This document shows, in pieces, positions 1 through 64,000 of a stretch of DNA of 64,000 bases (positions within the stretch are counted from its first letter, which is position 1; every line of letters begins with the position of its first letter). This DNA is from Prostheceraeus crozeri. Its lineage: Eukaryota; Platyhelminthes; Polycladida; Euryleptidae. The stretch covers positions 124,001 through 188,000 of the forward strand of contig CAJQUW010011266.1 of the NCBI GenBank assembly GCA_907163375.1, given 5' to 3'. The position numbers were made by a program, and so were the translations under genes. The notes under the pieces were generated by a model. The model ran no database searches. It was not told the DNA's origin and was given only the letters and a program-made list of their open reading frames with translations.

Positions 1-620
1 TAGAGTTGTTAATTTGAACATGAATGGCAAAGTGTGAGGATTGAAACGTTGAGGATTGCTGTAATTGTGTTGAGGATGAGTACGCAGATGTTCTAATTGT
101 ATTGAGGATGAATACATCATGTTCTAATTGTGTTGAGGATGAGTACGTAATGTTCTAATTGTGTTGAGGATGAGTACGCAGATGTTCTAATTGTATTGAG
201 GATGAATACATAATGTTCTAATTGTGTTGAGGATGAGTACGCAGATGTTCTAATTGTATTGAGGATGAATACATAATGTTGTAATTGTGTTGAGGATGAG
301 TACGCAGATGTTCTAATTGTATTGAGGATGAATACATCATGTTCTAATTGTGTTGAGGATGAGTACGTAATGTTCTAATTGTGTTGAGGATGAGTACGCA
401 GATGTTCTAATGCTGAACTTGTTATTTTTTTTGAATGATTATGTTGAAGGCTATCTATCTATCTATATATATATATCTATATATCTATACATATATATAT
501 ATATATATTATTATTATCATTATGGTTTGTGTTCGATTGAGACAATTGTGACCATTGTGACCATTGTGACCATTGTGACCATTGAATCCTTCATTTCTAT
601 TTTGTGTTCTTTTGTCAAAT
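1..620. repeat. Left terminal inverted repeat of element A (partial)
   Basis: Matches the reverse complement of 20602-21209 base for base over long stretches, apart from copy-number changes: GTGACCATT repeats (four copies at 548-583 versus two at the right end) and small differences in the TATC/TA microsatellite at 460-512. The match stops after ATTTGTCAAAAG-type sequence at 620. The outer ~255 bp are missing because the window starts inside the repeat. Confidence 0.93.
69..410. repeat. 31-bp minisatellite inside the left TIR
   Basis: About eleven units of a 30-32 bp sequence with core TTGAGGATGAGTACG alternate between two subtypes (GAGTACGCAGAT and GAATACATMAT). The same array is mirrored in the right TIR. 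Alternating subtypes suggest growth by duplication of dimers. Confidence 0.9.
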
Positions 621-642
621 TTCTATCACACTGTATATATAT

Positions 643-1176
643 ATGATGAATGGTCGTCCAACATCATGGATTGTTGCAAGAGATCTTGGTTTTTCATTGC
701 GAGCTATAAAAATAGTTACAAACTTAAATGAAACCATCCGAGCTGGTGAACTAATTGAGCGGTTAATGGATTTACTTGAAAGTACTACAAGACTAAATTT
801 AGATCACAGTTGGATAGAAGATTTTTCGCCATCAAATTATAATGAGATACCTGAATTTAAGACAGCAATTTTGAAGCAGCGAGACGTGACTGGGAGATCA
901 GAAGAGAGACATTCGTCAAAAATTATATCTCCAAGTTTTTCGGCAGACCGTAGAATTCATTTGGATGAGAGGCGAAAATTGGAAAATGAGACATTTAAAT
1001 TGCTGTGCGAAGTGAACTGTGTTGAATGCTTTGAACGACCAAGGTCCATTCTCTTGGTCCCATGTGAACACTTTGTTTTATGTTCTCATTGTTATGATAA
1101 ACAGAATAATTATATAAAGAAATGTCCTCTTTGTCAAGGGTTTGTAACATCATATACGAATGTGTATAGATCATGA
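643..1176 (+). CDS. IAP-like UBA-RING protein without BIR domain
   Basis: Predicted 177 aa from ATG 643; the reading frame is open further upstream but only into the terminal repeat. The C-terminal ~50 residues form a C3HC4 RING: CVEC, then VPCEHFVLCSHC and CPLC, ending in a short tail, as in the RING of inhibitor-of-apoptosis proteins. Residues about 8-50 (IVARDLGFSLRAI ... LIERLMDLLES) look like the UBA domain that precedes the RING in IAPs. No BIR domain is present. Known family role: E3 ubiquitin ligase acting on apoptosis or innate signalling; a role in countering host cell death is inference. First gene of the arm, directly inside the TIR; element B has only small RING-like ORFs at about the equivalent place. 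Confidence 0.75.
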   Translation: MMNGRPTSWIVARDLGFSLRAIKIVTNLNETIRAGELIERLMDLLESTTRLNLDHSWIEDFSPSNYNEIPEFKTAILKQRDVTGRSEERHSSKIISPSFSADRRIHLDERRKLENETFKLLCEVNCVECFERPRSILLVPCEHFVLCSHCYDKQNNYIKKCPLCQGFVTSYTNVYRS

Positions 1177-1230
1177 TGACTCATCAAGCTCGCTTTTCAT
1201 TGGTCATTAATGCTTTAGCCTTGCTATAAG
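1177..1230 (+). promoter_or_regulatory. AP-1-type site and TATA box before the 1285 gene
   Basis: A perfect TGACTCA (1177-1183) overlaps the end of the RING gene stop region, and a TATAAG box lies at 1225-1230, about 55 bp before ATG 1285. Spacing fits an RNA polymerase II core promoter with a bZIP site. Confidence 0.5.
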
Positions 1231-1284
1231 AGAGATAATGGTTCTCGTTTCACTCATTCATTCATTCATTGAACAAGATTGAGC

Positions 1285-1899
1285 ATGACCTTCAGCAGCT
1301 ATATCCCTGTAGCACTTGTTCATCAAGGCAAGAAATTCAAAGGATTTATACTTTATTGTAGTGACGACGTAACAGGTTACAAAGCTGACTTAGTAGATTT
1401 GATGGAGGACATTGTAAAATTCTTCAAGTGTGAAGACAACGTTGAGGTGCAGAAAATCCTAATGAAAGCATTGATTGAAGTGCTGACAAGAGTGACCAAA
1501 GTTTGGCTTGAAGAAGTGTTCCAACCACTAAGTGGAACTGAGACAATTCCTGCTCATTCTCGCTGTTATTGCTATAACAGAACGCGATATTTTAACACAT
1601 GCCTGCATGACCTGATAACGTTCAGCCATTATGAAGAAGATGGTGTAAAATTGAAAGTTGACGACGTATTTGCTGGTCCACCATCCGTCAGCATCAACGT
1701 GGCGGCGCTGGACCGAGATGACACTGCTAAGTTTCGAGCATACTATGCGAATCTTCTGCGTTTGTACGCCCAAATGTCATGTTGTAGGTGTTGTCCCCTC
1801 TCGATGGACTTAATGAGTGATCTTAAACAGTTGATAATTGCAACGAAACAAACCTTAAGTGACATTGATGACTATAAACTACCATCTGTCAATGTTTGA
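1285..1899 (+). CDS. Conserved Polinton-arm protein of unknown function
   Basis: 204 aa from ATG 1285 (the open frame begins two codons earlier at a TTG). No domain recognised. The middle has a Cys/Tyr-rich stretch (RCYCYNRTRYFNTC) and there is a CC-R-CC cluster near residue 165 (MSCCRCCP). The second half resembles, weakly, the element B protein at 59487-60140 in spacing and pattern (hydrophobic helix, ...DDISLPP/DDVFAGPP..., a conserved K/RF...L..RC segment), and both genes lie between a RING gene and the small basic protein gene. I infer they are diverged orthologues. No signal peptide or clear membrane segment. Confidence 0.55.
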   Translation: MTFSSYIPVALVHQGKKFKGFILYCSDDVTGYKADLVDLMEDIVKFFKCEDNVEVQKILMKALIEVLTRVTKVWLEEVFQPLSGTETIPAHSRCYCYNRTRYFNTCLHDLITFSHYEEDGVKLKVDDVFAGPPSVSINVAALDRDDTAKFRAYYANLLRLYAQMSCCRCCPLSMDLMSDLKQLIIATKQTLSDIDDYKLPSVNV

Positions 1900-2028
1900 A
1901 GTGACATTGTGTATTACATGTATGTATTGAGCAACAATGCTATTTGTAGTTTGAATTATCATCATTGTATGTATTAAGCAATAATGTTATTCGCTTTCTT
2001 CTCATTCATTGTCGTAAAAAGAAGAAAT

Positions 2029-2424
2029 ATGGTTGTACAAGGAAAACGACGGTCTTTTCCCCGAAAGAAACGGTCATTTAAACCTTCAAGTCAGTTTAAG
2101 AAGGCATTGCGGAAATTGAATAGAATACATAATAATCGGAGGAAGTGTGAATTAATTCAAAATTCAAGTGATGACTTCATACGTGATTTGGCCTTTACAA
2201 TTCACAAGTGTCTTCCAATATACAAGCCTTTATTGAATCCTAGGTCTGTCAAAAACATTCGCAAATTTTCGAATCCTAGGGGTAGTGATAAAGTCAGGAG
2301 AAATATGATTCAACATGGAGGTGGTGGCTTTATGGATATGCTAAATGACATCAGTAATAGTATTTCCAAAGTGCTGGACAGTCCTCTAGGAAGAATTATT
2401 ACAGGTGTTGCACTGCTGGCATAG
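2029..2424 (+). CDS. Small basic core-like protein with Gly-Gly-Phe and hydrophobic tail
   Basis: 131 aa from ATG 2029, chosen because the element B homologue (58382-58747) starts at the matching place; an upstream in-frame ATG at 1984 would add a hydrophobic leader. The N-terminal two thirds are Arg/Lys-rich. A segment FIRDLAFTIHK ... RKFSNPR aligns with the homologue (FIREIISHVRK ... LRFISNPK). Then comes a Gly cluster (QHGGGGF) followed by an amphipathic or hydrophobic helix to the end. This layout, basic region, Gly-Gly, hydrophobic tail, is like the protease-processed core and membrane-active minor proteins of adenoviruses; that comparison is by architecture only. The Gly cluster could be a cleavage site for the element's own protease (9499-9960). 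Confidence 0.6.
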   Translation: MVVQGKRRSFPRKKRSFKPSSQFKKALRKLNRIHNNRRKCELIQNSSDDFIRDLAFTIHKCLPIYKPLLNPRSVKNIRKFSNPRGSDKVRRNMIQHGGGGFMDMLNDISNSISKVLDSPLGRIITGVALLA

Positions 2425-2481
2425 AGCCAACAAATCAGAAGTCGACACGTCATCGATTACTCATCGACATTGATTGAAGTC

Positions 2482-2511
2482 TATATAAGATAGGCGTGCG
2501 AGCTTTCAGTA
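2482..2511 (+). promoter_or_regulatory. TATA box and initiator of the 2556 gene
   Basis: TATATAAG-type box at 2482-2489 and a TCAGTA initiator at 2506-2511, about 25 bp downstream. Upstream, around 2445-2460, are CACGTCAT and TTACTCAT, half-sites like those bound by bZIP factors. The ATG at 2556 follows with A at -3. Confidence 0.6.
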
Positions 2512-2555
2512 GTCATTTTCAAGTGATCATCCGTCAGTGTGAGTACAACAGCAAA

Positions 2556-3329
2556 ATGTCTCTTAAAATGCACATAATTAAGGAAGAGGGCGTCGCTGTT
2601 GATCGCGATCTCTTGAAATTTAGACCAACGCGTAAGGTTCAAGGAATTGGAAACACGTTTTATTTTCAAACGCTTAATTATGGTGATGATGGATTATATT
2701 TACAAGTTCCATTTTTTCATAGCAATGGGATGTCATCATCTAGCTACAGCAATCTAAGACAAATGCGAGTCACATTTCCTAAATGGCAGCAAACTATACT
2801 AAAAATGATTGATTCATTCGCAAAGGAATGTGTCGAACTACCTGACAGTGCTCCGGTACATTGGAAGAAGAAGTTGGATGAAGGGAGTGGATTCAAAGAT
2901 CTACCTGAGTTTGATACTCTCTTCTTAAAATTATCTGACCATTTCCAAGCGTTTGATGTGCTGTCAAACCCAATGGATTGTGATGATCTCAAGCGTGGGC
3001 GATACATGGGCTTGGTACACGTTACTGGACTTTACATTGGCGCTCATGGTTCAACTGGTAAATTGGCTTCTCTTCAGATGAAGGTTCTACAATTGGTTTA
3101 TGAACCATTACCAATTGACAAGTGCTTAATTCATATTGAAGACATTGCTACACCAAGTGAGCCGAAAGAATCAAACGATGGAAAAGAAGCCAATGAGGTT
3201 GATGAAAGCAAGAAAAGGACGCGCAGATCGAGGGACAGCATGAAGCTAAAACTGAAGCGACAGGATGCACAACCTGACTTGAAGAGTTCCTTCGATTCTA
3301 CCCTCGATGAAGACACTCAAATGTGGTAA
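2556..3329 (+). CDS. Conserved Polinton protein, possible single-strand DNA-binding protein
   Basis: 257 aa from ATG 2556 (the open frame extends upstream from a GTG only). It is the homologue of the spliced element B gene at 60353-61127: both share VTGLYIGAHG...KLASLQMKVL versus VNGLYYGRHK...KIASLSMHME, followed by a Pro-rich turn and a charged tail. The tail here is basic (KKRTRRSR, KLKLKR) and ends in an acidic stretch closed by Trp. A beta-rich body plus acidic-aromatic tail resembles single-strand DNA-binding proteins of viruses, but no motif proves it. It has its own TATA promoter and an AATAAA 24 bases after the stop, so it is probably a separate transcription unit. Confidence 0.6.
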   Translation: MSLKMHIIKEEGVAVDRDLLKFRPTRKVQGIGNTFYFQTLNYGDDGLYLQVPFFHSNGMSSSSYSNLRQMRVTFPKWQQTILKMIDSFAKECVELPDSAPVHWKKKLDEGSGFKDLPEFDTLFLKLSDHFQAFDVLSNPMDCDDLKRGRYMGLVHVTGLYIGAHGSTGKLASLQMKVLQLVYEPLPIDKCLIHIEDIATPSEPKESNDGKEANEVDESKKRTRRSRDSMKLKLKRQDAQPDLKSSFDSTLDEDTQMW

Positions 3330-3352
3330 ATTAAAACAACTGTTATCGTTTC

Positions 3353-3358
3353 AATAAA
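3353..3358 (+). terminator. AATAAA polyadenylation signal
   Basis: AATAAA lies 24 bases after the stop of the 2556 gene and before the ATPase gene, marking the end of a transcription unit. Confidence 0.6.
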
Positions 3359-3421
3359 ACTTGTTTGGAAATAATTTACATGTTTTAAGTTCTAACTAAG
3401 CAAAATAATGGGTGTTAGTAA

Positions 3422-4087
3422 ATGATGATGATGATATTGAATGACTCTGAAATGACAGATTTTCGACTATTCACTGACCGTACAATGTGTGTGGCCGGAC
3501 CAAGTCAGTCTGGTAAAACAACTTTTGTAACTCAGCTACTGCAATACAGAGATGAGATGTTTAATAAGAAAATAAAACAGGTTAAATGGTACTACGGTAT
3601 TTTTCAACCAGATCTGCATTCTGCACTCCGACAGCAGGGATACCAAGTAAAACAGGGGCTACCACCAACTGAGGATATCCGAGCAGGTGATTTGATCGTG
3701 TTGGATGATCTACTTCGAGAAAGCAAATCTTCAAAAGATGTAACCGAAATGTTTATTCAAACAGCACACCATAGGCAAGCTTTTATCATCTACATCACTC
3801 AAAATATCTTTGATGGAGGAAAAGAGCAGAGAACTAGAAGCCTTAATACACACTATTTGGTGGTTTTCAAGAATCCAAGAGATAGTAGTCAGATACATCA
3901 TTTGAGTCGACAAATATTACCTCAGCAGCCTAAAACTATTTCGAAAATATATGATGAAGTGACGAAGAAGCCACATGGCTACCTCTTCATTGATTTAACG
4001 CAAGAATGCCCAGAGCGATTTCGATTTCGAACTAATATTATACCAAACTCTGGAGATGCAATGATAGTATTCACTGTCAACAGTTAA
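3422..4087 (+). CDS. A32/FtsK-HerA-type genome-packaging ATPase
   Basis: 221 aa. Walker A GPSQSGKTT near residue 27-35, Walker B DLIVLDDLL near residue 95-103, and the sensor-like FIIYITQN about 40 residues later. These match the packaging ATPases of Polintons, virophages and large DNA viruses, which drive genome translocation into the capsid. The element B copy (57733-58398) has the same three motifs and the shared stretch ESKSSKDVTEMF. The start is uncertain within a run of four Met codons; all give nearly the same protein. Followed closely by the conserved 4152 gene, as in element B. Confidence 0.9.
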   Translation: MMMMILNDSEMTDFRLFTDRTMCVAGPSQSGKTTFVTQLLQYRDEMFNKKIKQVKWYYGIFQPDLHSALRQQGYQVKQGLPPTEDIRAGDLIVLDDLLRESKSSKDVTEMFIQTAHHRQAFIIYITQNIFDGGKEQRTRSLNTHYLVVFKNPRDSSQIHHLSRQILPQQPKTISKIYDEVTKKPHGYLFIDLTQECPERFRFRTNIIPNSGDAMIVFTVNS

Positions 4088-4151
4088 TTAATTGGACCAA
4101 TGACAGTTTTAGGCAATACATATGTGCTTCAGCTACTATGACATTTTCAAT

Positions 4152-4802
4152 ATGAGTTTTTCAAAAATGGTTGTCATTCCTCAAGAGGAATATCTACAGC
4201 TATCAATGACAAGAAATATTCAGGAAGCTAAAAATGTGGATCAGCCGGTTACAGATCAACTTAAGCAATTATCTCAACAGGATAGGGAAATTCAAAAGAT
4301 TGAGGATCCTTATCGACGAATGCAGTTACAGGCTGAGAATTTAGAGGAAAGACGACATATTAGGGAAAAGCTGCGCAAATTCATAACTCTTTCAACTCCT
4401 CGAGCATATCGCATGCGAGGTGAAATGTTGTTTGATTTTATTGATCCCCACGTAAAGTTCAATGAGCGAGGAGAAATAATAGAAGAAAACGGTGATGTAA
4501 TTAGGAACAGTCACATTGATGATCTTCTACAATATGCTGTGAGAGATGTAAGGCGAAAGCTGGGTGCTCCACAAGGATGGGAATACTTTCAAAAAGTGCT
4601 ATCTAATCACAATGTCCCCCATAATATAATCGGAGGACCAACTATAAATGAACTGAATAAAGGGTTGGCAACCGATTCTTCAAAAGGAAAAGTAGTTACC
4701 ACAGTCAAGCGAGAACCCATTGTTTCTCCTGCTACGTCTCCAACTCCGAAGAGAAGAGGGAGACGTTCAACACGAACACCGAAAAGTTATAGCAAATATT
4801 AG
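4152..4802 (+). CDS. Conserved Polinton protein between ATPase and integrase
   Basis: 216 aa from ATG 4152, chosen by alignment to the element B copy (57044-57736), which starts MNSYSRMIVIPQDEY where this one reads MSFSKMVVIPQEEY. Shared features: an alpha-helical, Gln/Glu-rich N-terminal half with heptad-like spacing, a central block (FDFIDPHVKFNERGEII), a GW-YF motif (PQGWEYFQKVL) and a Ser/Thr-Pro and Arg-rich tail. The family is widespread in Polintons; I do not know its function. The place between ATPase and integrase and the basic tail suggest a virion or DNA-associated role (inference). Confidence 0.7.
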   Translation: MSFSKMVVIPQEEYLQLSMTRNIQEAKNVDQPVTDQLKQLSQQDREIQKIEDPYRRMQLQAENLEERRHIREKLRKFITLSTPRAYRMRGEMLFDFIDPHVKFNERGEIIEENGDVIRNSHIDDLLQYAVRDVRRKLGAPQGWEYFQKVLSNHNVPHNIIGGPTINELNKGLATDSSKGKVVTTVKREPIVSPATSPTPKRRGRRSTRTPKSYSKY

Positions 4803-4832
4803 GCAAATAACAGTGAAATTGCTTCCCATATC

Positions 4833-6057
4833 ATGTCTATGCAGAAAATTTGCTGCTGTTTGAAGTCTGCGCTCGATAGTAAAGGAGAAGAGGGTATAGA
4901 AGTTGATATCAATTGCGTTAGCAGTTGCTGTGCAAGTAATACTCGAGCGAGTCGCCAGAATAAGGAGGATGAGCGCAGCGGAAAAACTGAGACAAATCTA
5001 CTACGATATCAATCATCCCGCAAGCTTCAGTCGTCCGAGCGTTTTAGCCCGTGCAGCAGGTGTACGATTAGAGACAGTGAAGAAATGGTTGAAGAGTCAA
5101 CCAACCTACACGCTACACAAGGATGCGAGGAAGCGGTTTCCAACTAGGAGATATGTTGTCAATAATATTGACAGTCAATGGCAAGCAGATTTGGCTGATA
5201 TGCAGCAGATATCTCAATACAATGACGGTTACAAGTACATCCTAACCGTAATAGATATTTTATCACGATATGCTTGGGTTCGCGCCTTGAAATCCAAGAG
5301 AGAAGCAGAAGTTGAGGCGGCTTTTCAAAGTATTCTAAATGAAGGGAGGATCCCACAAAGAATACAAACAGATCAAGGAAAGGAATTCGAAAATTCCCAC
5401 GTTCGTGGTCTACTTGAGCGATATGACATTGAACTGTTCAGTGTTAAAAGTGCTTACAAAGCTGCGATGGTTGAGAGGTTCAATCGTACACTCAAGACAA
5501 AGATATGGCGGTATTTCAGTGCTACAAATACACATGTCTGGATAGATGATTTACAGAAGTTCGTGAGAAATTACAATGAGAGCTATCATCGGATTATAAA
5601 GATGCGTCCAATTGACGTCACTCGGGATAATGCTATGGATTTGTGGCTTCGTCTGTATGGCAAGGCACCAAAAGCAACTACCGATAAGAAGAAAATCAAC
5701 GTTGGTGATAGAGTTCGCATCTCTAAAGTGAAGTCTACATTCGAGAAGGGCTATCTACCGAATTGGACCGAAGAAGAATTCTTTGTTGATGAAGTAAATA
5801 AAAAATTTAAACCAACAATGTATAAGTTAATAGACTATCATGGTAATCCAATTGAAGGGAAATTCTACTCATATGAATTACAAGTGGTTGATCGGAGTGA
5901 AGAAGTGTATATGATAGATAGAATAGTTAAGAGGAAAGGACATGGTAATCATAGAAAATATCTCGTCAAATGGAAGGGATATCCTGACTCGTTCAACAGT
6001 TGGATAGCCCATCAAGACTTGAGAAATGTGGAAGTAGGAGACATTAGAAGCTTTTAA
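4833..6057 (+). CDS. Retroviral-type (rve) integrase with chromodomain, 5' end frameshifted
   Basis: The main frame is open from 4903, with a usable ATG at 4969. It shows a helix-turn-helix-like N-terminus, the rve catalytic core with D (QWQADLADM), D (IQTDQGKEF) and E (VERFNRT), and a C-terminal chromodomain (YLVKWKGYPDSFNSW). It inserts the element with 6-bp target duplications; the chromodomain probably reads host chromatin. In the intact element B gene a Cys-rich N-terminal region precedes the core. Here a similar Cys-rich stretch (MSMQKICCCL) is in another frame starting at ATG 4833, so a frameshift lies between about 4960 and 4985. Either the 5' end is broken or translation now begins at 4969. 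Confidence 0.88.
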
Positions 6058-6071
6058 GCTAATATTGGTGA

Positions 6072-7685
6072 ATGACTACTGATCCCACATTATATCCAAT
6101 AATGTCGTCTGCTGAGTTCAACATCATTCTCCCGAGCAACAGCAATCCCAAGATATTTCCAGAGAACAAACCATCGGAGTATTCGGTTGAGTTTGCCAAG
6201 CCTCTTTATCTGAGTGGCCCTCACGAAGTCGCATTAACTGAAGTCACATATTACAATGATATTAGTTTGTTAACGAATAATTATTTTGAAACACACACGG
6301 AAGTACGTGAAAAGGATGATTGTTTTCGCCTATTTCAGAATGGTCTACATGGAACATGGGATTTTCATCATCTTACTTTACATCCTTTCTCACCATCGCT
6401 ACCGTCTGTCAAGAACATGATCAAAATTGAAAAGGCATATGCAACGTCTTCCTTCAATTCTACAGTTCCCACACTCAGCTTGCAAGATACGGAGAATGAA
6501 ATTGGTAAAATGTTCCGACGAATAAACGATCTCTTCACTCTCACTTTAAATAGATTCTTCAAGCCAGTTGTAAAAGGCTCAACTAAACTATTGAAAGAAG
6601 GGAGGAAGCATGTTCTGCTAATATTAGGTAGAGATTTGGCACACACTCTAGGGTTTCCCAGAACTACATTTTCATCTCTACATTGGTATAATGGACTTGG
6701 ATGGAAAGCTGAGAGAACAGTTAGTGATTTTCAATGTAGAATTGCACCGTTGTATGCACTACAGAAAAGGAGTGTCCGCGTCAAGGAAAAATTTGAAGTT
6801 ATTAAAAATATTGAAGACGTTGCAAGAAAGTTTCAAGGATCAGTGCCAGAAAGTTTAATGACTTGTGAATATAAGAAAGAGAAAGTAACTCTTTTTACTG
6901 CTGAAATGGAGGTAGAATTTCTTGTTTTCACTAAAAAGACACCTTTGGAAAAGTCTAATTCCGCTGTTATTGAATTCGGATCTGAAATTCAGAGACTATT
7001 CAAGCATCCTGATAGTCCACCGTGTTTGACAGAATTAAATGATACATATAAGATTCAGTTGAATTCCAATAAACTAAAGACAGCAACAAACGACGCATGG
7101 CACATCAATGTATATTCCGATAAAATACTGGCTGACGAATTGAGTACCTCAACTGAGCTAGTAAGGAGGGTCAATTTAAACGTTGAAGATCTAAACACAC
7201 CATCGGAAATTTGTACAAAACTGAATGAAAATGGTGCACACTACCTCAACGCAGATGAGTACTTCTTTTCATATGATCCCTTAAAGAAGCGAATGGTTTT
7301 AAAAGTAGGGAGAAATTATCTCATTAAGCTCGACAAGATGTTGGCAACAATTCTAGGGTTCTAAAAATTCACAATAAATGAAGGTACAACCATTGGTAAT
7401 TCAGCACCTTCATTAGAGAGAGACATCAGTAACTTATATATTTACTGCAATATTGTTGAGTATACTAGAGTTGGTGACATCGAGGCTCCATTGCTACGCA
7501 CATTTCCCCTATCATCCGTCCGGAAGCAGTTAATCAATCGTGAATTCATCAACAAAATGTATTTACCGATCAATCGAAGTGTTATCAATAGAATCGACAT
7601 TTCAATTCATGATGATCGGGGTGAAATTGTTCCATTCTATGGTGGTGTTACTGTGCTGACACTACATATTAAGAATCGAGACTAA
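6072..7685 (+). CDS. Penton-type minor capsid protein, interrupted by one in-frame stop
   Basis: The frame runs from ATG 6072 (or 6102, which starts MSSAEF) to a TAA at 7362-7364, then stays open in the same frame to 7685. The downstream part has the typical family C-terminus (LYIYCNIVEY, then ISIHDDRGEIVPF), matching the intact element B protein at 52756-54222. The N-terminal marker FNIILPSNS...ENKPSEY is present in both. Known role in the family: single-jelly-roll vertex (penton) protein of the virion. The lone nonsense codon removes about 107 residues, so the copy is likely dead unless read through. Confidence 0.8.
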
Positions 7686-7728
7686 GGCTTTACGCTATTG
7701 TGAAATTCTTCAGAATTCAAAATTTACA

Positions 7729-8205
7729 ATGACAGGCTTTTATAGCAGACCATCATATCAAAGCGGATATCCCGTATTTGCTGGAGGTAGGCGACAAGTA
7801 GGAGGAGGAATATTTGGTGCATTAAAGCGTGCATTACTTCCTGGACTTAAACGCTATGCCTTGCCAGTGATGAAACGCGTAGGAAACAGAGCTTTAGATT
7901 TTGGTGCAAATGTTGCTGCGGATGCACTCCAAGGAGCGGATATAGGAGAATCAATGAAAGTCCGTGCTCAGCAATCAGCTATTGATGAATTGGATGACCT
8001 AACAAAGTCGAGACGACCTGTTCGTAAGAGGCGCAACAAGACAAGACAAGTTGGATCCGGTCGAGTTACTAAGCAAAGACGAAGAGTTAGGAAATCTAGA
8101 TCGAAGCTTCCTGTGAAAAAGACAAGAAAGCGAAAGCGAAAGCGAAAGCGGAAATCGAAATCAGTTGGAAATAAGTCGAAACGAAGGAGATTAACGTATT
8201 TCTAA
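7729..8205 (+). CDS. Basic core-like virion protein (hydrophobic helix plus Arg/Lys tail)
   Basis: 158 aa. It begins with MTGFYSRPSY, contains a Gly-rich site followed by an amphipathic stretch (QVGGGIFGALKRALLPGLKR), then an acidic linker and a very basic C-terminal 60 residues with repeated KRKR. The element B homologue (55280-55735) starts with the same FYSRPSY signature and has RQRGGSI at the Gly site. The design recalls adenovirus-type core or membrane-lytic precursors cut by the viral protease after Gly-Gly; that is inference from architecture. It lies just upstream of the major capsid gene in both elements (gap of 10 bases here). Confidence 0.7.
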   Translation: MTGFYSRPSYQSGYPVFAGGRRQVGGGIFGALKRALLPGLKRYALPVMKRVGNRALDFGANVAADALQGADIGESMKVRAQQSAIDELDDLTKSRRPVRKRRNKTRQVGSGRVTKQRRRVRKSRSKLPVKKTRKRKRKRKRKSKSVGNKSKRRRLTYF

Positions 8206-8215
8206 ACTGAGCGAA

Positions 8216-9502
8216 ATGCAATCGACTATCAATTCAGCTTTGTGCTTTTTTGATACATCACCCCAGCAAACTGACATAATTTCGTCGAGAATTGTTGACT
8301 ATTTTCCCTCAACAAATATTGTGGGTAATGACATACCTATTCAGTTTGATGTTACTGCTAATGCTGACGACTACATCGACTGTCAGTCTATTGACTTGGA
8401 ATTGTGTGTACAAATTAAAAAAACTGATGGTACTAACATTGATTCTAAGGACAAAGTGGGGTTGATTAATCTCCCAATTGCCAGTCTCTTCTCAGATGTC
8501 ACTTTATCACTAAATAATAAGCAGATTGAAGGAGGAGATTCATCATATCCATATGGAGCTTACTTATATACATTGACTCAGTTTCAAAACCAGGCCAAAC
8601 AAACGCACTTACAAGCTGCTGGTTGGTTTACAGATCAGTCTGGTAAGTTCGATGATTTCGCTAATAATGGTTTGAAAAAGCGTGTGGAATTAACTGCTGA
8701 TTCAGCTGAACTACATTTAAAAGGTCCTGTCTATCTTGATTTTTTCCGTCAATCGAGATACCTCCTATCTCAAGTACAAATGCGATTGACATTTGTTCGT
8801 GCTAAATCAAAATTTGCTTTGATGTCATTTGGACCTGCTGCATCCTATGATGTACACATAACGGAAGCTGTCCTCAATGTAGGGCGAGTAAAAATGAATC
8901 CCACAGTCATCAATCAACATGCTGTAGGACTGAAGAACCACAATGCTATATATCCAGTCAATCATAGTGTACTAACCACTTTTACGATTCTGGCGACTAC
9001 CTCATCTTTTGATTATCCCAACCTCTTTCCAATTGCCCTACCGAAGGCGGTGTACATCGCGTTTGTAGAAAATGAATCATTTTGTGGTAACTTTCAGAAG
9101 AATCCGTTTCATTTTCAACATTTTGGTATCACGAAACTCGGTCTATTCGCAGATGGCAATTCAGTTGCTTGTAAGGCCTATCAACCGAATTTTAAGGAAA
9201 ACAATTTTGTTCGCGAATATCGCTCTACCTTCATGGCACTAGACATGTTCAACACTGACGATTCAAATGGTATTACGATGGATATGTATAAGAATGGCTA
9301 CTTCTATATATTATACAACCTCAAAGCAGATTGTGATATAACTGGGGAAAACGTGGATGTTACAAAAGCTGGTAACCTTCGATTGGAACTCACATTTGCG
9401 GATCCTTTGAAAGTTCCTGTAACCGGTTTACTTTACGCAATCTATGACAGCAGCATTGAAATTACTAGATTGAGAGACGTCTTGGCCAACTATCAGAGAT
9501 GA
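8216..9502 (+). CDS. Major capsid protein (double jelly-roll)
   Basis: 428 aa, the usual size for Polinton major capsid proteins. It opens with the family pattern FFDTSPQQTDIISSRIVDY, followed by FDVTANADDYIDCQS and DKVGLINLPIASLFSDV. The element B copy aligns throughout but stops about 90 residues earlier. The protein would form the pseudo-hexagonal capsomers of the virion. Its stop codon overlaps the start of the protease gene as ATGA (9499-9502), so the two are probably translated from one message. Confidence 0.88.
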   Translation: MQSTINSALCFFDTSPQQTDIISSRIVDYFPSTNIVGNDIPIQFDVTANADDYIDCQSIDLELCVQIKKTDGTNIDSKDKVGLINLPIASLFSDVTLSLNNKQIEGGDSSYPYGAYLYTLTQFQNQAKQTHLQAAGWFTDQSGKFDDFANNGLKKRVELTADSAELHLKGPVYLDFFRQSRYLLSQVQMRLTFVRAKSKFALMSFGPAASYDVHITEAVLNVGRVKMNPTVINQHAVGLKNHNAIYPVNHSVLTTFTILATTSSFDYPNLFPIALPKAVYIAFVENESFCGNFQKNPFHFQHFGITKLGLFADGNSVACKAYQPNFKENNFVREYRSTFMALDMFNTDDSNGITMDMYKNGYFYILYNLKADCDITGENVDVTKAGNLRLELTFADPLKVPVTGLLYAIYDSSIEITRLRDVLANYQR

Positions 9503-9960
9503 GCAACCTCAGTAATGTGGAAATCTTAAACTTAATGAAGAAAGCTCATCCTTATTCCAAGAAATTGTTTCTCAATGTATTCCCAAGAGATGAACTACCT
9601 ACATCAATTCAGTCATATCCCTGTTCTCTGATTATAAATACAGACACGGTTAATCTTCGTGGTAAACATTGGGTTGCCGTGTACATAAATCGCAATAGAG
9701 TAGCTGAATATTTTGACTCTCTCAATCAGCCACCATTACATGATATATCAATATGGATGAATAGATTCTCATGGACTAGAAAGAAAGTGACATCGTTCCC
9801 ACTCCAAAGTAATAGATCCCTTATGTGTGGGGGCTACGTACTGTATTTTGTTAATGAACGACCTTTGAAAAGTGACTATAAAAGTGTTATTCGATTATTC
9901 TCTAGAAATTGTGCTAAAAACGATGTAATTCTCAACAATTATATGAACTCAGTCTTGTAA
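9499..9960 (+). CDS. Adenain-type (C5) cysteine protease
   Basis: 153 aa. Catalytic His in GKHWVAVYI, acidic residue in AEYFDSL, Gln and Cys in PLQSNRSLMCGGYV: the His-Asp-Gln-Cys order of adenovirus-type and Ulp1-like peptidases. Known role: maturation cleavage of capsid and core proteins at Gly-containing sites; candidates are the Gly-rich sites in the 2029 and 7729 proteins. Last gene of the + strand arm. No homologue is found in element B. Confidence 0.85.
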   Translation: MSNLSNVEILNLMKKAHPYSKKLFLNVFPRDELPTSIQSYPCSLIINTDTVNLRGKHWVAVYINRNRVAEYFDSLNQPPLHDISIWMNRFSWTRKKVTSFPLQSNRSLMCGGYVLYFVNERPLKSDYKSVIRLFSRNCAKNDVILNNYMNSVL

Positions 9961-9993
9961 TAAATTCATTATATATGCAAAATTCGTTTTATT
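9959..9993. terminator. Back-to-back polyadenylation signals
   Basis: AATAAA at 9959-9964 overlaps the protease stop on the + strand, and TTTATT at 9988-9993 is AATAAA for the converging TBP-like gene on the - strand. The two transcription arms meet here. Confidence 0.65.
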
Positions 9994-10071
9994 TCCCAGA
10001 GCGTAATGTTTAGAGGGAGAGCAAAGTTTCACAATTGAAATGTATATTTACAAACTATTTACAACAGTCCA

Positions 10072-10635
10072 TCAACTTTTTACAAAATAATTTTTCAAAT
10101 CACTTATTATTTGGGATACAACTTTCAAATCTTTAATGCCAGTTATCACAACTTTCCCATTGTGGAACACGTGAACGTGATAAGGATGCCAATTTGTCAT
10201 TTGCGCAGCAGGAAATAACTCCACCTCATAAGTAAGATTGGACGTAGAGGAAACTTTGCGAAAGTCATAGCGATAATTCAATTCGCATAACACTGTCATG
10301 GTTTTTACTTTCCAATTAGGTAATTTATCCCGTAATAGTATCTCCAACACGGAGTGTAAGTAATTGAGATCACAATCATCGAAGCACCCAACACACTGCA
10401 CTGTTCCATTAGGAAAGAAAAGGACAGTCATGGATTTCTCCTTCTTCAAGATTCTCCATGTCAACATTGTGGGTCGCCCCAGATACAAACTCGTCGTCGG
10501 CTTTCGCCTCTTCTTCACTATTAGCCATTGATTTCTGTTGGGTATGTCTCGCTCGATTTGATGTAGATTAAGTTTTGAGTTTGCTTTTGTAACCACCATG
10601 CGATTCACCACTTTCATCTGACTGATGTCGTCCAT
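10072..10635 (-). CDS. TATA-binding-protein-like (TBP) protein
   Basis: 187 aa, close to the ~180-residue TBP core. Two imperfect repeats are visible: the first ends in SMTVLFFPNGTVQCVG, the second has YEVELFPAAQMTNWHPYHV then VFHNGKVVITGIKD and a final helix (ISDLKNYF). The second repeat follows the order of the TBP saddle: a YEPELFP-like strand, a strand ending F-x-x-G-K-V-V-x-T-G, then a long helix. The first repeat shows the same F-x-x-G-x-V-x-x-x-G pattern. Known family role: binding the TATA box and nucleating RNA polymerase II initiation. Convergent to the protease gene; its start overlaps the PC4-like ORF by 68 bases, and it has its own CRE plus TATA upstream. No counterpart in element B. 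Internal ATGs at 10614 and 10599 are alternatives. Confidence 0.75.
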   Translation of the reverse strand: MDDISQMKVVNRMVVTKANSKLNLHQIERDIPNRNQWLIVKKRRKPTTSLYLGRPTMLTWRILKKEKSMTVLFFPNGTVQCVGCFDDCDLNYLHSVLEILLRDKLPNWKVKTMTVLCELNYRYDFRKVSSTSNLTYEVELFPAAQMTNWHPYHVHVFHNGKVVITGIKDLKVVSQIISDLKNYFVKS

Positions 10636-10993
10636 CTCTGACGAATGAAATTATACTTGGTAGAATCTCCTTTATAAAGGAACCCCATGTGACGTCACTA
10701 AAACGAAAAAATCGATGATCAACGTCTTTCCTCTTGGATGAACATACGTAAAGTTTGACAGTTGAATCATATTTTATCCATACCTTTTCATCCAGAGGAA
10801 TCTTCATCCGAGTATCATGTCGCTCAATCAGATTAGCAAAATCTTTAAGTGAGGGCAATGCGTCACTACTAATAGAAACACCACGATGATTTCTACTATT
10901 TGTTACAGAATGTCGAAAAACTATTTTGCTTGAATCTGTTAGGTGAATTTTTTGTCTGTCACTTAACTTCCATGTTCTGATATAATGAGGCAT
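10568..10993 (-). CDS. Tandem PC4-like (transcription coactivator/ssDNA-binding) protein
   Basis: 141 aa. Two units with the PC4 order of four beta strands and a helix: IHLTDSSKIVFRHSVTN ... RGVSISSDALPSLKDFANLIE, then WIKYDSTVKLYVC ... FFRFSDVTWGSFIKEILPSI. The second follows the PC4 pattern of a G/F-x-S strand leading to a W-containing helix. PC4 proteins bind single-stranded DNA and support RNA polymerase II transcription; related proteins occur in phages and viruses. The identification is from pattern and could be wrong. The 3' end overlaps the TBP-like gene, suggesting joint use. Confidence 0.5.
   Translation of the reverse strand: MPHYIRTWKLSDRQKIHLTDSSKIVFRHSVTNSRNHRGVSISSDALPSLKDFANLIERHDTRMKIPLDEKVWIKYDSTVKLYVCSSKRKDVDHRFFRFSDVTWGSFIKEILPSIISFVRDGRHQSDESGESHGGYKSKLKT
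10671..10697 (-). promoter_or_regulatory. CRE plus TATA promoter of the TBP-like gene
   Basis: On the - strand a perfect TGACGTCA (10690-10697) is followed by TTTATAAA (10671-10678) and a TCAG initiator-like motif just before ATG 10635. The promoter lies inside the 3' part of the PC4-like ORF. Confidence 0.55.
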
Positions 10994-11171
10994 ATTCTGA
11001 AGTTATTCTTAATGTAATTATTATAATCTGATAATTGCCTAAAGTTAGTTTATGTTTGCAAATCAACATATCGGAAGGATGCTGAATGCTGTTATGTATT
11101 CAAATTCAATTTCTACATATCGGAAAGATGTAGAAATGTACACTGAAATATTTACTACCTACGTGTTATTT

Positions 11172-11177
11172 TTTATT
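11172..11177 (-). terminator. AATAAA polyadenylation signal of PolB (element A)
   Basis: TTTATT on the + strand, i.e. AATAAA on the - strand, about 25 bases after the polymerase stop at 11200. Confidence 0.55.
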
Positions 11178-11199
11178 GATTCTACCGTTGTTCTATCCG

Positions 11200-14100
11200 C
11201 TATTCTACATCACCTGCTGTGGGAAGACATTTTCGTCTTTTTGACGGAGGAGGAAGTCCAAGGCTATAGTGTCCATATGGTAAAGATAAGTTCTTATTTA
11301 TCCAGCAGCGCTTATCTTCCCAAAGTGAGAGCCCTCGCTTTCTAAACGTTTTTGTTTCAACTATGTGGTTTTTTGAATTTATGACGGTTATTTGCTCATT
11401 GGTATCTTTCTCAGTATAGTAAACATTTCTATAGTCACTATGTTCTATGCGTCTAACCACTGCTCTCTGTATACCCTTTGCTCGCCTAATGCTATGATGT
11501 GTTGAATCTAGAAATTTCATTGAATACATTTTTGGTTTCAAAAGAACCATCTCCTCAAGCAACTTTCCCGCGCACTCATCCTTAAAACAACCGAGTCTAG
11601 CCTTGTTTGTAATTGAATATAAACGGTGATTCACATCATAATTTGAGGAATCAAATTTTTCACCGAAATACAGGAATATATCCTCTAAACGAACAGATGG
11701 TGAGGTGTATAGACAAAGGAAAAAGCTATCGGTATCACCTCCACAAAGACGTGCTCTATTTATCAGTGGACATCTAATTAAATCTTTATAATACAACTGG
11801 TACATTTCTAATTTACTATAGTCAAGAACTGCTTGACCAACATAAATTAGTTTATTTAGAACTATTGAAGGTTTATACAGTTCCATACCAACTAAATCTT
11901 CATCGAATATCTTATGCTGAACATATAGGGGATGATTGGCCAATTTAGATAGTTGCAATGTTGTATTTACTAATTTGAAGTTCCTCCGACGTCTCACATT
12001 CTCCATAGTCTTACCAAACAGGGAGTTGTTTTTTAATTTATAAAACGCTTTTTCAAAATCAGATTTTGATTGAGCTCTTTTCTGCGAATTCATATCAATA
12101 TATTGTCTCAGCCACGATTTTTGTGTGAACTGGATTCCAGCATGGACCTTCTTTATCTTCATTCCCATAGAGAGGTAGAATTTTAGAATCGAGTAATGAA
12201 CAACATAATTTTCTCGATCGAACTGATGCAGCAACAGTTTCTTTGTGCTTGTGAAACACATATTTGGTCTTAAAGTTTCATAGAAATTTTTCATATATGT
12301 AGAAAACATTTTTTCCTCTACCAATTGCATTTCTGGAGCTAATGGAAAATCAGCCGTGTCATCGTGAATGTCTGAAGGATATTCTAAATCCAAATCAAAG
12401 ACATAACCTATATCAGCCTCATTATCAATATTTTGAATGTTTTCCTCATTTGAGAAGTACACTACTTGACCTTCATCAAGCCATTTGAAGTTTGAATGTG
12501 GGAGATTCTCACTTAGCGACGAACCGTAAAGGTTGTTGACGTCTAAATATGCTAAATGACGGCTCTCTTGTGGATTGTTTTGCAACTCTGAAATACGAGC
12601 ACGCGCTCTATGAATATTTGTAAACGTCATACCTCCTCGGATCCCCCTCTCAAAAAGATTATACATGCTCTCATCTTGAATGTAGTGTGGAGGATCATTC
12701 GAAGCAAAATTCAATGCTGATGTGAAGCTAAGGTGAGGTAGGCTAACAAAATGAACTGGATCTACTTGATCTTCATCCTGACTTAATTTCCTAAATGTCT
12801 CAAAAATGTCTGCCAACAGCAAGACATCTAACTTGAGGTATTCAAGCATGTAGTCTCCAAATGTTTTGCAATTAAACGCATTCCATGCTTTTTTCGCGTG
12901 CTCATAATCTATATCGTTGCAATGCTCAAGAGTAAGATCGTTGTAAAATTCCCTTTGAGGAGGAAGACAGAGCTCCGTTAGAGTTGCCAAACTACTAAAA
13001 TATGAGTACGGAAACACTCCTTTTTCGTAAAGAATATCATCAGTTAATTTTGGAAATTCATTTCGCAGCGCTTCTACATGTTTGTAGACTTTCAGACTTT
13101 TGGCTAATTCAGCAAGCGATGCGCTCAGAAATTGATGAGTCCAAAAATTTCAATTTAAAATATACAGGCTTTCCATTATATTCGCTTACTGGAATTGTTG
13201 ATGATAGAGTAATATATTTCTCAGCAGTAGCTGCAATAACATCTAACTTCCAAGATTTCTTTTTACCAATTGCTTTATAACAAACAATATGGCTGTCATA
13301 GTTTTTGAAATTGTGAAAGAAAACAGGAAGCTCTCGTCGATTCAATCTTAATCGCAAATTGCACTTTGAACATATTGCTTGCCTGTACTTTCCGGTTATG
13401 TGATCGTGATCACGAACTTTTGATATATCTTCACTAAATTTTATCTTACATTTATTGCAATTTTCTGCATTTTTATGAGCAATATCTTCCACTGCTGTCA
13501 ATCGCATCGGCATTCTGGTCATGACATTTTGATTATCATATAAATTTTGGACAACATCTTCTAAATGATTTAGGAACTCAGCGATGCAATTTTCCCCTTC
13601 AAACAGATAATAGATGTTATTGTAGGTTGACTGAAGTGCCTCATGCCAGACGTGGTACACACCTACAGCCGCAGGTTTATGAATTTTGTTTTCTATTAAA
13701 CACTCGATATCGGCGTATATGACTAAAGGTGGACTGAGTTGGTGCTCAGTACTACTTATCTGAACTTCTAAATGTTTGGGCATTTTTTCTATTTGCGCCT
13801 TACCACGACTACAGAATTGAAAATGTCGTTCTAAAACGCTTCTCTTTGAAAAGGATTGAGTGCATCTTTCACAAAAAATCTTGCGACTTGTGTAAAATTT
13901 GCTATATAACCTAGATAATTTTCGTATGCCGCAATAATGGGCAAAACCGTTATGTAGCACTAGCAAAATATTAACGGTTCTTTTGCCAATGAAATTGCTG
14001 TTGTATCTTACTCCCTTGAGACCATTTTCATACAAGTGGATATTTACTTTTATATCATTGTTTTTCTCAAACTTAGGAATGTCCTTTATTGACACTGGTG

Positions 14101-15058
14101 TGGAAATGCCATCCATAACCAATTCAGATGTCCACTTTCTATATGAGTTTACCTCGTTTATCTTTGAATGAGTAACTTCATCGTAGTGAATGATTGACAA
14201 GATAGAATACATGAAGCAGTCATTTGAATTTGAATTTACATTTATTACAGCCTTAGAACTTCTTAACTTTTTAGGTAAAGTATTCATTTTACCACCAGAT
14301 AGTAGAGGAGTTGAAATTAAATTGAATTCTACATTTACTACTTTATCAACAACCCAATTGCTTCCTCTATTTGCAAAAGTTGAAACATGATTTGATAAAC
14401 TATTTAAATTATCCTGAAACCATGTGTCAAAGTCATATATATAATTTGATGATAATGAGGTGAAGTGCGCGAGAAAAGTTTCTTCCTCTTGAGGATTAGA
14501 ACGGACATAGCGAATTTGAGCAATTAATCGACCACGTAGTTGAAGACTAGTTCGCAAGTCATTAACTAAATTTTCTAGTAAGGTTCGCATGTTGAATAAA
14601 AAAGATGTTACATCTACTGTTTGAATGGTTGGTGTAATGTCATACACGCGAGCACGTCCGCTGAAGGCGCTTTCACTAAGGGTGAGTGTTCTATAATTAT
14701 TGTGACTACTCATTTCAATGTTCATATCATGTATATTATTGTGTTGACGGAATCTACTTGTGCTATTATAATTCTTACCACAGTGAGAGCAGCAATGCCT
14801 AAAAGCTTCATCATTATTTAAAGCGCTATCTGGAATGTCCCTAACATGACTACTACAAGTTGATAAATTAGTATTATTTGTTCCTATTCCTTCTTGACTG
14901 CAACATACGAGATTGTGTCTTTTTAAATTATCTTTCCTACTGGTTTCATATGGACAATTACTACATTTATGCTTTATTCCTAGCTTGCAAAATTTTTCAT
15001 GACGCGTTAAATTGCTAACAATTGTAAACTTCTTTCCACACTTAGAGCAGACAACCAT
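11200..15058 (-). CDS. Protein-primed DNA polymerase B, element A (one frameshift)
   Basis: Two adjoining frames: 15058 to about 13130, then about 13130 to 11200. In order: three C2H2 zinc fingers (CSKCGKKF, CSNCPYET, CSHCGKNY), a conserved N-terminal domain, a segment with a Cys and a His (CFMYSILSIIH ... FAHYCGIRKL) also seen in element B, ExoI (VIYADIECL), a zinc-binding HNH-like stretch, ExoII (HNFKNYDSH), ExoIII (YLKLDVLLL), PolA (LDVNNLYGSS), PolB (KNNSLFGKTME), PolC (GGDTDSFF) and KPKMYS. It would replicate the element from its ends by protein priming. The frame changes just after FLDSS near 13130, where element B continues without interruption, so this copy cannot make a full enzyme without correction. 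Confidence 0.9.
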
Positions 15059-15090
15059 GATGATCGTTAAGGATTAACATATTGCGTCTA

Positions 15091-15134
15091 CTTATATACT
15101 GTCTACATATTATATTATGTAACCAGTGACGTCG
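15091..15134 (-). promoter_or_regulatory. CRE-like site and TATA box of PolB (element A)
   Basis: On the - strand TATATAAG at 15091-15098 lies 33 bases before ATG 15058, with a TGACGTCG (one base from a perfect CRE, read on the + strand) at 15127-15134. Confidence 0.55.
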
Positions 15135-15255
15135 ACCAATGGAATTTGTTCTCAACCTAAGACTTATATTTCCACTTAAATACATAAATAAGAAGACATA
15201 CAAAGTGTACAAGTAATTATTTTTTCCAAAAAGAAGTCAAAGAAGTCAAAAAAAG

Positions 15256-17007
15256 TCAAAGAGATTGACACTTAATAATGTCACTATGCGTCACCTTGAC
15301 GTGAGCACAATGTCCATGACACCTTGAGAAGTCATCGACATGTGTCATGCGCACTTTGTTAATGACTGCCGCTTTCGATAGCTCAACGTGCATTATTGTT
15401 TCACGCTTCGCTATCGATTGCGACAGTTGCAGGTTAGCCTGCGATATGTTGCGGAACGACTCAAGCAAAGACTTGTAGTCAGCGCGAAGAGCCGTCTCGC
15501 GTTCCTCTTGTTGGCGCAACTTACGTTCAAGGTGACGCACTTTGTCCTCCGCACTTTTAGACACAGGTGCGGGCACCTCGACCACTGAATCGACCGTCTC
15601 GTCCAGGTCAACGTTAAATAGGGGATCACAAGTTGGGAGAGAGTTGGAGAGGATCACAGTAGGAGTTGGGCTGTTGGGCATCGGCGTAGGAGCAGGTGGA
15701 GACGATGGGACCCAGTAGTCATCGAATGTTGGTTGAGGTGGAGTTGGCTGAGGTAGAGTTGGGACGCGGTGCAGAATGGGAGAGGGTGGGAAGCTGACCT
15801 CAATGCTGGGTGAGGCTCGAAGTTGGGAGAAGGGAATCTCCTCTTCCGGAACAAGTGTCAACTGTTGCTGGAAAAAAAAGAGAGATTTGAATTAACGAAA
15901 GGGACATAACATTATAGTTTGAATTATTAGCCTATTCCTATGATTGACACTTACGTTTTCTTCATCTGAAGAAGACTCCCGGATGGAGTACGGACGCTCC
16001 TCATTCTCCTCCACTGAGGTCGTAGTGGCCGGAGTCAAGCCAAGGAGGTTGTTCCGGCTCTTCTTTAGAGAGAGCGATCGGTAGCTCTACAAGGGAGAAT
16101 ACATTTTAAATTCCTCTTGAATTTGAATGTATGCATGTGTCCTAAGTTATTAATCTAATCATGTTATTTTATATGACTAAAATAATTGTTGTCTATTACT
16201 TACTCTCTTTGAAGGCGGCGTAGGCTTCGCAACCCAGCTGCTACTTGCGGGCGTACTAACGACTACCTGTGGATGGAAATGAAACATAGTTAAAGTGTGA
16301 AGAAAGGAAAATACATACGAATAGATAAAATGCTGATTTTGATATTTCAAACTTACATTCCTTTCCGGAACTGATGGCTTCCGCTCGACTTTTAACTTCT
16401 TAACTGGTGGCTTATTAACAGGTGGCTTCTTGAGCTGAAATAGTGAAAAGACATGCACATTATTATATATGAAAAACAAACAAAACAGAAGTCAACTGTC
16501 CCTATCAGTTTTGGACTCTTGAATTTTTTTTTGCTTTATGTTACTGCTAATATTCTAAATATGAACTCACCTCAATATCACTATCCGAGGACTCGGAATC
16601 GGTGTCAACATATTTTCGGGACTTGGGTTTCGCCTTCGGCTTCGGTTTTGGCTGCTCACTTGTGGACTCCTCAACTTGGCTTAGGATGCCCTCAATAGGT
16701 CGCTCCTTCGCGAAGAGCCTCTCCACTCGCCTCTTCTCCTCGAGGCAAGTGAGGTTTCGACCCTCCCGCCCGTTTCTCAATGCGCATTTGGTATGGGTCT
16801 TGATGAATCTTTTAGGATTCTCTCCTTTTGCCTCCATGTCTGTCCGCACATAGCTTTTACAAGATAGGCAGTACAGAAAACTGCAATCCTGACGTATCGT
16901 GCATTCCTTATGCTGACTTTTCATAGAATGCCGGACAGCCTGCTTACAGGTTTGGCAATAGTGAAAAATCAGACGTTGTCGTGGCAAGCAACTGGGACGA
17001 GGCATGT
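15256..17007 (-). CDS. Five-exon Cys/His-rich, proline-rich coiled-coil protein
   Basis: Exons on the - strand by splice signals: 17007-16571, 16434-16357, 16266-16204, 16086-15955, 15867-15256, with ATG at 17005. Donors are GTGAGT or GTAAGT and acceptors end in pyrimidine-CAG or TAG; every junction is phase 0, giving 439 aa. An acceptor (TTCTTACAG) sits directly before the ATG, so a non-coding leader exon is expected. The N-terminus has two Cys/His clusters (YCQTC..., YCLSC...) like degenerate zinc fingers; then come an acidic Ser-rich run (TDSESSDSDIE), Lys/Pro and Pro-rich stretches, a coiled coil (DKVRHLERKLRQQEERETAL) and a Cys/His tail. Element B has a same-architecture gene at 45424-46599. 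Function unknown; a nuclear regulatory role is inference. Confidence 0.65.
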
Positions 17008-17301
17008 CTGTAAGAAAAATTAAATCCATACTTAAAACTTACTAAATTTGGTTTTAGAACTTATTAATGTACCTACTTATGAACTTAGGAAAAAGTAACA
17101 TGTAAATTGTTCCAAACTCACATCGTGGTAGTGAGTATTATACGTAAGAGAATAGCTAAAGTCTTTAATAAATTTCATAAACACAACTTTAAGTCTATTA
17201 ATTTTGATCAAGTTATTTTCTATCTCTTAAGGTTTAGAACTTATTAATGTACCTACTTATGAACGTAGAGAAAAGTAACATTTAAATTGTTCCCAACTCA
17301 C

Positions 17302-17449
17302 TTTAGAATATTGATTAAGGTTTGAAAGAACGGAGCTGACGTCTTGCTAGGCAGGCTGATAATTCAAAAATGAGTGAAGAACTGGCTTCAACACTTTCTT
17401 TATATATGAAATGCACAAAGCAACTACGAACAAAGACCTACTGACGTCA
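17302..17449 (-). promoter_or_regulatory. Promoter and leader exon, repeat unit 1
   Basis: - strand order: TGACGTCA (17442-17449), TATATAAAG (17398-17406), predicted start near 17375, then donor AAA|GTGAGT with exon end at 17302. The next acceptor is the one at 17008, directly before ATG 17005. Confidence 0.5.
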
Positions 17450-17762
17450 TGCTATTGAGATGATATAGTTAAACAAAATGTTTTCACTTAAACAAGATTC
17501 AAAATAAAACAGCTGATAAATTCTAACATTAAAAACTTAACATTAAATTGTAACAGAGTCTATTAATTTTGATCAAGTTATTTTCTATCTCTTAAGGTTT
17601 AGAACTTATTAATGTACCTACTTATGAACTTAGAAAAAAGTAACATTTAAATTGTTCCAAACTCACTTTAGAATATTGATTAAGGTTTGAAAGAACGGAG
17701 CTGACGTCTTGCTAGGCAGGCTGATAATTCAAAAATGAGTGAAGAACTGGCTTCAACACTTT

Positions 17763-17820
17763 CTTTATACACGTATATGAAAGGCACAAAGCAACTACGA
17801 ACAAAGACCTACTGACGTCA
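17763..17820 (-). promoter_or_regulatory. Promoter, repeat unit 2
   Basis: Same layout as unit 1 with TGACGTCA at 17813-17820; the TATA box is altered to GTATAAAG (17763-17770), so this copy may be weaker. Confidence 0.4.
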
Positions 17821-18310
17821 TGCCATTGAGATGATATAGTTAAACAAAATGTATTCATTTAAACAAGATTCAAAATCAAACAGCTGATAAATTCTAACAT
17901 TAATAACTTGACATTAAATTGTAACAGAGTTTATTAATTTGATCAAGTTATTTTCCATCTCTTGAGGTTTAGAACATTAATGTACCTACTTATGAACTTA
18001 GAAGAAAGTAACATGTAAATTGTTCCAAACTCACATCGTGGTAGTGAGTATTATACGTAAGAGAATAGCTAAAGTCTTTAATAAATTTCATAAACACAAC
18101 TTTAAGTCTATTAATTTTGATCAAGTTATTTTCTATCTCTTAAGGTTTAGAACTTATTAATGTACCTACTTATGAACTTAGAAAAAAGTAACATTTAAAT
18201 TGTTCCAAACTCACTTTAGAATATTGATTAAGGTTTGAAAGAACGGAGCTGACGTCTTGCTAGGCAGGCTGATAATTCAAAAATGAGTGAAGAACTGGCT
18301 TCAACACTTT

Positions 18311-18362
18311 CTTTATATATGAAATGCACAAAGCAACTACGAACAAAGACCTACTGACGTCA
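18311..18362 (-). promoter_or_regulatory. Promoter, repeat unit 3
   Basis: TGACGTCA at 18355-18362 and TATATAAAG at 18311-18319, identical to unit 1, followed by the same donor near 18212. Confidence 0.45.
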
Positions 18363-18770
18363 TGCCATTGAGATGATATAGTTAAACAAAATGTATTCAT
18401 TTAAACAAGATTCAAAATCAAACAGCTGATAAATTCTAACATTAATAACTTGACATTAAATTGTAACAGAGTTTATTAATTTTGATCAAGTTATTTTCTA
18501 TCTCTTAAGGTTTAGAACATTAATGTACCTACTTATGAACTTAGAAGAAAGTAACATGTAAATTGTTCCAGAGTGATAAATCTTAATAGAATTATCACCC
18601 AATCAAAATTTCGAATTTCGCGCACTTATCAAATGATCCATTTAAACAAACCATATGGTGAACACATGAGGCATCAGCTGAGGATGTTTATGTGGTCATC
18701 GCATTTTGAAATTTTGCGCACTTATCAATTGCTGCATTAAAACAAGACTGTGGAAGATATGAGCCTCTGG

Positions 18771-18795
18771 TTAGGGTTAGGTTAGGGTTAGGGTT
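18771..18795 (+). repeat. Short TTAGGG array
   Basis: Three full TTAGGG copies and one degenerate copy in a row, the animal telomere motif. Too short to be more than suggestive. Confidence 0.6.
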
Positions 18796-18843
18796 CAGTT
18801 GAGAAGAAAGAGTACCTATGGCGCTCGGAGCCCATGGGTAAAT

Positions 18844-18931
18844 AAATTTTCGAGTGCGCGTAGCGCACGATAAAATTTACTTACCCTATAATCCGAAAAA
18901 TTTCGAGGGCGCGAAGCGCCCGAGAAATTTT
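18844..18931. other. Pair of near-perfect hairpins with GNA loops
   Basis: 18844-18878: arms AAATTTT...GTGCGC around loop GTA. 18897-18931: arms AAAATTTC...GGGCGC around loop GAA. Both have 14-16 bp arms with two or three mismatches at the same position. Followed by a GC-rich stretch (CCCCCCCGCGGCGCG). Function unknown: could be a structural, transcriptional or repeat-derived signal. Confidence 0.6.
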
Positions 18932-19151
18932 GAGGCCCCCCCGCGGCGCGTCGTGTATGAAGTGTATGAAGGTCAAAGGTCAGGTCAGGTCAAGGTTGAG
19001 GGTAAAAGTGTTAAGTATTGTGATAATTTTGAGTTGTAAACTTTAAGTTTGGAACTTGGTCAAAATCTGGAAAATCAGTCATTTTTCGAGAAAAACTTGG
19101 AAATTTTCCATTTGCATACACGTGCATACAACATGGATTTTTTAAGCAAAT

Positions 19152-19425
19152 GGGTGCATACCTTATATCATTGGAAAGCTCTTTTCATTGTGATTCCAAT
19201 GGTGTATTGTATGCATCATGTATGATACCTTCCTGACGAGCTACATGCGTTTGAAAACTAGATTGATTTTGCAAAATTTTAAAAAGTCAATTTTTTTCCA
19301 TCGTTTGTCTATCTTCAAGGCTGTCATACAGCAAGTTTTTTTGAGGAAGTGGGTGCATACCGTATATCATTCGAAAGCTCTTTTCATTCTTATTCTTATG
19401 GTGTATTGTATGCACTACGTATGAC
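19152..19425 (+). repeat. Two ~75-bp direct repeats, 199 bp apart
   Basis: GGGTGCATACC...ATCATT.GAAAGCTCTTTTCATT...GTATTGTATGCA occurs at 19152-19226 and again at 19351-19425 with about 15% divergence. No gene recognised between 18571 and 19622. Confidence 0.7.
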
Positions 19426-19622
19426 AATTTCCAGGGGAACTACATGTCGTTCCATCCTCATATGTAAGTAGATGTTATTTCAAAACTTTAATCCCAACTT
19501 CCACTCAAATCTTGGAGGCAATACTCCTTTGAAAAGAAATCAAAACACCAATTTTGTACTCATAATAACATTGATATTTTGAAGATTACAAAAAAGCGTT
19601 ACGATACAGAAAGCTAGAGAGT

Positions 19623-19964
19623 CTACAAATTGTCCAAGATCGGGAACGGTGGTATCTTCCGCAGGTCCACTTGCAGACTGACCTTCGTCTTTCGCGGCGC
19701 ATCGGGACATCGCCTCGGAGTTTCTGATTCAATAAAGGAGAACTCTATCAAGTTCTTTAGCTTCTCGTCGTCAGGTTCAAGTCTCAACTTCATCCGCTTT
19801 GTGTGCACTCTTTCTGGAGCGTTCCACACCTTAACACTAATGCGTGCTTCTATCGGTGGTGTTGTCTGATCTTCGCTGACATGTGAGTCAACCAAATCGA
19901 ATATGTTCGATGTCGATCCCTCGGTTGGAACAGGCGATTGAGGTGGTGTGTTGGGGCCTACCAT
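19623..19964 (-). CDS. Ser/Thr-Pro-rich small protein, function unknown
   Basis: 113 aa from ATG 19964 (the frame opens at a GTG eight codons earlier). N-terminus MVGPNTPPQSPVPTEGS is rich in SP/TP sites, typical of proline-directed phosphorylation targets. The middle has a basic stretch (VHTKRMKLRL) and an acidic DDEK motif. The element B gene at 47872-48279 has a similar SP/TP-rich start and a DDEK in a comparable place, and also faces away from a neighbour, so they may be diverged orthologues. Shares a divergent promoter with the 20150 gene. Confidence 0.45.
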   Translation of the reverse strand: MVGPNTPPQSPVPTEGSTSNIFDLVDSHVSEDQTTPPIEARISVKVWNAPERVHTKRMKLRLEPDDEKLKNLIEFSFIESETPRRCPDAPRKTKVSLQVDLRKIPPFPILDNL

Positions 19965-20024
19965 TTTGACTATCTCTTTCAATTTCACAACAACTTCAGG
20001 ATTGGAATTGGTACAATTTCAGGA

Positions 20025-20102
20025 TTTATATACTTTCTAAACAAAGGAACTCCCAACAGCCAATCAGAATTGTTCTAATTCTCCCTCCTTTGGCTATATA
20101 AG
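20025..20102. promoter_or_regulatory. Divergent promoter with two TATA boxes and a CCAAT box
   Basis: TATATAAG on the + strand at 20095-20102, TATATAAA on the - strand at 20025-20032, and AGCCAATCAG between them (20058-20067). ATGs lie 48 and 61 bases downstream on the two sides. Confidence 0.6.
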
Positions 20103-20149
20103 ACGTGGGATAGTTCCAATTGTTATCTGTTCTAATCCTCACTACTACC

Positions 20150-20527
20150 ATGGCAGGAAGCTCAAACAACATTATCTTATCGGGGAACACAACGGAACCC
20201 ATTGAAGGCGGTAAACTCGATACGGTGATTGGAGAAATAAAAGATAAGTCCAGGAGTGGTGAGATATTCTTCTCTGGTACCTCCTCTGGGATATTCCTCA
20301 TTGGTGGAAAACTGGATACGGTTATGAGACTATCATGTGGTTGTGAAGTATACTTGTGGAGAGTACTTGTAGTGACGGCCCTGCAACTTCGGAGCAGTCA
20401 GCCAGTCGTTTGCCCCGTCCACATGAAGGAGCATGACTACTCAAATAACACTGCTTTCCATCAGTGGGGAGAGGGCTTTCTCTCTGAGATGGCCATCATG
20501 TACCCTAACGTATTTTCGCATATTTAA
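20150..20527 (+). CDS. Small Polinton-tip protein with duplicated GGKLDTV segment
   Basis: 125 aa from ATG 20150 (strong context, TATA 55 bases upstream). The segment GGKLDTVIGE recurs as GGKLDTVMRL about 35 residues later, an internal duplication also visible in the DNA. C-terminal half has CGC and CPVH, possible metal ligands. No family recognised. Last gene before the right TIR. Confidence 0.45.
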   Translation: MAGSSNNIILSGNTTEPIEGGKLDTVIGEIKDKSRSGEIFFSGTSSGIFLIGGKLDTVMRLSCGCEVYLWRVLVVTALQLRSSQPVVCPVHMKEHDYSNNTAFHQWGEGFLSEMAIMYPNVFSHI

Positions 20528-20601
20528 TTAAACATACATAGTAAATGTTGTCTTTTTCACTTTGTAAACTATTATGGAATTTGGGGAATCATATTATCAA
20601 T

Positions 20602-21464
20602 ATTTGACAAAAGAACACAAAATAGAAATGAAGGATTCAATGGTCACAATGGTCACAATTGTCTCAATCGAACACAAACCATAATGATAATAATAATATA
20701 TATATATATATGTATAGATATATAGATATATATATATATATATATAGATAGATAGATAGCCTTCAACATAATCATTCAAAAAAAATAACAAGTTCAGCAT
20801 TAGAACATCTGCGTACTCATCCTCAACACAATTAGAACATTACGTACTCATCCTCAACACAATTAGAACATGATGTATTCATCCTCAATACAATTAGAAC
20901 ATCTGCGTACTCATCCTCAACACAATTACAACATTATGTATTCATCCTCAATACAATTAGAACATCTGCGTACTCATCCTCAACACAATTAGAACATTAT
21001 GTATTCATCCTCAATACAATTAGAACATCTGCGTACTCATCCTCAACACAATTAGAACATTACGTACTCATCCTCAACACAATTAGAACATGATGTATTC
21101 ATCCTCAATACAATTAGAACATCTGCGTACTCATCCTCAACACAATTACAGCAATCCTCAACGTTTCAATCCTCACACTTTGCCATTCATGTTCAAATTA
21201 ACAACTCTAGAACATTTAAATGTACCTAACCGAACTCACATCATCAACACATTACACTATTCTCTTCACAAATAACACAAAACAGTACACTTGTGTTCGC
21301 AATCAACACTTCAAATAACAGACGACTACAACCACAAGATCAACTTTAAAAACAAATCGGTACATTAGGTTCCAATTCAAAATGTACTCATCCTGATCGG
21401 TACATTTAGGTTCCAATTCAAAATGTACTAATCCCGGGACAGTATGAGCCCTTTTAATACTACT
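20602..21464. repeat. Right terminal inverted repeat of element A
   Basis: About 863 bp. It contains, from inside to outside, the shortened GTGACCATT array, a TA/TATC microsatellite (about 20695-20760), the 31-bp minisatellite (about 20800-21150), unique sequence and the tip ...TTTTAATACTACT at 21464. Compare the left tip of element B, AGTAGTAATAAAACGG: the tip motif is shared although the rest of the repeats differ. Confidence 0.9.
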
Positions 21465-22792
21465 GCTATGCTATATCTCAACGAAAGAGCAACCTGAAAT
21501 TCAATTTTATTTAGATAGAAATCGTTCTGACTCGAAGGTAAGATAGTAAACCAGACTGAACAACCTGTTTCGCAATTTGCCTCAATACAGGCCTATATCT
21601 CACCATTTCATTGGACAAGCATTGAGTCCGTGTTGATGATTTTTTCTCGATTGTCAATCTGCTATTTGCTTACAATTTCGTTGCGACCATATTTCACTTC
21701 ATCAAGCATTTCATCATTGGTTTCTGTGTCTCCCTGGAGAAAGCAAAACGCGAAAGGCTGGATGACATAATTCGAGTTTTCAAAATTAGCATTTCAAGTC
21801 TTCTTAGTTACAGATGCCATGGGATTTCTGTTTCTAATCCACCCATTGATACAGGCAATGTCATCAAATCTCGCAGGTCATCAGAAATACTTCGTCCGAA
21901 TAATGTAGGAATGAACTTTTCGAGAATAATGTTTTCCAACGCAAAAAAAAGATGAGCAATGTCGTTTGCTTTATATTTTGTAAATAATGCCAGTTATGTC
22001 TCCGCATTCCTGTGTACGCACAGAATCTGAGAGAAGGATCAACTTCAGAAATTGCTACAAAAAATTCAGTTCGGTAAATGATTCTACAATTTTACGCTTT
22101 ACGTTGCCTTCCATGTATTCACTTCTCATAACTGTTGCACCAAGATGTTCTTTCACAGATGGTCATTTTCTTAACAGCAGTGCCTTTGAATAAAACTGCT
22201 TGACCAGCAGTCAAACGCAAACGTATGAATACTATTCGAAAAAATTGATTTGGCAGCCGATTTGCGAATAGAATCGAATTTCGAATATTCTCATGCTTCT
22301 ATCTTAAGCAGATTTCCTCTCAATGACAATTTCAGTGTTGTCAAAATCGGAAAAAATGATGATAATGGTAAATAAAATAAAGCAATGGTAAATAAGCAAT
22401 ATTTTGGATCATTAGCCCTCAGAGACTTGAGCTTTTTCACACCCTCTATGACCTTAGGGGAGGTCCTGTCGACCCCTTTTACAAATTCTTAGTTTACCTG
22501 CTTAAATATATTTCAAATCATTAGGAAAGTTAATTTTATGTAAAGCAATGATGTTTGCCTGTAGCAAGTCGATATAACTAATCTTTTGAGTGTCTTTCAG
22601 CCTTCTCAGTATACACATGCAAAAAGTGGTGTTTTTGTAATTCAACGACATTTAGCCCAATATCAGTTGTACTAAGAGTCGATTTTACGATGTTTGCTGT
22701 CGACATATATAACCTCAGATGGTTGAATTTAATAAAATTGATTTATTCCATGCATCATAATCCCTACGTTTGGTAATTTTGCAAATTTATCC
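21465..22792. other. Host flank with no recognised gene
   Basis: AT-rich non-coding sequence right of element A. The first six bases, GCTATG, are the predicted target duplication. A CCCTC...CCCTT imperfect repeat near 22437-22480 recurs near 34836. Confidence 0.5.
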
Positions 22793-23196
22793 GTACCTAG
22801 TGAATCGAAACTTACAAATCTTCTAAGTTTCTTTTAAGATTTACTGCCAAGTCTTTGCAAGACTTAGTAGGAATCTTAGAAGAAACTTGGAAGATAGGTC
22901 TGTGATCTTGGAAGATTAGTCTGTTATCTTAGAAGATTAGTTTGCTATCTTGGAAGATTGGTCTGTTGATTGCCTTGTATCATGGAAAATATCAATGTTT
23001 CGTCTACAACAGCAACATGAAGAATTTCAAAAATGACTCAGCAATAAGCAAACATGCCTTTATGCATGTAGGCCTACCGTAAATTTAGAAATCCTTCTTG
23101 CTGCTCTTGTAGACGAAACATTATTGATATCTTCCATAATACAAAAAAATCAACTGACCAAATGTATACATACAGAGATAGAACTGTGAATGCATC

Positions 23197-24750
23197 AGTT
23201 ATGCATTAGTTTGGTTTAACGCATCTGCTTGGCTATAAAATCAAAAGGAATGACAGGTAACACATAGATGCATGTATTGAAAACATGTATTTGACAGGTA
23301 TGTCAGAATATGTGATTAATCAAGATCGTCTCTCTGGTTTTTCTTTTCTCCTCAGATCCAAGCCTTGTTGATTTACGACAGACTTTGGCTCTTCCCAGGT
23401 GGTTCCATTGCGAAATCTTAAAGTTATGGCCTCTGAAAAAGATAATCAGGAAATAATTTATAGGTGAAAAAAGTGTTGTACCATGAGTAGTAATCCCATC
23501 CCAGGCGCAAGGACAAAATGCGCAACGATGAGTCATCTCCCCCCACTGGAGAGAGGAAGGAAGTGGCCAAGGATGTGATGGAGGAATGGGTCCGAGAAGA
23601 GGAAACCGTTCCCTACCCCCCTCTGGAAGGAAGGAAGGAGTTTTCCAGCAAGGATAGGAAGGGAGAAGGGGTGGAATCTCAGAAAACGTCAGAGTTGGAA
23701 AAGGGCGGGTTTTGGTGGTTTTTGGGATGAGAAAAGTTGGAAATCGTCATGAAGGAGGGTTCGGATGTGAAAGTGGAGGTCAGATTTGGAATCTACATGA
23801 AATTTTGGGTGGGGAAGGAAGGCAGGGAGGAGTTTTCCTGAGAGGCAAGGGGTGGAATCTCTGAAAACGTCAGAGTTGGAAAAGTCAGGTTTTGGATGTT
23901 TTGGGATGAGAAAAGTCGTTTTTCGTCATGAAGGAGACCTTGGATGGGAAAACGGAGACCAGATTCGGAATCCACGTGAAATTTTGGGTTAGGAAGGATG
24001 TTTCCAGCGACATCGGAGAGAAAAAATTTCGAGGACGTCCCCCCTCTTCTGTCAGACTTCCAACTTTGGTGTTAGAGATCGTAGAAAGTCGTGTGATAGC
24101 TCATTTGAAAGCTAAGAGTGAGAAAAATCCAGTGGAAAGCTCAGTTGGGTCCTATTTTCCTGGGTTGAGGGAGGAAAATGGCAGGAAAACGTCAGAGTTG
24201 GAAAAGTCAGGTTTTGGATGTTTTGGGATGAGAAAAGTCGTTTTTCGACATGAAGGAGGCCTCGGATGGGAAAATGGAGTGCAAATTCGGACGTTTTGGC
24301 CAATGTTGGGTCTAGGAACTTCTTTCCAGCTCAATCGGAGAGACAAAGTTCTGACCCCCCCCTCTCTGGACGAGACTTCCAACTTTGGTTGCAGGGATCG
24401 TAGAAAGTCGTGCAATAGCTCATTTGAAAGCCAAGAGTAAGAAAAATGTAGTGGAAAGCTCAGTTATGCATTAGTTTGGTTTAACGCATCTGCTTGGCTA
24501 TAAAATCAAAAGGAATGACAGGTAACACATAGATGCATGTATTGAAAACATGTATTTGACAGGTATGTCAGAATATGTGATTAATCAAGATCGTCTCTCT
24601 GGTTTTTCTTTTCTCCTCAGATCCAAGCTTTGTTGATTTACGACAGACTTTGGCTCTTCCCAGGTGGTTCCATTGCGAAATCTTAAAGTTATGGCCTCTG
24701 AAAAAGATAATCAGGAAATAATTTATAGGTGAAAAAAGTGTTGTACCATG
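23197..24750. repeat. Host sequence duplicated on both sides of a Polinton end fragment
   Basis: A ~290-bp host sequence at 23197-23485 recurs at 24461-24750 nearly base for base (one clear substitution, CCTT to CTTT). The first copy ends ...GTACCATG directly at a Polinton tip; the second runs through ...GTACCATG into CGTATAGG, i.e. it looks like the unoccupied target. The 3' junction shows microhomology TCAGTT shared by the Polinton sequence and the host copy. Confidence 0.8.
23486..24460. mobile_element. Solo Polinton terminal-repeat fragment
   Basis: Starts AGTAGTAATCCCATCCC, the same tip motif as element B, after ACCATG. Inside are three copies of a cassette (GTCAGAGTTGGAAAAG...TTTTGGGATGAGAAAAGTCG) and the stretch GATCGTAGAAAGTCGTGCAA shared with the element B TIR. 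No right end and no genes; ends at the TCAGTT junction. Confidence 0.8.
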
Positions 24751-25140
24751 CGTATAGGATAGATGAACATTGTGAGATTTATAACGAATCGTATCAAAAG
24801 AAAGTGACTTTGCTTTGATTGTGAAGAAAATTTTCATTCTTAGATGGTTGAACTAAGTTCTTTTTAACAAACGCAGGAAAGATGATGTAAGTATTGATCG
24901 CATCGTCATTTTCAGATTTGCCAAGGCTACAGTGGTACGAATTTTTTCTTCTATATGCATGCATAGGATTGTTTTTGATGGAATGAAAAACACTGAATTG
25001 GAGACAATTGATCTAACATTAGGAGGCAATGAGAAGACTTTAATTTATTATCGTATCTATATTGTGATATCACACACTATGCATGCATACAAGTGAGATA
25101 TCTCTCAGTAATTAATTTAAGTTCCCATGGTCTCATAGTA

Positions 25141-26910
25141 CAGGTGCTGTTCACAAAAATAGAATATTTTCAAAACTTCGTGCATAAATTGTCTTCAATC
25201 CACTCAGACGTTTTGGATACATCTAGCTTTGAAAATCAGCAGTGCATTATTACAGCAAAATGTCTTGAGACAATTTTCCCAGCTTGTTTGATGAAATATA
25301 GTTTCATACTCTCTCAATAAGTGAATGATAAACTAGTATACTCGTTTCACAAAAATAGACTAACCAAACTAGTGTTCCACAGAAATAGAATAATTTTCAT
25401 GCTTCTCACGGACAAAGCAACAAAGTTAATATTTGTTGTCTGAACTCTTGACGTTGATCACCGCCTGTTTTCCCCGAGGCACAGAGTCAACTGGGTACAC
25501 GAACACGTTCATAAAAGGCTAGCAATGCTGGGCACATTGAGGCACCCAAGATGGAACACTTTGAACATGGTTCATAGTGCCTCATTTCGATGCTCATATT
25601 TTCTTTGATTGAGTGAACAAGTTATTTATAAGTTTTGACATGTAATTTTACTACAAATTGGTCAACAACGGTATCAAATTGACTATTTAGAAATGTTTGA
25701 GCAGCCTATAATTCGTTTTCTTGTGCGCTGTAATTCTCTACGATAGTAAAACACCAGGACAGCATGTTGAAGAATTGACATGAAAGTTGATAAATTGATA
25801 AAATCAGTGATCTCAATCAAAATGGTGTGGGTTTGAATACACTGGAATCTCCCTTGTCAGTCAATCAAATAGAATTGTTATTAATGCTTCTTGTTTTGGT
25901 TTTTGACAATCTCTTAGTTTTTTTGTCTAGGCATACTCGTGTCTTGCATAATATGTCTACTTATGCAATGTCTATAGACATGCTTTGATGTTCAAAATGA
26001 TAAATTTGACATTGTATATGAATACATTTATCACTAGGGATCTTACCCAGGTTCTTCTATCATGAATAATGCTATTAATCTGAGAACTCGGATGGTCTAT
26101 GAACACTTTTCTTCCAGAAATTAGCATGTATTTTTCATATCAAACATATGCACTATCATTTTTCCAGATAAAAATCTCCATGTATGAATTTGATTTTGAT
26201 AATTCATGAACTGAAGATATAAATCTGATACATAAAGGCGAACGCGATTGAATAAGAGAACAATGCATAAAGATGTTTCAATGTGCCTCCACTGGGTGGT
26301 TCAATGTGCCCCACGCATAGGGCACATTGAACAACTTTTGTAAGAATTCAAATTGTGAGGAGATGAAATGACACATAAGCGTCCAACAACTCAGACATTA
26401 CTTTGCATGCCCTTAACGTTTCATCCGAGTTTGTTCACTCAATCAAAGAAAATATGAGCATCGAAATGAGGCACTATGAACCATGTTCAAAGTGTTCCAT
26501 CTTGGGTGCCTCAATGTGCCCAGCATTGCTAGCCTTTTATGAACGTGTTCGTGTACCCAGTTGACTCTGTGCCTCGGGGAAAACAGGCGGTGATCAACGT
26601 CAAGAGTTCAGACAACAAATATTAACTTTGTTGCTTTGTCCGTGAGAAGCATGAAAATTATTCTATTTCTGTGGAACACTAGTTTGGTTATTCTATTTTT
26701 GTGAAACGAGTATACTAGTTTATCATTCACTTATTGAGAGAGTATGAAACTATATTTCATCAAACAAGCTGGGAAAATTGTCTCAAGACATTTTGCTGTA
26801 ATAATGCACTGCTGATTTTCAAAGCTAGATGTATCCAAAACGTCTGAGTGGATTGAAGACAATTTATGCACGAAGTTTTGAAAATATTCTATTTTTGTGA
26901 ACAGCACCTG
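25141..26910. mobile_element. Non-autonomous Tc1/mariner-like element with ~480-bp TIRs
   Basis: Tips CAGGTGCTGTTCACAAAAAT...CAGCACCTG with TA on both sides. 25141-25620 and 26430-26910 are reverse complements with very few differences. Each arm carries three related (C)ACAAAAATAGA motifs, like multiple transposase-binding sites. The ~800-bp centre has no transposase. Confidence 0.88.
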
Positions 26911-27715
26911 TAAATATGTCCGATGATAATATGAATCATGTTCTAATCAAATACTGAGCATGGCCACACCAAAATCGTTCTATGATATATAATTGTTTCT
27001 ATAATCTTGGGTGATACTCAGAGTTAGAATTGATTCTTTCGGCGAATGTTCACTTCATTCAACCAGTGATTATACATGTATGTGAAATAAAACATACATT
27101 AACATTGATGATATCATCCTGGAAAGGATATTATGACCACAGTCTTTTCACTGAAGCAAATTTCCTCTTATTAGATAAAATACGCGCAGGTTTTACGAGG
27201 ATTCAGTCAGTATTCCGGCTATCTTCCCTTTAACCTGAGGATGCATGCACGAATTTCGGTGAAATATCCACATTCGACAGGAAATCTCAAAATCCTCTGA
27301 CGAGATTCTATTCTTCGCCGCCACGATACAGAGATAAGCGACATGTTCATTATCACCGTTCTCTGATTTCTATTGCGTAAACATTGATGCACAGTGTCTC
27401 ATCGATTGACAAGAGATCTTGTGCCCTAAATGGAATAAATGGTCCTAATGATTTTTTATCGAAATCTGTGTTGATATGAATTGCACCTTATATACCATGA
27501 TCGGCATCTTTCAGAGAGACGATCCCGATTGTTCCTCAAATAATATATGGGACATACAAATGCGAATTATCACACAATAGAAACACGAGAACAAACACAT
27601 GGGAAATTCCACATGGATGGCACGTTACCGCGTTTAGAAAGATAAATCCCTTACTTTTCATAATTTTCAGTCTGTTATCGTCCTCAAATGGCTGCCTCCC
27701 ATCATGGCTCTTTCT

Positions 27716-30700
27716 TTAAGGAGATATTAGCTTCGTCTTTAGCTCATCCTCCCTGAACATTTCCTCCGCAATTCGGAGGGCGAATATGCTGGGCCTACTC
27801 GCCCTGATGGACATCAAATCCTTTCCATTAAAAATCTGAAAGATGAAATATTGCATGCGATGCACTTTCAAGTTTTAAATGATGAGCGAAGTCTGCAGTT
27901 ATGAACAAAGAGGCTAGTTTCATTCAGTACGGCCTTTTAACTTACTACAGGCTCCGCTGAAGAACTTGATGTCTCGTCTTGAACTTGAACCAAGTGTCTT
28001 GATTCTTCCTTTCGGTTCTGTAAGATAAGATCAATTGTCCGTGATTAATTTAAGTCAACCATCGAGAGAAAGTAATGTACTTAATTATTTCCATCGTACG
28101 TAATAAAAGTATATAAAAAACTGGTGTTTTGAGAAATTACATGCACATGTGTATACTGTAACTCACTGTGACTAAATTACACTGCAGTTATATAGCTCAC
28201 ACTAACTACTTACTCTCTTATTTTCTTTCTCCAATGAAGCCATCCGCTTATTCATGTCCTCCAAAAAGATCTTCATTTCCCTTATTTCAAGAAGAATTTG
28301 ATTGTTAGTACATAGTAGTGTTTGAAGTAAGGTAAATTACCGGTAAATTACCAGTGGTAAATTACCGGCAAATTACCAGTAGTAAATTACCGGTAATTTA
28401 CCGGTAAGATTGAAATGAATTACCGGTAAATTACCGATACACAATTGATCATTTTTCGGGGTTTCCTCATTTCATTTTGCTATGACAAAATTTCCAATAC
28501 TTTCACAATTCTCAGGTAGCCTAAAGAATTTAAGTTTCTTAAAATTACTAAATCATAGCTTATGTATCTAACCTATGTATTCAACCAGGTGTGTATGAAT
28601 AATTCGATGTTAATAGTTATACCCACAGAATTAGACCGGTCTTCTCTTCATCTGTTTGACCAGAAAGGAAACATGGGAACATGTAACGTTAACAAAATGG
28701 CACAATCTGCTGACATATTACCACAGCAATCGAACAAAGCAGCCAGTTCGTTATTAAACACGCCAAATTGTGCGAAGCTTCAATGACTGTTATCAACCGG
28801 ATCACACAACAAATCGACACAGTCGATGTCAAGTTCTACAGAGAAGTTTGTGAGCGTTTTTTCGTGCGCCTGCTATTTTTTCTAATAATGATTGGAGGGC
28901 CCAACATTGTCGAGAAAACTTTTGCGCAATGATCTGAATTCTTCGAATCTGAAGGAATCGTGACGATCGGAGCATTTAGAAGGAATTCACAGCAATCCGC
29001 AAGCGGTGCACGACTATTTTTCCTATCTCTGCAAGGTATTAAAAATTTCTTTTTGCCCACTTAGTAAGTTCCTGCATGTGCCATTGCTTTGAATCAGTTT
29101 GCACTTCTAGCAAAGTGATGCGCTTAAACAATCTAATTATGTGATTCTACCATTCACTTTGTTATCATCAACCCCTAGCAGTACTAAAGAATGCCTGAAT
29201 TTATCAAATTGCACGCTAGTTGCTATCTTTTCAACACGCATTTAAAATATTCTAATTCTGGTCTCTCATTGGTTGAGACGATCGCTATTGCTCTCTAATC
29301 AATGTCTTTATGCACCTTTATGATGATTGTAGCCTGCGCGCGTGTTGTCAAATTTTACCAGGTGGCTACAATAGGGACGATATCTGCATATTCTTTCCAT
29401 TGATGATCTCTCTCTCTCTTTCTCATATTATAGTAATATTTATTACTAATTATAGTTATCAAAATACATTTCTTGAAACATGTCTCCATGTATTTAAATT
29501 TACTACGCATAGATTTCATACTCCTTCTAACATTGACAACTACAGGGTGTTCAGTAAAAAACCAGGAAATTTCAAATGTATGATTTGTGTATTACAAAAA
29601 CAATAATGAAGACTCGGAAATATCAATAATGTTCAAAATGAGAAACACTGACTTTGACACAGCGCTTCAAACGTTGTATCCATGCAGAAGTGGCTGAGTG
29701 AAGGGTTCTGTCGGGTATTCCATTCCACACTTCTGTCAAAACATCTTTAAGCATTTCAATGTCAGTTATCTGTCCATGCTGTCGCTGAAGATGGGACAAT
29801 AAAATACTCCACATACAGAAGTCCATGACGTTAAAATCTGGGCTTTTTGAATGTCAATCACTTGGTTCAATAAAATCAGGTGTGTTTTCTCTAAGCCAAT
29901 TAATTGTTGCGACTGCTGTGTGGAGCTTTGCGCCATCTTGTTGTCACGTCCATGGTTCATTTTGCATTATGCGATTGATATCTTCGATAACCCGAGGGCA
30001 CATTTTTTCTCGATGAACGTCCTGATTTACTGTCTTCTTCTTTCTTGAATTTAAGATGTGGTCTTGGCCAGCTTCAATAAAGTAATGATTTGACTTTCTG
30101 AACCAGGAAACCGCAGCACAACAACGTATCGACTTTTGCTATTGTCGAATTTTGTCATTCACAGTTCCTAATGACATATTCAGTTGGTGTGATATTTCCC
30201 TTTGGCGTAACTGACGTGACATCCGAATCCAAAACAGCAGTCCGTGCATTGTTGTCAAATTTTGTGGCGGTACCTGTTCCACGCTTGCGATGGGCTGCAT
30301 TGCCTTCTTCTTTTATTCGCTTAGCCACAAGGGTGAACTGATTTTTTGTAATTGTGCTGAAGAAATTCGGCTGAATTTCGCCGATTTACCAAGGCCCCAA
30401 GTGGGATGCTCAGTTTTAAATAACATGATCACTTGACGCTGGAAATCAGTTAACTGAGGCATTTGCACAATATAATGAAATTGATGGTACTGGAATGTTC
30501 TTCTTATTTCGTACTACGAAACAATACAAATCAACCAATCATATAACAGCTATAACAACCAATTACAATTCTTGGGATTTCCAGTCACAATTCTTATAGA
30601 TCGCAATTACAATTCTTGGAATTCCCAGATATTACAAACTATGCAAGCATAAATTTGGAATTTCCTGCTTTTATACTGAACACCCTGTAGTTTGGATTGT

Positions 30701-31606
30701 ATTTATAGAAAGCTAAGGATCTGCAGTGCATAATTTACAAAATATTATAGAGCGTGTGGCCTTTCCCTAGAACAATGTTTATTTGCCGTCAAACTTTTGA
30801 TTATTATGGTCTATGGAATTGGGTGAAATACCAACAAACTTCTTAAAAATGTCAATTTCTCATTTCTCAATTGCAATATGTATGACAAAGAATCAGACGT
30901 TGAGCAAAATTCAAGCCTTCATCAGAATTAGATTAAGCCAAGTGTGTATTTAGCTAAAATCAAAGCATATTGGTGTCCTCGATTTGAAGTTATACGGACT
31001 TGAATATAAATTACCGGTAATTTACCGATAAATTACCAGTAAATTACCGGTAATTTTTGAACACTAGTACATAGTGCCTGCAAAATACGCCAGCAAGAGT
31101 GTGCATTTAACATTTATCAAGTTTCAAGTAACATCACAACATCAAGAAACAATTAATTGTAGCGCATCACTTGTACAAATAATTGAAAATTAATGTATTC
31201 ATGGTCTCAAACAGACATCCATACTTTAAAGTAATGTGCACGGAATTGTAATATGTTCCTAGTTACTCTATCGCAAACAAATAAACCTAGATTTCCCACA
31301 GTTCAAGAATATGCCGGCATACAAGATTCTCAACTTTTATTTTTAAAGAGTAGGCATCAGGAGCAGATTTAATTTCGCTGAAAATGAATTGATGTCCCTT
31401 CACCATAGTCTAATTATCTTTTTTCTATGACTAAGACATACCTCTGTATCAGGATTTCTTAGTGGCTCCTCATCTGTTCCAAGAGACTGTGCATCTATTT
31501 CTGGTTCGGATAGTTGTTCCCCTGAGGAATCGAGGAAGCCGAAGCTCCTAATAATGTTGTCGTTGTCATCTAGCTTCCCCTCCAATGTTCCTCTCTTCTT
31601 TTCCAT
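27716..31606 (-). CDS. Spliced gene with coiled coil and BEN-like C-terminal exon
   Basis: Likely exons on the - strand: 31606-31442 (ATG 31606, preceded by an acceptor at 31612), one ending at 28214 with donor GTAAGT (coding KIFLEDMNKRMASLEKENKR), 28017-27949, and 27835-27716 with stop. The last three clear junctions are phase 0; the 5' border of the second exon is unclear (about 28286). The last exon reads SIRASRPSIFALRIAEEMF then EDEL, the pattern of the C-terminal part of BEN domains (DNA binding, chromatin). Two transposons lie in its first intron. It may be a host gene or the cargo of the 11.7-kb element. Confidence 0.5.
28316..31066. mobile_element. hAT-type element with 8-bp target duplication
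   Basis: Tip TAGTGTTTGAA at 28316, inverse tip ...TTGAACACTA at 31066, flanked by GTACATAG on both sides (28308-28315, 31067-31074). Subtermini hold multiple TTACCGGTAA palindromes. No hAT transposase recognised; a mariner element is inserted inside. Confidence 0.85.
29543..30687 (-). mobile_element. Dead mariner-type element nested in the hAT element
   Basis: Tips CAGGGTGTTCAGTA...TGAACACCCTG with TA on both sides. The - strand holds transposase remains in several frames: around 29766-29960 a catalytic-domain stretch (QQLIGLEKTHLILLNQ) and at 29623-29826 MDFCMWSILLSHLQRQHGQ, the conserved region before the last catalytic Asp. Frameshifts and stops show it is inactive. Confidence 0.8.
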
Positions 31607-31642
31607 TTCCACTGTAAAAAGTGCAGAAAGTGGACTGAACAT

Positions 31643-33977
31643 TTGTATTTTAAAATTTTGAAAACTTAATGTAAATGTTACTTGTAACCTAATTAATGCT
31701 TTAATTCTAGCATGAGGTTCTAAAGGAATCTATCGTAAATTCCAACTTGGGCCCCATCATTACAATTTAATAACCTAGTTACCTCAACCTGCATGCATTC
31801 ATTATTATTTACTCAAAAATGAAAATAATACAAACCATGTTGATATTTACAGAAAACCAAGAGATACAATGATATTATGCGCATTTAAATGTGTTTGTGT
31901 ATTTCTATTCATGAACATGCTATGTTAACTTTTTTCGCTTGACTACCGCATTTCCTCGAATAGAACTCGCCATCACATAGAACCCTCACCTAAATTTTCA
32001 TTTAAGTGTTTTTGAGAGTTTTCTAGGAGTTAATCGCATGTATCGTTATAAGGTTCTCAGCATATGTCACAAGCTCAAATATGAAAAGGTTTCTATGGAC
32101 TAGGTTTCTACTGCCTACACTGCTCTAGCACCGTTCACCTCTACAGTCACTGGTACTGGTAAAATATATCTAATGTACTTCTCTTGAATATAATATGCAC
32201 GTATGCACATATGTTTACGCTTTTTGTACATGAATCCTGTACAGTGATTGTATTGGCGAAAATATATTTCTATTTCTATCTTAGTGTAAGGGATGCGACC
32301 TGGTCATTATCACTTCACGAGTTGTCACGAAATGACTTATATGAGTGCTTATATCAAGTGCTTTATATGAGGTCAGGAGAAGTCGGATCAAACTTCTGCC
32401 ATCGCTACACCTCAAGTTATCGTTCCTAATTCAAAAAGTATTTGTCCGAATTACATAAATTTTGGTAGGCCTATATGGATAGCAAATGTCCTCACCTACG
32501 CGCACTTTAAGTTTTGTGATGATTGATTCATTTTTACAAATTTCAAACAAATTTGAAATCGTGAGGGGGAGATAACCCGTAAGCATCAAATTTTCATTGT
32601 CGATCTGTTCACGATCTGTTCATATCTTGTCACCAGCCATATATGGGCCCTCAATAGGAAGATTGATAATACCCTCAACTTTATCTTACTTTAGCCTTAA
32701 ATTTACGGGGTCCACCTAATTTTCGAACGCATCTATGATGGGAAACAGTTGAAAAATGACAATTCATTCTTCGAGTCATCAAGTTCAAGGGGACGACGTG
32801 GCTGTATTTTTGTATGAAGCAAAGTATGCCATTCTACCTATCGCAGTCAGAGTCATAAAATCTAAATAAGCATTTGATTTACAATTCCGTTGTAGTTGAG
32901 ACTTTTAAGACAGCTCTTAATTTATGGATCTGTCATAGGGCCTAGTTGGACGCGTAAATTATGACACAGTGAAATGTTCTTACCTTTGATCTGGAATTGG
33001 ATCATTCAATTTACCACGGTAGATGAAATTCAGCTTTGACTCCACATTTCTATTGCAAGGAATCATGTGAGTGGCAATTTCATCAGTTCCTTGCGTCCTT
33101 AAATTCCTTCAGCGACGATGAGAAATTTGAAGAAACTCAGGACAACATCAACCAAAGTCCGTATCAATGTTCCTGAGAAAGCAGTATAAACATCGAATAC
33201 CGGTAGCATGAATTGATTTCTGTACAGTAATTGAAACAATCCGCAATGTAGACAACGCAATAGAAACTTCTCAGTCACAGCACTGGTGATGTTACCGACA
33301 ACCGAATCATGCACGCTGCTCCTTTATGCGTTGCTCATAAGCTGTCACTGTTAACGTGTTAACAGCAGTGCGGAGAACTGGTTGATCGATGACGGTAGTG
33401 TAGCAACATACGTGACCTGAATAGAATGCGTCATACTTATTTTTAATGCGCCTGGACTGCTTCCTGCAAACCCATGAACACAATAATAATGGGGTTTTGT
33501 CTTTGTCAAACCGAATAGCTTCTGCTCTGAATGTTTGACTTAATGTCCTATAATGATACTTATATAGTACGTAGTACTTACATTGCTCCCATTTCCTGAT
33601 TTGATCATTGACTTCGTATTCTCGATTTTACTAGCTACTTAAGTGACCAAGAACATCGTTTTTAAATATGTAGGATTGAGTATTATCCAATAAAAAAATA
33701 CCCAACGTCTTAGCCGATATAGCAAGAAGAAGCAGCACCAATTGACTAAAAACTGATCTCAATTCTATGCATGCAAGCATTCTTATAGTTCGCAACTTGA
33801 GTCAGCGGGGCCGGTTGTTGCCCCTGATGATCACTATACAAGTTCACAGATCACATTGAAAGTTCTCCATATTTTTTTTATAAGTAATTCATAAACTTCA
33901 ACTTAATGAAATTATTGTGCGCTTCCCGCAACTGCGGGTGCTGCGCGGTCCTTTCTCTGGCGCTGTGGTATTACCAA
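31643..33977. other. Non-coding stretch, no gene recognised
   Basis: Only short ORFs without recognisable domains; presumed intron or interior of the 11.7-kb element. Confidence 0.4.
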
Positions 33978-34440
33978 ATTTCCAAGTTTCAGTTCCCAGA
34001 CATATCTTATAAGATATTACAGGTCAATCTTCAAAGATAACAGTTCTATCTTGCCAATCTTCCAAGTTTCAGTTCCCAGACATATCTTCCAAGATCTTTC
34101 AGGCTAATCTTCCAAGACAACAGACCAATTTTACAAATCTTCCAAGTTTCAGTTCCCAGACATATCTTATAAGATATTACAGGTCAATCTTCAAAGATAA
34201 CAGTTCTATCTTGCCAATCTTCCAAGTTTCAGTTCCCAGACATATCTTCCAAGATCTTTCAGGCTAATCTTCCAAGACAACAGACCAATTTTACAAATCT
34301 TCCAAGTTTCAGTTCCCAGACATATCTTCTAAGATCTTTCAGGCTAATCTTCCAAGACAACAGACCTATCTTACAAATCTTCCAAGATAACAGTCCAATC
34401 TTGCAAATCTTCTAAGATCTTGTAAGTTTCTTGGAAGATT
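33978..34440. repeat. Tandem CTTCCAAG repeats at the right end of the 11.7-kb element
   Basis: About 80-bp units, paired into ~160-bp repeats, with core TTCAGTTCCCAGACATATCTT. Inverse and shorter versions occur at the left end (22820-22960), so the right subterminus has expanded. Confidence 0.75.
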
Positions 34441-34460
34441 TATAAGTTTCGATTCACTGG

Positions 34461-37073
34461 GTACCAATCGGAAATAGGCATAAAATGAACCATAATTGTG
34501 AACTTTTCCACCCTCGAAGCAGTTGTGGAGATCTCAGACTCATCAATTACTGCTGTGAAAACTTTGCCAACAGTCTGTTTTTAGTGTTCAACTATGTTTA
34601 TAATGATAACTTTCATTTTGAACATTGATTTATGCTGATTTATTCATGTAGGCCAACAAGTCATGCACGATCATTTGCGAAAACAAAATATTCGCACTTT
34701 GCGATCTTCTAACAAAACGCACATGCACGCGCATGATGTAAACATTGAATAAATGAATTTCACTCATTATGCATCATCGTGAACATGTCCAAAATCATTT
34801 TTCATCTAATAGTAAAAAAATTGTTATGGGAATTTCTACACCCTCTGAGACCTTTGGGGGGATCCATAGACCCCTTGGTCTATCTACCATACTTCCACTG
34901 ATTCAATTGAAATGAAATAAGATTTACAGATTCACTGTCAAAAATTGATGATTTAACATGAGCATGAGTGGTTGATATATCTTCGGCACAGAAAATGAAA
35001 TAAAAAAATATGGATCCAGGGTCCACTGGATCGCCCCAGGTCTCTGATGGTTGAAGGAGGTTGGAGTAAAAAGTTTTCCGACAGTAATGAATATATTCGA
35101 TCAACTGGAAGTACAAATTTGAGCTTTTTCCGAGCACTTTTTCGAAGGTTTGAATGTTTCTATTATTCTCATTATCTTCACATGACAAGTTTCTTTTTGA
35201 TGCATCAATTTTCAATATTATGTTGAAAAGTAGCTTGCACCGTATGATTACTGATAGAATTTATATCCTTATCTGATAACATCTATTTCAGTTGTGAATT
35301 CTTTCATTTTTAGACAATGAGCTATGCAAGTTTCTTATCTTCGCTTGAACCATAAATAACATATCTGTAAATGACCAGTTTTCAGGAGATCATTATGAAG
35401 TCAAAGAAAAAGCAGCCCAAAGTGTGATCGAAAACCACTTGACATTTAATGGGTTCTGGCATCAGCTGCTAACAGTCAATTATCGAGCCGTTTCTCCAGT
35501 TCCACGCTCCAACACTCTCTTCATCCACTCACTCCAAACTTTTTTGCCACTCTGTTCGGTTTACCTCCAACTCAGTTTCCCTCTCCGCTGCATATCTCTG
35601 ATTCCCGGGGAATTATTGGATTGTCTTCGTAAGCGACGTAGCATCCAAAACCAGGTCCTGGCACCAGCAAAGCAGCAGCACATATTGAAAATAGCACCGG
35701 AGCTGTCTTCCTAAACTACAGCATATGATGCAGCATGAAATTAAGGCTTGCTAGTCAAAGCTACCGGCAGTCTTCCGAGATGAGCCGTTATGTGGCATGC
35801 TGCCTCCAAGTCCGCCGACTTCAGATTCACATGTATGAAAAGTGCAGTTGGCTGAAACAGAAAATGACCGTCGGCAAGATCCATCCTAGCACCAATGTTA
35901 TGTAATCTATACAATAGCGATTCGCCAGAGACTGTTACGCGCATCAAGGAACAAATGAATTTTGAACAAGTAAACAATGTTTTGAATGAATAATAGCCAC
36001 ATCCTATTCTATGGGTTGCCCACTGCTCAGATGAAGCCAAGTACGAACAAGACAATATCGTCTGCATTCCATCTACATAATAGGAAGAGTCAAAATGAAC
36101 TTGATATCCTTATGGATATTGCCCGTATCAACCATGATTCCTACCTTGCAGTCACAATGGCCAGGAGCCTTACTTGCCGAAACCACTTGTAAACTCTGAC
36201 ATCGAAAATAAGAACAAGAAACAATCTATTGCATATGATTACTGGAGCAACATGGGGTGCCGATGCCACAACCCTGAGGAGAGCAGTGTTTGCATCGTGT
36301 TACTGAGCTAACTAATATCGCGCTATGGTGGGGTCTGGACGCGCACTTGAACGCTACAATGCACATAATTTCTGGCATTATCAGCAGTATACATAATCGA
36401 ATCATTGACTGTTCTATGCAATATCCCTCCACCGGAAATTTTATGCGATAACATCGCTAGGCGACTTCTCGACACGCTGCGTCCGATTCCGAGCCTTCCT
36501 TTGCCTGTAGTCTACATCAGACTGCAGGCCTACTATTGGTTTCACGTCATCCGATTTGGCGTAATGCACCTCCCTCCGCGGGACTTTAACTTCAACTCCA
36601 CTGGACTTCAATACAGCATATGATAGAAAACCTAGCATTTTCTCATTAAATCTTCCTATTACTTGTTTGTCGGACACTGAACTGTTAGATAGCTTCAAAT
36701 AAAGACACTCAACATTTGACTTTCTTGTGTGATTGACTTCCTTTACATACGAATGTATTTCATTATCTGAATGATAGTTTATATCTGCTATGTAGACTGT
36801 ATGCCCATTGCCCATACTATATAGACAATACTATGTAGACAAATATATGGGAGTCCCATACTTTTGTAAATTGATCTTGTGCCTTGCCAAAGGACGAACT
36901 TCCGAAACGTCGGCAATAAACGTACAATATCGAGAAATTTTGGCCTTATTTTTGTTATTCTGCAGGTATCAACCTTATTTTCAAATAATGAACCCTAAGC
37001 ACCTCCTGATCACGGCTCTTTTGTAAAGGAATTATCACTGAAGTATTACTTATTTTCATTTCAAACTTGACAG
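34461..37073. other. No confident gene; presumed cystinosin upstream region or intron
   Basis: Short ORFs only. The 5' exons of cystinosin (signal peptide) were not found here. A sequence near 36880-36930 (ACTTCCGAAACGTCGG) resembles a transposon 3' end, not assigned. Confidence 0.35.
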
Positions 37074-40000
37074 GATCTTTCCCATTTCAGTGGAGAGATG
37101 GAGGTTCCATTAACCGTGTATTTCACATATCAAGAAAGCGGAGAGGCGAAAAGTTATCAAGATAAAGAATTGATTAGGAATTTACCCAACATCACCTTCA
37201 CACAAATCAATGTCAGCAGTCAGAATCGGACAGTCGTCATTGAAGGAACTGAAGCAGGTCACATTTATTTGGGAATGAATTCAACAGATTCTAATTTCAC
37301 CAAGTGAGTGTTTCAAAAATTGCTAAGAAGCGATTTCATCAATGAACTTTTTCAGCTTCATTAGTGATAACGTTGATTTCGTGTGCGAGCATTTTTAGAC
37401 AGTGAAAACGAAGCGATTCAGCAAAACATAATATTCAAGATTCACAATATTCATGATTAGTTAGATTTCCAGGGGCAACGGGTTTGGGCCTGAAAAACAT
37501 TTTCCATTTACATAGATAAATTGATAAATTTGTAAAAAGATAAAAAGATAAAAGGATAAATTTGAGTATTTATATATTGCTAAGGAGATATTGTGATGCA
37601 AATCGCATGGTGTAGTTGAGGCTTGAGAAAATACGCACTTAAACGATTCAATGTAATTAAAAATTTAACATTTTACTTGTAAATTTATAGACATACATGT
37701 AAATTTTGACAATAAACGAATGGAAGCCGTTTAATATATCAATCATGCCTAGATTTTGAAAGCATCAATCATAGAGGTCGGATATCAAAGCTATCTAAGC
37801 CTAGAGAGAATATCAGTCAGATTAGTGCACTTGTCCACGAAAAGTTATAAAATGATCAATATTTCAAGTTTTGCCTTCTCTAACGAGTCCTCTGACAGAT
37901 AAGTAAAACCTTACACTAATGTCACATTCACAAGGATGACTATGATTTGAATTCAGCTTGTAGCCGTTAAAAATACTTGCTGGAGATATATAATGTCCTC
38001 TCTATACTAAGATGGAAAAGATAGCTAATAATCCGACCTCTATGGTATTAATGAGTCGTACAGCAGAAGTCGCAAGGCGGTCGAGAAGGATCATTGAAAA
38101 AGCTAGACACTGTCGCTTCATCGGCCCACACACCGTATACTGTCACAGCTAGCGGAATACACTTCCAACCGAGCAGAGGGCATTTCTTGTCATTGGTTTG
38201 ATGTTTCCTCTCTTCACCCGCTTTAAGATATTCCTCTGTGTTGCTCGATCCATCATCTATATAGGGATTGCTGAAAAAGTTTTGACCGATAGAAACTTGA
38301 CTCTAGCTCTTTAGTTTTTCAGCCTATGAATAAAAAATTGAATCCACATTATACCTATATACGACAGGGAAACTTATTTATTGAATGACCCTCGTACTCT
38401 TAAATGTCATTCCAAAAACGTCATGTTTATCTGATACGACCATTTTTCGCTCCTTTAACGCTGTAGTTTGAAGCTCATCAACTTTCAATCAATCAAAACT
38501 TTTTCAGCAACCCTATATTTGAGCTGAGCGGGTGCACCACAGTAATATCAAAAGCGGCTGACTGTCTTAATGACCAAGAAGGAACCAGGATATCTGCTAG
38601 ATATTGCAGATATCTGTGTCAGATCTATGTCAGATATCTGCAGGATATTGTCGCCTGCTAGACCTGCACCTTGTCCTTGTTTGGGACTCAACATACCGGT
38701 GCGACAGAAGGAGAGAGAACACCACGAATGTCATTATCTGATTGTAAGACAGGAGCGACAGAACTTGCATTTGGAATAAGGTGCTTCATGTTGTGGATGC
38801 TTCTCTTCCAAAAGATGTCTTGTCTCTGCTGTATTCGGGGCAAGACCTTTGGACGCTAGCACGCGACACGCTTAGCTGTATAAACCATCTTCTGCAAAAG
38901 CGATAGCAGCTGACCTGGCTTGTTTCAACACAATTTCTGTCGATATCAATCTAGATTTTACATCCTTTTGGTTCTTAGAATTCTTACATGCTTCTTCCAT
39001 GCTTCAGATAGTCACCAGATACCCAACGATTGCAAAGTTTGATTACATCTACACGATGAGTATCCTTTTTTGCAGCTCGCTTGTTGGATGGCTGAACATA
39101 TTTCGGGAGCGTGGCCAAATATATAAAATATTCTACTGTATTGTGAGTAATTGTGTGGTGCATTGCGCCCTGCAAAATGCTACCCCATAACCTTTTTGCT
39201 TCGAATGGAGCGTGTTTTAATGTTGGTCGATGTAGACTCATTACCTCATCTGAAGTAGGAAGGGTGACATTCGCAGTAGATTCCATTGGAACTATTGGTG
39301 ATTTGTATGAGCCAAAAGCCGTAATTGACTCTCCACTGGCAAATTTTGATCACAATTGTGTAATTGTATATCCTACGATCAATATCAGTCCAAGAACAGA
39401 GGCAAAGAGATAAATGGTTCGAGACTTTCGGCGCTCTATTATTGAAAAATTTATTCATTGCTTCTCATCTTTCGATCTCGATTTGCTGTCAAAGGCTGAT
39501 GATGTGGATGCTGCTTATGCTCTCTTTTATGATATGTTATGTCAGTGGCGGCTTTAGCGATCATGCCCTTCATGCTCAGCATGACGAAGTATTTTGTCTA
39601 ATTTTCCTCCACACAAATCAACGATGTCAACCACAAGAAAGGGAAAGTTTTGAATCAACAAAAAAACTTCCAACATCATTTGATTACATTTGACAACATT
39701 TGATTACTATGTCAGATCATGTTGGTGTGACATTAAGGTCATACTCAATTAAGATTTATCAAGTAGCTAACTTGTTCTAAAAAATTCAGGGGAACACAAG
39801 TCAATTCGAGCATACCTCATTTGTTATTGGCCGGATCATCTGACGGGAGAACAATAGCAAAATCTGCGGATGATGATTTTCATACTCCATCTCATGCCGT
39901 GGACGGGAAGCAGAAATGATACGTATAGCTCGTTTCAACCAACTAACGGTAGCTGATTGGACGGCAATCTGCTGATTTTATCGGTGTAGTGAGATCATGA

Positions 40001-42992
40001 GATGTCTCGAGTCTCAGTTGCACGATTGAAACCCCATCGAATTGACTTCCTTTATAAGTAATTCAATATCTTCCAATGTTAATACAGCTTGTGATTTTGT
40101 GCGATTGACGGTGTTTTTACTATCTTAAATGCATGCTTCAAATAATTAGAACTTGAATATTATTTAATATACATTATCTGGTGATTAAATTTAGCCGTGG
40201 TCTTCTACATGCTTGCATATGTAGATATGTCTAGGAGCAAATAGTATAATAGGCTATGCATGCATCAGATTATCATCGGATGTACTCAAACATACAAATC
40301 ATGTAGCCTACGCCTGGAATTTTATTTTAAGCGTATTTTGGCTGATACAGTATGTAGATCATTAGAATTATGCCTAGCCCTACACCATATTCACTGGATT
40401 ACCTGATGTGAAAAGTAGGCGGCTTGCATGTTTGAATTATAATTAGGAAAGGGCAAATGCAAATGGAATGAGATTAAAATTTTGTTCATCGAATTCGTAA
40501 CTGTTTCTTAAGTTGCATGATATTAAGCTACATTATGCTACATCAGTTGCATGGTTAAAAATCCTTGTATGATAGCTGTCACACATACTTTTTTCCTCAT
40601 GATGCGAAAAAATTGATGAGCATGACCTAACAGAAATCCATAGAGCCGCCACTGGTTTAGAGATAAGGATAGGAATTTATGCGATCATTTTAAACTCAAG
40701 GTAAAGGTAGAAATCTCTACGGCTAAGCAATCCTGGGCTAGACATTCAAAATCGAGTAAAGATCTTTGGTCTGTGGTAAATAAAATTCGAGGAATAAAAG
40801 GTAGTAATGGCATTGAGTCCTAAGATCTCATCCAAATGGGTAAATCCATGCAACAGCATTTTGGGCCATTTTCGTCCTTTCAACTTTGCAACTTCTCTTT
40901 CTGTGAAAATTTGTATACATAGTCAATTTTTCATACTGAACTAGAAAAGCATAGTGGAGACCACATCAAAAGAGTACTTGTAAGTACAAGTTATTTTATT
41001 CGTCCTATATATTACTGGTATCTTCTGACCGATAATTTTGCAGGGATAAGAATAGGACCGCCAACAAGCACGCTGAAGCCTGCCTACATTCATGCCTGCG
41101 GCTCCTGCTGCTCTTGCTGCTCATAGCCAGTTTGTTTTCAATGTTGTTCACACAACTCGCAGATACATTGCTTGCGATGAAGGTAATGTAGCTTCACAAT
41201 TGTGTTAATATGAAGACGTATTGCTGTAACATGATGTTTGATTTCAGTTAATATTTTCAGTGTACTGAAAAACTACTGCGAAGTCAGTGTCAATCACTAC
41301 AACTGGTTGGTCATTTTTGCTTCTGTAATTGGATGGATGTATTTCGTCGCATGGACCGTATCCTTCTACCCACAAGTCTTTCTCAACTGCAAGAGGAAGA
41401 GGTAAGAAACATGCAGGTATTCCCAACTATGTCTTACAATAATAAATCTTCAGTGAGCTGGTTCGTGATGATTAACATACATGTACAGATAAGGCATAAT
41501 TTAAGTCCCAATGGACGGAAGGAGTTGCAGTCGGGAAGATAGGATGCTAACGTCCTTATTGGACTCAATTTGTGTCATATCAATGTCAATGAAGCATCTT
41601 GTTCAAAACTGTAAACGTCTGGAGACTGAGCTGTGTCCTAATTTCAGCATGAAGACTGGGAGATATCCTTTGAGTTCTGATATAATTGAGCACTTCTGAC
41701 AATGAGACGCAGTGCGTCTTGAAAGTGCTTACGAATAAAGCTTGCATTAACCAATCGTCAGCGGGTTTTGTTCCCCACCATTTAATAATTGAAATTTGAG
41801 ATTTTTCTCATCTTTGAATTCAGGAATACTGTTTAAATTACCGCAAGCATTAGGCCTACTTGTGATGCCCTATTGATTCAATATAACTGCATTGAAATAC
41901 GAAGTTGTGACGAGGTAGGGCCTGCTCATTTCAAATAGCACTTAACCTCCTCTGAGTGCGAAATTACTGATTACGTTGCACTTGTCGATCTCTCTACTAT
42001 CTATGCAGAGCGGTTGTGTAAGACTATGCTGTCCAGCTACTGTTTGCTAAATTGTATGTTTAACTCGACATGTGCATATTTATATTTAGATAAAACCTAA
42101 GATTAACATTGATAGGACCACATCGTTCTTCCTCCTATACCATATGTTTTATACTAGATGGTCATTGGTATAGGAGGCTTCAAGCCGGGAATTTTTACAA
42201 AGCACAAGTACTTAAGTGGAAGAGGTCCAGCACCTCCTGCTTTTGGGGCGGGATTTCTCTCTCTTTCTCTCACTCTCTCCATCGAATTGAATAGCTGAGT
42301 TTTATGACTTGTTAAGCAGTATTTCTGAGAACTTTCCAACTTTTCATAGAAATTAAAACATTTAAACAATGAATCAGTTTTCTTACAAATACACATTTGA
42401 AATGGCCAGCATGGTCGATATGCTACAGGCAACTTGAATCAACTAAACTGCATGATGTGTTTTTGAGCAAGATCTTGCCACCCGTGCTATCTCAAATGTT
42501 GCCATTTGGTCAAAGATTTACTGAATTTAGGTGAGTATATGATAATGACTTTGCTAAGGCTTCAGCAAATATATTCATAACTTAGAAATCGAAGAAGAAA
42601 ATGTGAAGGATACTTTACTGGAGCAAGAGATATTTGTAGTTGAGTAATCAACTTCTATAAATTGACAAGAAGGTGCTAAATTACTTTTTCTTTTTCCATT
42701 TGTCATCACATTTAGTGTCAGTGGTTTGAATTTTGACTTCCTTGCCTATAACTTACTGGGATTCACAGCCTACAGTTGCTTCAATGTCGGCATGTATTGG
42801 ATTCCAGAGATTCAGGTACAGAAGTAACATTTATTGATTAATGATCTGTTTACAACTTCCGCTACCTTCTAGACGGAATATCAAGCTCTCTATCCAAGGG
42901 GTGTTAATCCAGTACAACTCAATGACGTTATCTTCAGTCTGCATGCAGTGGCTATAACTTTGCTTACCATCCTTCAATGTTGCTTCTTTCAG
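37074..42992 (+). CDS. ctns: Cystinosin (lysosomal cystine transporter), four exons visible
   Basis: Exons: A 37074 (or 37091) to 37303, B 41261-41401, C 42716-42815, D 42873-42992; GT-AG borders and matching phases (2, 2, 0, 0). Exon A encodes an N-glycosylation-rich luminal segment ([16 protein letters not shown]). Exon B gives the first PQ-loop region, [20 protein letters not shown]; exon C gives [18 protein letters not shown]; exon D gives YPRGVNP and [15 protein letters not shown]. These follow the cystinosin order of PQ-loop membrane helices. The protein exports cystine from lysosomes with protons. The signal-peptide exon and the exons after D are missing from the window; element B lies after exon D. 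Confidence 0.88.
37770..38045. repeat. Small inverted-repeat element (MITE) in a ctns intron
   Basis: CATAGAGGTCGGATAT...AGCTATCT at the left is mirrored by AGATAGCTAATAATCCGACC TCTATG at the right; ~275 bp, no clear target duplication. Confidence 0.55.
38260..38517. mobile_element. Mariner-type MITE in a ctns intron
   Basis: Tips TATAGGGATTGCTGAAAAAG and CTTTTTCAGCAACCCTATA, i.e. inverted repeats ending in TA, ~258 bp, no coding capacity. Confidence 0.7.
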
Positions 42993-43502
42993 GTAAGTTC
43001 GTTAGCAATGCGATATTAAAGTTAATATGTTTTATGCATGCTTTTCTTGTTGCTTAGATACAGTGAATGATATATTATATTATGAACATTACTCAACTTG
43101 TCAGAATGATCAGGGATAAACAATTTAATAAGGGATATGCCATTTGAGTTTGCCCAATTCTTTATGAATTGAATTGTGTTTTTGCATAAGGATGTGGGAT
43201 AAGTATATGGTTGAGATCATAGAGTAGGGATATATACAGTGTAGGTACAGTGTCGACTCAAAAAAGTGTCTGTATACAGTCAAAATTTTTATATCAAAAG
43301 ATTCAGTTTTTTGTGAAGATTACGTTCCCGTGGTCCAAAAAATTATTTGAGCACTTTTGAAAAAAGTCAAAATTTGCCAATTTATATACTATCGAGATGA
43401 CTTTCCTACTTCAGTAGTATGAAACAAGTTGAATATCAAAAGGAATGAATATTTGCTAAAAAGTATCCGAACAAAGCGGAAATCAAGCTGATGATCAAGG
43501 TA

Positions 43503-44257
43503 AGTAGTAATAAAACGGCGAACACCCGATCGGCGCCCCCCCTCTGGAACGTGAGAGGTTGCGGTCTGTCGTGGTGTGCCGGCCAGGCTGGCGTGGTGTG
43601 CCGGCCAGGTTGGCCGCTCCCATCGTTGACAGCAATCGGAGAGAAAGAATGGTCGCTGACGTCCCCCCCCCCTCGAAAACGACAGAGTGTGAGACTCGGG
43701 TGAGTTGGCCTCGGGTGGGTTGACGTGGGCGACCGTCTAGGTTGTCGTGGTGGAATGGTGAAACGGACTTTAGATTCGTGATCAGCGTAAAATTCTCCAT
43801 CGGTATGGTGAATTTGAAAGCAATCGGCGAGAAAAAATTTTTCTTCAAAGTTTTGACAGAGTTAAAATTTTGGACGTTTTGGGATGTAGCTTCAAAACGA
43901 AGCATCGGAGAGCAAAACTGGTTTTAGATTTGGAATCAGCGTAACATTCTGCATCTGTATGGTGAATTTGAAAGCAATCGGAGACAAAAATTTTCTTACC
44001 CCCCCCCCGGCACCGATCTTCCAATTTTGCTTCTAGTGATCGTAGAAAGTCGTGCAATAGCTCGTTTGAAAGCTAAGAGTGAGACAAATTCAGTGAAAGA
44101 AACGGCTTGTTCATATCTGTCTTCGTTTAGATGTGAGACGCCATTTAAGATTTGGGAGATTGGCGAAAAACGACATAGTTAGAATTTTGGACGTTTTGGG
44201 CTGTAGCTTCAAAACGAAGCATCGGAGAGCAAAACGGATTTCAGATTTGGAATCAGC
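43503..44257. repeat. Left TIR of element B
   Basis: 755 bp, GC-rich outer part with runs of C and two copies of a GTGTGCCGGCCAGG motif, then cassettes with ACGTTTTGGG...AAAACGAAGCATCGG. Matches the inverse of the right TIR except for material missing here. Confidence 0.9.
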
Positions 44258-44319
44258 GTCATTTATTCACCCTAGAAAGAGTGTGTCCATCATGATTTGA
44301 GGAAAAATTTTTTCAAATT

Positions 44320-44650
44320 TTTTCATAATGACGAATTTTTTGCATTTTTGGCTATTTTTTGCCGAAAAACTAGATCGATTCAACCTACTTCAGTGGACAG
44401 ACCGCACTGAGATGTGCTAGATCTGAAATTTTGAGACTGATTGGAGTCAGACGTTTTGATTTGGAGTTCATTGAAAACACCACTTCAGATATTAAATTGC
44501 ACATTTTTTGAAATGATGAATTTTTCGCATTTTTGGTTATTTTTTGTCGAAAAACTAGATCGATTCAAGGCTTCGGACCTATTTCAGTGGACAGACCGCA
44601 CTGAGATGTACTAGATCCGAAATTGTAAGACGGATGGGAGTCAGGGTTGT
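44320..44650 (+). repeat. Two ~140-bp direct repeats inside the left TIR
   Basis: GCATTTTTGGCTATTTTTTG...GAAAAACTAGATCGATTCA...CAGTGGACAGACCGCACTGAGATG at about 44340-44460 and again at about 44525-44650. Confidence 0.7.
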
Positions 44651-44737
44651 GAGTTGAGATGCCATTGAAAACCGTAAAAAGGCCAATTTTCCCATTTTCT
44701 AACTTCGGAATTTTTCAGGATTTGACAATTGGTCGAC

Positions 44738-44792
44738 TATAAAAGCACGGAGCATCAACTGAGAAATCACTTTTACTAATAACTTGCTAGAG
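44738..44792 (+). promoter_or_regulatory. TATA promoter and leader exon of the coiled-coil gene
   Basis: TATAAAAG at 44738-44745, predicted start near 44768, leader exon ending at 44792 before donor GTACGTG. The acceptor TTTTCGCTTCAG ends at 45421, two bases before ATG 45424, so the leader intron is 44793-45421. Confidence 0.55.
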
Positions 44793-45423
44793 GTACGTGA
44801 ACAGATCCGAGCTCCGGCTCCAAGTCGCGTATTCCAGTGGAAAACGGGTTAGATTTTTCGATTGCTGATATCAGCTAAGGTGTCAGACTTATAGGTTAGC
44901 CAGTATATGACTGGTGATCACTTTGATCGAATAGGCCAGAAACTTGTAAGCAGTGTATCTTCGGTTCTAGTACACCGATTGACTTGATTCAAGTTGCATG
45001 TGATAGCTCTTGATCAAAGCTATATTTATAGACTACTTAAAAAATTTCATAAGTAGTGAAAAAATGCTGAAAAATTTTAATTTGTTATTTTTGATGATTT
45101 TTTCGGGGTCTTTGACCCTGCTGAATTCAACTAAGGCATTTATAATGTCGTATGAGGCGAGCTTCGGCTCGAGACTTGTTTCCTGATGTAAATAACTCCA
45201 CCGATTTTCATGTCAAAATCGGGGTCCGAATACCAACACAGTGATATGACGCACGCTCTGTCCGTCGGAGGTTGGATTTGTGGGCCGAGGCCTTGGAGTT
45301 GGGATAAGATCCCCTCTGAGTAATGCCTGTAACGGATTCATCAGCTTAACTTGTCTATCCTCAAGTATTGATAACATGATGATTTGAATTTAAAATCATT
45401 GTTTTCCGTTTTTCGCTTCAGAA

Positions 45424-46599
45424 ATGCCGAAATACAATAGTGTGAAGACCAGTTTCAAACTGTGTCAATGCCGGAAGATATTCCGAGCTGACGCCTTCAA
45501 GAAACACGCTTGCACTAGCAAGAAACAGATAGGGGTCGGTCGCTACTATTGCGGAGCCCACAAAGTCAGTCGCTTAAGTGAGCGGCTGGAGGATTGGCAC
45601 TCACAACACAGCGAGTGTCAAACAGGCGAAGTAGGCGAAGAAGAACGGAGTTCACTCTTCGCCACTGAGCTCCGTTCTTTGGAGCTACAATCTGCCAACG
45701 AGCAAGAACGGAGTTCACTCTTCACCACTGAGGCCACTGAGCTACAATCCGCCATTGAAGCGATTGCCGCTGTATCCTCGCTTAGTAGCGAGAGCTCGCT
45801 GTCCAGCAACGATAGTGAGGAGGAGGAGGAGGGAGAGCTACCGTCGCAACCTATCGAGGACGTCGACCTCGATCGCGAGACCCCTGCAGCCGTGACTGCG
45901 AGCGGAATTGAAACGCAATGTCGCAATTTTGTCAAACGCCCGCCGGTGATCGCCGAACGGGAGAAACTAAAGAAAGAGGTGGAGAAGTTGAAGGAGGAGG
46001 CCTTCTCATACAAGGCAAAGTATGAGGACCTAAAGAACGTGGTCGGAGAGATGAAGAAGGTGAAGGAGAGATTAAGCGAGCGGGATGGCGAGTTGGAGCA
46101 GGAGAGGCTGAAGACTCTCGAGGGGAAAGCCAGAGAAGAGGCCTTGCTAGCAGAGAGGGAAAGTAGGGAGAAGGAGATACGAAGGTTGAAGGAGGAAGTA
46201 GAGAGACTCCGTGTGCAGATGGCTAAGGTGGTCGAGACGAACCACGAGCTGCACCGTTCGGCGCAGCTGGTGGATCGCGATCGAAGGGTGCGTTCCAGCC
46301 GTCTGCACATCTCTATTAGAAAGGGGAGAGTAGCAGAAACTCCTCTCTTGTACGAGCGTGGAAGGGGGGAGAAATGCCACTCTCGGGTGAAGAAAGAAGT
46401 GGAGTGTCTACATTTCACCTTCGATCATCGTGATCCGATCTCGAATTTCCTTTATGAGGAAGCGTCCGAGAAGATCTGTAAGTAAAAATGACTAAATTAA
46501 AATGTAAGATGATAACTCACTACTTCTTTCTTTACAGACATCCAAGAGAAGCGACCACCCGCCCCGTTGCCGGAGCCGCAGTCGAAACGGCAAGCCTGA
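45424..46599 (+). CDS. Two-exon zinc-finger-like coiled-coil protein
   Basis: Coding exons 45424-46477 and 46538-46599 around a 60-bp GTAAGT...TTTACAG intron; 371 aa. N-terminal Cys/His clusters (LCQCRKIFRADAFKKHAC, YYCGAHKV...HSEC) are like zinc fingers; then an acidic Ser run (SSNDSEEEEEGEL), a long coiled coil (about residues 180-290, e.g. REKLKKEVEKLKEEAF) and a basic tail with short Pro-rich end. Same layout, splicing and leader as the element A gene at 15256-17007, so they are likely homologues although sequence identity is low. Function unknown; a DNA-binding regulator or structural protein is possible. Confidence 0.6.
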
Positions 46600-46790
46600 G
46601 TCCCTATCCCACACCCCGAGAACGCCACAAACGGTCCTTATGGGACCACCATGGGACAAGACATGATAGAACCTCCACGCGGTTTGCCCTGGGCAGTCTT
46701 TAGACTTGCGACAGTCTTTAGTCTGGCGAGTACTACCATTAAGTTGAATCTGCTATCAGTCAACTTGAACGTTGCGTCGCGTTAGAGGGG

Positions 46791-46798
46791 TATATAAA
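46791..46798 (+). promoter_or_regulatory. TATA box of the 46830 gene
   Basis: TATATAAA, 32 bases before ATG 46830. Confidence 0.6.
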
Positions 46799-46829
46799 CC
46801 ACTACCTCTCATTTCATTTCATTTCAATC

Positions 46830-47096
46830 ATGGAGACACCAAACGCTGCAGTCAGCTCTCCTCGCGGACCGCAGTTAAGACCGCGAAATTTATTTAATGA
46901 ATTTGCTAGAATAGAGGAGCAAGACAGAGTCCACAACAATCTTGCTCGGACTGGCAATGCGATGACAGCAAGTGTTGTCAATCCAATGGAATGGCGCTAC
47001 ATTCCACTCTACACTCACATGCCAACTAGCATGGAAGTCGACACTGCTGAGGTTGAACGGTTTCGACTCTCTCTCAGCAGAATCGGTATGAAGTGA
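46830..47096 (+). CDS. Small protein of unknown function
   Basis: 88 aa, METPNAAVSSPRGPQLRPR then an acidic/Arg middle (FNEFARIEEQDRVHNNL). Strong ATG context and a TATA box 32 bases upstream support it as a gene. No family recognised. It sits between direct repeats and before the - strand 47872 gene, the same general place as the 20150 gene in element A, but no similarity is visible. Confidence 0.45.
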   Translation: METPNAAVSSPRGPQLRPRNLFNEFARIEEQDRVHNNLARTGNAMTASVVNPMEWRYIPLYTHMPTSMEVDTAEVERFRLSLSRIGMK

Positions 47097-47871
47097 GATG
47101 ACGGTCACGAGAACGAACCACCGGCTCTGATAATGGCCACCATGGGGCAAGATTTGATAGAACCTCCTCGCCGTTTGCCCTGGGCAGTCTTTAGACTGGC
47201 GAATACCATCATTAAGTTGAATCTGGTATCAGTCAACTTGAACGTTGCAAATGAAGTTCGGTGTAATACTTGCATTCGACGGGCGTTCCTGTAAAGGGCG
47301 GCGGTGAAACCCGTAGCTATGTATATCGCAAGGGACATTCGGCAATGGTCAATCTTGTTAAACCTCTCTGCGTCATGTTTGCAAGTGATTGCCTCTGTTT
47401 CAACGTAGTATGCATTCGCGCCAGGGTGACATTTAGCCAGCTGTCGAAGGTTGCCTTATAAACTTTCCATTGTATACGTTATCAGAACCACGAGTTCTAC
47501 TTGTCTCTATCAATAAGACGAATTGATGAAATGGGAGGACACTCACGCGACAAAACGCGACAAAATACACTTCTCTCTTCCGTAGTCTAACAAGCTCTTT
47601 ACACATGGATCGCAGTCGATTGCTATCCCAGAATCATGTAAGCCATCTTAATTTTATTGAACACTATTTCATCTACCATTATCACTCATATGAAATGTTA
47701 TAAGATTTGCAAGTTAAACTAAGTGTGCTACTATTTCCAAATGAAAATGTATACATGGTTAAATCATCCACTGAAACCCCATTCAAGTAAGTCAGTATGA
47801 AAGCAAAGATAATACGAAATAAAAATTTATTATGGCATGTATTTCAAAAGGTCCTCATCGTCAATATCGTC

Positions 47872-48279
47872 TCAGAGTCTGACTTCACACAGATCGCAAA
47901 AAACGTCCACTTGCTTCAATCGTTCTTCTACCGCGAGCCTCACTTTGTCGATGTACTCCCACTCCGCCATAGTTCGTGGCTGGGAGTTAGGGGTGTACCA
48001 TTCCCATAATTGATGCAGGAATTTGGTGCTGGTGATCTCCATCACATCGTCAGTATCGTACTGCAGATACTTCCACCTCACGCCTGTTAAGTCGGGACAC
48101 TCCTTCTCACATACACTCTGCTTTTCGTCGTCCGCTGGTAATGTCAACTTTCTAATGTTGTCGAGTCGGTACACCTTCTCTACCTTCCCCTTCGTTGGAG
48201 CGTTTGGTGCAACGAGCGCCTTTGGTGATGAGCATGGAGAAGAGAATTTTGTGTTCGGTGTTTTTGGAGGGCTTGTCAT
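47872..48279 (-). CDS. Ser/Thr-Pro-rich small protein, function unknown
   Basis: 135 aa from ATG 48279. N-terminus MTSPPKTPNTKFSSPCSSPK is rich in SP/TP. Later LPADDEKQSVC resembles LEPDDEK of the 19623-19964 protein in element A. C-terminal half is helical and rich in Trp/Tyr (LHQLWEWYTP, AEWEYIDKVRLAVEERL) and ends in CDLC. No domain recognised. Faces away from PolB with TATA-like sequences (48376-48383) upstream. Confidence 0.45.
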   Translation of the reverse strand: MTSPPKTPNTKFSSPCSSPKALVAPNAPTKGKVEKVYRLDNIRKLTLPADDEKQSVCEKECPDLTGVRWKYLQYDTDDVMEITSTKFLHQLWEWYTPNSQPRTMAEWEYIDKVRLAVEERLKQVDVFCDLCEVRL

Positions 48280-48416
48280 GTTGACTGTGAATAATGACTT
48301 TGAAATGTTTCCTAATTCTTAAGTATAAACAAGCAACCAATCAAAATCAACAGCCAATGAATGATGAGCATGAAAGTATATATGTAAAGTGACATTCGTG
48401 TCATTTCACTCTGTCT

Positions 48417-48500
48417 TTGAGACGTATAAGTGAAGTGTTCTCTAGCGAATTCTGTTATTATTTGAGGCGTACAAGTGAACTGCTCTCTCGTGAATTCCAA
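48417..48500 (+). repeat. Short direct repeat upstream of PolB (element B)
   Basis: GAGACGTATAAGTGAAGTG...CTCTAGCGAATTC and GAGGCGTACAAGTGAACTG...CTCTCGTGAATTC, ~34 bp each, 45 bp apart, between a TATA-like box (48378) and PolB. Confidence 0.6.
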
Positions 48501-48745
48501 ATTTGAGACATATTATTTGAGTGAAGTCTCTATCTTGTTGAAGTATCAACCTTCAACTTGATTTCGTTGAAATGGTTAGTTGAAAATTTCTTCACTCATC
48601 TCCCTCAAACGTGTGGCTAATAGCATCTTCCTCAATTTCAGGCATCAACTTCATCACCAACTCCCTCCCTTCTCGAGGAAAGTTTAGAGTTGTTGAGTCA
48701 AGGTAGGTTGTAACAATACACTGAGACTTGAACAGAGATGATAGA

Positions 48746-51700
48746 ATGATTTCTCTTTCAGGTGATACCAGTCCCATCTCCAGCGAGTCGGATAACAACA
48801 GCGACTCCATGTCAACATTGTCGCGGGAATGCAACGATCGGGAATGTGCTGACTGTGGACACATCTTCACGAGGAAGCGTGATCTCGCCCGACACATCAA
48901 GCGAGGTGTTTGTAGACCTAAGTCAGCATCAATCTCCGAAGGTGGGGATGATTCTGTTAACGATGTCTCCTTTTCTTGCGATTTATGCATTCAGTCTTTT
49001 GAGTCACATTTTGAACTATCTTCACATAGACTTCGACATACACACAGTGAAGATACTAACAGCACCTCCTCTATCCGACTCTCTGAAGTGTTGACAAATA
49101 ATTTAGTGAGGAACTACCAGATAGAATCCTCAGAAACCATTACTAACTTTGAAGAATGGTTTCATCAAAATTCATCTTTGATTGGTGCGCTCTTCAACAA
49201 TTTAGTCAATTTTAGAATGAAGGCGCTTATCTATCTCAAAATAAAATATGCAAAAATCAACCACCATACTGGTGAAATAGTAGAGAGGTTGGAGTTTCAC
49301 ATACCCTCCTCTCCTGCAACCGAAGTTGTAGACTGCGAGTCTTGGATAAATTTTCATATCCAAGGGTTAAAATTAAACATAGATAAATTTAACGAGCGTG
49401 ATAGTGGTCTCGTTTTTGATGGTATTGAGACCGCCATGATGAAAATCACTTTATTGGAGAACTACTCTGGACGAGGCTCCTTTAAACTTCCGAAAAATTT
49501 AAAAAATAAAGCAGCAGTCATTTCTGTAGATTGCGAATCGCAATGTTTTAAGTATGTCGTCCTCTCCATTCTCCACTATAATGATGAACAATATAGCCGA
49601 TACCGTAAGAGTAAGTATCAACAGTGGGAGAATGAATTAAAGTTTGATGACTGCAATAGTGAAGATATGAAAATTAAAGATATAGAAAAATTTGAAAAAT
49701 TGAACAACATCAAAATAGTTCTCCATGTCTGGGAAAAGGGATTGAAGGGTGTCCGCTACAACTCCCGTTCGAGTTGTTATGATCACGTTGTCAACTGTTT
49801 ATTAGTAAGACAGGATGATAGTGAGGAATGGCACTACTGCGGTATTCCCAAAATTTCTCGCTTATACCACCACTTAAGAAATTCTAGCTCATCAGAGATT
49901 TATTACTGTGACAGATGCATTCGGAACTTTAGGAGTAAAAATAGATTTGAAACTCATTACGAATGGTGTAAGCGAGGTAAACTACAAATGGAGCGCATGC
50001 CCAAAGATAAGGAGTTTTCATATAGAGAGAATGGCGATGAGCTAAGTCCTCTTCGTGTCATCTATGTTGACATCGAATGCTATATCGATGATAACACCCA
50101 TCGAGCAGCAGCCATTTCCTGCTATGAAGTATGGCATGACCATTTCCAAAATAGAAAAAATAAAATGCAAGTCTGGCAAGGTGAGGATTGTATTTACCAA
50201 TTCCTACAATTCCTCAAACAGGCTGTAAAATTTCAACAAAAGTATGATGGTGAACTCTATCGCAGATCATTGCATATGACAGCAGATGATCAAGCAAAAT
50301 TTGATAGTTGCAACGTTTGCCTCAGATGTAGTAAAACATTTGATGATGATAAGATTAAGAAAGTGCGCGACCATGATCACATCACTGGTAAATTTAGAAA
50401 CGCACTATGTTCAAAATGCAATTTTTCACTTAGGATGAAACGGCGTACATTACCCGTCATTTTCCATAATTTCAAGGGCTACGACAGCCATATGATAATA
50501 AAAGGAGGTTTAGGTCAAATGAAAGAGTGGAAGCTTGATGTAATAGCACAAACGAGAGAGAAGTTTATTACCATGACAGCAAAAGTGCCTGTTAATAAAA
50601 CTAAAGAAAATAAGACGGTCTATTTTGATATAAAATTTTTAGATTCCTACCAATTTATGACTGCATCACTGGCCTCTCTCGTACAAAGTCTAAAGTCTCT
50701 TCCACTAACACAAAATCTTAAGAAACAATATCCAAATCTAACCGATGAAGTCATCACACGGAAAGGAGTCTTTCCATATGCATATTTTGATGCGATTAGT
50801 AAACTCGGCGAGACTTCTCTTCCGCCCATAGATAAATTTAAAAATGATTTGACCGGCGCAGAATGTAAGACCGAAGATTATGATCATGCACAAGATGCAT
50901 GGATAAAATTTGACTGCCATGCATTTGGCGAATATATGATTGCCTATCTCAAGTTAAATGTGTTTTTGCTGGCTGATGTATTTCAGGAGTTTCGACGAGT
51001 GGCATTAGAAGAAGATAAGTTAGATCCCGTCCACTTCTTTGTCAGTCTGCCAGCCATGTCATTTAAGTCTGCTTTTAAAATGACTGGTGAGACCATTCAT
51101 CTCTTACAAGATCCAGAGATGTATAATTTATTTGAGCGAGGAATTCGCCGTGGTCTCACATTTGTAAATAAACATAGGTTAAAATCAAAACTAGTAGGCA
51201 ATGATCAGAATCATCTTAAGTATTATGACCAAAATGATTTATATGGTAGTTCACTATCCAAACCACTCCCTCACTCTGAGTTTAGCTGGTTAGATGATAG
51301 TGAAATTCAGCATCTCTCCAACCCTTCTAACATACTAGCAATTCCAGATGAAGGTGATTGGGGTTATTATTTTGAGATAGATCTAATCTATCCAAATAAT
51401 ATTAAACATAAAACCGTAGATTTTCCACTCGCACCCGAATCAGGTGAAGTGAGCAAAGATATGTTTTCCGACTTTATGAAACAATTTCATAAAAATTTAG
51501 AATCATGCGGTCAACCCGACTATAAGCCTTGCCGCAAACTTTTACTCACCCAATATGATAAGGAAAACTATCTAGTTCACTATAGCATCTTAAAATTTTA
51601 TTTAGAAATGGGTATGATTTTAAAAAGAGTTCACAGCATTATTAAATTTAGACAAAAAGCCTTCCTCAAACCATATATTGATAGAAACAGCCAGAAACGT

Positions 51701-52577
51701 GCACTAGCCCAAAATAATTTTGAAAAGGATTTTTATAAGTATAAGAATAATAGTCTATTTGGTAAGACGATGGAGGATGTTAGAAAATGTGTAAACTATA
51801 AAACTAGTCAATGATGTTACAAAATTTAAGAAATTGGTTTCATCACCTCTATTCATCGATAGAGACATTATCGATGAGGACCTTGTAGGTGTTAAAATGA
51901 TAAAATCTGAAGTTGAGTTGTGCAAGCCCATCTATATTGCCCAAGCTGTACTAGATTACTCTAAGCTTGAAATGTACCAACTCTTTTATAAAATACTAAA
52001 ACCATGTCCTCTCGTAAAAGAGGTTCGCTTGCTGGGTGGTGATACAGATAGTTTCTTCTTAGGTATTACCACTCAAAAAGATTTAAATTTCAATGAAGTA
52101 GGAAAATCTTTAGAAAGATATTTTGATACATCAAACTATCCTACTGATCACCCACTCTACTCCATCAAAAATAGGGCAAAACTTGGCTGCTTTAAGGATG
52201 AGACAGCAGGGAAGAAAATAGATGAAATGATTCTCTTCCGCCCAAAAATGTACAGTATGAAATTAAGGGATAGCGACGATAGTATTAAGCGCGCTAAAGG
52301 CATATCAAGATCATTGGTCTCTAACATGAAACATAAAAATTTCAGGGAAGCCTATAGAAATAAAAATATAACGTTTGTCAATATGACAATCTTAAAATCT
52401 AAGTCGCATCAGATCAAAACTCATACTTTTAGGAAATGGGTGCTTTCAGCATGGGAGGATAAGAGGTGCTGGTTAGAACATAACATATCTCTTCCACATG
52501 GACATCCTGACACAAACATACCACCACGCAAAAGAATTAAACTCACACTACCACATTCAGGAGACGTCTTAGCATAA
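48746..52577 (+). CDS. Protein-primed DNA polymerase B, element B (frameshifted, ExoIII Asp to Asn)
   Basis: The frame opens before ATG 48746; a donor (AAG|GTAGGT, 48699) and acceptor (TTTCTCTTTCAG, 48761) suggest a 5' intron and a start at ATG 48809. Order: zinc fingers (CADCGHIF, CDLCIQSF, CDRCIRNF), N-terminal domain, a conserved Cys/His stretch (CFKYVVLSILHY ... WHYCGIPKI), ExoI (VIYVDIECY), ExoII (HNFKGYDSH), ExoIII (YLKLNVFLL), PolA (YDQNDLYGSS), PolB (KNNSLFGKTME), then after a frameshift PolC (GGDTDSFF) and RPKMYS. The frame breaks in an A4 run at 51800-51803; a second frame from 51834 continues. ExoIII carries Asn (AAT 50957-50959) where element A has Asp, predicting weak or no proofreading. 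Confidence 0.9.
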
Positions 52578-52726
52578 TCATCCTTAACTTAGTATTTTCA
52601 TGTTGATTTCTGTAGATAAACATTGCTGTTTTATGTATCGCTTTAGATTGCACTTCCTTGTGAATATATGCCTACAGTCAGCTCATTCCCCCTATATCTG
52701 TGAAAAGACTTTTTCATATACATATT

Positions 52727-52740
52727 TTTATTTCAATAAA
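52727..52740. terminator. Back-to-back polyadenylation signals
   Basis: TTTATT (AATAAA on the - strand) at 52727-52732 and AATAAA on the + strand at 52735-52740 serve the penton gene and PolB, which converge here, as in element A. Confidence 0.65.
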
Positions 52741-52755
52741 CATATCACAATGACT

Positions 52756-54222
52756 TCACTTTGTTTTCCGAAACACTAAAGTTACGAGGGATTTAGTATC
52801 TTTCACATGGATGCACTCATGTAGACCATTTGTAATTTTGATAGAAATAGAGGGTATAGTTTGTTTGATAACAGGATGGTAGAAAATAGGTTGAAACATC
52901 TTCTTGACTATTCCATATAGAGCATCCTTATCATGAATGAAATCACGTAAAATGTGTTCTTTTCCCTCGCCAACCGAAATAGGTAGAATCAAATCACTTT
53001 GAATGTAAAGGTGTTGTTCATGTTTATCAAGTGTCATTGGTGTTTCTATACCAATCGTATACGCAGCAGTAAACATATTTTGTAGCATTGAAAAACCAAT
53101 GAGTTTTTTCAAATTTTTACTCAATTGACATTGAATGTCATCACCCAGTTTCAGAACAACGCGTTGATTTTCAATTGAAAACGAAATGTGGTGTGTCTTT
53201 ACATCATAATTACTTTTCATCGCATGCTTCAACTTCTGTTGTATATAAGGATTTACTACATGAATGAAGCTTTCAACTGTATGATATAGACGCGGCATTA
53301 TATTGATAGCAACTTTAGATTCTTGATAAGACTGGTAAATTTTCTTGATGCAATCACCATAGATGTCCACCCACCATTCATCTTTAACTGAATCAGCTTT
53401 AGTGTGATATTCATGAGAAGCATACACCAGACCGCTTCCAATAATAGGTGTATAATGTCTTACAAAATGACGCAAAGTTGGAGAGAAATAATCTGCAAGT
53501 TTGTCATTATATTTCTGAATAACCAACTTATTTTTGTCCGCCATAATTTTCTCTCCATACTTCTTACCCACAGTCTCATTCCATCGTTTTACTAACTCAA
53601 TAAGTGATAAAGGTTGAACACCACGCTTTTTCAAAATGATGCGTTCTTCGCATTCTACAACATCTTCATCAAATATTTTAAATCTATAATGAAATTTGTT
53701 GATTCGATTTGAATAAACTTTTTTAACATTTGCAGTAGCAATTGACGTTAGATGTAGTCCATGACCAAAACCGAGATGTGGATAGAATTCATTATCCAAC
53801 CTCAGTGTAAGACCTTTAGTAAAAGAATGAAAGCGACGGAACTGTCTCCCACTCCAATGATAGATAGTAAACTCATAAACTTTCTGATCCTTATTCTTCA
53901 TGATGGAAGTATTACCACTGTTGAATGCCTTAATAATTTTCTCATTCCCAAATGGACCATAATAATCTGATTTTATCTGAATCCATTCATAGTTCCACTT
54001 TCCATCTGACGTTAAATTGTATGGGAACTGGAATGCATTATTCATCGTTATTCCATCATGGGTGCGAGGAGTCAATATCATTTCTTCCACATCATTCACA
54101 TTCTGAATATTGCTATCATAGCAAATACTAGAAACGCCAACCTCCCATTCACCTTCTAAATGTAGTGAACGATTTAATTCTACTCGATAGTCTGATGGTT
54201 TATTTTTGGAAAATTCATCCAT
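52756..54222 (-). CDS. Penton-type minor capsid protein
   Basis: 488 aa from ATG 54222. Homologous to the element A protein at 6072-7685 through NKPSDYRVEL, the middle with KKLIGF, and the C-terminus (DLILPISVGE, ISIKITNGLHEC). In frame upstream of the ATG, at 54223-54252, the DNA still codes FLIYLPSNAS, matching FNIILPSNSN at the start of the element A protein, but without an ATG. So the original start was lost and ATG 54222 is a later in-frame Met. Role: single-jelly-roll vertex protein. Confidence 0.8.
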   Translation of the reverse strand: MDEFSKNKPSDYRVELNRSLHLEGEWEVGVSSICYDSNIQNVNDVEEMILTPRTHDGITMNNAFQFPYNLTSDGKWNYEWIQIKSDYYGPFGNEKIIKAFNSGNTSIMKNKDQKVYEFTIYHWSGRQFRRFHSFTKGLTLRLDNEFYPHLGFGHGLHLTSIATANVKKVYSNRINKFHYRFKIFDEDVVECEERIILKKRGVQPLSLIELVKRWNETVGKKYGEKIMADKNKLVIQKYNDKLADYFSPTLRHFVRHYTPIIGSGLVYASHEYHTKADSVKDEWWVDIYGDCIKKIYQSYQESKVAINIMPRLYHTVESFIHVVNPYIQQKLKHAMKSNYDVKTHHISFSIENQRVVLKLGDDIQCQLSKNLKKLIGFSMLQNMFTAAYTIGIETPMTLDKHEQHLYIQSDLILPISVGEGKEHILRDFIHDKDALYGIVKKMFQPIFYHPVIKQTIPSISIKITNGLHECIHVKDTKSLVTLVFRKTK

Positions 54223-54245
54223 AGAAGCATTACTGGGTAAGTAGA

Positions 54246-55277
54246 TTAGAAACGAGTCCTTATTTCATCCATAAAATCAACATAACTGCGCATAAATTGA
54301 TCCGCAGCAAAATCTGGTTTGTAGGGTGGACCAGGATGACTCACACCATTTACACGTAAAGCAATTTCACTTAACTGATTGTGTTTAAAATTGACAGGAT
54401 TCTTCTTTATATTACCATTAAATGCATCATTTTCAACCATTGCCACCATGAGGAGCTTCGGTGCTTCCGATGGAAAGAGGCCATCTTTCATGAAACTCTT
54501 TTGATCTTTCGGAATTGTAAAGGTGAGAAGCTTTGTATGCTGAACGGGGTAAATGGCATTTTGGCGGTTAAGACCTTCAGCATGCCCTCTAATGACACTT
54601 GGATTCGGTACTACTCGACGAATGTAAAGTACAATATCTTCCACATGAATTCTAAAATTGTCAACTTTAGCAAATGCATTCAGCGCAAATTCAGGCTTAT
54701 TCAATGTCAGCTTGAGTCGCATGCTGGTATTACAGAGTAAATACTTTGACTGTCTATAGAAGTCTAAATTCAGCGGACCATATAGCTGACATACTTTACT
54801 ATCTTTAATCATAGCAGATCGCTTTACAAAGCCATTGTTTGTTTCAGCATCAAACTTTCCTGCTTCATCTCTGTACCATTCCATGGCTTCCATATGACTT
54901 TTTTGTGCTGCTGGATGAAACTGTGATACATGATTTAAATATGATTTATAAGGATAATCGCTTTGACCACCTTCCACCTGCTGCTCTCCAATCGTTAGAG
55001 AAACATCGCGAAGCAATGTAGTCAATGGTAAATTGTTCAGTCCAACTTTATGTGTATCGTCAATAGCATTTCCATCTGCTTGCTGAATTCTAAACCTCAA
55101 ATCAACCATCGCATAACTCAAATCGATGTAGTCATCACTACCACCAGGAATAACAAATTCAATGGAGCCAGCATTCTCAGCTGTTCGAGGATGATAATCT
55201 ACAATACTTGAACTAAGAATATCTGTCTGTATGGCCTGTTGATCAAACAAACAAAACCCGGAAGTTTTACACTCCAT
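54246..55277 (-). CDS. Major capsid protein, C-terminally truncated
   Basis: 343 aa against 428 in element A. Starts with the same pattern (FCLFDQQAIQTDILSSSIVDY), then GGSDDYIDLS and DTHKVGLNNLPLTTLL. It ends at VDFMDEIRTRF, where the element A protein has ~90 more residues forming the last strands of the second jelly roll. The stop lies inside the penton start region, so a deletion removed the C-terminus and probably everything between the two genes, including any protease. Likely non-functional. Confidence 0.82.
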   Translation of the reverse strand: MECKTSGFCLFDQQAIQTDILSSSIVDYHPRTAENAGSIEFVIPGGSDDYIDLSYAMVDLRFRIQQADGNAIDDTHKVGLNNLPLTTLLRDVSLTIGEQQVEGGQSDYPYKSYLNHVSQFHPAAQKSHMEAMEWYRDEAGKFDAETNNGFVKRSAMIKDSKVCQLYGPLNLDFYRQSKYLLCNTSMRLKLTLNKPEFALNAFAKVDNFRIHVEDIVLYIRRVVPNPSVIRGHAEGLNRQNAIYPVQHTKLLTFTIPKDQKSFMKDGLFPSEAPKLLMVAMVENDAFNGNIKKNPVNFKHNQLSEIALRVNGVSHPGPPYKPDFAADQFMRSYVDFMDEIRTRF

Positions 55278-55279
55278 GA

Positions 55280-55735
55280 TTAGAAGTTATGGCAGCGTCG
55301 TCGTTTAGCGCCTGATGAATGATTAGAGCCTCTGCGACGTTTGCGTGAATGCCTTTTGACTGAAGATCGCACCTTACCAGCTCCGCGATGTTTCCTTCTT
55401 CCTTTATTCATTCGTTTAGGCGATGTCTTTCCTTGAGTAACACCAGCAAAGGTCTGCTTCAATGTTTTTAGACCGCGTTCCTTCCCACGATTCAACAAAC
55501 TGCTCTTAAAACTTCTACCTCTGGAAAGATCACTAGCAACATCACCAGCAAAGCCAACGGCATTACTTAAAACATTTCGTTTTAAAGATCTTCCGACATT
55601 GGATATGTGAGGTGCTACAACAGATTTCAGTGCACAAAGTATGCTACCTCCACGTTGGCGGCGAGCGCCAATGTAAATTTGTCCTCCACCACTTACATAG
55701 GAGGGTCGTGAATAAAATGAGGCAGTTGGATTCAT
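55280..55735 (-). CDS. Basic core-like virion protein
   Basis: 151 aa. N-terminal FYSRPSYVSGGG, Gly site RQRGGSI, a hydrophobic/amphipathic helix, then a very basic C-terminus (KRHSRKRRRGSN, AKRRRCHNF). Homologue of 7729-8205 in element A. Two bases from the major capsid gene. Confidence 0.7.
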   Translation of the reverse strand: MNPTASFYSRPSYVSGGGQIYIGARRQRGGSILCALKSVVAPHISNVGRSLKRNVLSNAVGFAGDVASDLSRGRSFKSSLLNRGKERGLKTLKQTFAGVTQGKTSPKRMNKGRRKHRGAGKVRSSVKRHSRKRRRGSNHSSGAKRRRCHNF

Positions 55736-55776
55736 AGCTCAAACCCTAAACATTGTTAGTTACAACTTTGCATGAA

Positions 55777-57042
55777 TCACTGTCGATCACTTAGATGAAA
55801 GATGTCAGCACGACGCATCCAAGAGTTCATACTTGAAGGATAACCAGTCCATTTAACAAGACACCATTCTTCACCTTGTCGTTTTTTACATCGAATGATT
55901 TTCTCTACCAAATATGTTTCACTTTCAGTGACTACCTCAATCTCATCGCGGTAAAAGCTACCCTCAATTTCTTCATTATCGTAATCTTTCAACTTGTAGG
56001 TGGTCGGAGAGTCTTTTTGATCAATCCTTGATACTGTAAATACCTCCTCTGTCCAATTCGGAAGGTACCCTTTAGCAAAAACACTCTTCACTTTTGAGAT
56101 ACGAACTGTATCACCAATTTTCACATCACTTTTCACATGAGTGCGTTTACGTTGGAATGATTCGCGCATTTTATCTACATTGTCAGGATTTACATCTACT
56201 GGTCTGAGTCCAATAGAACGATGGATAGAGTGATTGTAGGCATGGAGTGTATCTTGTAGAACCTTTGTCCAATTTTGTGTCAAGTTGGCAGTAAAATGTC
56301 GCCACAAGCGATTTTTTAATGTGCGATTAAAACGTTCAACGAGAGCAGCTTTATAAGCACTCTTTACACTAAACAACTCAATGTCATGCCTCTCAAAAAT
56401 TCTTCTCACAAGCTGATTTTCAAACTCTTTTCCTTGATCACTCTGAATTCTTTTTGGAATGCGACCTTCTCGAAAAATTGTTTGGAATGCTTTTGCTACT
56501 CCTTTCCCTTCTTTAGTTTTTAAAGGTTGAGCCCACGCATAACGCGAGAAAATATCAATGACGGTTAAAATAAAATTATTGCCCGAGTTATGTTTTGAAA
56601 TGGAGGCAACATCACACAAATCTGCTTGCCACTGTTCATCGATGTCATGAACAATATAATGGCGGGTGCGGTACTTCTTTTTCGCTTGTTTGTGGAGTGT
56701 ATAGGTAGCCTGACCCTTTAACCATCGCTTCACTTGTGATTGTGGAAGACCACTCGCTTTTGACAATTTCTTGATAGATGCAAATCCTGCCGGATGTTTT
56801 ACATCATAATAGATTGACTTCAAACGTTCAGTCGATGACGACTGACTCTTTTTCTCCTTCTCATCTTTTTGTTTTCTTGCCTTTCTACATTTACAACAAC
56901 TGCAGCATTTAGCTTTAGCGGTTTTGCGATCGTGTTCACATTGCTTAGGGGTTTCATTGTGAGAGCTGGCGCAGCAAGTGCAAGTGACAACGACATTCAC
57001 CTCTGGCGGTTCATTACATGGCAAGCAACACATCTGCTTCAT
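55777..57042 (-). CDS. rve integrase with Cys-rich N-terminus and chromodomain (intact)
   Basis: 421 aa, uninterrupted. N-terminus rich in Cys pairs (MCCLPCNE, CTCCASS, CCSCCKCRK), then a helix-turn-helix-like region (LSKASGLPQSQVKRWLKGQ), catalytic D (QWQADLCDV), D (IQSDQGKEF), E (VERFNRT), and a chromodomain (CLVKWTGYPSSMNSW). The Cys-rich start, out of frame in element A, shows what the complete protein looks like. One base after the conserved 57044 gene. Confidence 0.92.
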   Translation of the reverse strand: MKQMCCLPCNEPPEVNVVVTCTCCASSHNETPKQCEHDRKTAKAKCCSCCKCRKARKQKDEKEKKSQSSSTERLKSIYYDVKHPAGFASIKKLSKASGLPQSQVKRWLKGQATYTLHKQAKKKYRTRHYIVHDIDEQWQADLCDVASISKHNSGNNFILTVIDIFSRYAWAQPLKTKEGKGVAKAFQTIFREGRIPKRIQSDQGKEFENQLVRRIFERHDIELFSVKSAYKAALVERFNRTLKNRLWRHFTANLTQNWTKVLQDTLHAYNHSIHRSIGLRPVDVNPDNVDKMRESFQRKRTHVKSDVKIGDTVRISKVKSVFAKGYLPNWTEEVFTVSRIDQKDSPTTYKLKDYDNEEIEGSFYRDEIEVVTESETYLVEKIIRCKKRQGEEWCLVKWTGYPSSMNSWMRRADIFHLSDRQ

Positions 57043-57043
57043 A

Positions 57044-57736
57044 TTAATAGTCTGAGAACATGTATTTCCTAGGAGGAGCTGTTTTACGTTTTCTTTTTAC
57101 TAGTTTTAGTGGTGATGTAGATCTACGTCGAGTTCTTCCTCTTGCTTGCTTAGTGAGTGTGGGAGGGGATGTAGTAGGTGACGTCTTAAACCAATTTGTT
57201 GGCATTTTCATCGTCTGAAGCATTGGAGCAGTAGCCACTGTTGAATCAAGTTCTTTCAATGTCTCATTATTCAAAGCAAATTTTGGCACATTATGCTTTT
57301 TCAATAGTTTAAGAAAGTATGACCAACCAGGTGGAACATAGCCCTGACGGCGCTTTCTACGTGTCGCATACTGAATCAAGTCTTCATAACGTGAAGCATC
57401 AATCACTTTATTTTCATCTGTAATGATTTCTCCTCTATCATTTACATTGAGATGGGGTTCAATACTGTTGAAAAGAGGTATGGCATGTGCGCGAGATGCT
57501 GAAGGTGTAGCAGTCGATACAGAGTCACGCATCTTATTCTTCAAGTTTTTCAATTGCTCAACAGTTTCCGATTGTAATAATACAGCACGATGTGGATCTT
57601 TGATGTGAACATTTTGCTGATAATCTATTTCTTTCCTATACATTTGATTTGCAAGAGGTTGCTTTACTTGCTGCATGGCAGTCAATTGTACATATTCATC
57701 CTGAGGAATAACAATCATGCGAGAATAAGAATTCAT
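57044..57736 (-). CDS. Conserved Polinton protein between ATPase and integrase
   Basis: 230 aa. MNSYSRMIVIPQDEYVQL, an alpha-helical Gln-rich region, FNSIEPHLNVNDRGEII, PPGWSYFLKLL and a Thr-Pro/Arg tail, matching 4152-4802 in element A block for block. Its ATG overlaps the ATPase stop as ATGA. Function unknown. Confidence 0.75.
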   Translation of the reverse strand: MNSYSRMIVIPQDEYVQLTAMQQVKQPLANQMYRKEIDYQQNVHIKDPHRAVLLQSETVEQLKNLKNKMRDSVSTATPSASRAHAIPLFNSIEPHLNVNDRGEIITDENKVIDASRYEDLIQYATRRKRRQGYVPPGWSYFLKLLKKHNVPKFALNNETLKELDSTVATAPMLQTMKMPTNWFKTSPTTSPPTLTKQARGRTRRRSTSPLKLVKRKRKTAPPRKYMFSDY

Positions 57737-58398
57737 AGTTTGTAGATAATCATGGGAGTTTTCAAAATATCACTTCGAAATCTAAATTCTTCCGGACACT
57801 CTTGCGTAAAGTCAATGAATAAGTAACCGTGTGGTTTTTCAGTAGCTGCTTGAAAAATTTCAATTAAGGCTTTTGATCCTCTGGGTGCAACTTGTCGCGC
57901 TAAAATTTCAAATTGACTTTTATCTCGCGGATTCTTGAAAATAGCATAATAGTGTGTATTCAGGTTTCGTGTACGAGCTTCTTTTCCATCAGGAAACAAA
58001 TTTTGTGTGATATAGATGATAAAACACCTTTTATGATGTGCTGCGCGAGTGAACATATCTGTAACATCTTTTGAACTCTTACTTTCTTTTAATAAATCAT
58101 CCAATACAACAACATCATTAGACTGAAGTTTATCCACTGCAATAATTCCTTCATGTCGAATAAAGTTGCGACTTTGCAATTCCTGAAACAGCGACGGTTG
58201 ATAAATACCATAACACCAAATCACTCGATTGATAGGTTCCTTAAACAACTCCCTTCTTTTATCCAATAAATTCAGCGTGAAAACAGTTTTACCTGCATGA
58301 GATGGACCTGATACAGTCAGAACTTTATCGCATTGAAGTCTGAAATCCATTTTAATACTTTGAGATTCAACATTTGCATAATTAACGCTTAGAGCCAA
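57733..58398 (-). CDS. A32/FtsK-HerA-type packaging ATPase
   Basis: 221 aa. Walker A GPSHAGKTV, Walker B DVVVLDDLL, and CFIIYITQN, with ESKSSKDVTDMF shared with the element A copy. Overlaps the preceding small basic gene by 17 bases and the following gene by ATGA. Confidence 0.9.
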   Translation of the reverse strand: MALSVNYANVESQSIKMDFRLQCDKVLTVSGPSHAGKTVFTLNLLDKRRELFKEPINRVIWCYGIYQPSLFQELQSRNFIRHEGIIAVDKLQSNDVVVLDDLLKESKSSKDVTDMFTRAAHHKRCFIIYITQNLFPDGKEARTRNLNTHYYAIFKNPRDKSQFEILARQVAPRGSKALIEIFQAATEKPHGYLFIDFTQECPEEFRFRSDILKTPMIIYKL

Positions 58399-58747
58399 AG
58401 ATATTACCCAATAGGTTACCCACGACAGGAGCTAACATTGGAAGTATTGCTGAAAGGAAACCGCCCTTTTGTGTTAGAGTTTTCCTCTTTCTTTGAAGGG
58501 TGACTTTAGGATTGGAGATGAAACGCAATTTCGTAGCATATCGCTTAAGTAACTTTCGTTGTTTTGGTGCTAATTTCTTCGTCCTCAACTTCCTCACATG
58601 AGAAATAATTTCACGAATGAATTTATCGTTAGCATGTCGTATAGCATTGTATCGCTGATTTGCTTTCATTCTTCGGAGAGCTTGAATGGCTGAAGAAAAC
58701 TTTGAAGACTTTAGACTTCTACGTTTCGTCATTTTACGTTTCGCCAT
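58382..58747 (-). CDS. Small basic core-like protein with Gly-Gly-Phe and hydrophobic tail
   Basis: 121 aa. Arg/Lys-rich N-terminus (MAKRKMTKRRSLKSS), FIREIISHVRK ... LRFISNPK, then QKGGFLSAILPMLAPVVGNL to the end. Homologue of the element A 2029-2424 gene. The hydrophobic tail after Gly-Gly is clearer here and strengthens the comparison with adenovirus-type core precursors by architecture. Confidence 0.62.
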   Translation of the reverse strand: MAKRKMTKRRSLKSSKFSSAIQALRRMKANQRYNAIRHANDKFIREIISHVRKLRTKKLAPKQRKLLKRYATKLRFISNPKVTLQRKRKTLTQKGGFLSAILPMLAPVVGNLLGNIFGSKR

Positions 58748-58798
58748 TTTCCGTGTTAGTCTTTGCTAAAACCTGTCTTTACCACATTTGCATAGGTA

Positions 58799-59128
58799 CT
58801 AACTATTGCGACATAAGTGACACTCGAAATGAGCAATATCACAGTGGTTACATTTGCAAAGTTGAATGCAATTACGTATGAAACAGCGTTGACAAAAAGC
58901 ATGCTTACATCTCTTGAAGATGCGCTTACCATTTCCATCCTTTCGCTTACATACATCACAACACATAGTTTCACCGTTACTGATGTCTATAGCAAGTCTT
59001 TTTGAAGATATGAATTTGCTAGCCTTTTCTAAATAATAGACGCATGTACAGAAGGAATATACTCGTACTTCGAGAGTGAGCAGACATAGCTCGAAAACCA
59101 GTTGTGCTACAATCAAGTACCACTGCAT
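58799..59128 (-). CDS. RING-like protein with hydrophobic N-terminus
   Basis: 109 aa from ATG 59128 (the frame opens two codons earlier). N-terminal hydrophobic stretch (WYLIVAQLVFELCLL), possible signal or membrane anchor. C-terminus CCDVC, CKHAFCQRC, then CKC and CHLC: a RING-type cross-brace pattern. Likely an E3 ubiquitin ligase or other zinc protein (inference). Confidence 0.55.
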   Translation of the reverse strand: MQWYLIVAQLVFELCLLTLEVRVYSFCTCVYYLEKASKFISSKRLAIDISNGETMCCDVCKRKDGNGKRIFKRCKHAFCQRCFIRNCIQLCKCNHCDIAHFECHLCRNS

Positions 59129-59130
59129 TT

Positions 59131-59538
59131 TCAATGTTTCTTTATAGAAAGTTGAATGTGAATATCTGAAATCGCTTCAATCACTAGACTGCTACCATGA
59201 TGGTTAAATGCGTTAAGACGTTCAGCAATTTTTATCATATATCTTTTAAAAAATTCTTCGGGGTGATCTACCACTTCCATTGAATAAGAAGCAAAATGGA
59301 AAGAGCAACTTTCCACCTCTTCCTTTCCAAAATGACTAAATTTAATTTTCGCAACTAATCGCGCCATGACGATGCCATCAGAGAATGTATTCATTAGCTC
59401 TAGAAATAGAGTGCTAGCATCGACCACTGCTTCGATGTCGGTCTCATCTCTATGAAAATTTATCACATAATCTTGAACAGCTCCTTTTAAACTTTGCCTA
59501 TGAAAATGTAATGTTCCGCAGTCGTTTGAGAAAGACAT
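59131..59538 (-). CDS. Stand-alone homologue of the Polinton PolB N-terminal domain
   Basis: 135 aa. The stretch LFLELMNTFSDGIVMARLVA ... FAKIKF-type core, then ... FKRYMIKIAERLNAF ... HGSSLVIEAISDIHIQL follows the N-terminal domain of both polymerases here (element B: SLIGALFNNLVNFRMKALIY, then ... FHIQGLKLNIDKF ... DSGLVFDGIETAMMKIT) in order and spacing. It lacks all exonuclease and polymerase motifs. It overlaps the 59487 gene by 52 bases. Confidence 0.5.
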   Translation of the reverse strand: MSFSNDCGTLHFHRQSLKGAVQDYVINFHRDETDIEAVVDASTLFLELMNTFSDGIVMARLVAKIKFSHFGKEEVESCSFHFASYSMEVVDHPEEFFKRYMIKIAERLNAFNHHGSSLVIEAISDIHIQLSIKKH

Positions 59539-60140
59539 GATCGCCCTTTATCTAACCCATCCATTGCATGAAAACAACAACTCTTCTCATAGTAACATTT
59601 ATTGAATAACTGTAACAAGCATGCATTATAAATCAATGGTTTGAAAGAGATAAAATAGATACAGCTGGTAACTATCATACAGCGAGCAATGATAGCCATA
59701 CAGACTTTGGCAGTGTTGAGGTAAGGAGGAAAGAAGCATTGATTATGAACGTAGCTACTACAACGAGCAGACAAATCCTTAAAACGTTTCGCGACTTGAT
59801 GATAATGTTGATTCACTCTACTATCCCAAGGAGGGAGCGAAATGTCATCAATGATTAGATTGGGAAATACTTTCCTCTCCTTACCAGGATTATTACAAAA
59901 GATGCGTATAACATTGAAAGCAGCTAACCATCGTTTAAAGTCAATAAGAAGAGCACTCTCACAAGAAAAGCCATAGTCTTGCAAATATTTCAGATTAAGT
60001 CCATGAATGTGTTTTCTCGCCCATTGATCAACATTGGGATCGCAGTTGGCATGTTGATGATAGACACTAACAATCTGATATGTCCAATTGTTCATAGCAA
60101 TAGCACTGAGCTCCTGTGCAGGTTCACCCTCACAATCCAT
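59487..60140 (-). CDS. Conserved Polinton-arm protein of unknown function
   Basis: 217 aa from ATG 60140. Tyr/Cys-rich, with a possible hydrophobic segment (ARCMIVTSCIYFISF). The stretch LIIDDISLPPWDSRVNQHY ... HQVAKRFKDLSARC loosely matches the element A 1285-1899 protein in pattern and the gene is in the equivalent place. No domain recognised. Confidence 0.45.
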   Translation of the reverse strand: MDCEGEPAQELSAIAMNNWTYQIVSVYHQHANCDPNVDQWARKHIHGLNLKYLQDYGFSCESALLIDFKRWLAAFNVIRIFCNNPGKERKVFPNLIIDDISLPPWDSRVNQHYHQVAKRFKDLSARCSSYVHNQCFFPPYLNTAKVCMAIIARCMIVTSCIYFISFKPLIYNACLLQLFNKCYYEKSCCFHAMDGLDKGRSCLSQTTAEHYIFIGKV

Positions 60141-60192
60141 AAAAATGATGATAGAAGCCTAAAACGGAAATTTACACATCTAAGGAAACGTT

Positions 60193-60393
60193 CTATAACA
60201 TATTACAAAATGAAGAATTACATCGATGCTTTTCACGACAAAATACACAAATGATATGATGGCAACGAAGAAGTAAAATGTATCTAATAAGACCACGTCT
60301 ACGACACTCAAAGCACATAAGCGAATTGTCATAGGGTAGAGTTAGGAAAGGACTAGTAATTCTCCTTCTTTGATTTGCGTTTTGAGGCAGCAT
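60193..60393 (-). CDS. Small RING-like protein
   Basis: 66 aa from ATG 60393 (frame open from a TTG at 60441). CFEC, then LRCHHIICVFC and CNSSFC: a compact RING-type pattern. Overlaps the end of the 60353 gene by 41 bases. With the 58799 gene it is the nearest counterpart to the element A UBA-RING gene. Confidence 0.45.
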   Translation of the reverse strand: MLPQNANQRRRITSPFLTLPYDNSLMCFECRRRGLIRYILLLRCHHIICVFCREKHRCNSSFCNML

Positions 60394-61127
60394 TCTTCTC
60401 CGACTTGCGCTTCGTACCACTGCTGTTAAGGATTTGATCAATTATGTCATCCACGTTGGGTGGTTTTGGAATATATAGGATGGATTCCATATGCATGGAG
60501 AGAGAGGCTATTTTATTATCCTTGTGCCGACCATAATATAGCCCATTTACTTTGAAAAGGATATCCCAAGTACCTTCTCCGAGCTCGTCGCATGTGATGG
60601 ATGTTGAATGATCTCCCTCCTTCTTATAGTAAGTACACCAATGTGATACCGGTAGGCAAATGTGATTACCATCCCAAATCTTTCTATAGGGAGTATCCTT
60701 GTCATCTCTCGCCTTCCACTCTTGAGCAAGAGGAGTAGGAATGTCCATATTTAATGTCACGTAGTCCTCAATAATATCAAGTTGGCGGCGAATGTACGGA
60801 CTCACGGGGATCAGTATGTAGTCCCCATACTGATTGCGCATTATCTTGACATCCGTAGAAGGGAGCATTCCCGTTTGGAGTACTACGCTATGATCGTCAT
60901 AATGCAAGACTTGTTTAAATTTACGCTGTAGCGGTGTAGGATTATGTACCTTGGTTGTTTCTTCCACTGGCCTCAGTTGTAGATGATCTGATCGTAGCGG
61001 ACCTTGTAACGTTTGACCGCCATTTTGTCCTACTAGTGCAGCAGATGGAGTAGATGCCTGAAAATGAAAAAGATTGTATTAAGCTTACGTTCAAGGGAGG
61101 AGAGGGAGGTAAGTAGCGACTTACCAT
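60353..61127 (-). CDS. Conserved Polinton protein, possible ssDNA-binding protein (spliced, ATG-only first exon)
   Basis: ATG 61127-61125 is followed directly by donor GTAAGT; a 67-bp intron (61124-61058) ends in CATTTTCAG, and the frame continues unbroken from 61057 to 60353. After the spliced segment (ASTPSAALVGQNGG...) come VEETTKVHNPT and, near the C-terminus, KVNGLYYGRHK...KIASLSMHME, homologous to 2556-3329 in element A. The tail is basic (KSEKNAASKRKSKK). Single-strand DNA binding is a guess. Its TATA box and CCAAT boxes lie just inside the right TIR. Confidence 0.65.
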
Positions 61128-61223
61128 TTTAGTTGGATAATAGAATAGAGAGAGAGAGAGAAAATGTGCGTCCGTCACTCGTGTGATTCAACGATGGAAT
61201 GATTCTCACTGTGGAAGGCTCGC

Positions 61224-61271
61224 TATTTATATAGAAATGCTTGATTCTCATTGGATGATGATCCTCATTGG
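61224..61271 (-). promoter_or_regulatory. TATA and two CCAAT boxes of the 60353 gene
   Basis: TATATAAATA on the - strand (61224-61233), about 100 bases before ATG 61127, and CCAAT at 61250-61254 and 61267-61271. Confidence 0.6.
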
Positions 61272-61284
61272 ACAATAACATCAA

Positions 61285-62525
61285 GCTGATTCCAAATCTG
61301 GCCTCCGTTTACCAATCCGAGCCTTCGTTTTGGCGCTACAGCCCAAAACGTCCAAAATTCTAACTCTGTCGTTTTTCGCCAATCTCCCAGAATCTTAAAT
61401 GGCGTCTCACATCTAAACGAAGACAGATATGAACAAGCCGTTTCTTTCACTGAATTTGTCTCACTCTTAGCTTTCAAACGAGCTATTGCACGACTTTCTA
61501 TGATCACTAGAAGCAAAATTGGAAGATCGGTGCCGGGGGGGGGACGTCAGCGAATATTTTTCTCTCCGATGGAGCTGGAAACACACCATTTCCATGTAGA
61601 ATTGGACGCTGAATCCGAATCTGGCCTCCATTTCCCATCCGATGTTTCGTTTTGGCTCTATAGCCCACAGCCATCGCAAAAATTCTAACTGTCGTTTTTT
61701 GGAAAAATGAAGAAAAATTTTTTCTCGCCAATTGACTTGAAACTCACCATGTTGATAGAGAATTTGACGCTGATTCCAAATCAGAAATCCGTTTTCCCAT
61801 CCGATGCTTCGTTTTGGCGCTACAGCCCAAAACGTCCAAAATTCTAACTCTGTCGTTTTTCGCCAATCTCCCAAATCTTAAATGGCGTCTCACATCTAAA
61901 CGAAGACAGATATGAACAAGCCGTTTCTTTCACTGAATTTGTCTCACTCTCAGCTTTCAAACGAGCTATCATACGTCTCCATCCGTCCACTGGAAGCCAT
62001 GATCGAAGCTAGCTCTCCCGAGGGGGGGGGTAAGAAATTTTTTGTCTCCGATTGCTTTCAAATTCACCATACAGGTGCAGAATGTTACGCTGATTCCAAA
62101 TCCACAACCAGTTCTGCTCTCCGATGCTTCGTTTTGAAGCTACATCCCAAAACGTCCAAAATTTTAACTCTGTCAAAACTTTGAAGAAACATTTTTTCTC
62201 GCCGATTGCTTTCAAATTCACCATACCGATGGAGAATTTTACGCTGATCACGAATCTAAAGTCCGTTTCACCATTCCACCACGACAACCTAGACGGTCGC
62301 CCACGTCAACCCACCCGAGGCCAACTCACCCGAGTCTCACACTCTGTCGTTTTCGAGGGGGGGGGACGTCAGCGACCATTCTTTCTCTCCGATTGCTGTC
62401 AACGATGGGAGCGGCCAACCTGGCCGGCACACCACGCCAGCCTGGCCGGCACACCACGACAGACCGCAACCTCTCACGTTCCAGAGGGGCGGCGCCGAAC
62501 GGGTGTTCGCCGTTTTATTACTACT
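61285..62525. repeat. Right TIR of element B (longer, internally duplicated)
   Basis: 1241 bp. A block including GGCGTCTCACATCTAAACG and TTCAAACGAGCTAT occurs twice (61400-61495 and 61882-61970), which explains most of the ~490-bp excess over the left TIR. Inner and outer ends match the left TIR. Confidence 0.88.
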
Positions 62526-62531
62526 AAGGTA

Positions 62532-63590
62532 ATTTCATGAATTGTAAATGAAAGCCTTCATGAAAAAGTCACGATATTATTCGTGGTTTCTTGGCTGAAA
62601 TTTCAAGCTTTTAATTCAATTTTCACCGGCATAATTTTATGATTCACTAAATTCATGTTTCATTTCTAGAATCTGAATAGTTATGTGGAACCATTTACAT
62701 CTTTCAAAGTTAAATGAAATGATTGTCTTTGATTATGTGATTTTCTGCCAGTGGCAGGTTGCCTGTGATATGATCACGCTAGAGAAAATACTCTTGAGGT
62801 TGAGCATGAAAGTATAATAGGAACCCACCGAATTGCTAATTTAACAAACATTAAACCTCCAAAGCTGTCATGAGAATCTGTGAAATACCATCATTCCTTC
62901 TGCATTACAATCATGATCACTCAATTACGTTGTAATTTCTACAAAACTGCAAAAATTTGCATATCTCACATTTGGTGACAATACCACCTGTATCTCCCTT
63001 GAGTTCATTTAATAAAATCGAAAGTGTATACACATTGGGGATTTAATAAATGCTGAGTTACCACTCTACCTAATATACCTACTCTATGGTTGAGATTCTG
63101 AGAAGTATTGTTCTGAAAAACATTTTTGTCGAGCAAACGTCGAGCAAACAAGCGTTCCTTTTTCTTCTACCCCGGGACGAACACACCAAATGCTTTTGTT
63201 AAATATTTGGCAAATACTTGACAACATTTTACTAAACTTCTAGTAAAATTTTATCAAATATTTATCTAACATAGCTGATGATTTGCCAATTTTTAGCAAA
63301 TAGCAAATTATTTGGTAAAATTCTAATAAAATGTCTCAAATTTCTCTCTGATATTATCCTACACAACTCTTGCGTAAATTCCCAACAAAAAACATTCTAA
63401 AACTGTTCAGAAAATGTCGTGAATTTGCTTTAAAAACATTCCAAAAAATGTTATATGTTCAAGTGACAATACATGAGAATATTATGAAAATGTTATCTTA
63501 AAACATTTTTGGAATGTTTTCTAGACATTGCCCCAATATTTTGCCACAACATATATCGTAGATGAACTGTAGTTTTATCAATAAATTGTG
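62532..63590. other. Host DNA right of element B, probable ctns intron
   Basis: No exon recognised. Starts after the AAGGTA duplication. AT-rich. Confidence 0.4.
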
Positions 63591-63594
63591 AGCA

Positions 63595-63720
63595 TCCTGC
63601 GAATCCACCCAATGAGTCAAGATGAAAATCAGTTTAACGATGTGTAAATATATTGCATTATAATTTACACATCATAAAACTTGTGGGTTTGATCTTGACG
63701 CATAAAGTGGGTTCGCAGAC
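63595..63720. repeat. Palindromic element
   Basis: Arms CTGCGAATCCACCCA...GTCAAGAT and ATCTTGAC...GTGGGTTCGCAG, inner arms GATGTGTAAAT/ATTTACACATC; ~125 bp, MITE-like. Confidence 0.6.
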
Positions 63721-63813
63721 CGCTCACATTCTACTGATAAAATTACAGTTAACCTACGCCGTAGCAAAACATTGATGAAATTTACCGTTGATATGAAATT
63801 GAATATATTGTTA

Positions 63814-64000
63814 ATCGAAGTCATCCTGCTGCGAAATGCTCCAAGGATTAACAGCAGAAAAACTCAATGCTGCTAAAGCCAAAACATTCGGAGGCAGTGA
63901 CAAGAATAGCCCTACATATTTGTACATTATAACTGTTGATCGAAGTCATCCTGTTACTGAATGCTCCAAGGATTAACAGCAGAAAAACTCACTGCTGATA
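63814..64000 (+). repeat. ~120-bp tandem repeat at window edge
   Basis: TCGAAGTCATCCTG...ATGCTCCAAGGATTAACAGCAG at about 63816 and again at about 63935; cut by the window end. Confidence 0.7.

Follow-up and report, generated by a model that had tools for sequence, protein, structure and literature searches.

Does a Polinton encode its own TATA-binding protein (TBP), and if so, which promoters would such a protein serve? The question is raised by the 64,000-nucleotide stretch of DNA analysed here (the window), in which a gene with two TBP-like repeats and a YEVELFP segment had been proposed to lie inside a Polinton, convergent to its protease gene. Regarding its identity, positions 10072–10635 of the minus strand form an exact ORF of 187 aa, from ATG to stop, and the YEVELFP segment is found in its product; PF00352 (TBP) was the sole Pfam-A family matched at E ≤ 1, with 49.5 bits against a cut-off of 22.9 and an E of 3.8e-13. 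As for the two repeats, each half of the protein matched PF00352 when cut apart from the other: the C half (residues 104–187) alone scored 33.6 bits (E 3.5e-8), and the N half (residues 1–103) alone 22.1 bits (E 1.4e-4), 0.8 bits below the 22.9-bit cut-off; the NCBIfam TBP model spanned both repeats in one colinear stretch, residues 5–181, with an E of 4.2e-9. The best PDB matches of the protein, used as a single-sequence query, were TBPs as well (E 4e-5). The profile comparisons with Pfam, NCBIfam and PDB thus all gave TBP, and it is nearly certain from them that the product is a true TBP homologue; that it recognises promoters, and would control which of them Pol II uses, is what we infer. 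An AlphaFold model built from a shallow alignment (7 close copies) was poor, with a mean pLDDT of 42, and fold searches with it returned metallo-beta-lactamases and other unrelated folds, with no TBP among the matches listed; matches to so poor a model are uninformative.

The element that hosts the gene, element A, is a complete Polinton with terminal inverted repeats (TIRs), a 6-bp duplication, and genes for PolB, integrase, ATPase, protease and capsid protein (Table 1). Its TIRs are about 0.86 kb long and 99% identical; the left TIR starts outside the window, 255 bp before its first position, and the right TIR ends at 21464; the ends of the element are AGTAGT/ACTACT, flanked on both sides by the duplication GCTATG. 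Inside the TIRs, offset self-matches reveal tandemly arrayed repeats, recurring about every 31 bp, at about 62–411 of the window and mirrored in the right TIR. Just inside the left TIR lies a RING-finger ORF (643–1176), with TATATAT directly before its ATG. The protease ORF (9499–9960, plus strand) faces the TBP gene, so that the convergent arrangement is borne out; PolB, encoded by the same strand as TBP, is situated upstream of it. In the ORFs of the PolB region, Pfam recognised zinc-finger and endonuclease VII parts only. PolB is split into two ORFs by a gap of about 260 nt (12850–13108), matched at the same place in a subfamily with 73% identity; an intron, a frameshift or decay are possible. 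No TFIIB family was detected in the 16 scanned of the 22 other element-A ORFs (≥90 aa), a search that a divergent TFIIB could escape, and no RNA polymerase family was found among the element-A ORFs scanned.

Table 1. Features of element A and of the TBP operon, in window positions unless a locus is named
Feature	Position	Strand	Basis or remark
Viral TBP gene, two TBP lobes (residues about 7–89 and 109–177)	10072..10635	-	PF00352, NCBIfam, residue alignment
Partner ORF of 141 aa just ahead of TBP, 68-nt overlap in another frame	10568..10993	-	Homologous ORF precedes and overlaps TBP in four other families
Partner/TBP overlap	window 10568-10635; L010:8877-9076; L030:1228-1538; L043:1222-1562; L042:1486-1814		
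Ulp1/adenovirus-type protease, convergent neighbour of TBP	9499..9960	+	Peptidase_C48 19.5 bits, just below 20.7-bit cut-off
Capsid-type protein (MCP by position, conservation and relatives; no Pfam match)	8216..9502	+	
PolB region, two ORFs (13109-15058 and 11200-12849)	11200..15058	-	Named by position, conservation and relatives
Integrase with chromodomain	4969..6057	+	Pfam
Packaging-type ATPase	3422..4087	+	Best AAA_14 26.6 bits, just below 27-bit cut-off; start taken at 3452 by homology
Left TIR, inner part (starts 255 bp left of window)	1..620		Self-comparison
Right TIR, then 6-bp duplication GCTATG	20602..21464		Self-comparison
Candidate element TTAGGCAA	11035..11042	-	49 nt upstream of partner/TBP operon
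Candidate element TTAAGCAA	1974..1981	+	55 nt before orf1984, its start set at 2029 by homology
Candidate element CTAAGCAA	3396..3403	+	56 nt before packaging ATPase, its start set at 3452 by homology
Candidate element TTAGGCAA	4109..4116	+	43 nt before orf4122, its start set at 4152 by homology
Candidate element TTAGGCAA	4799..4806	+	34 nt upstream of orf4833, ahead of integrase; conserved in 73% subfamily
Candidate element TTAAGCTA	6054..6061	+	48 nt before orf6072, its start set at 6102 by homology
Canonical TATA element	2482..2487	+	Upstream of orf2556; conserved in 73% subfamily
Canonical TATA element	15093..15098	-	Upstream of PolB; TATA-type element also in 73% subfamily

All counts, families and promoter data come from one genome (2.05 Gb), in which a protein search with the window TBP gave at least 150 copies at 72–100% identity. 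Among the 150 matches listed, 82 had 88–100% identity (family F1, which includes the window gene) and 68 had 72–73% (F2); 6 matched only part of the protein, and an in-frame stop was absent from the matched stretch in 137 and present in 13. Searching the genome with the PF00352 model gave at least 146 further, more divergent non-host matches (150 listed, of which 4 host), with an in-frame stop in the matched part of 8 of the 146. All 26 of these that were inspected in sequence match the window TBP; 25 have a capsid, protease or PolB gene within about 1.5 kb and the remaining one adjoins the partner ORF only, while the other 120 were assigned to the viral type solely on their score and the length of their frame. 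The gene sought in other Polintons was found in at least five element families of the same genome, F1–F5, with identity down to 26% (F2 element, L010/L011; F3, L030; F4, L043/L044; F5, L042). A TBP 37–40% identical to those of F3–F5, at L035:1489-2040 on the minus strand, probably represents a sixth family, judging from this one decayed copy with a stop in TBP.

The other families match TBP as well: beside the window protein's 49.5 bits, PF00352 gave 52.7 bits for F2, 66.7 for F4, 77.4 for F5 and 83.1 for F3. F3–F5 fit better than the window protein, and the NCBIfam TBP model matched F3 over its full length with an E of 8e-23. A profile made from one member each of F1–F5 matched 35 PDB sequences at E ≤ 0.001, the best with an E of 4e-21, colinear with solved TBPs; 34 of them are named TBP, TFIID or fusions, and one is named 'ECU04_1440 protein'. 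As for selection, dN/dS for TBP was 0.11 between F1 and the 73%-identical F2 (NG86, with a dS of 1.57 that is near saturation), and the F2 element had matches to all 16 element-A genes compared, 41–86% identical. Because of this ratio, the F2 element with all 16 genes and the 137 stop-free copies among the 150 listed, the TBP ORF is not a chance one, and by these measures it is under purifying selection. The neighbourhood of the gene varies, since in F4 (L043, L048, L053) the opposite-strand gene downstream of TBP is PolB and not protease, in a rearranged module order. Outside this genome, a viral contig collection contained no relatives of the Polinton TBP or integrase in four scans with Polinton TBP queries and one integrase scan.

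The statement that the other element of the window, element B, lacks TBP is true of the window copy, but the contrast with element A fails at the family level, element B being kin to the TBP-bearing F5. Element B is 97% identical over 7 kb to L056, of an F5 locus, and 99% identical over 457 bp of the capsid gene to L042, the TBP side of the same locus. This second similarity stops at window position 54266, inside the capsid gene, and the element B copy is therefore deleted or mosaic there; by these matches, its L042-matching side is part of the TBP-bearing lineage, with the protease–TBP part lost or exchanged.

TBP is preceded by a partner ORF that overlaps it in the same relative frame in all five families, by 68 (F1), 200 (F2), 311 (F3), 341 (F4) and 329 nt (F5), in one copy each. 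When TBP codons were synonymously reshuffled, the openness of the overlap had a P of 0.0005 (0/2000) in F3, F4 and F5, of 0.001 in F2 and of 0.056 in F1, and the synonymous rate between F1 and F2 was 0.40 in TBP codons 1–23 vs 2.0 in the remainder. The overlap is read as genuine overlapping coding because the frame is open beyond the reshuffling expectation and the synonymous rate is low at the start of TBP. The shared DNA encodes the N-lobe of TBP in one frame and the partner's C-terminal tail in the other; in F3–F5 an FSF..A stretch is retained in this tail, which terminates in SIE or close to it. Family F5 carries the partner gene twice in tandem (L042:785-1141 and 1164-1814), the two copies being 41% identical. 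Neither Pfam nor PDB profiles gave a confident family for the partner, the best PDB match being a weak one to uS10 (E 0.015); an AlphaFold model from a 6-row alignment had a pLDDT of 38. A PC4-like identity, considered by strand order, was dropped, given that Pfam and PDB profiles support no family.

The residues that contact DNA and TFIIB were compared, in yeast numbering, between five Polinton representatives (one per family) and 15 archaeal, two eukaryotic and 12 IMG/VR TBPs (13 were found and one was too short). The kinking Phe residues are taken here to pair as F99/F116 and F190/F207, and human E284/E286 and F305 are assumed to be equivalent to the yeast-numbered E186/E188 and F207. Whether the TATA-contacting Phe residues are kept, a question raised with the original prediction, has a divided answer: F116, F190 and F207 are kept in all five families, but F99 is Pro in all five, so that the F190/F207 pair is intact and the F99/F116 pair broken. 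Like cellular TBPs, archaeal or eukaryotic, the Polinton proteins have two colinear lobes and retain F116, F190, F207, E186 and E188, together with N69 and T215 (5/5 each), the L5.1 Phe thus being present in both lobes of every family. They differ from cellular TBPs in F99P, V122Q, T124 replaced by V/M/L and V71 by M/L (5/5), in the additional N159T and V161T of F1/F2, in a common WxPxH signature, and in an ORF that starts almost at the core; the C-lobe DNA contacts are normal in F3–F5. Neither Pro at 99 nor Gln at 122 occurred in any of the 29 non-Polinton rows. F99P counts against canonical TATA binding, and membership of the TBP family rests on the Pfam score, the two lobes and the L5.1 Phe; the replacement of F99 and V122 alike in all five families suggests an altered, not canonical, TATA recognition.

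With respect to TFIIB, passages of PMC7221094 describe human E284/E286 (C.L3.2/C.L3.4) as TFIIB contacts, and F116 (N.L5.1) and human F305 (C.L5.1) as near-universal TBP DNA contacts; they add that viral TBPs often vary at the TFIIB-contact glutamates and that almost all come with a viral TFIIB. Because the glutamates are kept in the five representatives and no TFIIB family was seen in the 16 of 22 ORFs scanned, we infer that the viral TBP would use host TFIIB. In L015, an F2 copy, the second of the TFIIB-contact glutamates is replaced by Lys.

In phylogenetic terms, each of two trees grouped the five Polinton TBP families as a single clade (support 100/100) whose stem is long, and treekit warns of long branches; the IMG/VR TBPs fell apart from this clade. 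The same genome has host TBP exons (L026 and L028, at C9306) and a TRF2/TBPL1-like gene (L027, at C3829), to which the 4 host matches with the PF00352 model belong. TRF2 is known only from animals, and its presence points to an animal host; L027 has Trp at N.L5.1 and no LFP motif, unlike the viral TBPs, which have Phe at N.L5.1 in five of five families. A captured host TRF2 was rejected because of this Phe, the LFP motif and the separate 100/100 clade.

As for the promoters, comparison of F1 vs F2 upstream sequences gave conserved TATATAA-type boxes before orf2556, orf1285 and PolB, whereas other genes were preceded by a conserved string of another kind; the sites beside the boxes are what we take to be AP-1- and CRE-like. 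The candidate element was written as YTADGCAA in its strict form and YTADGCW as its core, and its occurrences in element A are given in Table 1. An open k-mer scan was not significant, with TTAAGCAA in 7 of 14 F1 windows against shuffled maxima of 5–7. The enrichments that follow came with a pattern, additional families and corrected starts that were selected as the analysis went on. Among 18 start windows taken from F3, F4 and F5 (L042), some of which are homologous to F1/F2 windows, 4 had the strict form, against an average of 0.23 after shuffling, and 8 had the core, against 1.22; none of 1000 shuffles reached either value. The test is not blind, because the final patterns were fixed once looser variants had already been tried on these windows. 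The antisense strand of these 18 windows had 2 strict and 3 core matches, and TATAWA was enriched in them too (7 vs 2.17, P 0.005); in the F1 and F2 windows, antisense YTADGCAA-type matches numbered 0.

For an overview, 45 starts were tabulated, some of them moved to a homologue-supported methionine, with the core counted within 75 nt and TATAWA within 95 nt; late-type denotes capsid, packaging, protease, integrase and neighbouring unassigned ORFs. The core preceded 17 of 28 late-type starts, all 6 TBP-operon starts and none of 11 early-type ones, a pattern settled after seeing the data; TATAWA preceded 3 of the 28, none of the 6 and 8 of the 11, and this early/late split is descriptive because the classes were set by the author after seeing the upstream sequences. 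The distance from core to start had a limited range, with a mean of 45 nt and an SD of 13 (23 starts). The core is absent from 11 of the 28 late-type starts, including MCP in the three families tabulated; TATAWA is absent from both F5 early-type starts, that of RING is 7–9 nt from the ATG in F1, and the early-type row F3 59538h, which does not begin at an ATG, was kept among the 11. Four windows examined later all lacked the core (0/4). Two of them, ahead of the protease and of the TBP-overlapping ORF of the decayed copy L035, should have had YTADGCW; the other two, early-type F4 rows that do not begin at an ATG, should have lacked it, and they had no TATAWA either. YTADGCAA resembles what we presume to be octamer and C/EBP-like sites, and therefore a host factor could bind it.

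The reading towards which we lean is that a viral late TBP binds YTADGCAA promoters with host TFIIB and Pol II, and that early genes use TATA and host TBP. Early genes (PolB, orf1285, orf2556) would rely on host TBP acting at canonical TATA boxes; the viral TBP, in which the N-lobe is changed, would then bind YTADGCAA promoters, with the C-lobe on the 5' YTAD half and the altered N-lobe on the 3' GCAA half, and would recruit host TFIIB and host RNA polymerase II, by which the virion genes and the TBP's own operon would be switched on. In cellular TBP the C-lobe faces the 5' half of the element; if it does so here, the unusual GCAA of the 3' half fits the N-lobe changes, which are uniform. Since the TBP operon itself carries a YTADGCAA-type element, a first trigger would be needed. 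An alternative that we hold to be rather unlikely, albeit deserving of weight, is that the viral TBP acts on ordinary TATA boxes or host promoters, as a competitor or decoy for host TBP, and that YTADGCAA is read by the partner or by a host bZIP/POU protein: the glutamates are normal, as are the C-lobe DNA contacts of F3–F5, TATA boxes precede some genes of the element, the F3–F5 start windows are enriched in TATAWA, and the partner ORF is co-conserved with no family match to say what it does. The like replacement of F99 and V122 in the five families argues against it, suggesting altered TATA recognition, and the lack of antisense matches in F1/F2 windows together with the limited distance range is more like a core-promoter element.

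That the TBP fold has a non-promoter use, such as DNA bending in replication, packaging or integration-site choice, would agree with the position of the gene beside PolB and/or protease, and passages of PMC7221094 place TBP lobes also in bacterial nucleic-acid-binding proteins outside transcription; the TFIIB-contact glutamates kept in all five families and the coexistence of a shared core-promoter-like element make such a use improbable. Least probable by far is a captured host TBP or TRF2 copy with no viral function: both host genes are in the same genome, yet the viral clade is separate in two trees, at 100/100 and on a long stem (with the long-branch warning), L027 differs from the viral TBPs at N.L5.1 and in the LFP motif, and dN/dS is 0.11. 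It should be noted for the late-TBP reading that, according to PMC7221094, the TFIIB-contact glutamates would also suit Brf-type partners. In its fullest form this reading would describe a minimal private core-promoter system in an animal Polinton lineage, namely a 180-aa TBP with the N-lobe rebuilt for YTADGCAA instead of TATA, plus an overprinted partner, feeding host TFIIB/Pol II to late genes and to its own operon as a positive-feedback switch; we advance it tentatively, with rather less than even confidence.

Other viral systems have comparable parts. A TBP gene in a eukaryotic dsDNA virus is also known from giant viruses and mirusviruses, being present in 59% of mirusvirus genomes according to a passage of PMC10132985; the TBP passages in that source and in PMC10675990 concern mirusviruses or elements of that kind. 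These viruses are far larger than a Polinton and, in passages of PMC7221094, usually have a viral TFIIB, the two forming an orthogonal viral TBP/TFIIB pair, in contrast to element A with no TFIIB homologue in the 16 of 22 other ORFs scanned. Poxvirus VITF-3, a TBP/TFIIB-like heterodimer (PMC12917281, in part), is also a viral TBP-like promoter factor; it serves the poxviral RNA polymerase, an enzyme of which none was seen among the element-A ORFs scanned. A further likeness is with UL87/ORF24 of beta/gammaherpesviruses, described in parts of PMC8360532 and PMC13345323 as a TBP mimic that acts at non-TATA late TATT promoters with host TFIIB and Pol II: the proposed Polinton system would likewise join a non-TATA late element, here a candidate one, to host Pol II. 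The herpesvirus mimic acts in a six-protein viral set, whereas the Polinton TBP is compact, recognisable in sequence and accompanied by one overlapping partner ORF. Vertebrate Mavericks/Polintons, as described in part of PMC8097293, are alike in their two facing modules, AGT-repeat ends and TIRs, and differ in that no TBP is among the core genes named there. TBP and TATA are absent from the texts of PMC8097293, PMC10328495 and PMC11071308, and among the titles and abstract openings listed by a literature search none was recognised as reporting a Polinton or adintovirus that carries TBP.

In conclusion, the Polinton TBP provides a naturally occurring TBP in which one half-site may be altered, and the system of which it is part would be a compact parallel to the herpesvirus late-transcription complex. 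We know of no account of how Polintons time early vs late genes. Parts of the literature propose Polintons as ancestors of many eukaryotic DNA viruses, and their early/late timing becomes directly testable in an element of 22 kb that encodes a TBP and has a candidate late-promoter code.
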